Assembly (NCBI RefSeq): GCF_900637305.1
Contig: NZ_LR134365.1
Span: forward strand, 861,501 to 925,500
Reading direction: 5' to 3'
DNA from: Cardiobacterium hominis
Lineage (GTDB): Bacteria; Pseudomonadota; Gammaproteobacteria; Cardiobacteriales; Cardiobacteriaceae
DNA length: 64,000 nucleotides
This document shows positions 1 through 64,000 of the stretch, one piece after another. The notes under the pieces were generated by a model. The model saw only the letters and a program-made list of their open reading frames with translations, was not told where the DNA came from and did not search any database. Each line of letters starts with the position of its first letter. Position 1 is the first letter of the stretch. The position numbers were made by a program, and so were the translations under genes.

Positions 1-37
1 TATATACTTTCTTCTCATCAAAAAACCGGAGCGTTCA

Positions 38-802
38 ATGAACAGAAAAAATCGTAATATTTTGTTTGCAGTCCTGCCTTTAGGTCTTGCTGCTTGTGGT
101 GGTGGTAGCGGTGGCGATAACCCTACTGTTGATAATAAACCACAACAGCTTGGTAAAACGGCGAATTATATCGGAGCCATTTTTATGGCTCCTGCCAACC
201 AATCCAGCGCTCACGAGACGGTTGGTACTAATGATTCCAGCAATCTTACGCTAACTACGAGTAATGGCGACCGCTTCATTTTGCCACGAACATCAGAAGG
301 CGCGAACCAACGAGGCAATATGCTCATCTATGGCTCCGCTACTGGCAAAGACGGCCATTTCACCGCGCCAGATAACCGTTCGTATCAGTCTTTTCAGGTT
401 AGCGACAACAGCTACGCTTACAGCCAATTTGGCTTTGCCTATGCTTCAGACAATACGCTCGGCGGTTTTTATCGCGGGCAACCTGTTGGAAGCATGCCCA
501 CCAGTGGCACCGCGACTTATCGCGGTGATGCTATCGTCGCAACATTTAACGGCGAAAATTTCAATAAAACGGAACTTGGGACGGTGCGTGCCGATGCAGA
601 TTTCGCAGCGAGGAAATTGCAATTTAGTCTGAATAGTGCTTCGCATCAGGGTAGTATTGATGCTGCCATAGATAACAACTTATTTATTGGCGCCAATAGT
701 AATAATAGTGTTGGTGGAGTTTTCTATGGACCGAATGCTGAAGAAATTGCCGGTTCTTATTCCGCCGCGGGCGTTTTTGCGGTTTATGGAGCCAAGCGTT
801 AA
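38..802 (+). CDS. Transferrin-binding-protein-like surface lipoprotein (Slam-type)
   Basis: A 254-residue lipoprotein. The N-terminus has a basic start, a hydrophobic stretch and a lipobox (LAAC, then GGGSGG), so it should be cut by signal peptidase II and lipidated at Cys20; the glycine-rich tether after the Cys is typical of surface-exposed Neisseria and Moraxella lipoproteins. The body is rich in Gly, Asn, Ser and short beta-strand patterns. It ends with GVFYGPNAEEIAGSY and VFAVYGAKR, the signature of the C-terminal eight-stranded barrel of TbpB, factor-H-binding protein and hemophilin-type proteins. From family knowledge it would be exported to the surface by a Slam protein and bind a host ligand (haem, transferrin or another protein); the ligand cannot be read from sequence. 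No Slam or TonB receptor gene is in this window. The gene is noticeably richer in A+T than rpiA and ilvA next to it. GGAG lies 8 bases before the ATG. Confidence 0.8.
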   Translation: MNRKNRNILFAVLPLGLAACGGGSGGDNPTVDNKPQQLGKTANYIGAIFMAPANQSSAHETVGTNDSSNLTLTTSNGDRFILPRTSEGANQRGNMLIYGSATGKDGHFTAPDNRSYQSFQVSDNSYAYSQFGFAYASDNTLGGFYRGQPVGSMPTSGTATYRGDAIVATFNGENFNKTELGTVRADADFAARKLQFSLNSASHQGSIDAAIDNNLFIGANSNNSVGGVFYGPNAEEIAGSYSAAGVFAVYGAKR

Positions 803-820
803 TATCCCGCTATTTATTTG

Positions 821-858
821 CGCATAAAAAACGCCGCAGTTGCGGCGTTTTTTATGCG
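821..858. terminator. Bidirectional terminator between lipoprotein gene and rpiA
   Basis: A perfect 38-base palindrome. The GC core is ACGCCGCA/TGCGGCGT with a short loop, and A-runs on the left and T-runs on the right give a U-tract in both directions. It sits between two converging genes and can serve both. Confidence 0.9.
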
Positions 859-866
859 TAAATGCC

Positions 867-1523
867 TCAACGGGTGCCAATCCGCCCGCTTTGATAGGCG
901 GTAATCACCACATCCGCCGCCTGGCGGGCGAAAATGCCGTTGGTTACCACGCCGGGGATGTTGTTAATCGCTTCTTCCAGCTTGTAGGGTTCGGCGATTT
1001 CGAGGTGATAGACGTCCAGAATCCAGTTGCCGTTGTCGGTAACGACGTTTTCGCGCCAGCGCGGTTCGCCGCCCAGTTTCACCAGCTCGCGCGCGACGAA
1101 GCTGCGCGCCATCGGGATGACTTCCACCGGCAGCGGGAAGCGCCCCAGCACCGGCACCTGCTTGCTTTCATCGACGATGCAGACGAATTTGGCCGAACAG
1201 GCGGCGACGATTTTCTCGCGGGTCAGCGCCGCGCCGCCGCCTTTGATCATCGCCTTGTGCGGGTTGATTTCGTCGCAGCCATCGACGTACACGTCAATGC
1301 GGCCGACGCTGTTCAAATCGCTCACGCGGTAGCCGAGCGCCTCAAGGCGGCGCGTGCTTTCGTCCGAGGCGGTGACGATGTCGGCGAACTGCATTTTTGC
1401 CGCGCCGAGCGCTTCGATGAAGCAATTGACCGTCGAGCCGCTGCCGACCCCCAATGTGATACCGTCTTCGATATAATGCAGCGCCGCTTTGGCCGCCAGC
1501 ATTTTCAGGGCATTTTGATCCAC
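867..1523 (-). CDS. rpiA: Ribose-5-phosphate isomerase A
   Basis: A 218-residue protein, the usual length for RpiA (E. coli 219). It interconverts ribose-5-phosphate and ribulose-5-phosphate in the non-oxidative pentose phosphate pathway in the cytoplasm. Recognisable blocks are [15 protein letters not shown] near residue 25 (phosphate-binding loop), [24 protein letters not shown] (the catalytic Asp region), [16 protein letters not shown], and a C-terminal [10 protein letters not shown] chose the GTG at 1523 because GAGGTG lies 5 bases upstream; a later ATG at 1502 has no comparable site and would remove the conserved N-terminal helix. It is divergent from ilvA with only 31 bases between the two start codons, as in several gammaproteobacteria. 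Confidence 0.95.
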
Positions 1524-1554
1524 TTTTTCACCTCATTTTTAAGGAAATTCACGC

Positions 1555-3075
1555 ATGCAGCATTATATCGAGAAAATTTTTACCGCTCCGGTTTATGACG
1601 TGGCGACGAAGACGCCGCTGGACGCGATGCCGCGCCTCTCCGACCGGATCGGACATAACGTTCTCTGCAAGCGCGAAGACCTGCAACCGGTGTTTTCCTT
1701 CAAACTGCGCGGCGCCTATACCAAGATGTACCGCCTGAGCACCGAAGAACGCGCGCGCGGCGTGATTTGTGCCTCGGCGGGCAACCACGCCCAAGGCGTC
1801 GCTCTTTCTGCCAACCGCCTCGGCATGCGCGCGGTCATCGTCATGCCCGTCACCACGCCGCAAATCAAGATTGACGCGGTACGGCGTCTGGGCGGGGCGC
1901 AGGTGGAAATCGTCCTGCATGGCGACTTCTACGACGCCGCCTCGCAGCACGCGCGCGAACTGCAAAAAGCGCACGGCTACACCTACATTCACCCGTTTGA
2001 CGACCCGGACGTCATCGCCGGACAAGGCACCATCGCGCTGGAAATCCTGACGCAGCACCCGCACCACATCGACGCCATCTTCGTCCCCTGCGGCGGCGGC
2101 GGCCTGCTCGCAGGCATCGCCGTGCTGGTAAAAGCCTTGCGGCCAGACATCAAAATCATCGGCGTTGAGCCGGAAGACGCGGCGTCCATGACCACCGCGG
2201 TGCGCGGCGGCAAGCGGCAAACGCTCGACCAGGTCGGCATCTTCGCCGATGGCGTCGCCGTCAAAATGCCGGGCGAGCTGACCTTCGAACTCATCAAACA
2301 GCACGTTGATGACTTCGTCACCGTCAGCACCGACGAAATCTGCGCGGCGATGAAAGACCTCTTTGACGACACCCGCGCCATCGCCGAACCCTCCGGCGCC
2401 GTCGCCGCCGCCGGCATCAAAAAATGGGCGGCACAACAAGACGCGAAAAACCTGACGCTGATTAACATCGTCTCCGGCGCCAACATGAACTTCGACCGCC
2501 TGCGCTACGTCGCCGAGCGCACCGAAATCGGTGAACAGCGCGAAGGCCTGCTTGCCGTCACCATCCCGGAAATCCCCGGCACCTTCCTCAACTTCTGCAC
2601 CCTGCTTGGCACGCACAACGTCACCGAATTCAGCTACCGCTACCAGAACGCGGCGCGGGCGCAAATCTTCGTCGGCGTTGAACTGAGCGGCGGTCGCACC
2701 CAACTCGAAGCCGTCATCGAAAAACTGCGCGCGCACGGCTACGACACCGAAAACCTGACCGACAACGAACTCGCCAAATCGCACCTGCGCTACATGATAG
2801 GCGGCGCCAGCACGGCGGTGGCGGACGAGCGCATCTTCCGCTTCGGCTTCCCCGAACGCCCCGGCGCGCTGATGCACTTCCTGCAAACCCTCGGCACAAA
2901 AAACAACATCAGCCTCTTTCACTACCGCAATCACGGCAGCGACTACGGCCGCGTCCTCGCTGGCATCCAGAGCAGCGACCCGGCGCAGCTGGAAGCGCAC
3001 CTTGCCGCCATCGGCTACGACTACAGCGAAGAAACCGACAACAGCGCCTATCGACGCTTCCTGCAAATCGACTAA
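1555..3075 (+). CDS. ilvA: Threonine deaminase, biosynthetic
   Basis: A 506-residue PLP enzyme that converts threonine to 2-oxobutanoate and ammonia, the first committed step of isoleucine synthesis. The PLP lysine lies in FSFKLRGAY (about residue 50), followed by ASAGNHAQGVA, the glycine loop PCGGGGLLAG that holds the PLP phosphate, and EPSGAVAAAG. After about residue 325 come two ACT-like regulatory domains (each with an EIPGTF/ERPGAL-type start), so this is the long, isoleucine-inhibited form and not the short catabolic TdcB. AAGGA sits 9 bases before the ATG. No leader peptide or ilvGMED genes are nearby, so it appears to stand alone. Confidence 0.96.
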   Translation: MQHYIEKIFTAPVYDVATKTPLDAMPRLSDRIGHNVLCKREDLQPVFSFKLRGAYTKMYRLSTEERARGVICASAGNHAQGVALSANRLGMRAVIVMPVTTPQIKIDAVRRLGGAQVEIVLHGDFYDAASQHARELQKAHGYTYIHPFDDPDVIAGQGTIALEILTQHPHHIDAIFVPCGGGGLLAGIAVLVKALRPDIKIIGVEPEDAASMTTAVRGGKRQTLDQVGIFADGVAVKMPGELTFELIKQHVDDFVTVSTDEICAAMKDLFDDTRAIAEPSGAVAAAGIKKWAAQQDAKNLTLINIVSGANMNFDRLRYVAERTEIGEQREGLLAVTIPEIPGTFLNFCTLLGTHNVTEFSYRYQNAARAQIFVGVELSGGRTQLEAVIEKLRAHGYDTENLTDNELAKSHLRYMIGGASTAVADERIFRFGFPERPGALMHFLQTLGTKNNISLFHYRNHGSDYGRVLAGIQSSDPAQLEAHLAAIGYDYSEETDNSAYRRFLQID

Positions 3076-3246
3076 AACCCAGCCCGCACCGCTGGCACAG
3101 GGCGCTCATGACCCTCCCCAAAACTTGACCACAATCAAACCAATCGTGAGCATAACTTGTGATATAGTTGCGCGCGTCGTGTGGAAACCCGTGAAAAACC
3201 ATTCATAGTTCACAGACAAACCCCTTCCCAAACCCAGGAGCAACCC

Positions 3247-3780
3247 ATGAAAAAAATCCTCATCCTCGGCGCACTCATCAGCAGCGCAGCAATGGCAGCA
3301 GGAGACGTTAGCGTCAGCAACTGCCTCATCCAGGAAGTCATCCCCGGCAAACAAATGACCGGAGCCTTCTTCGACATCGAAAACAAAGGCAAAGAAGACG
3401 TCAAACTCACCGGCGCGGCTGCCGACAAAATCACCAGCCACGTCGAGCTGCACGAAATGATCCACAAAGACGGCAAAATGGAAATGAGCCAAATCCAGGA
3501 ATACAACGTCCCCCCTGGCAGCGTGCATCACTTCAAAAAAGGCGGCTACCACGTCATGCTGATGGACATCGAAGACAAAAACTTCCCGAAAGTCGGCGAA
3601 ACCTACCCGCTCGAACTCAAACTGAGCAACGGCGAAACCCTCAAATGCGACGCCAAAACCATCACCGTCAAAGAAGCCATTGAGCACTTCAAAGTAGAAG
3701 ACGGCAAGGCAGGCGGACATGACATGAAAGACGGGCATGACAAAAAAGACGAAGCCAAGCACGAACACAAACACGGCTAA
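3247..3780 (+). CDS. Periplasmic copper chaperone, PCu(A)C family
   Basis: A 177-residue secreted protein. A 17-18 residue signal peptide (MKKILILGALISSAAMAAG) precedes a cupredoxin-like domain. The family copper site H-X10-M-X21-H-X-M is matched exactly by His69, Met80, His102 and Met104. PCu(A)C proteins bind Cu(I) in the periplasm and help deliver it to the CuA or CuB site of cytochrome oxidases. The C-terminus adds a flexible tail with seven His plus Lys and Asp (from about residue 155), which probably gives extra metal binding. The start at 3247 is preferred to the longer frame from 3181 because AGGAG lies 7 bases upstream and the signal peptide begins there. No Sco or oxidase genes are adjacent; the next gene is a beta-propeller-like protein. 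Confidence 0.9.
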   Translation: MKKILILGALISSAAMAAGDVSVSNCLIQEVIPGKQMTGAFFDIENKGKEDVKLTGAAADKITSHVELHEMIHKDGKMEMSQIQEYNVPPGSVHHFKKGGYHVMLMDIEDKNFPKVGETYPLELKLSNGETLKCDAKTITVKEAIEHFKVEDGKAGGHDMKDGHDKKDEAKHEHKHG

Positions 3781-3806
3781 ACCCGCCGCCTGACGGCAAA
3801 CCCAAC

Positions 3807-3835
3807 GCCCCTTTCCCGCCCGGCGGGAAAGGGGC
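3807..3835 (+). promoter_or_regulatory. Hairpin covering the ribosome-binding site of the next gene
   Basis: GCCCCTTTCCCGCC and GGCGGGAAAGGGGC form a perfect inverted repeat, with one unpaired base between the arms. No T-run follows in either direction, so it is not a standard terminator. The right arm contains the only good Shine-Dalgarno sequence (AAAGGGG) for the ATG at 3842. Folding of this RNA would therefore hide the start site, unless ribosomes or another factor open it. Confidence 0.55.
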
Positions 3836-3841
3836 AAAAAC

Positions 3842-5011
3842 ATGCACGCTCCCCGGAAAACCATGAAAAAAACCCTGCTCCTCCTCGCCACCCTCGCCTG
3901 CGCCGCCGCCCTCTACCTCGGCTACCAATACAGCAAAACTCTCACCCCCGAAACCGTGCTGCAAGAACTGTTCGACATGAACGCCCCGGCGCGCTACGCC
4001 TTCATCAGCGACGCCGACGCGCCCAAACTCGCCGTCATCGACCTTGACGCGCACCGCCAGACCAGCCTGCTCGACCTCAAACAACCCGCGCGCAACCTCA
4101 CCATCCACAAAACCCTCGGCCTGCTCGCCTACAACGACGGCGGCACGACCGTCACCATCCGCCAACTTGGCGACCACAGCGAAAAAAACCATACCCTCGC
4201 CCACCCCGTCACCCGCCTCCAGTTCGATGCCGACAGCCCCTGGCTCATCGCGGGCGGCGCCGACCGCCTCACCCTGCTCAACAGCCAAAGCGGCGAAACC
4301 CGCACCCTGGACGGCTACCAACACATCAGCGCCTGGCTCTACAGCCCGCTCGCGCGCCAACTCTGGATACTCGACGACAGCCCGGCGCTCTACCGCTACC
4401 ACCTCACCGACCAAAGCCAGACCCGCCACCCGCTGCCGGACGGCTGGCATGACCTTACCGCCGCCGCCATCAGCCCGGACGACCAAAACCTCCTCTTTGG
4501 CGCGATAACCGCCAGCGGCGAACCCCTCGGCATCAACTGGAACACCGACACCGCGACCATCGCCCAACAAATCCCGCTCACCGCACCGCTGGTACAACCC
4601 TACATCGACAACAACGGCCAGCTCTACATCTACATCGACCGCAACGGCAACGGCCACCTCGTACCGCGCAACCAGCCCGACGCCATCCAGACCATCCGCG
4701 CGCCCAACCCGACCGACCGCTACGCCACCGGCTGGCTGGACACCCGCCTCATCGCCGTCGGCAACCGCCTGAAAACCTGGGACATCAGCGACCCGGGCAA
4801 AGCCGAAGAACAAGACGAACAGGCGCTACCTGCGGCGACCCGCGCCCTCTTTATCACCGCCGACAGCAAAACCGCGCTGATCGCGAGCGACGGCCAAGCG
4901 GCGATTACCGCCTACGACCTGCGCGACGGCGGCCTGCAAACCATCGCCTTAAGCGGCATCACCCGCCCGCAAAACCTCATCATGGGCGCGGGCAACACCC
5001 TCTGCCACTAG
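3842..5011 (+). CDS. Secreted or membrane-anchored beta-propeller-like protein of unknown function
   Basis: A 389-residue protein of unknown function. An N-terminal hydrophobic segment (LLLLATLACAAALYLGY) should act as signal peptide or membrane anchor. The rest is a series of roughly 40-50 residue units with WD40/YVTN-like rhythm (AVIDLDAHRQTSLLDL, LTLLNSQSGETRTLDG, LKTWDISDPGKAE, AITAYDLRDGGLQTI), suggesting a six- or seven-bladed propeller facing the periplasm. There are two possible starts: ATG 3842 (used here, AAAGGGG 7 bases upstream but inside a hairpin) and ATG 3863 (MKKTLLLL, weaker site). It follows the copper chaperone by 61 bases and may be co-transcribed, but a functional link is only a guess. 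The stop codon TAG at 5009-5011 lies exactly at the IS insertion point. Confidence 0.65.
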   Translation: MHAPRKTMKKTLLLLATLACAAALYLGYQYSKTLTPETVLQELFDMNAPARYAFISDADAPKLAVIDLDAHRQTSLLDLKQPARNLTIHKTLGLLAYNDGGTTVTIRQLGDHSEKNHTLAHPVTRLQFDADSPWLIAGGADRLTLLNSQSGETRTLDGYQHISAWLYSPLARQLWILDDSPALYRYHLTDQSQTRHPLPDGWHDLTAAAISPDDQNLLFGAITASGEPLGINWNTDTATIAQQIPLTAPLVQPYIDNNGQLYIYIDRNGNGHLVPRNQPDAIQTIRAPNPTDRYATGWLDTRLIAVGNRLKTWDISDPGKAEEQDEQALPAATRALFITADSKTALIASDGQAAITAYDLRDGGLQTIALSGITRPQNLIMGAGNTLCH

Positions 5012-5882
5012 GGGCTGTTTGCATTTCACTCATAGCGGCAGCCAGACCATGATGCACCCCAAAAGAACCGTACTGAGATAGTTGTGCTTGAGCTTGTCAT
5101 AACGCGTGGCGATAGCGCGGTAGTGTTTCAAACGGGCAAAAGCATTCTCAACCAAATGCCTGATTTTATAAAGATACCAGTCCATATCCTTGTTCTTTTT
5201 CTCTCGGTCGCATTTATAGGGAATATTGGCTTTGCTGCCTTCTTCCTCAATTTGCGCACGCAATTTGTCTGAATCATAGCCCTTGTCTGCGCTAACTACC
5301 TCCGTTTCTGCCAGAACTACTGCCGCTATCAGTTCGGGGGCAATGCTGACATCATTGACATTACCAGCCGTAATGATGACTTCCAGCGGATTGCCGCAAG
5401 CATCGACTATCAGGTGAATTTTGCTGGTCGTGCCGCCCCGGCTGATGCCGATGGCATGGTCGTCTTCGCCGCTGTGTGCCGCAGCGCCTGCCGAATGTTG
5501 GTGCGCCCTGATATGGCTGCCATCCATCATCAGCCATTCCTTATCGGTATCAGTGGATAATTTTTTGAAGATTTCCTGAATAATTCCTTTCTTTGACCAA
5601 CGGTTAAAGCAGTTATAGACGGCTTGGAATTTACCGAAAGATGCGGGCGGCAGGTCGCGCCAGGGGCAGCCGGTGCGCATCCTGTAGAGGATGCCTTCAA
5701 TGGTGCGGCGCAGATTGGATTTGTCATACAAGCCAAGCTCTAGCAAAATAATGAGCAGCTTCGACCAAAGTTCATCAGTGAGCAATGTTCGGGGCACGGC
5801 GGGGTAACGGGTTGTTGAGGAACTTCCTTTATCCTGCCGTTTTTCGTTTTTTCAAGTGCTTAGACGAATTGTAAACAGTCTC
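5011..5882 (-). mobile_element. IS5-family (IS427-like) insertion sequence, 872 bases
   Basis: One intact transposase gene lies between imperfect inverted ends: GGGGCTGTTTGCATTTC at the left, and the complement of GAATTGTAAACAGTCTC at the right. TA occurs on both sides (5009-5010 and 5883-5884), and the wider context reads CTAG on both sides, so the target duplication is TA or CTAG. The insertion lies inside the TAG stop codon of the propeller gene and re-creates a TAG, so that gene is not shortened. Family placement comes from the transposase. Confidence 0.85.
5030..5797 (-). CDS. IS5-family transposase
   Basis: A 255-residue DDE transposase. The N-terminal DUF4096-type region carries RMRTGCPWRDLP, followed by the catalytic domain with first Asp in LMMDGSHI, second Asp in VSADKGYDS, and Glu in VENAFARLKHYRAIATRYDK, the hallmark of the IS427 group. 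There is no frameshift or internal stop, so it may be active. The start is a GTG at 5797 (PRTLLTDELW follows); no clear ribosome-binding site is visible, as is common in IS elements. It occupies almost the whole element and runs opposite to the gene it landed beside. Confidence 0.9.
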   Translation of the reverse strand: MPRTLLTDELWSKLLIILLELGLYDKSNLRRTIEGILYRMRTGCPWRDLPPASFGKFQAVYNCFNRWSKKGIIQEIFKKLSTDTDKEWLMMDGSHIRAHQHSAGAAAHSGEDDHAIGISRGGTTSKIHLIVDACGNPLEVIITAGNVNDVSIAPELIAAVVLAETEVVSADKGYDSDKLRAQIEEEGSKANIPYKCDREKKNKDMDWYLYKIRHLVENAFARLKHYRAIATRYDKLKHNYLSTVLLGCIMVWLPL

Positions 5883-6138
5883 TAGGGCGTGTTGACAATT
5901 GAGACATCCCCCTCCCCCGCAGGGCGAAGCCCGCAGCGGGGGAGGGTCGGGGCTCCCCTTGAAAAAGGCGAATGCCTTTTTCAAGGGAACCCGGGGAGGG
6001 GGTGGACGATGTTGTTGATGAATCGAAATTCCGGTTTTCAATTGATTGCTGCTCTCACCCCATCCCCTCTCTCGCTATGCGAGCAATGCTTGTCCCAGAG
6101 GGAGAGGGGCGCGTTCGTTGAATTGTCAACAGCCCCTA
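5883..6138. mobile_element. MITE-like non-coding element abutting the IS
   Basis: About 256 bases bounded by inverted ends (GGGCGTGTTGACAATTGAG on the left, complement of GAATTGTCAACAGCCCC on the right), with TA at each outer edge (5883-5884, 6137-6138). The ends resemble those of the neighbouring IS5-family element in the first 10-12 bases (GGGGCTGTT). It has no convincing gene; the inside holds GC-rich palindromes (5907-5947 and 6057-6110) and a 14-base-pair hairpin at 5956-5987. I read it as a miniature element moved in trans by an IS427-type transposase. It accounts for most of the non-coding stretch 5798-6173. Confidence 0.6.
5956..5987. repeat. 14-bp stem, GAAT-loop hairpin (family C5-type, copy 1)
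   Basis: CCCTTGAAAAAGGC pairs with GCCTTTTTCAAGGG around a GAAT loop. A second copy with two compensatory base-pair changes is at 19507-19538. Confidence 0.75.
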
Positions 6139-6173
6139 AGGCGGAATCCGTAACCGCTCGTTTTTCGTGAAGG

Positions 6174-6920
6174 CTATGCCTTTCTGAAGGTCATCGCATA
6201 AAAGCGGTTATCCCAGAGGAAATGGGTTTGTCGCTCGCGTGTGCTATCGGGAATGGCGTTTTCGATTTCCGCCAAATCAAATTGCGCGTCGGCATAGGCT
6301 TTTTTCGTCAGCGCGTTTTTCTGGTATTGGCTTTCGATGAAATCCTGGGTTTCATCGGCAATCATCAGTCGCGTTCCCGGTTTGGCGACGCGCAGCATTT
6401 CGGCAATGGCGCGTGCTTTGTCGGAGAAGAAATTGATGCCGCCGACGTGAAAGACGATGTCAAAGTAATTGTCGGCAAAGGGCAGGTCTTCGGCGGCGCA
6501 ATGCACCAGCGACAATTCCAGTTTGCGGCTCCAGACTTTTTGCGCGCGGCGCAGCATGCCGAGTGAGATGTCCGCGCCAACGAGTTGCAGGCTTTTCGCG
6601 TCCACATTCGCCGGGATGTAGTTGAAATCTTTGCCGGTACCGATGGAGACGTACAGCACGTTGGCGCCGTTTTGCCATTCCAGTAATTGCATCATTTCGC
6701 GCCGCATTTTGGCGACGCTGTTGCCGTATTTGAGGAGGCCGATCCAGCGTTCGCCGAAATCATACAGCGGCGCCAGGCGGTCATAGAGTTTGCGATATTT
6801 GTCGTTGTCGCCGGAAAGGTATTCGGGATTGAGGTATTCGAGGATGCCGTGTTTTTCGGCGAGAAAGGCGGGGTTAAGATTGTCGCGCAGGCAGGGCGCG
6901 AGGTTTTGCGGGATTTGCAT
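6174..6920 (-). CDS. Class I SAM-dependent methyltransferase, substrate unknown
   Basis: A 248-residue protein with a Rossmann methyltransferase core. The SAM-binding loop is VLYVSIGTGKDFNYIP, the acidic residue follows in LVGADISLGMLRRA, the DLPFADNYFDIVFHVGGINFF block is motif II/III, and MLRVAKPGTRLMIAD is the post-strand motif. The layout resembles UbiE/COQ5 and Methyltransf_11 proteins. The N-terminal YDRLAPLYDFGERWI is also typical of ubiquinone/menaquinone-type or lipid methyltransferases, but the substrate cannot be assigned. The start at 6920 (MQIPQNL) is chosen over the longer frame from 6971 because AAAGGG lies 9 bases upstream and the longer frame runs through a palindromic repeat. 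Confidence 0.8.
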   Translation of the reverse strand: MQIPQNLAPCLRDNLNPAFLAEKHGILEYLNPEYLSGDNDKYRKLYDRLAPLYDFGERWIGLLKYGNSVAKMRREMMQLLEWQNGANVLYVSIGTGKDFNYIPANVDAKSLQLVGADISLGMLRRAQKVWSRKLELSLVHCAAEDLPFADNYFDIVFHVGGINFFSDKARAIAEMLRVAKPGTRLMIADETQDFIESQYQKNALTKKAYADAQFDLAEIENAIPDSTRERQTHFLWDNRFYAMTFRKA

Positions 6921-6946
6921 GGTGGTGTTTCCCTTTATCGTGTATT

Positions 6947-6969
6947 GGTAGGGTGGGGCTTGCCCCACC
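6947..6969. repeat. Palindromic repeat, GTAGGGTGGG family (copy 1)
   Basis: GGTAGGGTGGGGCTTG followed by CCCCACC forms a short GC-rich hairpin. Related copies are at 19761-19782 and 19801-19822. It lies just upstream of the methyltransferase start. Confidence 0.7.
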
Positions 6970-6983
6970 ACGGCGCATAAATG

Positions 6984-7014
6984 AAAAGGCGGGGCAAGCC
7001 CCGCCTGTTTTTTT
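6984..7014. terminator. Terminator of the Sua5/YrdC-like gene, usable in both directions
   Basis: AGGCGGGGC and GCCCCGCCT pair around AA. On the minus strand the stem is followed by TTTT; on the plus strand by a T7 run. It begins two bases past the stop of the YrdC-like gene. Confidence 0.8.
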
Positions 7015-7015
7015 G

Positions 7016-7792
7016 TCAGTAGTATTCGCCGTGGCGGTAATCCCAGGTGTTAAAGCCGTCCGCGAGGTACATCATGATGCGATCAATGTCCAGGCCTTTG
7101 CGGATGACGACCGGGCATGGTTGCACGGAGCGTTCGCCTTTTTGCTCTGGCACCAGCGCGCCGTTTTTATCAACCATCGACACCATCACGCCTTGTTCGT
7201 AGCGGGTTTCCACGGTTTTGTCCGGCTGGATGGAGGCGACGTAGTCGTCCGCTTCGATGACGAGATCCACTTTGCTGGCGATGCGCTCGCCGATGCCTTC
7301 GACTTTGCCGCGGTTGCCTTTGCCGGAGGGGTTGGCGGAGGAGGCGTAGATCATTTTGCCTTCGGTGCGCCAGAGGTGTTCCGCCAGTTGTTCGCCCGGC
7401 ACGCCGAATTTGATGACAAAGCAGCTGGTGCCGCGGCCGTCCATCATCAGTTCGTCGCGGCCGTCTTGCGGCAGTGCGGCTTTGGCGTCTGCGCGCCACG
7501 GCAGGATGCAGCCGAGGAGGATGTCGGCGTCCCAGTGTTTTTGGTAGAAAGCCTCAATTTCGGGGTTCATTTGGGCGAGCGCGCGCAGCTGCTCCATGCT
7601 GCCGCAGAGGACGACGCCGGGTTTGTTACGCTTGCGTTCTTTGGCGTCGAATTTACGCTCCAGACCCGCCTTGTCGGTCGCCATGATGATATAGCCGACT
7701 TTGGTCGGGCAGACGATGACGCCGCCCGGCTGTTGTAGCGCGGCGAGGCCTTCGGCGGAGAGGGTTTGGTTCCAGTGGGTACGTTGGGTCAT
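7016..7792 (-). CDS. Sua5/YciO/YrdC-domain protein
   Basis: A 258-residue protein of the family that makes threonylcarbamoyl-AMP for the t6A modification of tRNAs reading ANN codons. Visible motifs are PTKVGYIIMAT (PT-x-T-x-YG-like nucleotide loop, here altered), KERKRNKP (the KxR-x-KP substrate motif), and SSANPSGKGNRG (the SxN motif). It is longer than TsaC/YrdC (about 190) and shorter than Sua5 (about 340), and its altered first motif resembles YciO-type paralogues, so the t6A role is uncertain. AAGGAG lies 5 bases before the ATG. It forms a possible operon with the permease upstream (24 bases). Confidence 0.75.
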   Translation of the reverse strand: MTQRTHWNQTLSAEGLAALQQPGGVIVCPTKVGYIIMATDKAGLERKFDAKERKRNKPGVVLCGSMEQLRALAQMNPEIEAFYQKHWDADILLGCILPWRADAKAALPQDGRDELMMDGRGTSCFVIKFGVPGEQLAEHLWRTEGKMIYASSANPSGKGNRGKVEGIGERIASKVDLVIEADDYVASIQPDKTVETRYEQGVMVSMVDKNGALVPEQKGERSVQPCPVVIRKGLDIDRIMMYLADGFNTWDYRHGEYY

Positions 7793-7816
7793 GGGGACTC
7801 CTTAAGGGTTGCAGGG

Positions 7817-8578
7817 TTATTTGAGGAAAGCGGCGATGACCGCGACCAGTGTCATGAAGAACATTACCCATTTCAGGGTCTTAGGTTTGACTTTGATCGC
7901 GAGGCGCACGCCGTAGTGCGCGCCGATCATGTTGCCGACGGCAAGCACGAGGCCGGTCGTCCAGTCCACCTGGCCGCGCCAGACGAAGATGGCGAGCGCG
8001 ACCAGGGTGAAGAAGAGGGTGCAGACGAGTTTGAGGGCGCTGGAGCGGACGATGTCGTAACGCAGGCAGCCGGCGATGGCGGTAATCAGCACGAAGCCGA
8101 CGCCCGCTTGCACGAAGCCGCCGTAAACGCCGCCGAGCCAGAGCCAGAACCAGGCACGCCAACCCGCCTGTTTGACGGTAAACGGTACGGTGCCGGGCGG
8201 CGGCATGACGACTGACGGCACGAACAGCATGATGGCTGCCATCGCCAGCATGGTGCCGAGCAGGAGCGGTTTGATAATTTGGTGCGGCGCGTAGGCGGCG
8301 ACGACCGCGCCGCAGATGCCGCCGATGATGGTTGGCACGATGATGCCAGGGAGGTCATGCGTCGGCAGTTTGCCTGCCTTCAGGAAGCCGCGCACGCCGA
8401 CGATGCTTTGCAGGGCGATGCCGACGCGGTTGGTGGCGTTGGCGACTTGCGCCGGGTAGCCCATCATCATCAAGACGGGCAGGATGATGTTGGAGCCGCC
8501 GCCCGCCATGACGTTGATGACGCCGCAGATGACGCCGAGGACGCTGATGAGGAGGTAGTGGTGTAGTTGTAAATCCAT
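7817..8578 (-). CDS. TauE/SafE-family sulfite/anion exporter
   Basis: A 253-residue integral membrane protein with about eight hydrophobic segments in two similar halves. Each half has the family pattern at its start (ISVLGVICGVINVMAGGGSN near residue 11; WLGGVYGGFVQAGVGF near residue 145). TauE/SafE proteins move sulfite, sulfoacetate or other sulfur- or carbon-containing anions across the inner membrane; the cargo here is unknown. No sulfur metabolism genes are adjacent. It appears to be the first gene of a two-gene unit with the YrdC-like gene. The repeat block begins 31 bases upstream of its ATG. Confidence 0.85.
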   Translation of the reverse strand: MDLQLHHYLLISVLGVICGVINVMAGGGSNIILPVLMMMGYPAQVANATNRVGIALQSIVGVRGFLKAGKLPTHDLPGIIVPTIIGGICGAVVAAYAPHQIIKPLLLGTMLAMAAIMLFVPSVVMPPPGTVPFTVKQAGWRAWFWLWLGGVYGGFVQAGVGFVLITAIAGCLRYDIVRSSALKLVCTLFFTLVALAIFVWRGQVDWTTGLVLAVGNMIGAHYGVRLAIKVKPKTLKWVMFFMTLVAVIAAFLK

Positions 8579-8609
8579 GGGGTGTCGGGGTTATGGGGTG
8601 GCGGGACAG

Positions 8610-8644
8610 TTTACATACGCTTGAGCGCTCGGGGTGTATGTAAA
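8610..8644. repeat. 35-base palindrome, family A copy 1
   Basis: Arms TTTACATAC/GTATGTAAA flank a central GAGCGCTC. Four copies are found in the window (also 8845, 19721 and 19826), each exactly 35 bases. Confidence 0.85.
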
Positions 8645-8844
8645 TGAGGATGTTCGATGGGGTTGGGTCGCTGTATGTTTTTTTGCTGCCCCCACCCCAA
8701 CCCTCTCCCACGGGGGAGAGTGCAGAACGGCGGGCGATTTTGCATTGGCGGTATGCAGGCGAACCCCACCCCGCCCCTCCCCCGCATCGCAGGGGAGGGA
8801 AATTCGAATTGCAGACACGCCCTAGGGCGCACCCTATGGTTTTT

Positions 8845-8879
8845 TTTACATACGCCTGAGCGCTCGGGGTGTATGTAAA
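8845..8879. repeat. 35-base palindrome, family A copy 2
   Basis: Same arms and GAGCGCTC centre as the copy at 8610, with one base changed near the left arm; it opens the second composite unit. Confidence 0.85.
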
Positions 8880-9129
8880 TGAGGACGTTTGATGGGGTTT
8901 GGTCGCTGTGCGTTTTTTTGCTGCCCCCACTCCAATCCTCCCCCACGGGGGAGGGAGCAGAACGGCGGGCGATTTTGCATTGGCGGTATGCAGGCGAACC
9001 CCACCCCGCCCCTCCTCCACAGGGAGAGGGGGTAAATCAGCGGGGGGACGAGCAGCGGTTGTCGTATTTGACGGGAGACGGTGCGTCAAGGCGCACCCTG
9101 TGGTTTGGGGCATGGGTAATGCGGCGGTG

Positions 9130-9753
9130 TTACGGCGCATTGTTGAAGGTTTTGAGCAGGGTTTGCATGCTCTGTCCTTCGAGTTTTTTCTGGATGCCGA
9201 TGGCCTGGTCTTTGCTGGCGTAGGGGCCGATGAGGACGAGGTAGTGTTTGTTTTCGCCGTAGATGATTTCGACCGGTAGGCCGTTCAGCGTTTCTTTTTT
9301 CCGCATTTGTTCGGCCTGCGCCTTGTCTTTGAAGGCGCCGACCTGGATGCGGTAGTTCGCGCCCTTGACGGTCGGGCTGCGCGGTTTTTTCTCCGCCTTG
9401 TTGTCGGTTTTTTCGGTTTTGGCGGCAGGCGCCGGTTTGGCGCTGTTTTCGCTGCGTACTTCTTCGCTGCGGCGCTGGAGTTCGTCGTAGAAGGAGTATT
9501 TGGGCTGGCCGGGTTTGCGCGTCTCTCCGGCAACCGGCGGGCGCGGCGGTTTTGGTGCGGCGACGGCGGTGGGTTGGGCTTTGGCGATTTGCGGGTTGTT
9601 TGCGCTTGTCCGGGAGGGCACGTTGTCTTTTTGGCCGAACATGTTGCCGAGGACGAAGCCGAAGACGATGAGGACGACTGCCATCATGGAGCCGCCGAGG
9701 AAGCGGGCGGCAAGGTAGTTGTCGGCTTTTTGGTTTTTGCGTTTTTTGCTCAT
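9130..9753 (-). CDS. FtsN-like SPOR-domain cell-division protein
   Basis: A 207-residue bitopic membrane protein. It has a short basic cytoplasmic start (MSKKRKNQKADNYLAARF), one membrane segment at about residues 20-40, a Pro/Ala/Lys-rich linker (about 45-125), and a C-terminal SPOR domain (YRIQVGAFKDKAQAEQMRKK ... YLVLIGPYASKDQA). SPOR domains bind denuded septal glycan. FtsN triggers septal peptidoglycan synthesis at the division site. The position directly after argS matches the usual gammaproteobacterial argS-ftsN order. Its ATG overlaps the argS stop by one base (TAATG), so it is probably translationally coupled. It is short for FtsN (E. coli 319) and lacks the Gln-rich region. Confidence 0.82.
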   Translation of the reverse strand: MSKKRKNQKADNYLAARFLGGSMMAVVLIVFGFVLGNMFGQKDNVPSRTSANNPQIAKAQPTAVAAPKPPRPPVAGETRKPGQPKYSFYDELQRRSEEVRSENSAKPAPAAKTEKTDNKAEKKPRSPTVKGANYRIQVGAFKDKAQAEQMRKKETLNGLPVEIIYGENKHYLVLIGPYASKDQAIGIQKKLEGQSMQTLLKTFNNAP

Positions 9754-11531
9754 TACATGCGCTCCCTGGCGGCGACGCCGATGATGTCGAGGCCGTTGCG
9801 CAGCACTTGGCGCACGGCGTGGGTGAGCAGCAGGCGCGCGTCGCGCAGTGCGGCGTCGTCATGCAGCACTTTGTGACCGGCGTCGTAGTATTGGTGCCAG
9901 GCGCCGGCGAGGTCTTTCAGGTAGTTGACGATGAGGTGTCCCGCCATTTGTGCGCCCGCCGCGGCGATGGTGTCGGGGTAGCGGGCGAGTTCGCGCAGGA
10001 GTGTTTTTTCTTCGGGCTCGGTGAGGTGTTCACGCTGGGCGAGTGCTGTCTGCGTGTCGAAGGGGACGCCTTCTTCTTGGGCGCGTTCTAGTACGCGGCT
10101 GGTGCGGGCGTGCGCGTATTGGACGTAGTAGTAGGGGTTGTCTTTGCTGTGCGATGTGGCGAGGTCGAGGTCAAAGTCGAGGTGCTGCTCGGGTTTGCGC
10201 ATGACGTAAAAGAAGCGCGCGGCGTCCGAGCCGACTTGCGCGCGCAGATCGCGCAGGGTGACGAATTGGCCGGAGCGGGTGGACATTTGCATTTTGGCGC
10301 CGTCTTTGTAGAGCACGGCGAATTGTACCAGGGTGATGTCGAGTTTTTCGGGCGCAAGGCCGAGGGCGGCGAGCGAGGCGCGGACGCGCGCCATGTAGCC
10401 GTGGTGGTCGGCGCCGAAGATGTCGATCATGCGGTCGTAGCCGCGCTGGTATTTGTCGTAGTGGTAGGCGATGTCGGAGGCGAAGTAGGTGGTGATACCG
10501 TTTTCGCGGGTGACGACGCGGTCTTTTTCGTCGCCAAAGTCGCTGGCGCGGAACCACTGCGCGCCGTCTTTTTCGTAGAGGTAGCCGCGTGCGCGCAGGA
10601 CGCCGAGCATTTCAGCGATACGGCCGTCGGTGAAAAGGGCGCGTTCGGAGTACCAGCGGTCGAAGGTGACGCCGAATTCTTGCAGGTCGTCGCGGATGTC
10701 GGCGACTTCGGCATCAAGGCCGGCGTCAAAGACGGCGCGGTAGTCGGCTTCGCCCAGGGTGTTTTTCAGGGCGGCGATGGCGGCGTCTATCCAGGCGTCG
10801 CGTTCGCCGTTGTCGATGGCGGCTTCGCTCCATTCGGCGGGGTGCGCCGGTACCCAGGTTTCGGGCGCGCGGTAGTGTTTGTCGCCGTAGCGGGCGTAGT
10901 GTTCGCGTGCGATGTCTACTACGTAGTCGCCTTGGTAGATGCCTTGTGGCAGGGTGCGGTCGCTGCCGCAGATTTGCATGTAGCGCCAATAGACGGAGAG
11001 GGCGAGGATGTCCATCTGCCGTCCGGCGTCATTGACGTAGTATTCGTTGTCCACGTGGTGGCCGTTGGCGCGCAGGATGTTGGCCAGGGTCGCGCCGTAG
11101 GCGGCGCCGCGGCCGTGGCCGACGTGCAAGGGCCCGGTGGGGTTGGCGGAGACGAATTCGAGCAGGATTTTTTGCGGGTGTTCTGCCTGGTGGCGGCCGT
11201 AGGCGGCGCCTTCGCGCACGATGGTTTCGAGTACGGCGCTGTCGCTGCCGCTCGCCAGGCGGATGTTGATGAAACCGGGGCCGGCGATTTCGACGGCGGC
11301 GATGCCGGGATGCGCGGGTAGGGCGGCGATGAGCGCTTCTGCGAATTGGCGCGGGTTCATCTGGAAGGTTTTGGCGTATTGCATCGCCACGTTGCTGGAG
11401 TAGTCGCCGTGCGCGGGGTTTTTGCAGCGACCCAGTTCCAGCGGCAGGGTGAGTTGTCCTTCTTCGATTTTTTGTGCGCGGGCGACCGCGTGTAATGCGG
11501 TGGTCAGGCCCGACAGGATTTCGGTTTTCAC
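9753..11531 (-). CDS. argS: Arginyl-tRNA synthetase
   Basis: A 592-residue class I synthetase that charges tRNA-Arg. The N-terminal Add-1 domain runs to about residue 100. The HIGH-like motif is NPTGPLHVGHGRGA, the KMSKS region is degenerate (KMQMSTRSGQFVTL), as is typical for ArgRS, and the C-terminal DALR domain ends with RLLLTHAVRQVLRNGLDIIGV. The GTG start at 11531 (VKTEILSGL) is chosen because conserved sequence begins there; the in-frame extension to 11603 runs through A/T-rich leader DNA. The ribosome-binding site is weak (GAGA). It is first in an argS-ftsN-like unit. Confidence 0.95.
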   Translation of the reverse strand: MKTEILSGLTTALHAVARAQKIEEGQLTLPLELGRCKNPAHGDYSSNVAMQYAKTFQMNPRQFAEALIAALPAHPGIAAVEIAGPGFINIRLASGSDSAVLETIVREGAAYGRHQAEHPQKILLEFVSANPTGPLHVGHGRGAAYGATLANILRANGHHVDNEYYVNDAGRQMDILALSVYWRYMQICGSDRTLPQGIYQGDYVVDIAREHYARYGDKHYRAPETWVPAHPAEWSEAAIDNGERDAWIDAAIAALKNTLGEADYRAVFDAGLDAEVADIRDDLQEFGVTFDRWYSERALFTDGRIAEMLGVLRARGYLYEKDGAQWFRASDFGDEKDRVVTRENGITTYFASDIAYHYDKYQRGYDRMIDIFGADHHGYMARVRASLAALGLAPEKLDITLVQFAVLYKDGAKMQMSTRSGQFVTLRDLRAQVGSDAARFFYVMRKPEQHLDFDLDLATSHSKDNPYYYVQYAHARTSRVLERAQEEGVPFDTQTALAQREHLTEPEEKTLLRELARYPDTIAAAGAQMAGHLIVNYLKDLAGAWHQYYDAGHKVLHDDAALRDARLLLTHAVRQVLRNGLDIIGVAARERM

Positions 11532-11796
11532 GATGGTTCTCGCGGTAGATATTGTGTGAGGGATGAAGCGGTTTATTCTAGCTTCTTGCCAAAAGGTTGC
11601 CAAATAGTTTTGTTGTGCTGTTTGCGTGGTTTTAACACGTTTTTTTGTGCAGTTTTTTTGCGGCTTGTGTGGATTTTTATTGGAAATAAAAACAGGTAGA
11701 TGTGCTTTGGTGTGTTTTTTTATATTCTAATGTGTTAAGTTGCGCTCATGTTAATTTAACAGTTCCTCCCCAGGGGCTGTTGCAGGAGTTTGTGTC
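11532..11796. promoter_or_regulatory. Divergent control region between argS and malQ-glgB
   Basis: These 265 bases are strikingly A+T-rich (many T-runs) compared with the flanking genes and should hold promoters for both argS and the glycogen genes. Candidates on the plus strand are the TTGGTG near 11707 with TATTCTAAT downstream, but spacing is poor and I do not assign a firm promoter. GTTAATTTAAC at 11753 is a small palindrome that might bind a regulator. GCAGGAG lies 7 bases upstream of the malQ-glgB ATG. Confidence 0.45.
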
Positions 11797-16145
<4,349 letters not shown>

Positions 16146-16146
<1 letters not shown>

Positions 16147-18167
16147 TGAAGCACCAAGCGCCGCTGCTTTGCCACGAAGGACGCGCCTACCCGCTCGGCA
16201 GCAGCCTCACCCGCATGGGCAACCACGACGGCGTGAACTTCGCGCTGATGAGCCGCCATGCCACCGCCGTCACCCTCTGCCTCTTTGACGCAGAAGGCGG
16301 CGAGCGGCGCGTGAGCGCCCACAAAGACGGCGACATCTGGCACATCTTCGTCGCCGGGCTGACCGCCGGACAGCGCTACGGCTGGCGGGTAGATGGCGAA
16401 AACCACAGCGGCGGCTGCTACAACCCACAAAAACTCCTGCTCGACCCCTACGCCAAAGCCATCGACGGCCTGCCGCAATACCGCGACGCCGACGAACTGG
16501 CGCTGCATCACCACAGCGACCCGCGTGACAACGCCGCCTTCGCCGCCAAAAGCGTCGTTGTCGGCGCGAGCAACTTCGACTGGGAAAACGACGCCCCGCT
16601 GCGCACCCCGTGGAAAAACACCATCATCCTTGAAACACACGTCAAAGGCTTCAGCCGCCAGAACCCCGCCATCCCGCGCGACATCGCCGGAACCTTTGCG
16701 GGCATGGCGCACCCGGCAAGCATCGAATACCTGAAAAACCTCGGCATCACCGCCGTCGAACTCCTGCCCATCAGCCAGCACCTGGACGAAGTCCACCTGC
16801 AACGGCGCAGCCTGCGCAACTACTGGGGTTACAACGTCTTCGCCCACAACGTGCCGGACGCGCGCTACGGCAGCCCCGACGACCTCAAACACCTCGTCAA
16901 AACCCTGCACCGCGCCGGCATCGAAATCATCCTCGACGTCGTGTACAACCACAGCGCCGAACAAGACATCCACGGCCCCTTCCTCTGCCAGCGCGGCATC
17001 GACAACCGCCACTACTACTGGCTTGACGAAAACGGCGACTATATCAACCACACCGGCTGCGGCAACACCCTTAACCTCGCCCACCCCGAAATCATGCAAT
17101 GGGTGCTGGACAGCCTGCGCTACTGGGTAAGCGAATACCACATCGACGGCTTCCGCTTCGACCTGGCGAGCAGCCTCGGCCGCACCCCCGACTTCAACGC
17201 CCGGGCGGGCTTCTTCACCGCCATCCAACAAGACCCGCTACTTGCCGGCGTAAAAATGATTGCCGAACCGTGGGACATCGGCCCCGGCGGCTACAACCTC
17301 GGCCAGTACCCGGCGCGGTTCTCCGAATGGAACGGCCGCTTCCGCGACGACATGCGCGGCTTCTGGCTGTGGGAAAACGGCTGGCTCGGCGCACTCGCCC
17401 AGCGCTTCTCCGGCAGCGACGACATCTACCGCCACGACTGGCGCGGCGCGGCAAGCTCCATCAACTTCATCACCGCCCACGACGGCTTCACCCTGCGCGA
17501 TCTCGTCAGCTACAGCTACAAACACAACGAAGCCAACGGCGAAGACAACCGGGACGGCGAAAACCACAACTACTCCTACAACCACGGCACAGAAGGCGAG
17601 ACCGACAACCCCGCCATCAACACCGAAAGACAGCGCAGCAGCAAAGCACTACTTGCCTGCCTGCTGCTCGCGCAAGGGGTGCCGATGCTGCTCAGTGGCG
17701 ACGAACGCGGCCACAGCCAGCACGGCAACAACAACAGCTACTGCCAGGACAACCCGACCACTTGGCTTGACTGGCAAAAAGCTGACCCCGAACTGGGAAG
17801 CCACATCCGCGCGCTCATTGCCCTGCGCAAACAACTGGCGGCGGACGGCGTCTATGACGACTGGTGGCACCACGAAAGCGCCCGTTGGTACAACGCAAAT
17901 GGCGAAGCCATGCGCGACGCCGACTGGCACGACGAGGCAAGCAAAGCACTGGCACTAGAATTACAGGACAAATACCTGATTCTGTTCAACGCCAACCGGG
18001 ACGAAAAAACCTTCGTCCTGCCCGCCGGCGACTGGCAACCGCTGCATGGCGACGGACTGAAACAAGAAAACCCCCGTGAGGCTGCCCTTGCGCACATGAG
18101 CGTGTGCGTTTTGAAAAAAGACGAGACAACGCAAAACCAAAATCCAACTACAGGAGCAATCCAATGA
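16146..18167 (+). CDS. glgX: Glycogen debranching enzyme (isoamylase type)
   Basis: A 673-residue GH13 enzyme that hydrolyses alpha-1,6 branches of phosphorylase-limit glycogen. An N-terminal CBM48 (residues about 15-125) is followed by the catalytic barrel: EIILDVVYNHSAEQ, DGFRFDLASSLGR (nucleophile Asp), MIAEPWDIGPGGYNLG (acid/base Glu) and ITAHDGFTLRDLVSY (third carboxylate). GFSRQNPAIPRDIAGTFAG is a GlgX/TreX signature. Its ATG overlaps the preceding stop (TGATG) and its own stop overlaps the glgC start (ATGA), so the three are probably translated in series. Confidence 0.95.
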
Positions 18168-19465
18168 CACCGAAAGAAAACCCGCTGCCGTCCACCGAAG
18201 AAATGGCCAACGAAACCCTCGTCCTCATCCTGGCGGGCGGACGCGGCTCCCGCCTCTACGAACTCACCGACCAGCGCGCCAAACCGGCCGTGTACTTCGG
18301 CGGCGGCCACCGCATCATCGACTTCGCGCTGTCGAACTGCATCAACTCCGGCCTCCTCAAAATCGGCGTCATCACCCAATACGAAGCCCACTCGCTCCTG
18401 CGCCACCTCCAGCACGGCTGGTCATTCCTGCCGCGCGAACGCGGCCAATTCGTGGACATGCTGCCTGCGCGCCAACAACTCAACGACCAAACCTGGTACA
18501 GAGGCACCGCAGACGCCGTGTGGCAAAACGTGCACATCATGAAAGACCACTACAAACCCAAATACGTTCTCATCCTCGCCGGTGACCACATCTACAAAAT
18601 GGACTACATGCAAATGATCCGTGACCACGTGACTAGCGGCGCGAAAGTCACCGTCGGCTGCATCGAAGTCCCGCGCGAACAGGCGACCGCGTTTGGCGTC
18701 ATGGCCGTGAACGAAAAACTCAAAGTCAAAGCCTTCGTCGAAAAACCGAGCGACCCGCCGCCCATGCCCGACCGCCCCGGCTCCTCACTCGCCTCCATGG
18801 GCATCTACGTCTTTGACGCCGACTACCTCTACGAAGTACTGGAGCGCGAAGCCACCAGCGTTGACACCTCACACGACTTCGGCAACGACGTCATCCCGGC
18901 AGGCGTGAGCGAAGGCGTCGTCTATGCGCACCCCTTCGAAAAATCCAGCAAAGGCCGCAACACCCAGGGCACCATCTACTGGCGCGACGTGGGCACCATC
19001 GACAGCTACTGGAGCGCCAACATCGACCTCGTCAGCGAATACCCGCAACTGGACATGTTCGACGAAAGCTGGCCGATCCGCACCGTGCCCAAACAAACCG
19101 CGCCGACCAAATTCTTCTACAAACACAGCCATGCGCGCACCATCGACAACTCGCTCATCGGCGGCAGCGGCGTCATCACCGACGCCGAAATCAGCAACTC
19201 CGTCATCTTCGACCGCGTCCAGGTGTCAGAAGGCTCGCACATCGAATACGCCGTCGTCCTGCCGCAAGTGCGCATCGGCAAAAACTGCGTTCTGCGCCGC
19301 TGCATCATTGACCGCAACTGCACCATCCCGGACGGCATGCAAATCGGCGTCGATGCCGAACTGGACAAACAACGCTTCCGCGTCAGCCAGGGCGGCGTCG
19401 TCCTCGTCACCAAAACCATGCTCAAAGCACTCTCGGACAAACGCGAAAAAGCAGCGGAGGACTAA
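18164..19465 (+). CDS. glgC: Glucose-1-phosphate adenylyltransferase
   Basis: A 433-residue ADP-glucose pyrophosphorylase, the committing and allosterically controlled step of bacterial glycogen synthesis. The N-terminal nucleotidyltransferase domain shows LILAGGRGSRLYELT, RAKPAVYFGGGHRIIDF, WYRGTADAVWQN, and ILAGDHIYKMDY. The C-terminal left-handed helix domain begins near residue 310. The start at 18164 is used because AGGAG lies 8 bases upstream and the ATG overlaps the glgX stop as ATGA; the longer frame from 18104 lies inside glgX. The chain length agrees with E. coli GlgC (431). Confidence 0.96.
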   Translation: MTPKENPLPSTEEMANETLVLILAGGRGSRLYELTDQRAKPAVYFGGGHRIIDFALSNCINSGLLKIGVITQYEAHSLLRHLQHGWSFLPRERGQFVDMLPARQQLNDQTWYRGTADAVWQNVHIMKDHYKPKYVLILAGDHIYKMDYMQMIRDHVTSGAKVTVGCIEVPREQATAFGVMAVNEKLKVKAFVEKPSDPPPMPDRPGSSLASMGIYVFDADYLYEVLEREATSVDTSHDFGNDVIPAGVSEGVVYAHPFEKSSKGRNTQGTIYWRDVGTIDSYWSANIDLVSEYPQLDMFDESWPIRTVPKQTAPTKFFYKHSHARTIDNSLIGGSGVITDAEISNSVIFDRVQVSEGSHIEYAVVLPQVRIGKNCVLRRCIIDRNCTIPDGMQIGVDAELDKQRFRVSQGGVVLVTKTMLKALSDKREKAAED

Positions 19466-19506
19466 AAACCAACAACCAAACGACCCCCTCCCCCTGTGGG
19501 CGGGCG

Positions 19507-19538
19507 CCCATGAAAAATGCGAACGCATTTTTCATGGG
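19507..19538. repeat. 14-bp stem, GAAC-loop hairpin (copy 2)
   Basis: CCCATGAAAAATGC pairs with GCATTTTTCATGGG around GAAC. Compared with the copy at 5956, two base pairs have changed on both sides so that pairing is kept. Confidence 0.75.
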
Positions 19539-19598
19539 AACCGGCGGAGGGATGGGGTGGGGTTAGGCGGTAAACCTCGTTGTTGAATAAACAACCGA

Positions 19599-19655
19599 AC
19601 CCCCTCCCTCGCAGGACGCACGAGCGTCCGCAGCGGGGGAGGGCAGGGGAGGGGG
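19599..19655. repeat. GC-rich nested inverted repeat (CCCCTCCC family)
   Basis: ACCCCCTCCCTCGCAGG on the left and GCGGGGGAGGG on the right form an imperfect stem around an inner hairpin GGACGC/GCGTCC. Relatives occur at 5907, 8691, 8764, 8926, 9000, 28180, 33017 and 34906. Confidence 0.6.
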
Positions 19656-19720
19656 TAGCGATCCTTGAATCAAAAACTGCACGCTACTCTCCTTCCTCCA
19701 AACAGCCAACCCACCACCCA

Positions 19721-19755
19721 TTTACATACACCTGAGCGCTTGATGTGTATGTAAA
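19721..19755. repeat. 35-base palindrome, family A copy 3
   Basis: TTTACATACACCTGAGCGCT then TGATGTGTATGTAAA; arms and central GAGCGCT match the other copies. Confidence 0.85.
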
Positions 19756-19760
19756 CGGAT

Positions 19761-19822
19761 GTAGGGTGGGTCTTGACCCACCATGACATCAAGGATTAAC
19801 GGTGGGGCGAGCCCCACCCTAC
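19761..19822. repeat. Facing pair of GTAGGGTGGG palindromes
   Basis: GTAGGGTGGGTCTTGACCCA at 19761 and its near-complement GAGCCCCACCCTAC ending at 19822. Each is a hairpin, and together they form a 62-base inverted repeat. Related to the copy at 6947. Confidence 0.7.
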
Positions 19823-19825
19823 AGA

Positions 19826-19860
19826 TTTACATATACCCTGAGCGCTCAAGCGTATGTAAA
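19826..19860. repeat. 35-base palindrome, family A copy 4
   Basis: Same family, in the opposite sense to the copies at 8610 and 8845 judged by the asymmetric bases beside the centre (CCCTGAGCGCTCAAGC). Confidence 0.85.
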
Positions 19861-19970
19861 AAACCACCAAACCATCCCGCCATCCCTGGCATCACAACAG
19901 ACGGACTTCTCTATCCCCAACAGAGAACGGGACGAGAACAGACAAACACCCAACCAAAGAGAACACCACC

Positions 19971-21401
19971 ATGAAAATCCTGCACATCTGCTCCGAACTC
20001 TACCCGCTCGTCAAAACCGGCGGCCTCGCCGACGTCCTCGGCGCCTTGCCGTTTGCCCAACAACAAAGCGGCATGGACGTGCGCGTCGTCCTGCCCATGT
20101 ACCCCAGCGTTGCCGAACGCGTCGGCGAAACCGGCCACGTCGCCTGGTTCCATACCTTCGCCGGCGACATCGAAATCCGCTACGCCGACTACCACGGCAT
20201 CGGCCTCTACCTCATCGAAGCGCCGCACCTCTACCGCCGCGACGGCAACCCCTACCACGACCAGCACTACGCCGACTACGGCGACAACTACCTGCGCTTC
20301 GGCCTGCTCGGCTGGGTCGGCGCCTCGCTGGCCGCGGGCGCGGACAGCTGGTGGAAACCCGACCTCGTCCACGGCCACGACTGGCAAAGCGGGCTGGCAT
20401 TCGCCTACCTGCACGCCTGGGACATCCCGGCCAAAACCGTCTTCACCATCCACAACATCGCCTATGCAGGCATCTTCAGCGGCCACCACCTCGCCGAACT
20501 CGGCCTGCCCGCCTACATGTACGGCACCTACGGCCTCGAATTCTACGGCCAAATGTCCTACCTCAAAGCCGGCCTCTACTACGCCGACCACATCACCACC
20601 GTCAGCCCGACCTACGCGCGCGAAATCACCCTGCCCGAACACGCCTACGGCTTCCACGGCCTCCTGGGCGAACGCGCGGCACAAGGACGGTTGAGCGGCA
20701 TCCTAAACGGCGTTGATGACAACACCTGGAACCCGGCGACCGACCCCAACATCGCCAAACCCTACCAGGCAAACCACATGCAGGGCAAACGAGTAAACAA
20801 ACACACCCTGCAACAAACCTACAACCTGCCGACCGACGACAGCGTGCCGCTGCTCGTTATGATTACCCGCCTCACCGAACAAAAAGGTGCCGACCTCCTC
20901 TTGGGCGCGGCGGAAACCCTGCTGTCGCGCCCGCTACAACTGGCCGTCCTCGGCACCGGCTCGCCCGACCTCGAAGCCGCCTTCCGCGACCTGGCGGCGC
21001 GCCACCCGGACAAAGTCGGGGTGCGCATCACCTACAACGAAGCGCTCTCGCACCAAATGATAGCCGGCGGCGACGTCATCCTCGTGCCGAGCCGCTTCGA
21101 ACCCTGCGGTCTGACCCAACTCTACGGCCTCAAATACGGCACCCTGCCGCTGGTACGCGCCACCGGCGGTCTTGCCGACACCGTCACCGACACCAACCCT
21201 GAAACCGTAGAAAACGGCAGTGCCACCGGCTTCGTCTTCCATCAGGCGACCTCTGACGCACTCATCCAGAGCATCGGCCGTATGCTGGAAAACTGGCACA
21301 ACGCCAAACAATGGGCAGGCATTCGGCATAACGCCATGCAGGCCGATTTCGGTTGGCACCGCGCCGCAGAAGCCTACAACGCGCTCTACCAAAATCTCTG
21401 A
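19971..21401 (+). CDS. glgA: Glycogen synthase (ADP-glucose)
   Basis: A 476-residue GT5 glycosyltransferase that extends alpha-1,4-glucan chains from ADP-glucose. The N-terminal KTGGLADVLGALP holds the KxGGL substrate loop. HGHDWQSGLAFAYL and TIHNIAYAGIF are family blocks, and the C-terminal SRFEPCGLTQLYGLKYGTLP contains the catalytic Glu and nucleotide-binding region. Length matches E. coli GlgA (477). Unlike the other glg genes, which overlap, it is 505 bases from glgC behind several palindromes, so it probably has its own promoter or depends on read-through. Confidence 0.95.
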   Translation: MKILHICSELYPLVKTGGLADVLGALPFAQQQSGMDVRVVLPMYPSVAERVGETGHVAWFHTFAGDIEIRYADYHGIGLYLIEAPHLYRRDGNPYHDQHYADYGDNYLRFGLLGWVGASLAAGADSWWKPDLVHGHDWQSGLAFAYLHAWDIPAKTVFTIHNIAYAGIFSGHHLAELGLPAYMYGTYGLEFYGQMSYLKAGLYYADHITTVSPTYAREITLPEHAYGFHGLLGERAAQGRLSGILNGVDDNTWNPATDPNIAKPYQANHMQGKRVNKHTLQQTYNLPTDDSVPLLVMITRLTEQKGADLLLGAAETLLSRPLQLAVLGTGSPDLEAAFRDLAARHPDKVGVRITYNEALSHQMIAGGDVILVPSRFEPCGLTQLYGLKYGTLPLVRATGGLADTVTDTNPETVENGSATGFVFHQATSDALIQSIGRMLENWHNAKQWAGIRHNAMQADFGWHRAAEAYNALYQNL

Positions 21402-21410
21402 CCCCTAACA

Positions 21411-21612
21411 CAGGGCTTGCCGCCAAGCGAGATAAATACGGGGCTCGTGCCAGGCGAGATAAACACAGGGCTCGTGCCAGGCGAGATAAACGCTGGGTCC
21501 GCCAAGCGGGATAAACGCTGGGTCCGCCAAGCGGGATAAATACTGGACTCGCGCCAAGCGGCGTAAATACTGGGCTCGCCAAGCGACGTAAACACTGGGC
21601 TCGCCAAGCGGG
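21411..21612. repeat. Tandem repeat array, eight 25-28 base units
   Basis: Units start at 21411, 21439, 21466, 21493, 21518, 21543, 21570 and 21595. The consensus is about CTGGGCTCGCCAAGCGGGAT then AAAYA. Units 2 and 3 and units 4 and 5 are the closest pairs; units vary by a GC or GTGC insertion, and the last is partial. There are no unique spacers, so it is not CRISPR. It begins 9 bases after the glgA stop. All units lack a gene; the minus-strand open frames through it (repeating PAWR-like residues) are by-products. Confidence 0.85.
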
Positions 21613-21673
21613 CTGCTGGAAGAGTATTTTTGCCGTACTACGAAGAACACCCACGACAACATAGGAGAATCCC

Positions 21674-22060
21674 ATGAAAATCGACCATATCGCCCTCTAC
21701 ACCGATGACCTGGAACGTGCCCGCGCTTTCTATGAGCGCTATTTCGCGGCCACGGCCAATGACCGCTATCACAACATGAAAACCGGCCTGCAAACCTATT
21801 TCCTGCACTTCCCCGATAGCGATACGCGTCTCGAACTGATGACCCGCCCCCAGCTCACCGACAGCAGCGAGCGTGTCCTGCGTACGGGCTTTATCCATCT
21901 CGCCTTCAGTGTCGGCAGCCGGGAAGCTGTGGATTGCCTGACGGAGACCCTGGTGGCCGCCGGCTATCCCTGCCTGAGCGGGCCACGCACCACCGGCGAC
22001 GGCTACTATGAAAGCGTCGTCACCGATCCGGACGGCAATCTGCTGGAAATCACCGTGTGA
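21674..22060 (+). CDS. VOC-family (glyoxalase I-like) protein
   Basis: A 128-residue single-domain vicinal-oxygen-chelate protein. MKIDHIALYTDDLERARAFY is the usual start, with His5 as a metal ligand. Further candidate ligands are Glu54 (RLELMTRP), His75 (FIHLAFSV) and Glu125 (LLEITV), which is the glyoxalase I-type H/E/H/E set. Glyoxalase I converts the methylglyoxal-glutathione adduct to S-lactoylglutathione, but many VOC proteins of this size act on other substrates (for example fosfomycin or catechols), so only the fold is firm. AGGAG lies 6 bases upstream of the ATG. Confidence 0.8.
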   Translation: MKIDHIALYTDDLERARAFYERYFAATANDRYHNMKTGLQTYFLHFPDSDTRLELMTRPQLTDSSERVLRTGFIHLAFSVGSREAVDCLTETLVAAGYPCLSGPRTTGDGYYESVVTDPDGNLLEITV

Positions 22061-22164
22061 AAAACCGCGCAACCCTGTGGAATCTTTCGTTATGATATTC
22101 AGCAAACCACGCGTAACCCTCACGCGTGGCGCTTTTTCATTCACAGAAAACAGGAGACACCACT

Positions 22165-22436
22165 ATAAAAATTCTTGCGTATGCGCCCACGGTCTTGGCA
22201 GCAGCTTCCTGATGGAGATGAACATCAAGAAGGCGCTTGTCAAACTCGGTATCGAAGCAGAAGTCGGCCATTCCGACCTCTCCATCACCGCCAGCGGTGA
22301 CGCCGACCTCTTCGTGATGGGGGCGGACATCGTTGACAGCTCAAGCATTGACCGCAGCAAGATTATCGTCATCAACAACCTGGTCAGCGCCGATGAATTC
22401 GAGCAAAAACTGGCCGTGTATTTTCATCATGATTAG
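22165..22436 (+). pseudogene. Broken PTS ascorbate-type IIB component (UlaB-like)
   Basis: Reads as a UlaB/SgaB-like phosphocarrier (CAHGLGSSFLMEMNIKKAL, with the phosphocysteine loop CxxGLGSS; ends EFEQKLAVYFHHD) but the 5' end is damaged twice. AGGAGA is followed by ATA AAA ATT CTT GCG where ATG is expected. The frame then lacks one base before the TGC of the active-site cysteine: a normal gene would read MKILAVCAHG. The remaining frame has no good start. From family knowledge the intact protein would receive phosphate from HPr/IIA and pass it to incoming ascorbate. It lies just upstream of a IIC stub interrupted by an IS. Confidence 0.8.
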
Positions 22437-22445
22437 GGGCGCGCC

Positions 22446-22487
22446 ATGAAAGCCATCCTTGATTTCATCGTCGATATCGGCGTATAG
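22446..22487 (+). pseudogene. N-terminal stub of a PTS IIC component (UlaA-like), cut by an IS
   Basis: ATG AAA GCC begins MKAILDFIVDI, matching the first residues of UlaA/SgaT ascorbate permeases. The frame then runs into the IS at about 22477 and stops two codons later. No further IIC sequence is present on the far side of the IS, so the rest has been deleted. Confidence 0.65.
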
Positions 22488-23492
22488 GACAAAAAAGGAG
22501 CCAAGAATCGCTGTAAGCCTTATGCTGCAAGGCTTTAAGCGGGGTCAAAGGCTTTGAACACAAAAAATGCTTTTTCTGCGGCTCAAAGCAGATCAAAAAA
22601 GATGGCTGGCAAAATGGCAAGCAACGATATAAATGCAAGGCTTGCGGCAAACGTTTTGACGGCGGCAAGCGCCTTCAAAACGACGAACTTTGGGCAGCCT
22701 ATAGCGCGGGCAAACAAACGGCTGCGCAGCTCGCCACCCAGTACGGATGCAGCAGCAAGACCATCTACCGCTATCTGCACAAGGCGCACACTACCCGCTG
22801 CCCGAAAAAGCCAACATCATCATGGATACCACATACTTCGGGCGCAGTTTCGGCGTGCTGGTGCTGATGGACAGCATCAGCCAGCAGGCGCTGTCCGTCG
22901 ATGAAGTCAAATACGAAACCAACGCCCTGTATGCCGCGGCGCTGAACGAGCTTCGGGAAAAAGACGTTGAGATACAAAGTATTGTCTGCGACGGGCGAAA
23001 GGGATTACTACAGATGTTTCCCGAGATTCCCGCGCAACTGTGCCAGTTTCACCAGGTCAAAACCGTCAGCCGTTATCTGACACGTAACCCGAAAACGGCG
23101 GCAGGCAAGGCGCTGTGGCGACTGACGCTCACCCTGAAGGACAGCGGCAAGACAGCGTTTCAAGGCGCGCTGCAGGCATGGTTTTGCAGCATGAGGGCTT
23201 CCTCAACGAACGAACGGCCAACGAGGAAAGCGGCAGTTCGCACTACACGCACAAGACGCTGAGAAGCGCGTATTTGAGCCTGAAACGGAACTTGGACTAC
23301 CTGTTTACCTTTGAAGCGTATCCCGTTTTGGGCATGTGCAACACCACCAATTTGCTGGATGGGCGCTTTGCCGACTTACAGCGCAAATTGGGGTGTCATC
23401 ACGGGATGAAAAGAGAGAATAAAGTCAAGTTTATAAAGGATTATTTCGCCATGTCTGACGATGGATAGCTCCTTTTTTGTCCTATACGCCGA
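22477..23492 (+). mobile_element. Decayed IS256-type (Zn-binding variant) insertion sequence
   Basis: About 1016 bases with perfect 25-26 base inverted ends: TCGGCGTATAGGACAAAAAA then GGAGC on the left, and the complement at 23467-23492. The transposase inside is split over three frames. No direct repeat is visible outside the ends, which fits the loss of the downstream target sequence. It is inserted in the PTS IIC gene. Confidence 0.75.
22517..23468 (+). pseudogene. Transposase with N-terminal zinc ribbon, two frameshifts
   Basis: Frame 1 encodes a zinc ribbon (KCFFCGSKQIKKDGW ... YKCKACGKRF) and a helix-turn-helix (AAQLATQYGCSSKTIYRYL). Around 22790 the reading frame shifts to NIIMDTTYFGRSFGVLVL ... 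DGRKGLLQMF ... CQFHQVKTVSRYLT. Near 23185 it shifts again to FLNERTANE ... NTTNLLDGRFADLQRKLGCHH ... KFIKDYF. Together they make one complete IS256-like, variant zinc-binding transposase, with the first Asp in IMDTTY and second in VCDGRKG; it cannot be made without two frame changes, so it is probably dead. Confidence 0.75.
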
Positions 23493-23637
23493 AGATTGCT
23501 ATACACGCGGAGTGCCATATGGCGCGCGTCATCATCGCGATAGCCTCTTGTTCTCCCTTGACCTGAATAAAACCCGTACCAATGCCGTCGTGATTATAAT
23601 GCCCGCCTATTTTCGCCCGCCTCAAGGAGGAACCCGC

Positions 23638-24984
23638 ATGAATCCCTTTAGCATGGTCGCCATCGTGCTGACCATTACCGCCATTTTCGCCGTCATCAAC
23701 GACCGCATCATCAAGCTGCACCGCACCATCGGCGTGATGCTGATTGCGCTCGTCATGTCGCTGTGCATCATCGCCGCCAAGCAGCTGGGCTTTATCCAGG
23801 ATGATGTGATGACCGAGCTTATCGGCCGCTTCAATTTCGGCGAAACGCTGATTCAGGGCATGCTCGGCGCGCTGCTTTTTGGCGATGCCATCAACCTGCG
23901 CTATGAGGACATGCGGCCGCGCCTCGTGGTCATCAGCGTGCTGGCGGTGGTTGGCGTCATCATCTCCACCTTCATCGTCGGCTATCTCGTCTATTTCGCC
24001 GCAAGCGCGCTGCACATTCACCTGCCGCTGGTGTGGTGTCTCACGTTTGGCGCGGTCGTCTCGCCCACCGACCCGATTGCGGTGATTGCCATCCTGCGCT
24101 CCATCGGTGTTTCCAAAGGTCTGGACATGGACGTCTGCGGCGAGTCGCTGTTTAACGACGGCATCGGCCTCGTCGCCTTCACCTTCTTTTTCTCGCTGGC
24201 GATGAGCGGGGAGACGATGGGCGCGCTGGAAGTCTCGACCTTCTTCGCCCGCACCGTCTTCGGCGGCATCCTCCTCGGCGCCGCCTACGGCTATCTGGTC
24301 TGCAAACTCATCGGCCTCGTTGATGATGAGCACATCGAAATCATGCTGTCGCTGGCGCTCGTCTTTGGCTGCTTCCAGCTCGCCGAACATTTCGGCGTCT
24401 CGCCCGCCATTGCCATCGTCGTCGTCGGCCTCGTCTTTGCCAACATGAGCGAAAAGGTGATGACCCCCGCCGGCCGCGTTTCCATGTACACCTTCTGGGG
24501 GGTGATTGGCGAGGTGCTGAACACCATGCTGTTCGTCCTCGTCGGCATCCTCATCCTGATTCTGCCGGTGAGCGGCTCGCAAACCGCGCTCGCCATCGCC
24601 GCCATCATCATCGGCCTCTTTGGCCGATGGGTGAGCGTGTTGCTGCCGGTCAGCGTGCTGAAAAAGTGGTACTACTTCTCGCCGCGTTCGGTGCGCATCC
24701 TCACCTGGGGCGGGCTGCGCGGTGGCCTGTCCATCGCCATGGCACTGTCGCTGCCGGAAAGCGTGCCTTACCGCGGCATCATCCTGCTGATGACTTATGC
24801 CATCGTCGTCTTCTCCATCCTCGTGCAGGGCATGACTATCGGCAAAGTCGCCGGCCACCGCACCACCCGCGGCAATGAATACAACGACCCGCGTCTGGAT
24901 GAGTCGCGCGAGGAAAAAACGCTGCCGAGCGTCATTGAGCGCTTCTTGAGCCGCGCCAGCCGCGATACGGCGAACAAGAAATGA
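23638..24984 (+). CDS. CPA1-family sodium/proton antiporter
   Basis: A 448-residue inner-membrane protein with about 12 hydrophobic helices. The conserved CPA1 blocks are present: FGAVVSPTDPIAV (discontinuous helix 4), GESLFNDGIGLVAF (the ND motif for ion binding), and ILTWGGLRGGLSIAMALSLP (conserved Arg helix). It exchanges Na+ or K+ for protons and supports pH and salt homeostasis alongside NhaA further on. The start at 23638 is chosen because AAGGAGG lies 7 bases upstream; the long frame beginning at 23461 starts inside the neighbouring IS. TATAAT at 23595 is a likely -10 element, but I see no matching -35. Confidence 0.9.
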   Translation: MNPFSMVAIVLTITAIFAVINDRIIKLHRTIGVMLIALVMSLCIIAAKQLGFIQDDVMTELIGRFNFGETLIQGMLGALLFGDAINLRYEDMRPRLVVISVLAVVGVIISTFIVGYLVYFAASALHIHLPLVWCLTFGAVVSPTDPIAVIAILRSIGVSKGLDMDVCGESLFNDGIGLVAFTFFFSLAMSGETMGALEVSTFFARTVFGGILLGAAYGYLVCKLIGLVDDEHIEIMLSLALVFGCFQLAEHFGVSPAIAIVVVGLVFANMSEKVMTPAGRVSMYTFWGVIGEVLNTMLFVLVGILILILPVSGSQTALAIAAIIIGLFGRWVSVLLPVSVLKKWYYFSPRSVRILTWGGLRGGLSIAMALSLPESVPYRGIILLMTYAIVVFSILVQGMTIGKVAGHRTTRGNEYNDPRLDESREEKTLPSVIERFLSRASRDTANKK

Positions 24985-25000
24985 GCCGACGGAAAGCGCA

Positions 25001-25028
25001 AAAAATCCCCGCATCAGTGGGGATTTTT
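25001..25028. terminator. Bidirectional terminator, antiporter / dsbC-like
   Basis: AAAAATCCCC and GGGGATTTTT pair around GCATCAGT, giving a U-run on either strand, between converging genes. Confidence 0.9.
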
Positions 25029-25069
25029 ATTTGGCGTGTGGACTGGCGATAGCGCGATGCGCCTCGCCC

Positions 25070-26209
25070 TTACTGCGGGCGCAGCACTTGCACCGCAGGC
25101 GGTTTGTTGTCGCCGCCGGGTGCGGCTGGGGTTTCTGTCGCGGGTGCGGCAGGCGCTTCGCTTGCAGGCGGTTGCGGGGGCTGACTGGCATCCAGCGGCG
25201 CGGTTTTTTCGCTGTCGCTGACATCCACCGCGCTGTCGGTCGGCGCGGGGTCGCTGTCGTTTGTGTCGCTGGCGGGCGTGGCGTTGTCCGGTGCGGCGGC
25301 AGGGGTGTCGTCGCTTTTGCTTTCTGTTTTGTCGCCGTCGGTTTTGGCGGCTTGATGCATGGTGATCCAGCGGTCCAGTTCGTCGCTGTCGGCGGCCAGG
25401 ACGCGGGTTTCTTCGCCGTCCGGGAAGAACAGCACCGGCAGTTCGGCACGGTCGGCGCTGCTGCCGGTTTCTTCGCGGATGCGGCGCAGTTTGTCGGCGG
25501 CTGCCGTGGCGCAGGCCTCGTCCGGTTTGTCTTCGCTGGCAAGGCCGTAGAGGAGGTAGTCGCGCAGGGCTTCGTTCGGGTTATGGTGGCAGGTGATGGC
25601 GATGGCGCGCTGGGTGCTGCTGTCGTCGTGGGTGTAGAGGTAGCGGTAGAGGGTGACGTCGCTGATGCTGCCGATTTGTTCTTCGAGGGTTTTGCACATG
25701 CTGCAATCGGGCGCGGTCATGAGCCACAGGCGGCGGTTGCCGTCGCCTTTGATTTCTTTCAGGGCGAGTTCGGTGGCAGGTGCGGCAAATTGGCCGTCGC
25801 CTGCTTTTTTACCGGGTTTGGCAGGCGGGTCGTCGGCGCTTTTTGCGGTGGGTGCGGGGTCGGCGGTGTTGGCGAGGCCTTTGGCGGCGGCAAGCGCGTC
25901 GCGGCGTTCGCGGCTGATGTTGAGCGCATCCGGCACGGCGATGATGTCCGCCTGGAAGATGTAGCCGCCGTCTTTGCTGACGTAGAGGATTTCGTTGTTG
26001 CCTCCTTTGAAGCTGATTTCGTAGATGTCGCTGGAGAAGGGGACGGTGGCGATGGCGTCGATGTATTCGACCATCGCGGCGGTGTTGCGCCCGTTTTTCA
26101 GCGCGGCGAGCAGCGCTTCTTGTACGTCTTCCGGTGGCGGCGCGGGCTGGAAGTCGGCGGCGGTGGCGAAATGGCTGGCGAGGAGGATGAGTAGGGTGAG
26201 TTTTTTCAT
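25070..26209 (-). CDS. DsbC-like periplasmic thiol:disulfide isomerase with low-complexity tail
   Basis: A 379-residue protein. Signal peptide (residues 1-18, ending ATA-ADF), a small N-terminal domain resembling the DsbC dimerisation domain (FSSDIYEISFKGGNNEILYVSKDGGYIF), a Pro/Ala/Lys linker (about 112-143), a thioredoxin-fold domain with active site Cys169-Ser-Met-Cys172 (LMTAPDCSMCKTLEE) and a second Cys pair (AITCHHNP, DEACAT), then about 90 residues rich in Pro, Ala, Thr, Asp and Ser. DsbC isomerises wrongly formed disulfides. CSMC differs from the CGYC of E. coli DsbC, and the tail is unusual. The start at 26209 is where the signal peptide begins. It ends a purD-can-dsbC unit, 4 bases after can. 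Confidence 0.75.
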   Translation of the reverse strand: MKKLTLLILLASHFATAADFQPAPPPEDVQEALLAALKNGRNTAAMVEYIDAIATVPFSSDIYEISFKGGNNEILYVSKDGGYIFQADIIAVPDALNISRERRDALAAAKGLANTADPAPTAKSADDPPAKPGKKAGDGQFAAPATELALKEIKGDGNRRLWLMTAPDCSMCKTLEEQIGSISDVTLYRYLYTHDDSSTQRAIAITCHHNPNEALRDYLLYGLASEDKPDEACATAAADKLRRIREETGSSADRAELPVLFFPDGEETRVLAADSDELDRWITMHQAAKTDGDKTESKSDDTPAAAPDNATPASDTNDSDPAPTDSAVDVSDSEKTAPLDASQPPQPPASEAPAAPATETPAAPGGDNKPPAVQVLRPQ

Positions 26210-26213
26210 GGGT

Positions 26214-26849
26214 TTAGTGCTTGAAGCGGTAGATTTCTTCCAGGGATTCGTTGCTGTCCACCGAGCAGTTGAGGTCGCGCAGGCGGCCGTCATGCACGCT
26301 GTAGATGAGGCCATGCACAAAGAGCTGCTGTCCGCGCGCCCAGGCGCGTTGCACTTCGTTGGACTTGCAGACGTTTTTCACTTGTTCGATGACGTTTAAT
26401 TCGCACAGGCGGTCAATCTTGCCCTGTTCGTCAGCAAGGGCGAAGTTGGCGCGGTTGCCGTTGTAGATGTCCTTGATGCTGCTCAGCCAGTTGTTGAGCA
26501 TGCCGTAGTCTTTCATCGAGAGCGCCGCCTTGACCGCGCCGCAGTCGTAATGGCCGCCGACGATGATGTCGCTGACTTGCAGCTCGTCCACCGCGTACTG
26601 GATGACGCTGTGGCAGTTGATGTCCATTGCGTGCACGATGTTGCCGACGTTCCTGTGCACGAAGACTTCGCCCGGCAGCAGCCCCATCACCTGGTTTGCC
26701 GGAATGCGGCTGTCCGAGCAGCCAATCCAGAGGTAGGCGGGGTTTTGCTGCGCCGCCAGTTCGTCGAAGATGCCGGGGTTGTCACGCCCGAATTTTTCCG
26801 CCCAGCGCGCGTTGGCGGCGAGCAGTGATGCGATGTGCTGTTTTTTCAT
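26214..26849 (-). CDS. can: Beta-class carbonic anhydrase
   Basis: A 211-residue zinc enzyme that interconverts CO2 and bicarbonate. Zinc ligands Cys44, His100 and Cys103 (WIGCSDSR, GGHYDCGAVKAAL) and the Asp46-Arg48 dyad are all present. Bicarbonate feeds purine, pyrimidine and fatty-acid synthesis, which fits its overlap with purD (ATGA, 4 bases). Close in length to E. coli Can (220). Confidence 0.95.
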   Translation of the reverse strand: MKKQHIASLLAANARWAEKFGRDNPGIFDELAAQQNPAYLWIGCSDSRIPANQVMGLLPGEVFVHRNVGNIVHAMDINCHSVIQYAVDELQVSDIIVGGHYDCGAVKAALSMKDYGMLNNWLSSIKDIYNGNRANFALADEQGKIDRLCELNVIEQVKNVCKSNEVQRAWARGQQLFVHGLIYSVHDGRLRDLNCSVDSNESLEEIYRFKH

Positions 26850-28099
26850 AGGCCGATGTCGCGGCGGTAGGTGATGCCGTCAAACTGCACCTGCGCGATG
26901 GCATCGTAGGCTTTCTGCCGCGCCGCTTCCGCGGTGGGCGCGACGCCGACGCAGTTCAGCACGCGGCCGCCGCTGGTCAGCATTTCGCCGCAGTCCTGCC
27001 TGGCGCCAGCGATGAAGATCTGCGCGTAGAAGCGCGCGCGTTCGAGGTTGGCAATCGGCAGACCCGTGCGAAATTCGCCCGGATAACCGGCAGAGGCGGC
27101 GACGACGCAGCAGGCGTGCGCGTCTTGCCAGCGGAAGACGCTATCATCCAGGCGGCGCTCAAGCGCGGCCTGCACCGCATCGAGCAGTTCGTTCTCAAGC
27201 AGCGGCAGCACCGCCTGCGTTTCCGGGTCGCCGAAGCGCATGTTGTATTCCAAGAGATAGACGCCGCGCGCGTTCACCATCAGCCCGAAGAAAATCACGC
27301 CGGCAAAATCCATGCCTTCGGCGATGATGCCCTTGAGCGTCGGCTCCAGAATGTCGCGGCGGAAGGCGGCCATTTCGGCATCGCCAAAGCGCGGATGCGG
27401 CGCGATGACGCCCATGCCGCCGGTATTCTCGCCGGTGTTGCCCTCGCCGATGGTCTTGTGGTCGCGCGCGCTGACGAGCGGCACGATGTGGCGGCTGTCG
27501 CAGAAAGACAGCAGCGAGCATTCATAGCCTTCGAGAAATTCCTCAATGACGACTTCATTGCCCGCATCGCCAAAGCGGCGCGTCTCCATCATCGCGCGCA
27601 CCGCCGCTTCCGCCTCGGCGCGGTTCTGACAAATCACCACGCCCTTGCCCGCGGCAAGTCCGCTCGCCTTGACCACCGTCGGATAAGCGCAGTCCTGCAC
27701 ATAGGCGAGCGCGGCATCGAGTTCGCGAAAACTGGCGTAGGCGGCGGTTTTCACGCCATATTTCTGCATAAAATCCTTGGCGAAACGCTTGCTGCCTTCC
27801 AGCTGCGCCGCCTGACGGTTTGGGCCGAAAATGGCGAGCCCTGCCGCCTGGAAAACATCAACAATCCCCTCGACCAACAGCGCCTCTGCGCCGACAAAAG
27901 TCAGGCCGACGTTCTCTTTCTGCGCAAACGCCAGCAAATCGGCAACGCGCGTCAGCGGAATATTGCGCACCCGCTGCATCGCCGCCGTACCCGCATTGCC
28001 GGGGGCGACAAAAATCTGCCCGACGCGGGCATCTTGGGCGAATTTCCAGGCGAGTGCGTGCTCACGCCCGCCTGCGCCAATAATCAAAATATTCAGCAT
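26846..28099 (-). CDS. purD: Phosphoribosylamine-glycine ligase
   Basis: A 417-residue ATP-grasp enzyme that forms glycinamide ribonucleotide, step two of purine synthesis. MLNILIIGAGGREHALAWK is the conserved N-terminus; FMQKYGVKTA, VVKASGLAAGKGVVI (ATP-binding), GYECSLLSFCD, and EYNMRFGDPETQAVLP (metal-binding) follow. The start at 28099 is preferred to the extension from 28171 because AGAGG lies 6 bases upstream and homology begins there. A TATAAT on the minus strand at 28268-28263 may be its -10 element, about 160 bases away. The gap to purN contains a GC-rich palindrome. Confidence 0.96.
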   Translation of the reverse strand: MLNILIIGAGGREHALAWKFAQDARVGQIFVAPGNAGTAAMQRVRNIPLTRVADLLAFAQKENVGLTFVGAEALLVEGIVDVFQAAGLAIFGPNRQAAQLEGSKRFAKDFMQKYGVKTAAYASFRELDAALAYVQDCAYPTVVKASGLAAGKGVVICQNRAEAEAAVRAMMETRRFGDAGNEVVIEEFLEGYECSLLSFCDSRHIVPLVSARDHKTIGEGNTGENTGGMGVIAPHPRFGDAEMAAFRRDILEPTLKGIIAEGMDFAGVIFFGLMVNARGVYLLEYNMRFGDPETQAVLPLLENELLDAVQAALERRLDDSVFRWQDAHACCVVAASAGYPGEFRTGLPIANLERARFYAQIFIAGARQDCGEMLTSGGRVLNCVGVAPTAEAARQKAYDAIAQVQFDGITYRRDIGL

Positions 28100-28177
28100 G
28101 TTATCCTCTTTTTGTATTGTTAAACGTGCATTGCGTACATTTCGCTTGTCGGGAACGGCAAGCCCGAACAATCGCAG

Positions 28178-28213
28178 CTCTGCCCCCTCCCCCTGTGGGG
28201 GAGGGGTGGGGTG
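28178..28213. repeat. GC-rich inverted repeat (CCCCTCCC family) in purD leader
   Basis: CCCCCTCCCCCTG and GGGGGAGGGGTGGGG form a hairpin with no T-run. It is transcribed as part of the purN-purD intergenic region (28100-28263). Confidence 0.6.
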
Positions 28214-28263
28214 TTAGAAGGATTGTCGTGCGGCCCGTTCCTTAAAGGATACGAAGCGCCGCA

Positions 28264-28836
28264 TTATAACGAATCGCCATCCAGCAAACGCGCCACCGTC
28301 GTCACCAGCAAACGATGCTCCTCCGGCGCAATCCGCGCCTGCAAGGTCTGCGGCGTGTCATCCGCCAGCACCGGCACCTGCGCCTGGGCAATCACCGCGC
28401 CGCTGTCAATCCCCGTATCGACCCAATGCACCGAGCAGCCGCTCTCGCGCTCGCCCGCAGCCAGCACCGCCTGATGCACGCGCAGGCCGTACATCCCCGC
28501 GCCGCCAAACTTCGGCAACAGCGACGGATGCAAATTCACCATTCTGTGCGGAAAACGCGCCACCAGCGCTGGCGGAATAATGCTCAAAAAACCGGCAAGC
28601 ACCACCAAATCACAATCCGGTACCGCCGCATCAAGCGCCGCGGCAAAGTCCGCCGTCTTGCGATTGAGCAACACAAACGGCACGCCCGCCGCCTCGGCAT
28701 GCTGCCTGCCCGCGCAGTCGCGGTCGGCAATCACCGCTTTTACCTGCGCGCGAATCTCGCCGCGCGCGACCGCATCGAGCAGCGCTTTCAAATTGCTGCC
28801 GCTGCCGGAAATCAACACCACCAAAGATTTCATCAA
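28264..28836 (-). CDS. purN: Phosphoribosylglycinamide formyltransferase
   Basis: A 190-residue enzyme that transfers formyl from 10-formyl-tetrahydrofolate to GAR, step three of purine synthesis. VVLISGSGSNLKALLDA is the nucleotide-binding start; DLVVLAGFLSIIPP, HPSLLPKFGGAGMYG (catalytic His) and GCSVHWVDTGIDSGAVIAQ (catalytic Asp) are present. It overlaps the YcxB-like gene upstream by 4 bases (ATGA). Confidence 0.95.
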   Translation of the reverse strand: MMKSLVVLISGSGSNLKALLDAVARGEIRAQVKAVIADRDCAGRQHAEAAGVPFVLLNRKTADFAAALDAAVPDCDLVVLAGFLSIIPPALVARFPHRMVNLHPSLLPKFGGAGMYGLRVHQAVLAAGERESGCSVHWVDTGIDSGAVIAQAQVPVLADDTPQTLQARIAPEEHRLLVTTVARLLDGDSL

Positions 28837-29474
28837 GACTGCTCCTTGAATTGCAAAGCCTGCTGGAAAAAAGCCGCCGCCGCCGCATGATCCGCAAAGC
28901 GGTCAAGCGGAATAAAATAAGCGGCATTGCGGTTTACATAAAACAACAAAAACTCCTTGTCCAAAATCACGCGCGACACCGCCGGCCAAAAATAAAACAA
29001 GCGTGTGCGCCCCGCTTCCTCCATAAGCAAACCCTCGGCAGAAACAGACAATACAAATTGTCGCCCATCCAGCGGATCGAATAGCGCCCGCAGCGTCAGA
29101 GAATAATTCCAGCGCAAATAAAAAATCACCAGCAACAAAAGTCCTGTCAGCCAATAATTCAAATGCTGTAGCCTGCCAGCCATCGCATCCGTATTGCCAA
29201 GCCAGATATCTCGCCCCCATTCCGGCAGCGTTTCGTCCGTTTGCCCGCTTTCCTGAAACAGCTCATAGCCGTCCCACAAAAAGTCGGTCACGCGGCGCAC
29301 GTTTTCACTGAAGCCATAAAACAGTGCGGCAAAAATCACGACAAATAATAAAGTCGCCAACCAATAACGCCGCTTCAAATCCGGCGCACGATAGCGCCAC
29401 ATCCGCCGCCCTGCACGGCGCTGTTCGCGCGACGACAGCGAAAAAGAAACCTGCAAAGTATCACTATTGTGCAT
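28833..29474 (-). CDS. YcxB-like membrane protein (paralogue 2)
   Basis: A 213-residue protein with two membrane segments (about residues 38-57 and 110-125) in the N-terminal half and a soluble C-terminal half. The C-terminal pattern (VLSVSAEGLLMEEAGRTRLFYFWPAVSRVILDKEFLLFYVNRNAAYFIPLDRF) is the YcxB-like domain, a PH-like beta fold of unknown role. It is a diverged paralogue of the next gene upstream, which it overlaps by 11 bases, and precedes purN with a 4-base overlap. Nothing points to a link with purine synthesis beyond position. Confidence 0.6.
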   Translation of the reverse strand: MHNSDTLQVSFSLSSREQRRAGRRMWRYRAPDLKRRYWLATLLFVVIFAALFYGFSENVRRVTDFLWDGYELFQESGQTDETLPEWGRDIWLGNTDAMAGRLQHLNYWLTGLLLLVIFYLRWNYSLTLRALFDPLDGRQFVLSVSAEGLLMEEAGRTRLFYFWPAVSRVILDKEFLLFYVNRNAAYFIPLDRFADHAAAAAFFQQALQFKEQS

Positions 29475-30033
29475 ACGCGCTCCGATAAACCATTAACTGC
29501 TGCCAAAATTCCGCTGCATGCCCATCATTGGCAAATGCCCGCAAAGGAATGGGAAACGCTGCCGCCTGATCAATAAAAACCAGAATGAAACTTTCCGTAC
29601 GTTCGGCCCGCTCCACCGCTGGCCAAAAATAGAGATTGCGCGCGCGCCCCGCTTCTTCGCTGACAAACCCTTCCTCATGGAGGGAATAAACAAATTGCCG
29701 CTGCGCCAAAGGCCGTATCGCCGCCTGCTTGCGCAGGGCAATTTCATAAACAAAGACAGCGGTAAAAACTAAGGCGCTGGCCATTACCGCGCCGATAGCC
29801 CAGTAAATATCGCCCATGCCTTCGCCATAGTATTCCAGTTGTGCGCTCAGCTGGCGCAGCCGTGAAAATAAAATCCAGAAACAGCACACATGAAACGCCC
29901 AACCCGCCACATTCAAAATACGCAAACGCCGCCGGATAAACGGCGGCAGATAACGCAGCATTAAACGCGATACCGCCCGCTGCTCGGCGGGCGTTAACGT
30001 TACCGGAACGGAAAGGGGTTCGTGGGAAGTCAT
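29464..30033 (-). CDS. YcxB-like membrane protein (paralogue 1)
   Basis: A 189-residue protein with two hydrophobic segments (about residues 45-65 and 80-98) followed by the same soluble pattern as its neighbour (FVYSLHEEGFVSEEAGRARNLYFWPAVERAERTESFILVFIDQAAAFPIPLRAF). The shared spine EEAGR...YFWPAV and the same gene size indicate a tandem duplication. The ATG at 30033 (MTSHEPL) is used; a TTG at 30045 is possible and neither has a clear ribosome-binding site. Function unknown. Confidence 0.6.
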   Translation of the reverse strand: MTSHEPLSVPVTLTPAEQRAVSRLMLRYLPPFIRRRLRILNVAGWAFHVCCFWILFSRLRQLSAQLEYYGEGMGDIYWAIGAVMASALVFTAVFVYEIALRKQAAIRPLAQRQFVYSLHEEGFVSEEAGRARNLYFWPAVERAERTESFILVFIDQAAAFPIPLRAFANDGHAAEFWQQLMVYRSAYAQ

Positions 30034-30106
30034 GCGGTTTATCAAGAGGTGTTGTATTCAAGTCGTCGGGGCGGTTTTCGCTACCCGCCGCGACGGCCAC
30101 TATGTC

Positions 30107-30385
30107 CTACCGCTGCCGTGCGCGCTGGCGGCGCATTTCTTTCGGGTCGGCGATGAGTGGGCGGTAGATTTCAACGCGGTCGCCGTCGCGCAGCACGTAA
30201 TCGAGCGGGCGCGGCAGGCTGAAGACGCCGAAAGTCGCCTTCTGCAAATCAAGATGCGGGAAGAAACGCACCATGCCGGAGCGCTCTACCGCTTGTTTGA
30301 GCGTCGCGCCTTCGTTCATGGTGAGGGTGATGATTTTTTGCCGTTCCGGTTCGGCGTAGGCGATTTCAACGCGGATGGTTGCCAT
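30107..30385 (-). CDS. rnfH: RnfH-family ubiquitin-like-fold protein
   Basis: A 92-residue protein of the RnfH/UPF0125 family with a beta-grasp fold: VEIAYAEPERQKIITLTMNEGATLKQAVERSG near the start, then VFSLPRPLDYVLRDGDRVEIYRPLIADPKEMRRQRA, the highly conserved C-terminal signature. It is usually encoded beside ratA and smpB, as here (with one gene between). Role unsettled; the name comes from the Rnf locus. The start at 30385 is 3 bases past the previous stop; the longer frame is antisense noise. Confidence 0.88.
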   Translation of the reverse strand: MATIRVEIAYAEPERQKIITLTMNEGATLKQAVERSGMVRFFPHLDLQKATFGVFSLPRPLDYVLRDGDRVEIYRPLIADPKEMRRQRARQR

Positions 30386-30387
30386 CG

Positions 30388-30930
30388 TCAGCCCCGCCGC
30401 GCCTTGTAATAGCGCCACAGCCAGCGCAGGCTGAGCAGCAGAATGCCGGCGAGGGTCAGGAAGCCGGTTAGCGTTTTCAGTGTGGCGAAAATGCTGCCCG
30501 CGCCCGCCATTGCCGGGGAAATGTCCGGGTATTGGCGCAGCATGGTGAAGGTCGCCGCGTTTTCCAGCCAGTCGCAGACGGCGCTGCAAACGGGCAAGGC
30601 GTACAGCAGGGCGAACCAGCGCTGCGGGCGGAAGTTCTTGCGCAGGAGGACGGCGAGCAGGTTGGCGTAGGTCAGGGCAAAAAGCAGCGGGTAGAAGCTG
30701 TCGAGAATGAGTTGGGGAGCGCGGTAGTAATCGCGCCCCGCCTCACCCAAGGCGGCAAAGAGGCGCGCCGGGTAGTCCGGCGCATAGCCGAAGGGCAGCG
30801 CGTCCAACGGCGGTAGTCCGCCAGCAAATGCCATCAGCGCCGGGAGCGTGCGGCTTGCCATCCAGAAATAGAGGGCGTTAGTCAAAATAAAAAGCGCCGC
30901 AAGCGGCAGCGGTTTCTTCAGCATGCTCAC
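30388..30930 (-). CDS. Four-helix membrane protein of unknown function
   Basis: A 180-residue protein with four hydrophobic helices (about 8-30, 80-98, 103-120, 147-168), a pattern shared with many small conserved inner-membrane proteins. [34 protein letters not shown] and [18 protein letters not shown] are the more distinctive parts; the last resembles uncharacterised integral membrane proteins. The GTG at 30930 overlaps the ratA stop as GTGA; an ATG at 30924 is an alternative. It lies between ratA and rnfH, where many genomes have nothing. Confidence 0.6.
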
Positions 30931-31358
30931 GCCCCGTAAACCTGTTCCGCGCGGCGGGCAAAGGCATCGACCATCGTATTGCTCATGTGGCTCATCAGCC
31001 CGCCGAGGATGGGCGCGAGCAAGAGCGGCACTTCAAAATCCATGCTGTAGCGCACTTCGCAGCCGCCGTCGTCGGTTGCCACAAATTCCCAGCGGCCGCG
31101 CAGGTGGCGGAACGGCCCTTCGACCAGGGCAATGTCCATCCAGTGCGGATAATCGAAGCGGTTGCGGGTGGTGAAGGATTTGTGAAAAGCGCCTTTTTGT
31201 GCGGTGATGGTGCCGACCAGTTCGTGTTCGTTTCTGCTGACCAGTTTGCCGTTAGCACACCACGGCAAAAATTGCGGATATTGCTCGACGTCGGCGACCA
31301 AATCAAACATCTGCGACGGCGTCCAGGGCAATTTTTTCGACTTGCGGATTTGTGGCAC
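30927..31358 (-). CDS. ratA: RatA/Coq10-family START-domain protein
   Basis: A 143-residue START-like protein: [23 protein letters not shown] is the near-universal start, followed by [28 protein letters not shown], and a C-terminal [13 protein letters not shown]. In E. coli RatA is reported to inhibit 70S formation, while mitochondrial relatives (Coq10) bind ubiquinone; both have been proposed for bacterial members. The GTG at 31358 (PQIRKSKKL) has AGGA 8 bases upstream and gives the usual length. Divergent from smpB, as is typical. Confidence 0.88.
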
Positions 31359-31397
31359 AATAGGCGTCCTTTCAGGAATTTGGCGGCATTTTACTCC

Positions 31398-31868
31398 ATG
31401 AGCAAGAAAAGCAAAGAACAGGACAACAACATCATTACCAACCGCAAAGCCTTCCATGATTACTTCCTGGAAGAACATTTCGAGGCAGGCATCGCGCTCG
31501 AAGGTTGGGAGGTGAAGGCGCTACGTGCCGGCCGCATCCAAATCAAGGAAAGCCACATCCTCGTCAAAAGCGGCGAGGTTTTTCTTTTTGGCGCTTACAT
31601 CACGCCGCTGCCGTCCGCCTCGACGCACGTCATCGCCGACCCCTCGCGCACGCGCAAACTGCTGCTGCACCGCAATGAAATCAGCAAGTTAATCGGTGCC
31701 GCCGAGCGCGACGGCTACACCCTGGTGCCGGTGAACCTCTACTGGAAAAACGGCTACGTCAAAGTAAACCTCGCCATCGCCAAGGGCAAAAAAGCCTTCG
31801 ACAAGCGCGCCAGCGAAAAAGACCGCGACTGGGCGCGGCAAAAAGAACGCCTGATGAAAATCCACTAG
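31398..31868 (+). CDS. smpB: SsrA-binding protein
   Basis: A 156-residue tmRNA partner that brings SsrA to stalled ribosomes for trans-translation. [32 protein letters not shown] is the conserved OB-fold start; [23 protein letters not shown] and the C-terminal tail [26 protein letters not shown] are all present. The start at 31398 is chosen from homology; the longer frame overlaps ratA. tmRNA itself is not in the window. Confidence 0.96.
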
Positions 31869-31878
31869 GAACAAGACG

Positions 31879-32580
31879 ATGGCCCATGAAGTCCTCACCC
31901 TCATCGCCGAAGACCACGACAACTTCATCCACATCCTCGCCGACCGCCACACGGGCGAGGCGATGGTCGTCGATCCCGCCTGGGACGCCGAAGGCATCCG
32001 CGAAGTGCTTGCCGAAGAAGGGCTGATGCTCACCGGCATCCTCATCACCCACAGCCACCACGACCATGTGAACGCGGTGCGCGAACTCTACGGCGAGCGC
32101 ATCACGCTCTTTATCAGCGAAGCCGAGCAGCCGCACTGGCCGGATTGCCCCGAAGACGCAGTACTCGTTAATGATGGCGACGAAATCAGCTTCGGCGGCA
32201 GCAGCATCGGCGTCATCATGACCCCCGGCCACACCCCCGGCAGTTGCTGCTACCGTCTGGGCGGCGACCTCATCTGCGGCGACACCCTCTTTATTTACGG
32301 CTGCGGCCGCGCCGACCTCAAAGGCAGCGACCCGCATGCCCTCTACCGCAGCCTGCAAAAGCTGAAGACCCTGCCTGCCGCCACCCGCCTGCACGTCGGC
32401 CACCACTACGGCATCGCCGAAACCTCCACCCTCGGCGAACAGCTTGCGGGCAACCCCTTCCTGCTGATAGACAACGAAGCCGACTTCGTCCGCTACCGCA
32501 TGGAACTCGCGGCGAAAACGCGCCACGCGCCCTACGGCCCCATCAGCCGCGACGAACTGGAGCGCGTGCTGCATGGCTGA
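31879..32580 (+). CDS. Metallo-beta-lactamase-fold hydrolase, glyoxalase II-like
   Basis: A 233-residue protein with the THSHHDH zinc motif, a second His in TPGHTPGS, Asp in CGDTLF, and a late His in LHVGHHYG. This is the glyoxalase II (GloB) arrangement. GloB hydrolyses S-lactoylglutathione to lactate and glutathione. The C-terminal domain is shorter than classical GloB (about 255) and diverges after the last His, so a general thioester hydrolase is also possible. AGGA lies upstream of the ATG, 10 bases after smpB, and its end overlaps the GNAT gene by 8 bases. Confidence 0.78.
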   Translation: MAHEVLTLIAEDHDNFIHILADRHTGEAMVVDPAWDAEGIREVLAEEGLMLTGILITHSHHDHVNAVRELYGERITLFISEAEQPHWPDCPEDAVLVNDGDEISFGGSSIGVIMTPGHTPGSCCYRLGGDLICGDTLFIYGCGRADLKGSDPHALYRSLQKLKTLPAATRLHVGHHYGIAETSTLGEQLAGNPFLLIDNEADFVRYRMELAAKTRHAPYGPISRDELERVLHG

Positions 32581-32998
32581 CATTACCTATCGCACCATGC
32601 AGGCGGCGGACATCCCCGCCGCCTTGGCATTGTGGCGCACCATTCCCGGCCTTGCCCTGGACGCCGCCGACGAACCCGCCGCGCTTGCCGCCTTCCTTGC
32701 ACGCAATCCCGGCTTGAGCGACATCGCCCTTGCCGACGGCGCCATCATCGCCACCCTGCTCTGCGGAGAAGACGGCCGCCGCGCCACCTTCTATCACCTT
32801 GCCGTCGCCGCCGACTGGCGCGGGCAGGGCATCGCCCGGCAACTGCTCGCCCGCGCGGAAGACCGTCTGCGCGCCCGTGGCATCCTGAAAATGCGCCTGC
32901 TCGTCCTCGGCGACAATGCCCTCGGCAATGCTTACTGGCCGAAACAGGGCTGGCGCCAGCAGAGCGAACTCAATTACTACAGCAAAAGCCTGATTTAA
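32573..32998 (+). CDS. GNAT-family N-acetyltransferase
   Basis: A 141-residue acetyltransferase. YRTMQAADIPAALALWRTIPGL is the usual beta1-alpha1 start; HLAVAADWRGQGIARQLLARAEDRLRARG is motif A with the acetyl-CoA pyrophosphate loop (RGQGIA). NALGNAYWPKQGW is the C-terminal strand. The closest pattern is that of small YpeA/RimI-like proteins. Target unknown. It overlaps the hydrolase gene by 8 bases, so the two are probably co-translated. Confidence 0.82.
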   Translation: MADITYRTMQAADIPAALALWRTIPGLALDAADEPAALAAFLARNPGLSDIALADGAIIATLLCGEDGRRATFYHLAVAADWRGQGIARQLLARAEDRLRARGILKMRLLVLGDNALGNAYWPKQGWRQQSELNYYSKSLI

Positions 32999-33016
32999 CA
33001 CGCGCCGTACCACCGC

Positions 33017-33060
33017 TTTGCCCCCCGCTGCGGGCTTCGTCTTGCGAGGGAGGGGCATTA
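33017..33060. repeat. GC-rich nested inverted repeat (CCCCTCCC family)
   Basis: TTGCCCCCCGCTGCGGGCTT on the left and GCGAGGGAGGGGCA on the right. The interior resembles the copies at 5907 and 34906. It lies between the GNAT gene and metN. Confidence 0.55.
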
Positions 33061-33126
33061 CTTGACCCATGACAAACCTTCAGTGCGTCATGAAAACCTT
33101 TCATACCGCGGCGCGCAGCGGGCGAC

Positions 33127-33132
33127 TATAAT
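33127..33132 (+). promoter_or_regulatory. Likely -10 element of metN
   Basis: A consensus TATAAT 24 bases before the metN ATG region, followed by a GC-rich discriminator (CGCCCG). I see no good -35 at 16-18 bases, so the promoter may need an activator or be weak. Confidence 0.4.
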
Positions 33133-33156
33133 CGCCCGTCCACACGGAAAACCCAC

Positions 33157-34182
33157 ATGATTACCCTCGAAAACCTGCAAAAAACCTACCGTCACAAAGG
33201 CCGCGAAATCTACGCGCTGCACGGCGTCTCGCTGCACGTCGCCCCCGGCGAAATCTACGGCGTCGTCGGCCAAAGCGGCGCGGGCAAATCCACCCTCATC
33301 CGCTGCGTCAACCTGCTGGAGCGCCCGGACAGCGGCCGCGTCATCGTCGCCGGACAAGAACTCACCGCGCTCGCCCCCGCCAAACTCCTCAAGGCGCGCC
33401 ACAAAATCGGCATGATCTTCCAGCACTTCAACCTGCTCGCCAGCCGCACGGTGTACGACAACATCGCCCTGCCGCTGGAACTCGTCGGCGCGGACAAAAA
33501 AACCATCGCAGCCAAAGTCCGCCCGCTGCTGGCGCTGACCGGCCTCGAAGACAAGACGAGCCATTACCCAGCGCAACTCTCCGGCGGACAGAAACAGCGC
33601 GTCGCCATTGCCCGCGCCTTGGCCGCCGAACCGCAAGTGCTGCTCTCGGACGAAGCCACCTCGGCGCTTGACCCGAAAACCACCGAAGACATCCTCGCCC
33701 TCCTGCGCGACATCAACGAAAAACTCGGCCTCACCATCCTGATGATTACCCACGAAATGGAAGTGGTAAAACAGATTTGCCACAAAGTTGCGCTCATCGA
33801 AGACGGACAACTGGTCGAGACCGCCGATGTCGATACCTTCTTCACCGCGCCAAAGTCCGCGCTCGGCCAGCGTTTCGTCGCACAAACACAGCGCTTTGAC
33901 CTGCCGGACAGCTACCAGCAGCGCCTGCGCGCCGACGGCATCCACCCCGTCATCAAAATCCGCTTCCTCGGCAACAAAGTCGATGAACCGCTGCTCTCCA
34001 GCATTGCCCGCCGCTTCGACGTGAACGTCAGCATCATCCAGGCGAAAATCGAGCACATCGGCCACACCACCATCGGCCTCATCATCGCCGAAATCCTCGG
34101 CGACGCCACGCGCACCGCCGACGCCGTCGCCTGGCTGCAAACCCAACCCGTCAGCACGGAAATCCTCGGCTATGTTGAATAA
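33157..34182 (+). CDS. metN: Methionine ABC transporter ATP-binding protein
   Basis: A 341-residue ATPase of the MetNIQ D/L-methionine importer. Walker A GQSGAGKSTLI, Q-loop FQHFNLL, signature LSGGQKQRVAIARAL, Walker B VLLSDEATSALDP, H-loop THEM are intact. The C-terminal 90 residues form the NIL/ACT-like domain (about 265 on) that binds methionine and causes trans-inhibition. It overlaps metI by 11 bases. Confidence 0.96.
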   Translation: MITLENLQKTYRHKGREIYALHGVSLHVAPGEIYGVVGQSGAGKSTLIRCVNLLERPDSGRVIVAGQELTALAPAKLLKARHKIGMIFQHFNLLASRTVYDNIALPLELVGADKKTIAAKVRPLLALTGLEDKTSHYPAQLSGGQKQRVAIARALAAEPQVLLSDEATSALDPKTTEDILALLRDINEKLGLTILMITHEMEVVKQICHKVALIEDGQLVETADVDTFFTAPKSALGQRFVAQTQRFDLPDSYQQRLRADGIHPVIKIRFLGNKVDEPLLSSIARRFDVNVSIIQAKIEHIGHTTIGLIIAEILGDATRTADAVAWLQTQPVSTEILGYVE

Positions 34183-34900
34183 CCTCCTCAAACTCTGGCA
34201 TGCCATCAGCGGATGGTGGGACGCCTTCACCACCTGGCTGCACGCCCTCATCGGCGACACCGCTTGGCTCATGCTCGTCAGCACCTGCGAAACCCTCTAC
34301 ATGACGCTGACCGCAACCGCCTTTGCCACCCTGCTCGGCGTACCGCTCGGCGTCATCCTCTACGCCACCCGCCGCGGCCGCTTCCTCGCCAACCCGCTGG
34401 TGTACTACCCGCTCGGCATCGTGGTGAACATCGGCCGCTCCATCCCCTACCTCATCCTCGCGCTGTGGATCATCCCCTTCACCCGCGCCATCGTCGGCGT
34501 CTCCATCGGCAACACCGCCGCCATCGTGCCGCTGACCCTCTCCGCCGCGCCCTTTATCGCGCGCATGGTGGAAAACATGCTGAACGAAGTCCCCGCCGGA
34601 CTCGTCGAAGCGGCGCAGGCGATGGGCGCCTCGCCCGTACAAATCGTGCGCAAAGTGCTCTTGCCCGAAGCGCTGCCGGGGCTCACCAACGCGCTCACCA
34701 TCACCCTGATTGCGCTTATCGGCTACTCGGCGATTGCCGGCTCGCTCGGCGCGGGCGGCCTCGGTAAAGTCGCCTACGCTTACGGTTACCAGCGCTACCG
34801 CCCGGACATCATGCTCTACACCGTCTGCACCATCGTCGTCCTCGTCCAGCTCATCCAGTGGCTCGGCGACATGCTGGCAAAACGCTTTGACCATCGCTAA
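34172..34900 (+). CDS. metI: Methionine ABC transporter permease
   Basis: A 242-residue permease with five hydrophobic helices. The coupling-loop motif (EVPAGLVEAAQAMGASPVQIVRKVLLPEALPG) contacts MetN. LISTCETLYMTLTATAFATLLGVPLG and the C-terminal GYQRYRPDIM are typical of MetI (E. coli 217). The first ~25 residues are longer than in E. coli. Confidence 0.94.
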   Translation: MLNNLLKLWHAISGWWDAFTTWLHALIGDTAWLMLVSTCETLYMTLTATAFATLLGVPLGVILYATRRGRFLANPLVYYPLGIVVNIGRSIPYLILALWIIPFTRAIVGVSIGNTAAIVPLTLSAAPFIARMVENMLNEVPAGLVEAAQAMGASPVQIVRKVLLPEALPGLTNALTITLIALIGYSAIAGSLGAGGLGKVAYAYGYQRYRPDIMLYTVCTIVVLVQLIQWLGDMLAKRFDHR

Positions 34901-34905
34901 AAATC

Positions 34906-34950
34906 CCCCTCCCCCCGCCGCGGGCTTCGCCCTGCAGGGGAGGGGGATTT
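34906..34950. repeat. GC-rich nested inverted repeat (CCCCTCCC family) between metI and metQ
   Basis: AAATCCCCCTCCCC at left pairs with GGGGAGGGGGATTT at right, with an inner CGCGGGCTTCGCCCTG hairpin. It lies inside an operon and could act as an mRNA barrier or attenuator between permease and binding protein. Confidence 0.65.
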
Positions 34951-35004
34951 CCAGGCAAACCCAAACCAAGTTTTAACCCCATATACCCATAACCGGAGAG
35001 ACCC

Positions 35005-35781
35005 ATGAAAAAACTGACCCTTGCCGCCATCATTGCCGGCTTCGCCCTCGCCGCCCAGGCCGCGCCCTTCAAAGTCGGCTCGATGAGCGGACAAGAAGCC
35101 GACCTCGTCAAGGCTGCGGCTAAAGTTGCCAAAGAAAAACACAATCTCGACGTGGAAGTCGTCGAATTTGACGACTACGTCGCGCCGAACGTCGCCCTTG
35201 CCGACGGCTCCATTGACGCCAACGCCTTCCAGCACAAACCCTATCTGGACGTCATGGTCAAAGACCGCGGCCTGAAACTCGTGCCGGTCGGCAACACCTT
35301 TGTGTACCCCATCGGCGCCTACAGTAAAAAAATCAAAGATATCAAAGAACTGAAAGACGGTGCCACCATCGGACTGCCGGGCGACCCGTCCAACGAAGGC
35401 AGAAGCCTGATACTGCTCGAAAAACAGGGGCTGATTAAACTGAAAGACAGCAAAAACCTCGAATCCACTGTGATGGACATCGCCGAAAACCCGCACAACT
35501 ACAAATTTAGCGAAGTCGATGCCTCGCTCGTGCCGAACACCCTGCCGGATGTGGACCTCGCCTTCATCAACTCCAACTACGCCATCAACGCCGACCTCTT
35601 GCCGAAACGCGACGCGCTCATCCTCGAAGACCCGGATTCACCGTACGTGAACATCATCGTCGTGCGCGAAGCGGACAAAGATAAAGACGAAGTGAAAAAA
35701 TTCGTCGATGCCTACCACAGCAAACCGGTAGAAGAAGCTGCGGAAAACGTCTTCAAAGGCGCTGCGGTCAAAGGCTGGTAA
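35005..35781 (+). CDS. metQ: Methionine-binding periplasmic protein
   Basis: A 258-residue NlpA-family binding protein, final part of MetNIQ. KVGSMSGQEADLVKAAAKVAKEK is the family start; EVVEFDDYVAPNVALADGSIDANAFQHKPYLD and the ATIGLPGDPSNEGRSLILLEKQGLI block are present. The signal peptide ends ALAAQAAPF with no Cys, so unlike E. coli MetQ it should be a free periplasmic protein. GGAGAG lies 6 bases before the ATG. A strong terminator follows. Confidence 0.94.
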   Translation: MKKLTLAAIIAGFALAAQAAPFKVGSMSGQEADLVKAAAKVAKEKHNLDVEVVEFDDYVAPNVALADGSIDANAFQHKPYLDVMVKDRGLKLVPVGNTFVYPIGAYSKKIKDIKELKDGATIGLPGDPSNEGRSLILLEKQGLIKLKDSKNLESTVMDIAENPHNYKFSEVDASLVPNTLPDVDLAFINSNYAINADLLPKRDALILEDPDSPYVNIIVVREADKDKDEVKKFVDAYHSKPVEEAAENVFKGAAVKGW

Positions 35782-35804
35782 ACCCGCCCCTTGGCTTTCC
35801 GCAA

Positions 35805-35835
35805 AAAAAAAACCGCCCTTCGGGGCGGTTTTTTT
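35805..35835. terminator. Bidirectional terminator, metQ / hslR
   Basis: AAAAACCGCCC and GGGCGGTTTTT pair around a UUCG tetraloop, with A- and T-runs on either side. It serves metQ on the plus strand and hslR on the minus strand. Confidence 0.93.
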
Positions 35836-35864
35836 ATGTATAGCGAGAGACGAGGGCAGGGCGA

Positions 35865-36260
35865 TTATTCGCCGCCGTGGCGGAAGGCGCGGATTTGTCT
35901 GCGGTCACGTTTGTCCGGGCGGCGTTCGGGGTATTGCACGAGTTCGCGGGCGGCGCGCTGTTGCGCTTGCAATTCGCTGCGGCGGGCGATGCTGTCAGCG
36001 GTTTCTTGGTAATAGGTTTGCGCAACGGGCGCGGCGACGCGCTTGGCTTCGCTTTTTTCAACGATGAGGTCGTAGATTTGCGCACCGTGTTTGTCGATGT
36101 GTAGGCGGTCGCCGGGTTTGAGGGTGCGCGCCGGTTTGGCGCGCTGGTCGTTGACGAGGACTTGGCCGTTTTCAATCGCGGCTTTGGCCAGCGCGCGGGT
36201 TTTGTAGAAGCGTGCCGCCCAGAGCCATTGGTCGAGGCGGACGCTGTCGTGGTCGCTCAT
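35865..36260 (-). CDS. hslR: S4-domain RNA-binding heat-shock protein 15
   Basis: A 131-residue protein. The S4 RNA-binding domain is at residues 6-70 (VRLDQWLWAARFYKTRALAKAAIENGQVLVN, then KPARTLKPGDRLHI), followed by a basic tail (RRPDKRDRRQIRAF). HslR (Hsp15) rescues 50S subunits carrying a nascent chain. It overlaps minE by 4 bases (ATGA), making it the last gene of the min operon, which is unusual for hslR. Confidence 0.88.
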   Translation of the reverse strand: MSDHDSVRLDQWLWAARFYKTRALAKAAIENGQVLVNDQRAKPARTLKPGDRLHIDKHGAQIYDLIVEKSEAKRVAAPVAQTYYQETADSIARRSELQAQQRAARELVQYPERRPDKRDRRQIRAFRHGGE

Positions 36261-36556
36261 GCGGTGTTTTCGTCACCGCTGCTGGCGGGCGCGGCCTGCG
36301 GGATTTCTTTGTTGTGCAGGTTGATGTTGAGTTCGAGCATTTCGGTCTCGCCTTCGTGCGAGATGTCCGCCTTGATATCGTCGAGGTCGATGGCGAAGTA
36401 TTTTTTCACGACTTCGAGGATTTCCTGCTTCATGGTTTCGAGGAATTGCGGCTGGCTGCTTTGGTTGCGCTGGTGGGCGACGATGATTTGCAGGCGCTCT
36501 TTGGCGGTGGCGGCCGAGTTGTGGCGGCTTTTTTTGAAGAAGTCAAACAGGCTCAT
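36257..36556 (-). CDS. minE: Cell-division topological specificity factor
   Basis: A 99-residue protein. MSLFDFFKKSRHNSAATAKERLQIIVAHQRN gives the membrane-binding amphipathic start and the MinD-contact helix. The C-terminal dimer domain follows. MinE makes MinD release from the membrane and produces pole-to-pole oscillation. Three bases separate it from minD. Confidence 0.95.
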   Translation of the reverse strand: MSLFDFFKKSRHNSAATAKERLQIIVAHQRNQSSQPQFLETMKQEILEVVKKYFAIDLDDIKADISHEGETEMLELNINLHNKEIPQAAPASSGDENTA

Positions 36557-36559
36557 GGT

Positions 36560-37372
36560 TTAACCTCCAAAGAGTTTGGAGAATAGGCCTTTGCGCTTGG
36601 CATCGAGGAAGCGGTGCGGCAGGTCTTTGCCGAGGAAGCGCTCCACGAGGTCGGAGTAGGCTTGTCCCGCCTGGCTGTCCGGGAAGAGGATGACCGGCTC
36701 GCCCTGGTTGGAGGCGGTCAGCACGCTTTCAGATTCGGGGATGACGCCGAGCAGTTTGATGGAGAGTATTTCGATGACGTCTTCCACCGAGAGCATTTCT
36801 TGTTGCTGCACGCGCTCGGGGTTGTAGCGGGTGATGACGAGGTGCTCTTTCACTGGGTCTTCGCCCAGTTCGGCACGGTGCGATTTGCTGGCAAGGATGC
36901 CGAGGATGCGGTCGGAGTCGCGCACGGAGGAGACTTCGGGGTTGGTGGTGATGATGGCTTCGTCGGCGTAGTAGAGCGCCATCAGCGCGCCTTGTTCGAT
37001 GCCGGCGGGGCTGTCGCAGATGATGTATTCGAAGTCCATCGCCTTGAGGTCGTCGATGACTTTGCCGACGCCTTCTTTGGTCAGCGCGTCTTTGTCGCGG
37101 GTTTGCGAGGCGGGCAGGATGTAGAGGTTTTCGACGCGCTTGTCTTTGATGAGCGCCTGTTTCAGGCTGGCTTCACCGTTGATAACGTTCACAAAATCGT
37201 AAACGACACGGCGCTCGACACCCATGATGAGGTCGAGGTTGCGCAGGCCGACGTCAAAGTCTATCACGCAGGTTTTGAGCCCTTTCAGGGCGAGGCCGCA
37301 GGCGATGCTGGCGCTGGTCGTGGTTTTCCCTACTCCGCCTTTGCCTGAGGTTACAACGATAACTTTACTCAT
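36560..37372 (-). CDS. minD: Septum-site ATPase
   Basis: A 270-residue ParA-family ATPase with the deviant Walker A GKGGVGKTTTSA, switch DSPAGIEQGA, and a C-terminal amphipathic helix (LPHRFLDAKRKGLFSKLFGG) that binds the membrane. ATG at 37372 is used; the longer frame overlaps minC. A TATAAT on the minus strand (37409-37404) overlaps the end of minC and could drive minDE separately. Length matches E. coli MinD (270). Confidence 0.96.
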   Translation of the reverse strand: MSKVIVVTSGKGGVGKTTTSASIACGLALKGLKTCVIDFDVGLRNLDLIMGVERRVVYDFVNVINGEASLKQALIKDKRVENLYILPASQTRDKDALTKEGVGKVIDDLKAMDFEYIICDSPAGIEQGALMALYYADEAIITTNPEVSSVRDSDRILGILASKSHRAELGEDPVKEHLVITRYNPERVQQQEMLSVEDVIEILSIKLLGVIPESESVLTASNQGEPVILFPDSQAGQAYSDLVERFLGKDLPHRFLDAKRKGLFSKLFGG

Positions 37373-37404
37373 GTTTTTTCTCTTGGGTTGTGTGACGGCG
37401 CGCA

Positions 37405-38130
37405 TTATACCGTTACTATTTGCATGCTTTCATCGGGATTCAGGCTGATGAAGGCGTTTTTGCGCACCGGGCTGGTTTGCAATTGCTCTTTGTCCTGATA
37501 GAAACCGGCGATGGAGACGAGTTCGGCATCGAGTTCGTAGCAGTAGATGTGGGCGGCGATGTTGTCCTGTCCGCCAGCGAAGGCGCGGCCGCGCAGGGCG
37601 CCGTAAACGGTGATGTTGCCGTCGGCGTAAATTTCCGCGCCGGGGCTGACGGTGCCGATGACGACCAGGTCGCCGCCTTTGGCCATGATGCGCTGGCCGG
37701 AGCGGATGTTGTGGCGGATGAGTTTGGTCGGCGCTGCCTTGACGGCAGGCGCGGCGGGCGGCGGTGGCGGCGGGACGGCTTCGCTTTTTTCGGCGGCGAC
37801 GGTTTTCGTTTTGTTGTCGGCGCTGATGGTGACTTCTGCCAGTCCGGCCGCGATGAGCGCGCTGCGCTCTACGGGCGCACCGCAAACGCCGACCAGCGGT
37901 AACTGGTGCCGTTCAAAAATGCGTTTCAGCGTTTTCAGCCATTTGGAATCGGGCTTGAAATCTTGCAGCGCGGAAAGATCGGCGACCAGCGGTTGCGTCG
38001 TGAAAAAATCGGGGGGGACTTGCGCGATTTTGGCGCTCAGGCTTTCATCAATCTGCGCGGTGTCGGTATCTTGCAGCAGGACGGCGGTTACGCTGACGCT
38101 GCGTCCTTTAAAAGGAAGGGGATCGCTCAT
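37405..38130 (-). CDS. minC: Septum-site inhibitor
   Basis: A 241-residue protein. The N-terminal domain (to about residue 110) blocks FtsZ assembly, a Pro-rich linker (PPPPPPAAPAV) joins a C-terminal beta-helix: HNIRSGQRIMAKGGDLVVIGTVSPGAEIYADGNITVYGALRGRAFAG, which binds MinD. It is the promoter-proximal gene of minCDE-hslR. Confidence 0.94.
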   Translation of the reverse strand: MSDPLPFKGRSVSVTAVLLQDTDTAQIDESLSAKIAQVPPDFFTTQPLVADLSALQDFKPDSKWLKTLKRIFERHQLPLVGVCGAPVERSALIAAGLAEVTISADNKTKTVAAEKSEAVPPPPPPAAPAVKAAPTKLIRHNIRSGQRIMAKGGDLVVIGTVSPGAEIYADGNITVYGALRGRAFAGGQDNIAAHIYCYELDAELVSIAGFYQDKEQLQTSPVRKNAFISLNPDESMQIVTV

Positions 38131-38205
38131 GTTTCGCTGACAATTCGTTGAAAAAGCGGCATGATAAAGTTTTCATTCAGGGCGCTCAAGGCGCAGGAGA
38201 CAGAG

Positions 38206-39342
38206 ATGACGGAAATCCGCGAGAGACTGGCGCGGCTGGTAGCGTTTCCCAGCGTATCAGGCAGCGACATGGGCGCGATGCTGGATTGGCTGACGGCAGA
38301 AGTCGCGCCATATGCCAGCCTGTGCCAGCGTCTGCCCGCAACCGCTCACTGCGCTGAAGCCTTGCTGGTGCGCATCGGCGAGGGCGAGGGCGGCCTGGTA
38401 CTCGCCGGACATCTGGACGTTGTTCCCGTCGCCGGACAGCCGTGGACGGGCGAGCCGTTTACCCTGCGCGAAGCGGACGGGCGCTACTACGGTCGCGGTG
38501 TTTGCGACATGAAAGGCTTTTTCGCCTGCGCCCTCGCGCTCCTGCCGCAACTGTCGCCGTTACGCGCGCCGCTGTGGTTGGCGATTAGCTGCGACGAAGA
38601 GATCGGCTGTCTTTCCGCTCCGCGTCTCGCCCGCGCCTTGCGCGAGCACGGTGCGGACGGCGCTTATGTCTGGGTTGGCGAACCGACGCTGCTACAACCG
38701 GTCGTCGCGCAAAAAGGTATCACCAACCTGCGTACTGTCGTGCATGGCCGCGCCGCGCACAGCAGCCAGGTGGGGCAGGGCGCTTCTGCCATTCATGCGG
38801 CGGCGCGCCTTGTCGCGGCCATTGAAGACGTGATGCGCGAGCTGCAAGACGAAGGGCAGCTTGACCCGCATTTTGACGTGCAGCACGCCTCGCTGCACGT
38901 CGGCAAAATCACCGGCGGCAGCGCGATAAATATCGTCGCCGACCGCTGCCAGTTCGACTGGGAAATCCGCCATCTGCCGCACGAAACCTTCGACGCCCTC
39001 CGCGCCCGCGTGGCCGCCCGTGAACGCGCGCTGGAAGCGCAATACCCCGGCCTGCGCATCGAAACCACACCGACCACCGCCACCGTCGCTGCCCTGCAAG
39101 ACGCGGATAACGCCGACTGGCTGGCGCTGCTCGGCGCGCACCTGCCGGATGCGGCGCGACAATACGTCGCCTACGCCACCGAAGCGGGCGCCTACCAGCA
39201 GGCGGGAATGCAGACGCTTATCTGCGGCCCCGGCAGCATCCGTCAGGCGCATCAGGCCGATGAATGGATTGAGACGGCGCAGTTGTCGCAATGCGCGCGC
39301 GTCATGCAGGCGGTCATCGCCGCGCGTTGTGGCGGTGCATAG
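38206..39342 (+). CDS. argE: Acetylornithine deacetylase
   Basis: A 378-residue M20-family metallohydrolase that removes acetate from N-acetylornithine in arginine synthesis. Zinc ligands lie in LAGHLDVVPV (His), RGVCDMKGFF (Asp) and SCDEEIGCLS (catalytic Glu and zinc Glu); GEPT and a C-terminal HQADEWIE (His) complete the site. The FACALALLPQL stretch after the Asp is typical of ArgE rather than DapE or PepT. AGGAGA lies 7 bases before the ATG at 38206; the frame from 38161 has no site. Confidence 0.9.
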   Translation: MTEIRERLARLVAFPSVSGSDMGAMLDWLTAEVAPYASLCQRLPATAHCAEALLVRIGEGEGGLVLAGHLDVVPVAGQPWTGEPFTLREADGRYYGRGVCDMKGFFACALALLPQLSPLRAPLWLAISCDEEIGCLSAPRLARALREHGADGAYVWVGEPTLLQPVVAQKGITNLRTVVHGRAAHSSQVGQGASAIHAAARLVAAIEDVMRELQDEGQLDPHFDVQHASLHVGKITGGSAINIVADRCQFDWEIRHLPHETFDALRARVAARERALEAQYPGLRIETTPTTATVAALQDADNADWLALLGAHLPDAARQYVAYATEAGAYQQAGMQTLICGPGSIRQAHQADEWIETAQLSQCARVMQAVIAARCGGA

Positions 39343-39345
39343 GCG

Positions 39346-39371
39346 AAAAAAAACCGCTTCGTGAGAAGCGG
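39346..39371 (-). terminator. Terminator-like hairpin pointing back into argE
   Basis: CCGCTTC/GAAGCGG around GTGA. The T8 run follows the stem only on the minus strand, so it would stop transcription entering argE antisense. On the plus strand the stem has no U-run. Confidence 0.5.
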
Positions 39372-39477
39372 CAAACATTTCAGGTACATATAATAGATTA
39401 GAATCGCCGCATTATACACAAAGATAAAGCGGAAATGACGGAATTTTTACACAAAATTCAACAACCCGGAGGTATCC

Positions 39478-40416
39478 ATGCCAAGCCTGAACCTGCTCGC
39501 CGATATTGGCGGCACCAACGCCCGCTTCGCCCTGAGCGACGGCACGCGGCTGTTCGCCATCCAGACCCTGCCCACCGCCGACTACCCCACGCTGCAAGAC
39601 GCCATCCGCGCTTACCTGCAAGCGCAGGGTGAGACGGTCGCGCAGGCGGCGATTGCCATCGCCAACCCCGTCACCGGCGACCACATCCAGATGACCAACC
39701 ACCATTGGCGTTTCTCCATCGCCGCCATGCAGCACGAACTGCGGCTGGAAAAACTGCGCGTCATCAACGATTTCACCGCGCAGGCGCTTGCCATCCCGCG
39801 CCTGACCGCTACCGAAAAACGCGCTGTGCGCGCGGGAGAAGCGGTTGCGGGCACGCCCATCGCCGTGCTTGGCCCCGGCACGGGTCTCGGCGTATCCGGC
39901 CTCATTCCGAACGGCGACCGCTGGATAGCGCTTGCCAGCGAAGGCGGGCATGTCAGCTTCGCGCCGCGCGACGACGCCGAACTTGCCATTTGGCAATACG
40001 CGCGCATCCAGTACGGCCACGTCTCCGCCGAGCGCCTCATCAACGGCGCCGGCCTCTCGCTTATCGACAGCGCGCTCGCCAACGCGGAAAACGACGTCAG
40101 CAACCGCTCGCCCGCCGAAATCACTGCCGCCGCGCTGGCGGGCGAAGCGCGGGCGCGGGCGGTGCTGGATCACTTCAGCGCCTTCCTCGCCACTGTCGCC
40201 GCCGACCTCGTCCTGACCCTGGGCGCGCGCGGCGGCGTGTACCTTTGCGGCGGCATCCTGCCGCGTGTCGCCGACTACTTCATCAACCAAAGCCCGTTCA
40301 ACGCGCGCTTTACCGACAAAGGCCGCTTTGCCGCCTACCTCGATGCCGTGCCGGTGTGGCTGGTGACCGCGGAAAACCCCGGTTTGCTTGGCGCGGCAGA
40401 AGCGTTACAGGGTTGA
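39478..40416 (+). CDS. glk: Glucokinase
   Basis: A 312-residue ROK-related kinase that phosphorylates glucose. LLADIGGTNARFALSDG is the ATP phosphate loop; INDFTAQALAIP carries the catalytic Asp; GPGTGLGVSGLI and EGGHVSFAPRDDAELAIW are family blocks. GGAGG lies 7 bases before the ATG. Glucose-6-phosphate can feed glycogen synthesis through the glg cluster or the pentose phosphate pathway. Confidence 0.95.
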   Translation: MPSLNLLADIGGTNARFALSDGTRLFAIQTLPTADYPTLQDAIRAYLQAQGETVAQAAIAIANPVTGDHIQMTNHHWRFSIAAMQHELRLEKLRVINDFTAQALAIPRLTATEKRAVRAGEAVAGTPIAVLGPGTGLGVSGLIPNGDRWIALASEGGHVSFAPRDDAELAIWQYARIQYGHVSAERLINGAGLSLIDSALANAENDVSNRSPAEITAAALAGEARARAVLDHFSAFLATVAADLVLTLGARGGVYLCGGILPRVADYFINQSPFNARFTDKGRFAAYLDAVPVWLVTAENPGLLGAAEALQG

Positions 40417-40432
40417 GCAGCAAGCCATCAAT

Positions 40433-40461
40433 AAAAAAAGCCACCTGTGCGGTGGCTTTTT
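40433..40461. terminator. Bidirectional terminator, glk / yhhQ
   Basis: AAAAAAAGCCACC and GGTGGCTTTTT pair around TGTGC. It lies between converging genes. Confidence 0.9.
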
Positions 40462-40463
40462 CT

Positions 40464-41144
40464 TTATGCGGCATTGACTGGCGCAGGCTGTTCGCCGTCG
40501 GGCAAAGTGGTCAGCCGTTTCGTCAAATAGCGCAGCAGGACGCCATAAGCGGGCAGGAAGAAAAGACCGCTGGCGGTAATCTTCCAGGCGTAATCGGTCA
40601 TCGCTAATTGCTGCCAATGCTCCGCCATAAAGGGATCGGGGCTTTGATAAAAGGCGATAGAGAAAAAGAGAATGGTGTCGATGATATTGCCGAGCACGGT
40701 GGAAGCACTCGGCGCGACCCACCATTTCGCATTCTGGCGCAGATAATTGAATACCGTAATATCGAGTAATTGCCCGACCAAATAGGCGATGAAACTGGCG
40801 AGCGCAATGCGCGCGACAAAAATATCGAGCGGCCATACCCCGCCAAAGCCGACAAAATGCCCGTCCTGGAACATCACGGAAATCAAATAAGACAGCAACA
40901 GCGCCGGAATCATCACGCAGAAAATAATCTTGCGTGCGAGAGACGCGCCAAAAATGCGCACGGTGAGGTCAGTCGTCAAGAAAATAAAAGGGAAAGAAAA
41001 CGCGCCCCAAGTGGTATGCAATTCGCCAATCTGGAAAGGGATTTGTACGAGAATATTACTGGCGGCAATGACGAAAGTGTGCCAGAAAACGAGCCAAACG
41101 AGCGCCTTGCGCCGTTCGGCGGCGGTGAAATGAAAAGTTTGCAT
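40464..41144 (-). CDS. yhhQ: Queuosine precursor transporter
   Basis: A 226-residue VUT/QPTR-family membrane protein with about six hydrophobic helices: FPFIFLTTDLTVRIFGASLARKIIF is the family signature. E. coli YhhQ imports preQ0 and preQ1. It follows queF by 11 bases and shares its preQ1 riboswitch, which supports the assignment independently. Confidence 0.92.
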   Translation of the reverse strand: MQTFHFTAAERRKALVWLVFWHTFVIAASNILVQIPFQIGELHTTWGAFSFPFIFLTTDLTVRIFGASLARKIIFCVMIPALLLSYLISVMFQDGHFVGFGGVWPLDIFVARIALASFIAYLVGQLLDITVFNYLRQNAKWWVAPSASTVLGNIIDTILFFSIAFYQSPDPFMAEHWQQLAMTDYAWKITASGLFFLPAYGVLLRYLTKRLTTLPDGEQPAPVNAA

Positions 41145-41155
41145 GAGCGGATTCC

Positions 41156-41617
41156 TTAGCGGTGGTGGAGGCGGTCGGCAGCGCGGGTTTCATAAACCGT
41201 ACCAGGGCGGCCATAAACGGCGAGCGGATGAATGGCAATGCCGCCGCGCGGGGTAAATTCGCCGAAGACTTCAATATATTTCGGCTGCATCAGGCGAATT
41301 AAATCTTTCATGATGATATTGACGCAATCTTCATGAAAGTCGCCGTGATTGCGAAAGCTGAACAGATAGAGCTTGAGCGATTTACTCTCCACCAGTTTGC
41401 CATCGGGAATATAGGCGATGCGGATGGTGGCAAAATCCGGCTGGCCGGTAATCGGGCAGATGCTGGTAAATTCCGGGCAAACGAGGGAAACGAGATAGTC
41501 GTTGTCGGGATGCTTGTTGGGGAACGCCTCGAGTATTTCGGGCGCGTAAGTGTGCGGCACGGCCGCATTGTGATTGCCGAGCAGGGAAATACCTGCGGGC
41601 GCTTCGGGTTTTGTCAT
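41156..41617 (-). CDS. queF: NADPH-dependent preQ0 reductase
   Basis: A 153-residue single-domain (type I) QueF that reduces preQ0 nitrile to preQ1 amine for queuosine. The nucleophile is Cys54 in [13 protein letters not shown], the acid Asp is 61, and the NADPH-binding region is [21 protein letters not shown]. It is the first gene of a queF-yhhQ unit. Confidence 0.96.
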
Positions 41618-41623
41618 GGGATT

Positions 41624-41660
41624 TCCTAGTTTTTTATTGTGGGAGGTTTGCGAACCACAG
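41624..41660 (-). promoter_or_regulatory. PreQ1-I riboswitch
   Basis: On the minus strand: CTGTGGTTCGCAAACC, then TCCCACAATAAAAAACTAGG, ending 7 bases before queF. TGTGG pairs with CCACA as P1, the loop carries the TTCGCAAACCT, the A-rich tail is AATAAAAAACTAGG, and CCT of the loop can pair with AGG as the pseudoknot. This is the class I preQ1 aptamer. The AGG is also the ribosome-binding site, so ligand binding should block queF translation. Confidence 0.85.
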
Positions 41661-41715
41661 GGGCGCGGATTCTACCGGCGCACCGAATTTTGTCAATGAT
41701 TGAGCGGGGATAGCG

Positions 41716-42792
41716 TCAGAAGTTCTCTTTAATCCAGCCTTTGAGGTCAGGGTGGTTGAATGCCCATTGGCTGGCGGCATCGCGCGTAATCAGGTCGGCG
41801 CGCTCCAGGCGGCGCATGGCCGCTTGCATCTGGCTGGTGCTGAGTGCGTCAATCCCCATTTCGCGGGCAAGCTGCTCGCGGGTTTCTTGTTTGTAGGGGC
41901 TGAATTCGCCGTGGGCAAGGTGTTTAAGGATTTGCTGGTCGAGCGCTTTCAGTTCGCGCCAGGTGTCGCTGTAATCGGTGTCGTCATATAAATGGGCGAG
42001 GCGCAGGGCGGCGGCTTCTTCCAGCGACAGGGCGGGATTGATGATCATGTCCTGCACGATGGTGCGGGCGTGCATCGGGATGTATTCCAGTCGCTCAAAC
42101 CAGCGGTAGAACGCGGGTTTGTCGATATCCTGCCCGGTGCGGTCGCGGTAGATGTCGGCGAGGAAATCGGTGAATTCCTGCCCCATTTTCGGAAAATCAA
42201 TCGGATGCGAGAACTGAAAGAACGGTGCCTTGTTGTCGTTGAACATTTGCCGCAAGCCGTTGGTGCTGGAGCCGGTGAAGATGGTCTTGACGCGCGTTTT
42301 GTTCATGTCCAAGCCGGTGCGCAGCGAGCGGATGAGCGGCGCCGTGCCGTCAATGCGCGCCAGTTCCTGGATTTCGTCCAAGAGCAGCAACACGGGCTGT
42401 TTGCCCTGCGCCAACACGCTGATGATTTCGCTGACGCTGATGTGTTCGGTCGCTTGCTGGCGGTTGATGCTGGTGCCGAGGATGTCGATACTTTCAATGC
42501 TTGCCAGCCATTTTTTCAGCTTGCTGCTGGCGCTGCGGTTATCGGCGAATTCGAGCAGGCTTTGCTGGAAGCGCAGCTCCGGATGGCTGTTGGTATCCAT
42601 GAAACTGAAGTAGAACACGTCAATGTGTTGCGCTTCGGCGGCGGGGCGGATGTCATTCAGCAAGAATTGGGTCTTGCCCATGCGGCGCGGGGCGAACAGG
42701 GTCAAGGTGTTGACGATGCCATCTGCCAGCAGGTTAATCAGGTGTTCTGCATGGCGGGCGCGCGGGAAGTAAAGCGGATCGTTCGGGGTCAT
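41716..42792 (-). CDS. AAA/STAND-type ATPase with C-terminal winged helix
   Basis: A 358-residue P-loop protein. Walker A is APRRMGKTQFL (residues about 36-46), Walker B VLLLLDEIQEL, sensor TIFTGSSTNGLRQM. The C-terminal 80 residues (LKALDQQILKHLAHGEFSPYKQETREQLAREMG ... TSQMQAAMRRLERADLI) look like a winged helix. The pattern fits the archaeal-type ATPase_2/AAA_16 group (as in ORC-like and STAND NTPases). The function is not known. The gene stands alone between queF and dapD, has GGAG 7 bases before the ATG at 42792, and its promoter is covered by a 40-base palindrome. Confidence 0.7.
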   Translation of the reverse strand: MTPNDPLYFPRARHAEHLINLLADGIVNTLTLFAPRRMGKTQFLLNDIRPAAEAQHIDVFYFSFMDTNSHPELRFQQSLLEFADNRSASSKLKKWLASIESIDILGTSINRQQATEHISVSEIISVLAQGKQPVLLLLDEIQELARIDGTAPLIRSLRTGLDMNKTRVKTIFTGSSTNGLRQMFNDNKAPFFQFSHPIDFPKMGQEFTDFLADIYRDRTGQDIDKPAFYRWFERLEYIPMHARTIVQDMIINPALSLEEAAALRLAHLYDDTDYSDTWRELKALDQQILKHLAHGEFSPYKQETREQLAREMGIDALSTSQMQAAMRRLERADLITRDAASQWAFNHPDLKGWIKENF

Positions 42793-42814
42793 GTCGTCTC
42801 CAGAAGGGGGCGGC

Positions 42815-42843
42815 ATTATATGGAATTAGCCACGGTCTGTCTA
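42815..42843 (-). promoter_or_regulatory. Promoter of the AAA ATPase gene
   Basis: On the minus strand, TAGACA (42843-42838) and TATAAT (42820-42815) are 17 bases apart, a near-consensus sigma-70 promoter 23 bases upstream of the start codon. The -35 lies in the centre of the palindrome 42825-42864. Confidence 0.75.
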
Positions 42844-42864
42844 ATTAGACAAACTGTGACTAAT
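42825..42864. promoter_or_regulatory. 40-base operator-like palindrome
   Basis: ATTAGCCACGGTCTGTCTAA is followed by TTAGACAAACTGTGACTAAT. Reversed and complemented it matches itself at 34 of 40 positions, with a perfect centre TGTCTAATTAGACA (42838-42851). It contains the -35 and most of the spacer of the ATPase promoter. The two half-sites, each about 20 bases, are the size expected for a dimeric regulator. It does not lie at a gene end and has no T-run, so a terminator is unlikely. Confidence 0.75.
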
Positions 42865-42904
42865 TTTAGCTAATCCTTGTTTTTCAGCGTGTTATCAAAA
42901 GGGA

Positions 42905-43720
42905 TTAGCTGCGCAGCAGTTCGTTGATTCCCGTTTTGCTGCGTGTTTTTTCATCGACCTGTTTGATGATGACGGCGCAGTAGAGGCTGTGGCTGCCATC
43001 CGCCGCGGGCAGGTTGCCGGGGACGACGACTGAACCGGCGGGAACGCGGCCGTACGTGATTTCGCCGGTCATGCGGTTGTAGATTTTGGTGGACTGGCCG
43101 ATGAAGACACCCATCGAGATGACCGAGCCTTTTTCGACGATGACGCCTTCGACGATTTCGGAGCGCGCGCCGATGAAGCAGTTGTCTTCGATGATAGTCG
43201 GGCTGGCTTGCAGTGGTTCCAGCACGCCGCCGATGCCGACGCCGCCGGAGAGGTGGACGTTTTTGCCGATTTGCGCGCAGGAGCCTACAGTAACCCAGGT
43301 ATCGACCATCGTGCCTTCATCAACGTAGGCGCCGATATTGACGTAGGACGGCATCAGCACCGCGCCGCGGCCGATGTAGCTGCCGCGCCGCGCAACCGCT
43401 GGCGGGACGACGCGCACGCCTTCTGCCTGGAAGCGGGCGAGGTCGTGGTTGGCAAAGCGGCTTTCGACCTTGTCAAAGTAGCGGGTGTAGCCGTGTTCTA
43501 CGGGGACGTTGTCATGCACGCGGAAGGAGAGCAGTACGGCTTTTTTCAGCCATTCGTTCACTTGCCAGCCGTTCGCAGTCGGTTCGGCGACGCGCATCGT
43601 GCCGCGTTCCAGCGCATCCAGCGCTTCGTTGATGGCGGTGAGCAGGGCAGGGGAGGCGTTGGCAGGGGTGATGTCGGCGCGACGCTCAAAGGCGTCTTCG
43701 ATGGTTTGTTGCAGGTTCAT
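42905..43720 (-). CDS. dapD: Tetrahydrodipicolinate N-succinyltransferase
   Basis: A 271-residue left-handed beta-helix acyltransferase of the lysine/diaminopimelate pathway. The N-terminal domain precedes hexapeptide repeats ([57 protein letters not shown]), the most conserved DapD block. AAAGGA lies 8 bases before the ATG at 43720. An in-frame extension antisense to nhaA makes a 711-residue frame that is not real. Confidence 0.95.
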
Positions 43721-43852
43721 GGTCGTTCCTTTCGTGATGTGTGGGCGGCGCATTATATAGGTATCTCTGCGGCAATGCGGCGCGCGGGCGTTTGTCGCCA
43801 TCGTGGCTGAAATAGTATTATTGCCCGCCACTTTGTTTGGGGCAGTCCATAA

Positions 43853-45229
43853 ATGTACAAGTCTTTTCAACGCAAGGCGTATCAGCGCGAGAACGCCAAT
43901 TCCTGGGAGCGCCTGTTCGGCAAGTTGTTGACGCCGATTGAGGCTTTCACCCGCAACAGCTCTGCCAGCGGGATTCTTTTGATTGTGTGCACGCTGGCGG
44001 CACTCATCATCGCCAATTCGCCGTGGAGCGACGGTTATCATCATTTGTTGCACCAGCCGTTGGCGGTGAGTCTCGGTGACTACAAGATTGAAATGTCGCT
44101 GCATCATTGGGTCAATGACGGCCTGATGGCGCTGTTTTTTTATCTGGTCGGGCTGGAAATCAAGCACGAGGTGATGGTCGGCGAGTTGTCGTCGCTTAGT
44201 CAGGCAGCGTTGCCGATTATCGCCGCCATCGGCGGCATGATCGTCCCGGCGCTGGTTTATGGTGCGATTAACGCCGGTGGCGCGGGCAGCGCCGGCTGGG
44301 GTATTCCGATGGCGACCGATATCGCCTTTGCCATTGCCGTGCTGATTCTGCTCGGCGACCGCATTCCGGCGGGACTGGTGACGATTCTGGTGGCGCTCGC
44401 CATTGTCGATGACCTCGGCGCGGTGGTGGTGATTGCGCTTTTTTATACGGAGACGATTCAGGTGGGGCCGCTTCTCGCCGCGCTCGGCTGTTTCGCGCTG
44501 CAACTGGCGTTGAACCGCTTTGGCGTGCGCAAGCCCTGGCCGTATTTGACCATCGCGCTGGTGATGTGGACGCTGATGTTGTTTTCCGGCGTGCATGCGA
44601 CCATCGCCGGAGTGCTGGGCGCGTTGGCCACACCGGTGCGCACCCTGTATAACCCGGAGGAATTCAGCCGCGAAGCACGCAAACTCTTGGACAAGTTCGA
44701 TATTTACCGCCGCCGCGAACATAATTTTCTGGAATCGGAACGACTGGTCGGCGTGCTGCACACGCTGAACTACGGCATCAATCAGGCGCAGGCGCCGCTG
44801 CAACGGCTGGAGCACAGCCTGCACGACCCGGTGTATTTCCTCATCATCCCGCTGTTTGCCTTCTTCAATGCGGGTGTGATGATTAACGCCGCGTCCATCG
44901 GCAGCCTGGTGTCGCATCCGGTGTCGATTGGCGTTGCCCTGGGGCTGCTGATTGGCAAGTTCGTCGGCGTCTTCGGCGCCGTCTGGCTGAGCGTGCGCCT
45001 CGGCATCGGCAAACTGCCCACAGGCGTGAATTTCCGCCACGTTTGCGGCATGGGAATACTCGCCGGCATCGGCTTCACCATGTCCATTTTTATTTCCGAG
45101 CTCGCGTTCAAAGGCGAGGATTTATTGCTGAATAATGCTAAAATTGCCATTCTTGCAGCATCAATCATTGCCAGCCTGGCGGGCTATGCTTGGCTGCGCG
45201 CGGGCAGTAACGGAGACGAACATTCATGA
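43853..45229 (+). CDS. nhaA: Sodium/proton antiporter NhaA
   Basis: A 458-residue, 12-helix antiporter. The essential Asp pair is in [19 protein letters not shown], and [17 protein letters not shown] precedes it. A cytoplasmic insertion ([34 protein letters not shown], about 265-300) makes it longer than E. coli NhaA (388). It uses the proton gradient to expel Na+ at high pH. Its end overlaps glmM by 4 bases (ATGA). Confidence 0.95.
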
Positions 45230-46572
45230 GCGAGACAGGGCGAAAATATTTCGGCACGGACGGCGTGCGGGGCAAAGTTGGCGTAGCGCCAATGACGCCC
45301 GATTTCGTCATGCATCTCGGTTGGGCCATCGGCAAAATGCTGAGCGACAGCGGCTTTGCCGGCGATAAAGTCATCATCGGCAAAGACACGCGCATCTCCG
45401 GTTACATGCTGGAAAACGCCATCGCCGCCGGACTTTCCGCCGCGGGTATGGATGCCCATCTGCTCGGCGTCATGCCGACCCCCGGCATCGCCTACTTCAC
45501 CCGCACCTTCCATGCGGCCGCGGGAATCGTTGTCAGCGCCTCGCATAACGTCTATAGCGACAACGGCATCAAAGTATTCGCGCGCGGCGGCATCAAACTG
45601 CCCGACGCCGCCGAACAGGAAATCGAGCGCTACCTCGAACTGCCGATGAAAGTCGTCGAATCGGCGCAACTGGGCAAACTGTACCGCATCCCCGAAGCGC
45701 GCGGCCGTTACATCGAATTCTGCAAAAACGCGGTCATGCTCGGGCTGCCGTTCGAGCGCCTGAAAATCGTGGTGGACTGCGCCAACGGCGCGACTTACCC
45801 GATAGCGCCGGAAGTTTTTCGCGAACTGGGCGCGCAAGTCATCGTCATGAACGCTGAGCCGAACGGCTGCAACATCAACGCGGGCGCAGGTTCAACCGCG
45901 CCGGAATCCTTGCAGCGTCGCGTGCGCGACGAGCAGGCTGATGCCGGTATCGCTTTCGACGGCGATGGCGACCGCGTGGTGATGGTTGACCGCAACGGGC
46001 GACTGCGCGACGGCGATGCCATCCTCTACATCATCGCCAAATACCGCGCCTTCAAAGGCGAACAACTGAACAACATCGTCGGCACCAAAATGACCAACCT
46101 CGGACTGGAACGGGCGCTCAATAACATGGGCATCGTCCTGCACCGTACCGACGTTGGCGACCGCTACGTGCTCGAATGCATGCAAGAAATTAACGCACGC
46201 GTCGGGGGGGAAAACTCCGGACACATTATCTGTCTGGACCGCAACTCCACCGGCGACGGCATTATCGCCGCGCTGCAAGTGCTGGCGGCCATGCTGGAAA
46301 TGGAACAACCCCTGCACCAGTTGGTCGCTGACCTGCAAATGGCGGTGCAAGTGATGAAAAACGTCGAAGTCGCCGACAAAACAGTGGTAAACAAAACCGC
46401 CGTGCAGCAAGCGCTGCAAGAAGCGACACAAAAACTGGGAGATGCCGGACGCATTCTGCTTCGTCCGTCCGGTACCGAACCGAAAATCCGCGTAATGGCG
46501 GAAGGTCATGACGAAGCGCGACTGCATGCCATCGTTGACGAACTGGCAGCAGTCATATCCCGGGAGGAATAA
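45226..46572 (+). CDS. glmM: Phosphoglucosamine mutase
   Basis: A 448-residue alpha-phosphohexomutase that turns glucosamine-6-phosphate into glucosamine-1-phosphate for peptidoglycan and [16 protein letters not shown] is the start, Ser106 in [11 protein letters not shown] is the phosphoserine, [11 protein letters not shown] is the metal loop, and [12 protein letters not shown] binds the phosphate. It sits between nhaA (overlap) and tpiA (2 bases), matching the glmM-tpiA-secG order of gammaproteobacteria. Confidence 0.96.
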
Positions 46573-46574
46573 CA

Positions 46575-47300
46575 ATGCGTAAACCGATTGCTGCGGCAAA
46601 CTGGAAAATGAACGGCGACTTCGCTCTGGTCGAAGCCTTCGCCAAACACGCTTGGCCGCAAGGCAACGTTGAAAAAATCTTTGGCCTGCCTGCGATTTAC
46701 ATCAGCAAGGCGCACGAACTGGGGCTGGAAATACTGGCGGGCGAAGACGTCAGTGCGCACGCCTCTGGCGCGCATACCGGTGAAATCTCCGCCGCGATGC
46801 TGAAAGAAGCAGGCGCACGCTATGCCATCATCGGCCACTCCGAACGCCGCACCGATCACGGCGAAAACGAAGCGCTCTTGATTGAAAAATGGAAACAACT
46901 CAAAGCGCAAGGGCTGAAAGTCATCTACTGCATCGGCGAATCCCTGCAAGAATATGATGCCGGACAATGCGACGCCGCCGTACTGCGCCAAATGAATCCC
47001 GTACTGGAAGCGGGGCTGGTTGATGCGGATACCGTCATCGCCTACGAACCCGTCTGGGCGATTGGCACCGGCAAGGCCGCAACCGCTGCTTACGCACAAG
47101 AAGTTCACGGCAAAATCCGCGCCTTGCTGCGTGACAAAGCCGCAGGCGTTGCTGATAAAGTTCGTATCCTTTACGGAGGCTCCGTCAAACCGGACAACGC
47201 TGCCGAACTCTTCGCCGGTGAAGACATTGACGGCTTCCTTGTTGGTGGCGCTTCGCTGCAAGCTGACACATTCGACAAAATCGTTGGAGCAATGGCATGA
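46575..47300 (+). CDS. tpiA: Triosephosphate isomerase
   Basis: A 241-residue glycolytic barrel enzyme. ANWKMNG (catalytic Lys), IIGHSERR (catalytic His), AYEPVWAIGTGKAA (catalytic Glu and phosphate loop) and LYGGSVKPDN are present. GGAGG lies 8 bases before the ATG. Overlaps secG by 4 bases. Confidence 0.97.
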   Translation: MRKPIAAANWKMNGDFALVEAFAKHAWPQGNVEKIFGLPAIYISKAHELGLEILAGEDVSAHASGAHTGEISAAMLKEAGARYAIIGHSERRTDHGENEALLIEKWKQLKAQGLKVIYCIGESLQEYDAGQCDAAVLRQMNPVLEAGLVDADTVIAYEPVWAIGTGKAATAAYAQEVHGKIRALLRDKAAGVADKVRILYGGSVKPDNAAELFAGEDIDGFLVGGASLQADTFDKIVGAMA

Positions 47301-47677
47301 CCATTACCCTTGTTCAAGTCATTTTTATCATCGCCGCACTCGCACTCTGCGCCCTGATCCTGTTGCAACAGCCGAAAAGCGGCGGTGGCATGGGCGCATT
47401 GAGTGGCGGTGCGTCCAGTACTGTTTTCGGGGCGCGTGGCGCAGGATCCTTCCTGTATAAAACCACGCGCTTTCTGGCAGGCATCTTTTTCGTAGGTGCC
47501 TTGCTGTTGGGTTATCTGCAAAACAAAGATGCGGCCAATCATGGCAATAGCAGCATTTTGAGCAATACCCAATTGGAAACACAAAAGCAGGAATCCGCGC
47601 TTGACATCCCTCCCGTCAGTGTAGATAATGCGCGCCCTGCTGAAAATACCGATGTTCCTGCACCTGCTCAAAAATAA
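47297..47677 (+). CDS. secG: Preprotein translocase subunit SecG
   Basis: A 126-residue protein with two membrane helices (about 4-24 and 52-72) joined by LLQQPKSGGGMGALSGGASSTVFGARGAGSFLYKTT, the SecG signature. It assists SecYE in protein export. The tail is about 50 residues and polar. It precedes tRNA-Leu as in E. coli and relatives. Confidence 0.93.
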   Translation: MTITLVQVIFIIAALALCALILLQQPKSGGGMGALSGGASSTVFGARGAGSFLYKTTRFLAGIFFVGALLLGYLQNKDAANHGNSSILSNTQLETQKQESALDIPPVSVDNARPAENTDVPAPAQK

Positions 47678-47707
47678 TTTGGGCGGTTGCTGAAACAAAA
47701 TAGAACA

Positions 47708-47792
47708 GCCGACGTGGTGGAATTGGTAGACACGCTATCTTGAGGGGGTAGTGGCGTAAGCTGTGCGAGTTCGAGTCTCGCCGTCGGCACCA
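47708..47792 (+). tRNA. tRNA-Leu (anticodon GAG)
   Basis: Acceptor arms GCCGACG and CGTCGGC pair, followed by A and an encoded CCA. The D arm GTGGAATTGGTAGACAC, anticodon stem CTATC/GGTAG with loop TTGAGGG (anticodon GAG), a class II variable arm, and T arm GCGAGTTCGAGTCTCGC are all present. Reads CUC and CUU codons. Confidence 0.97.
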
Positions 47793-47832
47793 ATAAAAAT
47801 AAAGACGCAGTCTGAGGTAAGGTATTGTTAGC

Positions 47833-49176
47833 ATGATATCCATAAAGAAAGGTTTAGACCTTCCCATCTCCGGCGCCATTACCGACGCCATTATTCATGA
47901 CATTGCCCCCCAACATCCTGTCGCAATCCTCGGTGAGGATTATCAGGGCCTGAAGCCTACCATGCTGGTGGCAGAAGGCGATAAAGTTACTCTGGGGCAG
48001 CCGTTATTTGAAGATAAAAAAAATCCCGGCGTTTTGATTTGCGCGCCTGTCTCTGGCGTCGTTGAAAAAATTGTGCGTGGTGAAAAGCGGCGTTTACTGT
48101 CTGTCATTATCCGTCCTGAATCTAAAGAGTCCGTCGTTTTTGAATCTTTTGGCGATGATGCCGCGGAAAAACTGTCGCGCGAAGAAATCGTCAAGCGATT
48201 GGTAAGTTGCGGCTTGTGGGCAAGTTTCCGTACCCGTCCTTTTAGTAAAATTCCGCCCATTGACGCTGTGCCTTATGCCATCTTCGTCAATGCCATGGAT
48301 AGCAATCCGCTGGCACTTGATCCGGCCATTGCCATGCAAGGACGCGACGAAGATTTGCTGACCGGTCTTGCCATTATGCAGGCGCTTTCTGGCGGACAAG
48401 TTCATCTTTGCTGCCGTCAGGAAACATCCATCCCGACGCACCATCTGAACCGCGTAGAAATTCACCGTTTTGGCGGCGTACATCCTGCCGGTCTGGTCGG
48501 TACCCATATCCATTTCATTGAGCCCGTTGGGGCGAACAAAATCGTCTGGCATTTGAACGTGCAGGATTTGCTTGCTATCGGCAAATTCTTCCGTAGCGGT
48601 ATTCTTGATAACCAGCGTTTGATTGCCGTTGCCGGTCCCGGCGTGAAAAATCCGCGCATCGTGCGTGCTACCCGGGGTACGGCTATGGCGGACCTTCTCG
48701 CTGACAATCTGCAAGACGGCGAGCAGCGGGTGATTTCCGGCTCGGCGCTTTCCGGGCGACAGGCGCATGAAGACACCGCCTATCTCGGTGCCTACGACCA
48801 GCAGGTCACGGTACTACCGGAAGGACGCGAAGCTTATTTCCTCGGATTTATGCGTCCCGGTGTTGGCTGGTTCTCGAAAACTAATGCCTATATCGGCAAA
48901 TTCCTCAAAGGTCCGTTCCAGTTCAATACTTCCCTGCGTGGTTCTCCGCGTCCCATCGTGCCGATCGGTGTGTACGAACAAGTAATGCCGCTTGATATCC
49001 TGCCGACGCCGCTGGTCAAGGCGCTCATCGTCAAGGATACCGATACGGCTGTCCAGCTCGGTGCGCTGGAGCTGGATGAAGAAGATTTGGCGTTGATGTC
49101 TTTCGTTTGCCCCGGCAAGCATGATTTCGGCGCCATTCTGCGTGAGAACCTCACCCTGATTGAGCAGGAAGGCTGA
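47833..49176 (+). CDS. nqrA: Na+-translocating NADH:quinone reductase subunit A
   Basis: A 447-residue peripheral subunit of the Na+-NQR pump. [16 protein letters not shown] is the conserved start; [22 protein letters not shown] and [10 protein letters not shown]-type C-terminal blocks match the family, which resembles RnfC. It binds quinone. First of eight genes, 3 bases before nqrB. Confidence 0.96.
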
Positions 49177-49178
49177 TT

Positions 49179-50327
49179 ATGGCGAAACAACACTTTTTTG
49201 AAAAAATCGCGCCGCTGTTCGAGAAGGGCGGGAAACTGGAAAAACTGTTCCCCCTCTACGAAGCGACCGCTACCTTTGTTTATTCTCCCCGTTTTGTGAC
49301 GGCACGCCCGTCGCATGTCCGCGACGTCATCGACCTGAAGCGGGTGATGATTCTGGTCTGGATGGCAGTATTCCCGGCGATGTTTGCCGGCTGGTATTTC
49401 GTCGGTGCGCAAGCCGCGCAGGCGCAAGGCATGGCCGATCCGGGGCTGATTGCCAATCTCTGGTTTGGCGCCAAACTGCACCTGCCGATTTATATCGTTA
49501 CCTTTGCCGTCGGCATTGCCTGGGAAGTCTTGTTCTGCATCGTGCGCAAGCACGAAGTGAGTGAAGGCTTCTTCGTGACCTCGATTCTGTTCTCGTTGAC
49601 GCTGCCGCCGACCATTCCGTTGTGGCAAGTCGCCATTGGCATCAGCTTTGGCGTGGTGCTGGGCAAAGAAGTCTTTGGCGGCACCGGACGCAACTTCGTC
49701 AACCCGGCACTCGCTGCACGCGCTTTCCTGTATTTCGCCTATCCGGCGCAGATTTCCGGCGATAAAGTCTGGGTCGTTGGTCCTGACGGTTACTCTGGCG
49801 CGACAGCATTAAGCCAAGCTGCTGCAGGCGGCATGGATGCAGTGCGCGCGCATTGGAGCTGGTGGGACGCTTTCATTGGCAACCTGCCCGGCTCCATTGG
49901 TGAAGTCTCCACGTTGGCGATTCTCATCGGTGGCGCGATTATCCTCTGGGCAGGCGTTGCGTCCTGGCGGATTGTCGTTGGTGTATTTGCCGGTGCGACT
50001 GCTACCTCGCTGATGTTCAACCTCATCGGTAGCGAAACCAATCATATGTTTGCGATGCCGTTCTGGTGGCATTTCGTCCTCGGCGGTTTCGCCTTCGGTA
50101 CCTTCTTTATGGCAACCGATCCGGTTACGGCTTCGGTGACCAATACCGGGCGCTACATTTTCGGTGCGCTGGTTGGTGCGATGACCATCCTCATCCGCGT
50201 CGTCAACCCGGCCTTCCCGGAAGGCATCATGCTGGCCATCCTCTTTGCCAACATCTTTGCCCATATCATTGATTATTTTGTGATGAGCGCGAATGCCAAA
50301 CGTCGCAAGGTGAGAACCCATGTCTGA
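49179..50327 (+). CDS. nqrB: Na+-translocating NADH:quinone reductase subunit B
   Basis: A 382-residue membrane subunit with about 9-10 helices. The FMN is attached to the Thr in [35 protein letters not shown] is also diagnostic. It forms part of the sodium channel together with riboflavin. It overlaps nqrC by 8 bases. Confidence 0.96.
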
Positions 50328-51162
50328 GAAGAAACAATCTGCTTTGAGCGTACTGAAGTTCGCCACCATCGTTTGCCTGCTCTGCTCGCTGCTGGTTTCC
50401 ACCGCTGCCGTTTCGCTGCGTGGCTTCCAGAAAGAGAATGCAGATAACGAGAAGAAACTCAACATTCTGCGTGCTGCCGGACTGGCGGGGGCAGAAGAGC
50501 ATCTCTCGACCCAGCAAATCAACGACAAGTTCACGCAAATCATTCCGCTGGTGGTTGATCTCGCGACCGGCAAACCGGTCAGTGACAAAAACCCGCTGAC
50601 CTACGACATGTACAACGCCGCGCGTAACGAAAACGAAGGGCATGCCCTGAGCGACGATCCGGCAGGCATCAAGCGCATCGCCAAAGAAGGTGTTGCCTAC
50701 GTTGTTGCTGATGGCGATCACATCTCGCGCCTGATTCTGCCGATTCAGGGTTACGGGCTGTGGTCCACCATGTACGGATTCACCGCCTTGTCATTCCAGG
50801 AAAAACATCCGGAAATCACCGGAATTACTTTCTACAAGCATGCAGAAACCCCCGGACTGGGCGCGCGCATCACCGAACCCACATGGCAGGCATTATGGGC
50901 GGGCGTCATTCCTTATGATGACAATGGCGCGCCGCAAGTTGATCTGGTGAAAGTGCGCAATCCTTCTGCGAAAAACCAGGTAGATGCCATTGCCGGTGCC
51001 ACCCTGACCAGTAACGGCGTTGAGCACTTGATGAACTTCTGGCTGGGCGAACAAGGATACAAACCGTTGGTCGAGCATATCCGTAAGGGCGAGATCAGCC
51101 TGGCCGACCTGCGTGAAGCCTCGCAGGCCGCAATCGGACAAAACGGGCAAAAAACGGAGTAA
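50320..51162 (+). CDS. nqrC: Na+-translocating NADH:quinone reductase subunit C
   Basis: A 280-residue subunit with one N-terminal membrane helix and a large periplasmic domain. The covalent FMN is on the Thr of [10 protein letters not shown]. ApbE encoded downstream would place it there. Confidence 0.95.
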
Positions 51163-51168
51163 TAAATC

Positions 51169-51852
51169 ATGAGCGACAAAGCATACGACTATAAAGAAAT
51201 TATTCTTGGGCCGATATTTGCCAACAACCCGATTGGCTTGCAGGTACTCGGCATTTGTTCCGCGCTGGCAGTTACCGGCAGCATGAAAACGGCGTTTCTG
51301 ATGAGCATTGGCCTTACCTTTGTAACCGCCTTTTCCAACCTGTTCATCAGTATGATCCGCAACAACATCCCGGGCAGCATCCGCATCATCGTGCAAATGG
51401 CGGTTGCAGCATCGGCGGTTATCGTCGTCGATCAATTGCTGAAGGCCTTTGCCTTTGAGCTCTCCAAACAGCTTTCCGTCTACGTCAGCCTCATCCTCAC
51501 TAACTGTATCGTTATGGGGCGTCTGGAAGCCTATGCTATGTCCAATCCGCCGGTACCCAGCTTCCTTGACGGCCTGGGTAACGGCCTCGGTTACAGCGCC
51601 ATGCTGCTCACCGTTGGCACCATCCGCGAAATCTTTGGCAAAGGAACCTGGTTTGACATCACCATCCTGCCGAGCGCTGAGCATGGCGGTTGGTATGTGC
51701 CGAACGGGCTGATGGTATTGCCGCCGAGTGCGTTCTTCGTCATCGGTCTCCTCATCTGGGCGCTGCGCACTTGGAAACCGGAGCAAAACGAAGCGCGCGA
51801 CTACAGCGAAGCTGCGGCAGCCAAGCCGATTATCGTCGGTGCGAACCACTAA
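51169..51852 (+). CDS. nqrD: Na+-translocating NADH:quinone reductase subunit D
   Basis: A 227-residue, six-helix subunit. [20 protein letters not shown] and [17 protein letters not shown] (Cys in half-helix, ligand of the inter-membrane Fe/2Fe-2S with NqrE) are typical. Confidence 0.95.
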
Positions 51853-51864
51853 GGGGGCAGGAAC

Positions 51865-52476
51865 ATGGAACACTACATCAGCCTGTTCGTAAAATCGATC
51901 TTCATCGAAAACATGGCACTGTCCTTCTTCCTGGGCATGTGCACCTTCCTTGCGGTTTCGAAAAAAATCACCACCGCCGCCGGTTTGGGTACTGCGGTCA
52001 TCGTTGTGCAAACCCTGACCGTACCGCTCAACAACCTGCTCTACACCTACCTGCTCAAAGAAAACGCCGTTATCTGGCAATCACTCGGCTTGGAAGTGGA
52101 TATCAGCTTCCTTGGTCTCATTGCCTACATCGGCGTTATCGCGGCAGCGGTGCAAATCCTTGAGATGTTCCTCGACAAATACGTCCCCGCGCTCTATGCG
52201 GCGTTGGGTATCTTCCTGCCGCTCATCACGGTGAACTGCGCCATCCTCGCCGGCTCGCTGTTCATGGTTGAGCGGAGCTACGACTTCGGCGAATCCGTCG
52301 TTTATGGCGTGGGTAGCGGTGCCGGTTGGGCGCTGGCAATCATCGCCATGGCGGGCGTGCGCGAAAAACTGCGCTACGCCGACGTACCGAAAGGGCTGGA
52401 AGGCTTGGGCATAACCTTCATCATCGCCGGACTGATGGCGATCGGGTTCATGTCCTTTTCCGGCGTGCAGTTGTAA
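51865..52476 (+). CDS. nqrE: Na+-translocating NADH:quinone reductase subunit E
   Basis: A 203-residue, six-helix subunit that is an inverted relative of Nqr[16 protein letters not shown] and [15 protein letters not shown] carry the two Cys that hold iron. GGCAGGAAC precedes the ATG. Confidence 0.95.
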
Positions 52477-52488
52477 AGGGAGAAAAAC

Positions 52489-53706
52489 ATGGAAATATTC
52501 TATGGCGTACTGATATTCACCGGACTGGTTCTGCTGCTTTCCGCCATCATCCTGCTGGCGCGCAAATGGTTGGTACCGCTGGGTAACGTCAAAATACTGG
52601 TCAATAACGAGCGCGAGCTTGACGTGCCGATGGGCGGCAAATTGCTGAACGTCCTTGCCGAAAACGGCATCTACGTCTCCTCTGCCTGTGGTGGTGGCGG
52701 CAGCTGCGGCCAATGCACCGTCAAAGTACACGAAGGCGGCGGCGAAATCCTGCCGGTTGAGCTTAACCACATCAGCAAGCGCGAAGCGCGCGAGGGCGAG
52801 CGTCTCTCCTGCCAGGTGGCCGTCAAAAGCAACATGAAAGTTGAAGTCGATGAAGCCGTCTTCGGCGTGAAAAAATGGGAATGTACCGTCATTTCCAACG
52901 ATAACAAGGCGACCTTCATCAAAGAGCTGAAACTGAAAATCCCGGACGGCGAAACCGTGCCGTTCCGCGCTGGTGGTTACATCCAAATCGAATGCCCGGC
53001 GTATAACATCAAATACAGCGACTTTGACGTCGCCCCGGAATACCGCGAAGACTGGGAAAAATACGGCCTGTTCAAACTGGAAGCACACAACGACAAACCG
53101 ACGATGCGCGCCTACTCCATGGCGAACTATCCGGAAGAAAAAGGCATCATCATGCTTAACGTCCGGATTGCCACGCCGCCGCCGAAAATCCCCGAAGCCA
53201 AGCCGGGCATCATGTCCAGCTACATCTTCAACCTCAAACCGGGCGACAAAGTCACCATCTCCGGCCCCTTCGGCGAATTCTTTGCCAAAGACACCGACGC
53301 CGAAATGGTCTTCATCGGTGGCGGGGCAGGCATGGCGCCGATGCGCTCGCACATCTTCGACCAGCTCAAGCGCCTGCACAGCAAGCGGAAAATCACCTTC
53401 TGGTACGGCGCGCGCTCCAAGCGGGAAATCTTCTACCAGGAAGATTTCGACAAACTGGCGGAAGAATTCCCCAACTTCAGCTGGCACGTGGCGCTCTCCG
53501 ACGCGCTGCCGGAAGACAACTGGACGGGCTACACCGGCTTCATCCACAACGTCGTTTACGAAAACCACCTGAAGAACCACCCTGCGCCGGAAGACTGCGA
53601 ATATTACATGTGCGGCCCGCCGATGATGACCAAATCCGTCATCGACATGCTGCACAACCTCGGCGTGGAAGACGAAAACATCCTCCTGGATAACTTCGGA
53701 GGCTAA
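52489..53706 (+). CDS. nqrF: Na+-translocating NADH:quinone reductase subunit F
   Basis: A 405-residue electron-entry subunit. One membrane helix (5-25), a 2Fe-2S ferredoxin domain ([13 protein letters not shown] plus a later Cys in LSCQVAV), an FAD domain with RAYSMANYP, and an NADH domain ([18 protein letters not shown]). It takes hydride from NADH. AGGGAG lies 7 bases upstream. Confidence 0.96.
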
Positions 53707-53707
53707 G

Positions 53708-54760
53708 GTGCGACGAATCACCGCATCACTCCGGGCGCTGTTGCTGATGGCAACAGCGCTTTTGCTTGCAGCCTGCGGCGAAAAAACAGGCGGCGAAACC
53801 AGCAAACTCACTGGCGAAACCATGGGTACCACCTGGCACGTCAGCATCGCGCAAAAACTGGACGCGCCCGCACAGGCGGCGCTCCAGCAGCGCATTGACA
53901 GCGCGCTCGAAGCGGTGAACGACAGCATGTCCACCTACCGCGAGCAGTCCGAACTGATGCGCTACAACCACAACCCGGCGACCACGCCGCAGCCTGTCAG
54001 CGATGGCCTGCGCCGCGTCATCGGTAAAGCGCTGGAAATCAGCGTACAAAGCGACGGCGTGTACGACATCACCGTCGGCCCGCTGGTAAACCTCTGGGGC
54101 TTTGGCCCGGTGAAGCGGCAGGACAAACCCAGCGATGCCGAAATCGCCGAAGCGCTGCAACACGTCGGCTACCACAAACTGCAACTGGGCGAAGCGGGAC
54201 TTGCCAAAAGCGACCCGCAAATCTTCATTGACCTCTCCTCGATAGCCAAAGGCTACGGCGTGGACGTTGTCGCTGAAACCCTGCTCGATGGTGGATACAC
54301 GAACTTCATCGTCGAAATCGGCGGCGAAGTGCGCGCCAGCGGCAGCAAATACGGCGCGCCGTGGCGGGTCGGCATTGAGCGCCCCGAACAGGGGCTGGCG
54401 ACAGGTGAAGGCGTGGAAAACATCATCGCCATGAACGAAAAACTGCCGGCGATGGCGACCTCCGGCAACTACCGCCAGTACGCCGAACGCGGCGGCGAAA
54501 TGGCCTACCACATCGTCGATCCGCGCGACGGGCGTTCGCACAGCTCGCGCCTGCTCTCTGCCACCGTCCTCGCCGCAGACTGCATGACCGCCGACGCCTA
54601 CGCCACCGCGCTGATGGTTCTCGGCGACCAGAAGGCGCTGGCCTTTGCCGACAAATACAACCTCGCCGCCGAACTCATCCTTGCAGGCGACGACAAACAA
54701 CCCTTCATCATCGAGCGCAGCCGCGCCTTCCGCGCGGCAGTACAGGAGGAAAAACCATGA
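53708..54760 (+). CDS. apbE: FAD:protein FMN transferase
   Basis: A 350-residue lipoprotein (LLLAACGEK lipobox) of the ApbE family that attaches FMN to Thr of NqrB and NqrC. TGETMGTTWHVSI is the family start; FIDLSSIAKGYGVDVVAETL, EIGGEVRASG and VLAADCMTADAYATALMVLG (the metal- and FAD-binding Asp/Thr) are present. It starts at a GTG one base after the nqrF stop and overlaps nqrM by 4 bases. Confidence 0.95.
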   Translation: MRRITASLRALLLMATALLLAACGEKTGGETSKLTGETMGTTWHVSIAQKLDAPAQAALQQRIDSALEAVNDSMSTYREQSELMRYNHNPATTPQPVSDGLRRVIGKALEISVQSDGVYDITVGPLVNLWGFGPVKRQDKPSDAEIAEALQHVGYHKLQLGEAGLAKSDPQIFIDLSSIAKGYGVDVVAETLLDGGYTNFIVEIGGEVRASGSKYGAPWRVGIERPEQGLATGEGVENIIAMNEKLPAMATSGNYRQYAERGGEMAYHIVDPRDGRSHSSRLLSATVLAADCMTADAYATALMVLGDQKALAFADKYNLAAELILAGDDKQPFIIERSRAFRAAVQEEKP

Positions 54761-54975
54761 CAACCTTCATCATCGTCTTCATCATGCTGATGCTGGCCGG
54801 GGCGGCAATGGCCATCGGCGTCATCTTTGGCCGCAAGCCAATCAAGGGCAGTTGCGGTGGTCTCGGCGCCGTCGGTGTCGAACGCGCCTGCGGCTGCAAA
54901 GACGCCTGCGAAAACCAGACAAAAAACGACACTAGCGACGGCGAAAAAACACAGGCGGTGCGTTACAAACCCTGA
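54757..54975 (+). CDS. nqrM: Nqr maturation factor NqrM
   Basis: A 72-residue protein with one membrane helix (2-24) and four Cys in a short soluble part (GSCGGLG, ERACGCKDAC). NqrM is needed to insert the iron between NqrD and NqrE. Its place as last gene of nqrABCDEF-apbE is standard. Confidence 0.92.
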   Translation: MTTFIIVFIMLMLAGAAMAIGVIFGRKPIKGSCGGLGAVGVERACGCKDACENQTKNDTSDGEKTQAVRYKP

Positions 54976-55276
54976 AGTACCGCAATACGCTGACCGCGAC
55001 GGCTTGGCATAAAAATTGCATTAACGACAAACACAAAGACTTCCACGCATAGCATTGCGGAAGCAAAAAAAGCAGAACTTTATGGCCGGGATTTTATCCC
55101 GGTCTTTACGTGCCGGAAGCCGGAAAAACAACATGAAGCGGGTTGCGACCACGTGCAAAAGCGCACGGCAACCTGATGCTGTTAGCTGCCCTGCCGGACT
55201 GACCAACCCGCGGGCGGTAAACAGCAAGACACCGCTGCCATGCAGCCCTGAATCACTCGAGTGGAGTAAAACCCTT
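54976..55276. promoter_or_regulatory. Leader and control region of the giant adhesin gene
   Basis: About 300 bases without a gene (a frame open through it is not supported by any start signal). It contains short hairpins: CTTCC-GGAAG at 55040-55064, CCGGGATTTTATCCCGG at 55086-55102, and a short CCGG/CCGG pair near 55115. TTGGCATAAAAATTGCATTA at 55003-55022 is a possible promoter, but no clean -10 is visible. The adhesin ATG has GGAG about 10 bases upstream. Confidence 0.4.
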
Positions 55277-58200
55277 ATGAACCATACGTACAAAACCCTT
55301 TACAACACTGCCCTCGGCGCTTGGGTCGCCGTGCCGGAAATCGCCCGCAACCGCGGCAAAGCCCCGCGCAGCTACCGCTATGCCAGTGGCGCGCACGCCT
55401 TTACCTTCGCCCGCACCGCACTGGCTTCCGCCTTGCTGCTCGTCGGCGGACAGGCATGGGCCGCCATTCCTGAGGGTACGGCAGCCAAGGCAACGGATAT
55501 TGCCATTGGCACCGGCGCTTCTGCCGACTCGAAAATTTCCGGGGGCTATGGCAGCACGGCAGTCGGTACCAATGCCAAAGCCACTTCGCGGGATGACGTG
55601 GCCATTGGCTACGGTGCGGGTGCCAAAAGTGGCAGCGGGGCCAGTAGCGGCCGAAGCGGAGAGCGGGTGATGATTGGTGCCAATGCCAATGTCGGCTCAG
55701 ACCGGGAAGTAAAAGACATCTATGTGGGTGGCACGATTAACAAAATTAGCCTGCAAGCAAAAGAAGTGGGGCAGGCGGTAGCCATTGGTGGCGGTACTGG
55801 CGTCCAAAAAGAACACCACACCTATGCCTATGGTGAGCAGTCGCTTGCCATCGGTAGCGATACCCTTGCCTATGGGGACAGTTCAGTCGCCATCGGTGGC
55901 GATGACCTGGATCAGGCAGGGAGTCAGCAGACTACCTATATCGACCCCAATAGCGGCGCGCAGACAACCGGCACGGTACGGCAGGCTTATCAAGCCCTGA
56001 CCGGCGACACCATGCAATCCGGCGTATATGCCAAAACCGTCTCCAAACAGGCGGCGGTGGCGGTGGGCGTGCAGGCGCAGGCGGCGGATTTGGGCGTTGC
56101 GCTCGGTGCCAAATCGGGGGCGGCTAACACCAACAGTGTCGCCATCGGTACCGGCGCGCAGGCGACACTCGACAACGCTGTTGCCATCGGTGGCGGCTCC
56201 AAAACCCTGGAAGCGGGAACGAAGCAGGAATCCACAACCATCAATGGCGTCACCTATAACTGGGCGGGCGGCGGCAAGACGCTGCCGGGCGACATCGTTT
56301 CCTTTGGCGCAACAGGCTACGAGCGGCAGCTGAAACACGTCGCGGCGGGCGAAGTGAGCGCCACCAGCACCGATGCCATCAACGGCAGCCAGCTTTATGC
56401 CGTCGCCGAAAAAACGCAGACGCACTACTACAGCGTCAATGACGGCGGTACCCGTGGCGGCAACTACAACAACGACGGCGCAACGGGCAGCAATTCCCTG
56501 GCCGCGGGCGTGGGCGCGGTTGCCAGCGCAAAAAACACCGTTGCCGCCGGTTACAACGCGCAGGCAACCAATGACGGCGCGGTTGCCGTGGGCGCAAACA
56601 CCAGTGCCACCAACGCTTCCACCGCATTGGGCGATGGCTCCAAAGCCACAGGCGAAAACGCTACCGCGCTGGGCTGGAACGCCAACGCTGCTGGCCGCGC
56701 CGATGTGTTTATCGGCAAGCAAGCAGGAAAAGGCGCCGACAACACCAGCAATTTCAGTAATATCGGTATCGGCGAAGGCGCAGTACGCAATGCGGGCGGC
56801 GCAGCAAAAGATGTCAACAACATCATCGGTATCGGCACTGGCGCGGCAGAGGGCATTCAAGCCAACCATAATATCGCCATGGGCGCGCATGCCAACGGCA
56901 CTGGCGCGGGCGCGGCTGCCGTTACCACAACTAACAACGTTGCCATTGGCGAACGCACCCGCGCCAGCGGCGGCAACGCCATTGCCATCGGCAACCGCAC
57001 CAAAGCGGAAGGACTGGCAGCCATCGCCCTCGGCGTCGGCGCAGATGCCAAAGGACAAAACGGCTTTGCCGCCGGGCAAAACACCGTGGCAAGCGCGTCT
57101 GGCACGGTTGCCATTGGCGGCTCCGCCAATCCGGGCAATGGCGCCACCGCCAGCAGCGTGCAGGCGGTCGCCATCGGCCAATTAAGCAAGGCAAGCGGCA
57201 ACAAGACCACCGCCGTCGGTGCAGAAGCCAATGCCAGCGGACTCAATTCAACTGCACTCGGTACCGGCGCCAGCACCGCCGGGGGATTGGGCGGCCTGAA
57301 TGCCGTTGCCGTCGGCGCGAAAGCCACCGCCAACGCGGGCAGTACCACTGCCGTCGGTGCGGCGGCGCAGGCAAGCGGCATCAATGCTGCCGCCTTTGGC
57401 GCGGGCGCGCAGGCGGGGACGAAAGGCACGGCGGTGGGCTACAACGCGGTCGTAACCCACAACGGCGCGGTTGCCCTCGGTGCGGATTCCGTCAGCAGCG
57501 CCACCTTTGGCCCGGTTCCCAACGCCACCATCAACGGCATCACCTATGGCAACTTTGCCGCCGCCAACGTCAATGCCACCGTCAGCGTCGGCAGCGCGGG
57601 CAACGAACGCGCCATCACCAACGTCGGCGCCGGGCGCATCAATGCCAACAGTACCGATGCGATTAACGGCAGCCAGCTCTATGCCATCACCAACCAGTTG
57701 CAGGCGGGGCAGACCCACTACTACAGCGTTAATGACGGCGGCAACCAGGGCGGCAACTACAACAACGACGGCGCCACCGCCGCCAACACACTGGCCGCCG
57801 GGGTCAATGCCAAGGCGGGCAGCAGCAATTCCGTAGCGATGGGCGACGGTGCGGATACCTCAAACTTTGCCAACGGGCAGAACAAAGGGCTGAACACCGC
57901 TATCGGTAGCAACGCCAAAATCGGTGCCAAAGGGAAAACCAGTTGGGAAGCAACCGCCGTCGGTGCCGATACCGTCGCAGAAGGAGTGCGCACCACCGCT
58001 ATCGGCTATGGCGCCAGCGCAACCGAATACTATGCCACCGCCATTGGTTACAAAAGCACGGCGCCGGAATGGCACGCGCTGGCCATTGGCAGCCAGGCGA
58101 CCGTCGCGCCTGCGGCGACCACTGATGTTGCCGCGGCGCAGGCGATTACCACCAATCTGACCAACGTCAGAGACGCTTCCAAATCGGCGGCAGCAATCGC

Positions 58201-61200
58201 TATCGGGCGCCAGGCAACCGCCGCCGGTTACGGCGCCATCGCGCAAGGCCTGAATACCCAAGCGACTACCGCTTACGCCACCGCCATTGGCGCCAATGCC
58301 AAGGCGAGCAAAGTCGGCAGCACCGCCTTTGGTGCTTACGCCGTCGCCGAAGCGGATTCCAGCGTTGCTTTGGGACGCTACAGCCATGCCGACCGCGAAA
58401 AGCTGGAAGGCTCGCCAACGCTGGGCGCTGACCCCTTGGGTGTCGGCGCGCAAGCCGGCTCGCTGACCTGGCAATCTAACGCGGGCGCAGTATCGGTGGG
58501 CAGCTCAAACAACCGCAACTACGCTGGTGTTGACGTACCGAAAACGACGCGGCAAATCATCAACCTCGCCGCTGGTTCGGCAGATACCGATGCGGTAAAC
58601 GTCGCGCAATTAAAAGCGGCGGGATTCAATCTGGCGGTATCGCAAAGCGGCGGTACTTCCGCTGACAAAACCGTGAATGCCGCCGACAAAAAAATCAACA
58701 ATGGTAAAACGCTGACCTTTGACGCGGGCAACGGTATCGACCTGCAACAGGATGGCGGCAAAATCACCATTGCCACCAATGCGCAGGCGATTACCGACAA
58801 TGCGCAATTGCCGGTGGTTTATACCAAGGCGGATGGCAGCAAGGTTTACAAGCGCGACAACAAATTCTATGACGCGCCCGTCGGCGGCAATGAGGTTGCC
58901 GCAGCGGATGTGATTGCCTCAATGCAAAATGCCGCAGGTTCGACCAGCAAGCCGACCACGCTTGCCAACGTCGCCAGTAACTTTGCCGATACGGCCAATG
59001 TAACAAGCAATCCGGCAAACAATGCGCGCGCGGATTTCGCCAATAAAGGCAATAACGCTGCGACCGTCAATGATGTGCTCAATGCCGGGTTCAATGTGCA
59101 GGGCAATGGTGTGGCAAAAGACTTCGTTACCCACGGCGACACCATCAATTTCGCCAACGGGCGCGGCACGGTTGCCAATGTTTCCACTGACCAGACCACA
59201 GGCACAACCACGGTGAAATTCGATACGCCGCTGGAATATCAGGACACAAGTGGCAATGCTTCCACAACGCCGACCAACACCGTCAAACTGGTCGGCGGAG
59301 ATGCCAACAAGCCCGTTACCTTGCAGAATGTTGCCGCAGGTACAAACGACACCGATGCGGTAAACGTATCGCAACTCAATGAGGTAAAAACGACTGCCAA
59401 CAAAGGCTGGAATGTGCAAACCAATGGCAGCGGCACGACCAATGTCGCGCCGGGCGATACCGTGAATTTCAAAAACGGCACGAACATTGCCATTACCCAT
59501 ACCGGCAAGGAAATTACCATTGCCACCAATCCGAATCTCACCGCGGACAGTCTGACCATCAATAACGGTGGCCCGGTTATCAATAACGGCGGTATCAATA
59601 TGGGGAATAAAAGTATCAATAACATGGCGGATGGAAATATCGCCAATGGCAGCAAAGAAGCCGTTAATGGCGGGCAATTGTTCCAGACCAACCAGAAAGT
59701 GGATGCCAATACCGCCAATATTGCCAAAGGTATCAATTTTGGCGGCACCAGCGGCGCCAACAAATACCAGCTTGGCGATACCATCAACGTAAAAGGTGAC
59801 AACAATATCACCAGCACGACGGTTAATGGTGGTGTCCAATTAGGGCTTAAAGACACTATTACCGTGGGCCCGGCAAATGGCGGTAATCCGGTTACTATTA
59901 ATGGTAACGCGGGAACAGTGGGCGGCCTTTCCAATAAAACCTGGAATCCGAACAGCATCGTCAGCGGCCAGGCCGCTACCGAAGACCAGTTAAAGGCGGT
60001 GGCGACGGAAGCGGCGAAAAAAGGCAGCTTTACCCTGACCGCACAAGGCGCCAATGGTTCTACCGTGGGCGATGGCGCAACCGTTGATTTGAAAAATACT
60101 GATGGCAATATCGTGGTGAGTAAAAACGCGACAAGTAATGACGTCACTTTTAATCTTGCCAAAGATATTAAGGTCGATAGCGTCAAGGCGGGTGATTCCA
60201 CCATCAATAACGACGGGCTAAAAATTACTGGTGGGCCGAGCGTTACTAAAACCGGCATTGATGCGGCAGACAAAAAAATTACCAATGTTGCCGACGGAAA
60301 TATTGCTGCGGGCAGCAAGGACGCCGTCAATGGCGGGCAATTGCACAATGAAATCAGCAAGCTCAATACCAATATTGCAGCGGCAAAAACCGAAGTGCAA
60401 TCTACGGACAAATCGGTAACGGTTGATGGCAGCAAAAAGAATCCGACAACAGGCGCGACGATTTATGACTTGTCCGTGAATACTGATGGTACGACCATTA
60501 CCAAAGACGCAAATGGCAAAATAAAGGCCAATACCACCACGCTCACCACCACTGCGGGCAAAGTGAACACACCTGCGGCAGCAGACGCGGGCAAATTGAT
60601 GACCGCCGGTGAGATTGCCAATGCCATCAACAATTCCGGTTTTACCCTGACCACCAGCGCATCCAGCGGTACGGTAAGCGGCACGAGCAACCAGTTGATT
60701 AACCCCGGCAATACCATGACCCTTGATGCGGGCAAAAATATCAACATCATTCAGGATGGCAGAAAAGTGACGGTTGCAACCAAAGACCAGGTTGAATTTA
60801 CCCAGGTTACTACCACCGATGCCGCAGGCAATAAAACGGTCACCAACGGCAATGGCGTCACCATCACGCCGGCGGCAGGCGGCGGCAATCCGGTCAGCCT
60901 GACCAACAATGGCCTGGATAATGGTGGCAACAAAATCACCAACGTCGCCGATGGTGTTGCCGATAGCGATGCCGCCAATGTGAAGCAGGTGAAAGCGGCG
61001 CGCACCGAAGTGAAAGCAGGCACCAATATCGCCAGCGTTGATAAAACACAAGCGAATGATGGCCACGATATTTATACCGTCAATGCCAAAGGGACGACCG
61101 TCTCCGGCGCGGGCGATGTCATCGTCACCGCGACCAATACCGGCGGCAATGTCACCAATTACGAAGTCAGCCTTTCCAATGGCACCAAACAGGATATTGG

Positions 61201-61810
61201 CAAGGGCGTGCAGGCGCTCAACATCGTGCAAACGCAGGGACTGACGTTTCATGGCGACAGCGGCTCGACCGGCGTGAAAAAGCTGGGCGACAGCGTTGCC
61301 ATCATGGGCGATGGCAATATCAGGACCGCAGCGGATGCGGGCGGTGTCCAGGTGAAACTGAACCCGGATGTGAACGTCAATAGCGTCACCACCGGCGACA
61401 CCCGGATGAGCGATGCGGGCGTGGCGATTAACAACGGCCCAAGCATGACCAAGCAGGGCATTGACGCGGGCAATCTGCCCATTCGTAACGTTGCGCCGGG
61501 ACGGATTGCGCGCGACAGCCGCGATGCGGTCAATGGCGCGCAGCTATACGCGCTCGGCCGTCATGTCGATAACGTGGACAAGCGCGCGAAAGCCGGTACC
61601 GCGTCGGCGATTGCCACCGCCGGTTTGCCGCAGGCGTACCGCCCGGGCGCGAGTATGGTCGCCGCCGCCGGTGGCTATTACGACGGGCAGAGCGCGGTCG
61701 CGATTGGTGTTTCCACCATCAGCGACAACGGCAAGTGGATTATCAAGGGCGCGGCGAACGTGAACAGCAAAGAAGCGGGCGCCGTCGTCGGCATTGGCTA
61801 CCAGTGGTAA
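55277..61810 (+). CDS. Giant trimeric autotransporter adhesin (YadA/Hia type)
   Basis: A 2177-residue type Vc secreted adhesin. It opens with an extended signal peptide region (MNHTYKTLYNTALGAWVAVP, cleavage after about AWA-62). Residues about 65-1100 are YadA-like head repeats (AIGTGA, AVGANT, ALGWNA motifs of 14-16 residues) with two copies of a HYYSVNDGG-GGNYNNDGAT segment and neck motifs (STDAINGSQLYAV). A long stalk follows, with repeated DTDAVNVAQL, SKDAVNGGQL and similar neck units and Trp-ring-like blocks. The last ~75 residues (SAIATAGLPQAY ... GIGYQW) are the four-strand membrane anchor ending in aromatic Trp. The ATG at 55277 is fixed by the ESPR signature; the longer frame from 55055 adds nonsense. 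Confidence 0.93.
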   Translation: MNHTYKTLYNTALGAWVAVPEIARNRGKAPRSYRYASGAHAFTFARTALASALLLVGGQAWAAIPEGTAAKATDIAIGTGASADSKISGGYGSTAVGTNAKATSRDDVAIGYGAGAKSGSGASSGRSGERVMIGANANVGSDREVKDIYVGGTINKISLQAKEVGQAVAIGGGTGVQKEHHTYAYGEQSLAIGSDTLAYGDSSVAIGGDDLDQAGSQQTTYIDPNSGAQTTGTVRQAYQALTGDTMQSGVYAKTVSKQAAVAVGVQAQAADLGVALGAKSGAANTNSVAIGTGAQATLDNAVAIGGGSKTLEAGTKQESTTINGVTYNWAGGGKTLPGDIVSFGATGYERQLKHVAAGEVSATSTDAINGSQLYAVAEKTQTHYYSVNDGGTRGGNYNNDGATGSNSLAAGVGAVASAKNTVAAGYNAQATNDGAVAVGANTSATNASTALGDGSKATGENATALGWNANAAGRADVFIGKQAGKGADNTSNFSNIGIGEGAVRNAGGAAKDVNNIIGIGTGAAEGIQANHNIAMGAHANGTGAGAAAVTTTNNVAIGERTRASGGNAIAIGNRTKAEGLAAIALGVGADAKGQNGFAAGQNTVASASGTVAIGGSANPGNGATASSVQAVAIGQLSKASGNKTTAVGAEANASGLNSTALGTGASTAGGLGGLNAVAVGAKATANAGSTTAVGAAAQASGINAAAFGAGAQAGTKGTAVGYNAVVTHNGAVALGADSVSSATFGPVPNATINGITYGNFAAANVNATVSVGSAGNERAITNVGAGRINANSTDAINGSQLYAITNQLQAGQTHYYSVNDGGNQGGNYNNDGATAANTLAAGVNAKAGSSNSVAMGDGADTSNFANGQNKGLNTAIGSNAKIGAKGKTSWEATAVGADTVAEGVRTTAIGYGASATEYYATAIGYKSTAPEWHALAIGSQATVAPAATTDVAAAQAITTNLTNVRDASKSAAAIAIGRQATAAGYGAIAQGLNTQATTAYATAIGANAKASKVGSTAFGAYAVAEADSSVALGRYSHADREKLEGSPTLGADPLGVGAQAGSLTWQSNAGAVSVGSSNNRNYAGVDVPKTTRQIINLAAGSADTDAVNVAQLKAAGFNLAVSQSGGTSADKTVNAADKKINNGKTLTFDAGNGIDLQQDGGKITIATNAQAITDNAQLPVVYTKADGSKVYKRDNKFYDAPVGGNEVAAADVIASMQNAAGSTSKPTTLANVASNFADTANVTSNPANNARADFANKGNNAATVNDVLNAGFNVQGNGVAKDFVTHGDTINFANGRGTVANVSTDQTTGTTTVKFDTPLEYQDTSGNASTTPTNTVKLVGGDANKPVTLQNVAAGTNDTDAVNVSQLNEVKTTANKGWNVQTNGSGTTNVAPGDTVNFKNGTNIAITHTGKEITIATNPNLTADSLTINNGGPVINNGGINMGNKSINNMADGNIANGSKEAVNGGQLFQTNQKVDANTANIAKGINFGGTSGANKYQLGDTINVKGDNNITSTTVNGGVQLGLKDTITVGPANGGNPVTINGNAGTVGGLSNKTWNPNSIVSGQAATEDQLKAVATEAAKKGSFTLTAQGANGSTVGDGATVDLKNTDGNIVVSKNATSNDVTFNLAKDIKVDSVKAGDSTINNDGLKITGGPSVTKTGIDAADKKITNVADGNIAAGSKDAVNGGQLHNEISKLNTNIAAAKTEVQSTDKSVTVDGSKKNPTTGATIYDLSVNTDGTTITKDANGKIKANTTTLTTTAGKVNTPAAADAGKLMTAGEIANAINNSGFTLTTSASSGTVSGTSNQLINPGNTMTLDAGKNINIIQDGRKVTVATKDQVEFTQVTTTDAAGNKTVTNGNGVTITPAAGGGNPVSLTNNGLDNGGNKITNVADGVADSDAANVKQVKAARTEVKAGTNIASVDKTQANDGHDIYTVNAKGTTVSGAGDVIVTATNTGGNVTNYEVSLSNGTKQDIGKGVQALNIVQTQGLTFHGDSGSTGVKKLGDSVAIMGDGNIRTAADAGGVQVKLNPDVNVNSVTTGDTRMSDAGVAINNGPSMTKQGIDAGNLPIRNVAPGRIARDSRDAVNGAQLYALGRHVDNVDKRAKAGTASAIATAGLPQAYRPGASMVAAAGGYYDGQSAVAIGVSTISDNGKWIIKGAANVNSKEAGAVVGIGYQW

Positions 61811-61821
61811 GGAGTCTTCTC

Positions 61822-62592
61822 ATGAAAAAATCGTTATTCGTCCTGCTTGCCGCCGTTGCGCTGGCGGGCTGTACTTCCACCGTCAGCAAGAATGTGCGCG
61901 CCGATGGCAGCGTTGGCGAGCTGGTCTGGCCGTCGCAGAAAGACAGCTGGCGCGATGAGGCGCTGCGCCTGCCGTCGCCGACGATTGCTGCGGTCAAAGT
62001 GGGGCTTGAGCGCAAGAATGTCTTTGCCCTGCTCGACGTGCCACATTTCCGCGAAATCAACGGCGCGCGCGAATGGAACTATATTCTGCAACGCCCGGAA
62101 TATACGCGGGAAAATCAGGCGGTCTGCCATTTGAAGCTGATTTATAGCGACGATGACCGCATCGCCGCGATGTACTGGTTGCCAGAGGATTGCGCTACGG
62201 TGTATGGCGAACCCGCCGCGCCGTACCGCCTTGCCGCCGATGCGCTTTTTGCCTTCGATACCGCGACGCTGCGTCCGGAAGCAGACCGGGCGCTTGCCGA
62301 CCTGCTGGCGAAAGTGCGCGCGCATGGCGATACGGGTGAGGTGCGCGTGGATGGCTTTACCGACCGCTTGGGGAGCGCCACCTATAACCGCGAGCTGTCG
62401 CAGGCGCGGGCAGATGCGGTGAAAAATTATTTGGTGCGTGGCGGCATTGCCGCCAGCCGCATCCGCGCTGCCGGGCTGGGTAGCAGTCAGCCGCTTGCGC
62501 ATTGTGCGGACAGTCTGCCGCGCGGCGAGCTCATCGCCTGTCTGCAACCCGACCGCCGCGTGGAAGTCACAGTCAGTAGCGCAGCGCGTTAA
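61822..62592 (+). CDS. TpgA-like adhesin-associated peptidoglycan-binding lipoprotein
   Basis: A 256-residue lipoprotein (LAGC at residue 17). Residues about 40-130 resemble the SmpA/OmlA (BamE-like) fold (SPTIAAVKVGLERKNVFALLDVPHFREIN ... AMYWLPEDC). Residues about 145-255 form an OmpA_C-like peptidoglycan-binding domain (ALFAFDTATLRPEADRALADL ... VRVDGFTDRLGSATYNRELSQARADAVKNYL ... RRVEVTV). This domain pair, encoded just after a trimeric autotransporter, is the arrangement of Acinetobacter TpgA, which ties the Ata adhesin to peptidoglycan. AAGGAG lies 7 bases before the ATG, 11 bases after the adhesin, so co-transcription is likely. The role is inferred from domain and position. Confidence 0.78.
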   Translation: MKKSLFVLLAAVALAGCTSTVSKNVRADGSVGELVWPSQKDSWRDEALRLPSPTIAAVKVGLERKNVFALLDVPHFREINGAREWNYILQRPEYTRENQAVCHLKLIYSDDDRIAAMYWLPEDCATVYGEPAAPYRLAADALFAFDTATLRPEADRALADLLAKVRAHGDTGEVRVDGFTDRLGSATYNRELSQARADAVKNYLVRGGIAASRIRAAGLGSSQPLAHCADSLPRGELIACLQPDRRVEVTVSSAAR

Positions 62593-62634
62593 AAATTTCT
62601 GGAAAAAGTATGGTTTTCCAATGACTTGAACGGC

Positions 62635-62640
62635 TATAAT
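62635..62640 (+). promoter_or_regulatory. Likely -10 element of the glycine-zipper lipoprotein gene
   Basis: TATAAT followed by a GC-rich discriminator (TCGCCGCC), 49 bases before the start codon. No convincing -35 is visible; a GGAAAA-TTTTCC inverted repeat lies just upstream (62601-62619). Confidence 0.45.
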
Positions 62641-62688
62641 TCGCCGCCTTAAAACCCCTCAATCCCTTCAAACAATGGAGCTTTTCTT

Positions 62689-63195
62689 ATGAAGAAATAC
62701 AAAAACGGCGCGCTGGCGCTGGCGCTGGTGCTTGCCGTCTCGCTCAGCGCTTGCGGCATCAACCACGGCGACCGCATGGATTACAACCTGATTAATTCCA
62801 TCCAGCGTGGCGTGACGACTGAAGCGCAAATCCGCTCGATGTTCGGCGAGCCGGTTTCCGTGCAAACCAACCAGAAGCTCGGCATCAAGAAGCTGGTCTA
62901 TGCCTACCGCAACGATGACAGCATGAAGAAATCCGCAGCCGGTCTCGGCGGCGCGCTGCTCGGTGGCCTGCTCGGCAGCCAGATTGGCGGCGGCACTGGC
63001 GAAGCGATTGCGACCGGCGTCGGCGGCGCGGCGGGCGGCCTGATTGGCGACAATATGGTTACCGCACGCGAGGAATCGCAAATGCTGGAAGTCGATATTT
63101 CACTTGCTACCGGCAAGGTCAGCGACTACAACTTCACCGAAGAGAAAAACCGCACGCAAAGCTGGGGCGTCAACAAAGGCGTTTCTCCGCTCTAA
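62689..63195 (+). CDS. Glycine-zipper outer-membrane lipoprotein
   Basis: A 168-residue lipoprotein (SLSAC, Cys22). Residues about 30-80 resemble the SmpA/OmlA fold (YNLINSIQRGVTTEAQIRSMFGEPVSV, typical of BamE-like proteins); then a glycine-zipper segment (GLGGALLGGLLGSQIGGGTG ... GVGGAAGGLIGDNM, about 85-123) able to insert in or span a membrane. The C-terminal QMLEVDISLATGKVSDYNFTEEK completes the small-fold domain. It shares the SmpA-like fold with the TpgA-like gene before it but probably has its own promoter. Function unknown. Confidence 0.75.
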   Translation: MKKYKNGALALALVLAVSLSACGINHGDRMDYNLINSIQRGVTTEAQIRSMFGEPVSVQTNQKLGIKKLVYAYRNDDSMKKSAAGLGGALLGGLLGSQIGGGTGEAIATGVGGAAGGLIGDNMVTAREESQMLEVDISLATGKVSDYNFTEEKNRTQSWGVNKGVSPL

Positions 63196-63210
63196 TCCGC
63201 TTGCGGATAG

Positions 63211-63244
63211 AAAAAAAACCGGACTGCACAGTCCGGTTTTTTTT
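63211..63244. terminator. Bidirectional terminator, lipoprotein / ung
   Basis: AAAAAAAACCGGACT and AGTCCGGTTTTTTTT pair around GCAC, giving a U-run both ways between converging genes. Confidence 0.93.
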
Positions 63245-63263
63245 GTGGGCGAGGGCAGGGCGC

Positions 63264-63962
63264 TTAAATCTGCCAGTTAATCGGTGCTTCGCCGCGCGCT
63301 TCCAGAATCTGGTTGGCGCTCAGGAAGTGTGAGCAGCCGATGAAACCGTTGCCTGCCAGCGGCGAGGGGTGGACGGAGGTGAGGATGTAGTGTTTGTCGG
63401 CGTCAATGAGGCGGATTTTTTCTTTGGCGAAGTTGCCCCAGAGCATGAAGATGAGGTCGCTACGTTCGCGTGAGAGCTGCTCGATGACGGCGTTGGTAAA
63501 GAGTTGCCAGCCGATGCGGCTGTGGCTGCCTGCTTTGCCGCGTTCGACGGTCAGGCTGGCGTTGAGCAGCAGTACGCCCTGATCGGCCCAGGCGCTGAGG
63601 TCGCCGTGGTTGGGGATGGTGAAGCCGGGGATGCTGCGCGCCAGTTCTTTGTAGATGTTTTGTAGTGAGGGCGGGATGCGCACGCCTTGCGGCACGGAGA
63701 AGGACAGTCCCATCGCCTGCCCCGGCTGGTGGTAGGGGTCTTGTCCCAGGATGACGACGCGCACGCGGTCGTAAGGGGTGCGGTTGAAGGCGTTGAAGAT
63801 GAGTTTGCCTGGCGGATAGATGGGGATGTGTGCGTCTTTGGCGTCTATCAGGATTTGTTTGATGCGGGCAAAGTAGGGTTTGGTAAATTCGTCGTAGAGG
63901 GCGGTTTTCCAACCGGTTTCGATTTGGACGTCGTCAGGGTTTATTGTGATTTCAGAGCTCAT
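63264..63962 (-). CDS. ung: Uracil-DNA glycosylase
   Basis: A 232-residue family 1 UDG that removes uracil from DNA. Catalytic Asp75 in ILGQDPYHQPGQAMGLSFSV, the uracil-binding LLLNASLTVERGKAGSH, and HPSPLAGNGFIG (catalytic His, DNA intercalation loop) are complete. The size matches E. coli Ung (229). Confidence 0.96.
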   Translation of the reverse strand: MSSEITINPDDVQIETGWKTALYDEFTKPYFARIKQILIDAKDAHIPIYPPGKLIFNAFNRTPYDRVRVVILGQDPYHQPGQAMGLSFSVPQGVRIPPSLQNIYKELARSIPGFTIPNHGDLSAWADQGVLLLNASLTVERGKAGSHSRIGWQLFTNAVIEQLSRERSDLIFMLWGNFAKEKIRLIDADKHYILTSVHPSPLAGNGFIGCSHFLSANQILEARGEAPINWQI

Positions 63963-64000
63963 GTTTTTCTTGTGGAATGGTAAGAAATGCAGGGCGCGAT

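Follow-up and report, generated by a model that had tools for sequence, protein, structure and literature searches.

The locus and its ATPase gene

The window, the whole 64,000-nucleotide stretch of Cardiobacterium hominis DNA that was analysed, contains on its minus strand a gene for an AAA+ ATPase of 358 aa (41716..42792), recognized as an open reading frame with an ATPase_2/AAA_14 match. The likely start is the ATG at 42792, located behind a GGAG, and not the alternative ATG at 42816, because orthologues begin at the equivalent position. The gene together with its promoter and putative operator is inserted, as a single-gene unit, between dapD and queF, two genes that are adjacent and without the insertion in G001, G006 and G008; G001 has its own ATPase copy at another place. 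An ordinary PreQ1-I riboswitch (RF00522, 49.8 bits) was detected before queF, at 41620-41664 on the minus strand.

The Walker A region (APRRMGKTQ, residues 34-42; 42667..42693, minus strand) and the Walker B region (LLLLDE, residues 135-140; 42373..42390, minus strand) of the protein were located by their invariant residues. The protein scored 28.3 bits against AAA_14 (cutoff 27) and 31.8 against the Pfam family ATPase_2, just under its cutoff of 33.2, which the relatives L023 and L079 pass; from these sequence matches, it is assigned to the ATPase_2/AAA_14 superfamily of AAA+ ATPases. A profile of 21 relatives matched the archaeal AAA+ ATPase SSO1545 at E 1.6e-7. An AlphaFold model built from three sequences (pLDDT 71.9, pTM 0.50), of which the fold class alone is trusted, was found by Foldseek to resemble SSO1545 and PABY2304 at ~1e-10, followed by many Orc/Cdc6 chains at 1e-6 to 1e-7. 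In this model the last ~80 residues form a winged helix, composed of helices and a two-strand wing; its region at about residues 280-345 (41758..41955, minus strand) is the proposed operator-binding domain, and showed weak matches to DUF4423 and to the transcriptional regulator phrog_2440. The first-pass annotation had described a P-loop ATPase with a winged-helix tail, a description consistent with the AAA_14 match, the Walker motifs and the modelled C-terminal winged helix.

A search of NCBIfam gave no assignment, and the orc1/cdc6 family model TIGR02928 was matched at only 11 bits, against a cutoff of 181.3. Matches in PADLOC were weak and partial, and did not place the protein in a known defence family. 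No description of this ATPase family was found in the open-access literature. The ATPase is a member of an unnamed family.

A symmetric array on the promoter

Upstream of the gene lies an extended palindrome of 42 bp (42824..42865), in which 18 of the 21 pairs match. Its perfect 14-bp centre, TGTCTAATTAGACA, occupies 42838-42851, with the symmetry axis between 42844 and 42845, and the minus-strand sequence of 42815-42870 is GCTAAAATTAGTCACAGTTTGTCTAATTAGACAGACCGTGGCTAATTCCATATAAT. Symmetry was observed at 24 of 32 positions, compared with 15.1 +- 1.1 in dinucleotide shuffles (shuffle maximum 19). The -35 box of the ATPase gene, TAGACA (42838..42843, minus strand), is covered by the palindrome and is separated by 17 bases from the -10 box TATAAT (42815..42820, minus strand); this promoter agrees with the sigma-70 consensus at 11 of 12 positions and sits in the right half of the palindrome. 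The first-pass annotation had reported a 40-base near-perfect palindrome, a length close to that measured here, and its account of a perfect 14-base centre containing TAGACA, with TATAAT 17 bases on, was confirmed.

The palindrome consists of two abutting 19-bp sites, each fitting TTAGNCA-N5-TGNCTAA: a gene-proximal putative operator site with the -35 box inside (42826..42844; TTAGACAGACCGTGGCTAA in minus-strand reading) and a gene-distal one (42845..42863; TTAGTCACAGTTTGTCTAA, likewise in minus-strand reading). Two outer half-sites are found exactly 29 bp to either side of the centre, 10 bp outside. That at -29 is TTAGCTAA (42866..42873, minus strand), 10 bp past the next half-site, and that at +29 is the -10 box itself, whose TAA doubles as the half-site. 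Neither the subdivision into 19-bp sites nor the outer half-sites had appeared in the first-pass annotation.

Such a palindrome might instead work as an RNA hairpin, either as a terminator of dapD or as a leader structure, and its predicted RNA fold is stable (-21.9 kcal/mol, z -7.5). However, a transcription terminator was rejected, as the T-run is absent and no terminator was predicted, and the palindrome lies outside the ATPase mRNA, being upstream of the ATPase -10 box. Moreover, the relatives are not downstream of dapD, and direct repeats at 10, 19 and 29 are what DNA binding, rather than a hairpin, would lead one to expect. The hairpin explanation is thus considered highly improbable.

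Uniqueness of the sites

Within the window, TGTCTAATTAGACA has no second match at up to two mismatches (0.05 expected). A search for further copies across the whole genome (2.67 Mb) yielded two 19-bp sites at zero mismatches, both in this palindrome, and none elsewhere at one mismatch; at two mismatches, a reversed control pattern gave more matches than the real one. The palindrome is therefore not dispersed, and both a REP-like palindromic repeat and a regulon site were rejected on the basis of these scans, which point to a single locus. In G000, W01, W02 and W04, exact sites occur at the own promoter and nowhere else. In G001 the sole exact site is at the own promoter; a second candidate, with one mismatch, lies inside an opposite-strand ORF, is within chance and was discarded. 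G261 has, at its own promoter, three exact sites of 19 bp that follow one another at 19-bp intervals, and a fourth, overlapping, that has one mismatch; this series fits dimers placed adjacent to each other. In Acinetobacter plasmids an exact site occurs elsewhere too; there the pattern is rich in A and T, and its reversed control was equally frequent.

Conserved geometry with changing letters

In those Cardiobacteriaceae orthologues whose 5' end is intact (57-47% identity), a palindromic centre lies near the equivalent place, and these centres differ in their letters (TTAGAC, TTATAC, TTATTT). Read by eye, the orthologous arrays are TTTGTCTAATTAGTCAAA in G011, a half-decayed form in G001, GTATAATTATAC in G004, and AAATAATTATTT in G003 and G009, where outer half-sites and a second promoter copy in tandem are also present. 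Plasmid relatives at 25-38% identity also have the array, with half-sites of the type ATTAGA in Acinetobacter and TTACGC in Vibrio p123 and Microbulbifer; other types are TTATGC (Tenderia and Pseudomonas) and TTAGTA (Marinobacter). A symmetric array of unchanged geometry, with direct spacings of 10, 19 and 29, is present at the own promoter of most relatives examined, whereas in L024, L026, L034, L038, L056 and L092 the array is weak, different or not clear. Upstream of orthologues and in distant relatives, the array is thus conserved by its geometry and not by its letters. In L015 (10256-10700), as in the corresponding part of L018, the operator-promoter unit is present in two tandem copies before the ATPase gene.

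A six-position model read off the window, with TAA/TTA at the centre and TTA at -29 and -19 mirrored by TAA on the other side, was applied to loci fetched afterwards; it scored 18/18 in L050, 16/18 in L048 and 15/18 in L046 and L058, and the combined p was 7e-7 when all 15 test loci, the failures among them, were counted, although the success of L048 is not independent, this locus being of the same sequence type as L030. An unsupervised count of direct repeats, made without the window, found spacing 10 in 22 of 30 (4.3 expected), spacing 19 in 19 (3.1 expected) and spacing 29 in 18 (4.2 expected). A strict letter model across all relatives fails for the clades with cores TTCATC, TTAAGAC and TTAAGAAC, and for this reason a letter-free palindrome score was used; its median was 11.5 upstream of 52 family genes and 5.0 upstream of 44 control genes (p 3e-11).

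The letters are private to each operator and change with the protein. With centres picked by hand, half-site similarity was 0.52 within an operator and 0.30 between operators (permutation maximum 0.35). Operators are more alike where the proteins are more alike (Mantel r 0.40, p 5e-4). For the winged-helix region alone the correlation with the operator letters was weaker than for the ATPase core (r 0.14, p 0.03), so that the search for a simple code linking winged helix to half-site gave no more than a weak signal. Paralogues in one genome, the sister family included, have long palindromes with largely unrelated letters, L079 and L089 sharing some. This sister ATPase family, which starts with FPxGIAxGxAFCNR, was observed in multi-copy genomes (L079, L080, L081, L085, L088, L089 and L091), with a long private palindrome at each promoter and differing layouts. 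That paralogues sharing a cell have such diverse private operators suggests, by analogy with incompatibility and toxin-antitoxin systems, that cross-talk may be selected against.

Distribution and gene neighbourhoods

The ATPase is present in 7 of 12 Cardiobacteriaceae genomes, one copy being 5'-truncated (G008). Of 274 genomes sampled across the class, 36 have it if looser relatives are included. The family also occurs on plasmids, with 105 records, among them plasmids of Vibrio, Pseudomonas, Acinetobacter, Burkholderia and Cupriavidus. A phage gene was rejected, as none of 50,697 phage records gave a match; in a viral collection the family was limited to two contigs, both integrase-bearing elements, and the other viral-collection scans gave no match. 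The decayed copy of G008 (L009, 1501-2055) retains only the C-terminal half, joined behind unrelated sequence. In G004, a 36-residue match to the winged-helix end, within a 62-aa open frame (L012, 1501-1608), is possibly a solitary winged-helix remnant.

This distribution bears on the proposal that the array is an origin or a centromere-like site, at which an Orc/Cdc6-like ATPase would act in replication or partition with promoter control as a by-product. The resemblance of the fold to Orc1/Cdc6, the frequency of the family on plasmids and the private letters, reminiscent of incompatibility groups, are consistent with such a role. However, a number of the plasmids already encode a replication gene of their own, the chromosomal copies stand alone at unrelated places and are absent from close relatives, and the array is short and placed tightly on the core promoter. 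An origin or centromere is accordingly regarded as very unlikely.

Among 38 loci, no constant neighbour was found across clades, in agreement with the first-pass annotation, which had seen no known partner for the ATPase. The ATPase gene adjoins a Mokosh-like helicase and a Fic-like gene in L015 and L018, a DpdE/ZorD-like SNF2 helicase and HipA in L023, and an EcoRI-type methyltransferase and an integrase in L024. In L019 it is convergent with a TOTE conflict primase-helicase (11778-15251), beside tRNA-Cys and tRNA-Gly, and in L028, L046 and L097 it is in mobile elements behind a tyrosine integrase. Separately, in several independent replicons the ATPase is within or near umuDC (L025, L035 and L033) or near a lexA-type gene (L059); these loci are possibly an insertion hot spot. 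The neighbours, several of which are conflict or defence genes, hint at a conflict or element-maintenance role, but co-location at hot spots could by itself explain them. The leading guess for the job of the ATPase is a guarding role, either in conflict and defence or in element maintenance.

A private autorepressor?

In all 22 operators that were scored, the best predicted promoter overlaps the array, in either the right arm or the left. An activator needs a fixed upstream place, whereas a repressor need just cover the promoter; placement in either arm therefore suits a repressor. The earlier reading of a promoter repressed by a regulator is supported, and it withstood both refuting checks set in the first-pass annotation, on dispersal of the palindrome and on its conservation upstream of orthologues. 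What would be expected of an autorepressor, namely a symmetric operator over its own core promoter that is kept with the gene, is seen here in the sequences. Since operator and gene stay together while their neighbours vary, and the letters of the operator vary with the protein, autoregulation, raised only as a possibility in the first-pass annotation, is now the best explanation. Repression by the ATPase itself is proposed because no other putative DNA-binding protein is present at every locus.

A separate host or element regulator, such as an Xre-type repressor, could bind the array in place of the ATPase, and Xre-type genes were indeed found near two relatives (L023 and L016). Nevertheless, no neighbour is constant across the 38 loci, the genome holds no other exact sites, and the ATPase is the sole putative regulator always travelling with the operator. 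Because the letters of paralogues differ within one genome, a separate host regulator would also be needed for each. A separate regulator is thus judged unlikely. With good probability, the palindrome is an operator at which the ATPase acts as an autorepressor, and the two evolve together; the ATPase very probably switches off its own gene, each copy having a private switch.

In the proposed mechanism, the C-terminal winged helix of the ATPase would contact the operator. ATPase dimers would occupy the two abutting 19-bp sites and, cooperatively, the two outer half-sites, and the bound protein would cover its own -35 and -10 boxes and shut the promoter. Promoter, operator and gene would constitute a self-contained cassette, mobile among genome and plasmid sites. 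As the protein diverges, the half-site letters would diverge too, and each copy would answer solely to its own product. We infer that repression may be relieved by the ATP/ADP state or by an encounter with a target, the nucleotide state being the natural guess. More speculatively, the widespread and unnamed bacterial Orc/Cdc6-like ATPases might be self-silencing one-gene conflict or defence modules, whose operator specificity diversifies per copy as in an incompatibility system and which are derepressed when the ATPase engages an invader or its nucleotide state changes; this remains a tentative proposal.

An uncharacterized and widespread plasmid and chromosomal ATPase family thus gains a testable first property, its own putative DNA recognition code beside each gene. 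The dozens of natural protein-operator pairs, of fixed geometry and varying letters, offer a data set for the evolution of winged-helix specificity and possible orthogonal repressors for engineering, and derepression would be a handle on what the ATPase senses.

Comparison with known systems

The best matches of the window protein in both sequence (E 1.6e-7) and fold (E 1e-10) are SSO1545 (2fna) and PABY2304 (2qen), archaeal proteins of the ATPase_2 (PF01637) kind. Like these, the window protein has an AAA+ core and a C-terminal winged helix and is without a partner; unlike these, it lies just under the Pfam cutoff, and identity is ~17%. To our knowledge, no operator or regulation is known for SSO1545 or PABY2304. 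An AAA+ domain followed by a C-terminal winged helix, with a similar fold (model pLDDT 71.9), is also shared with Orc1/Cdc6, which bind repeated inverted boxes, in archaea often beside their own gene. In contrast to Orc1/Cdc6, the window ATPase is a bacterial one-gene cassette with the array on its promoter, and it does not pass the orc1/cdc6 NCBIfam model.

PDC-S01 is a candidate single-gene defence family with an ATPase fused to a PD-(D/E)XK nuclease (PMC12988326). Its PADLOC model was matched weakly (E 0.017 for the window protein, 2e-4 for L031) and in part, over the ATPase core and not the nuclease domain, and the window protein, unlike PDC-S01, has a winged helix alone after the ATPase. 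Mycobacterial IniR, a regulator of transcription, combines a C-terminal DNA-binding domain with an AAA+ domain that has been compared to SSO1545 (PMC5760070). This layout is like that of the window ATPase, but IniR differs in its size (818 aa), its MalT-like sensor domain and its inducing role, being required for iniBAC induction rather than self-repression (PMC5760070).

RepA proteins of repABC plasmids are reported to act as specific repressors, each of its own operon, where several copies share a cell (PMC4492784), and several ParA dimers are described on one promoter (PMC8465637). RepA and type Ia ParA differ from the window protein in their Walker-type ParA fold, which is not AAA+, their ParB partner and their partition role; as in RepA and type Ia ParA, the ATPase proposed here would repress its own promoter.
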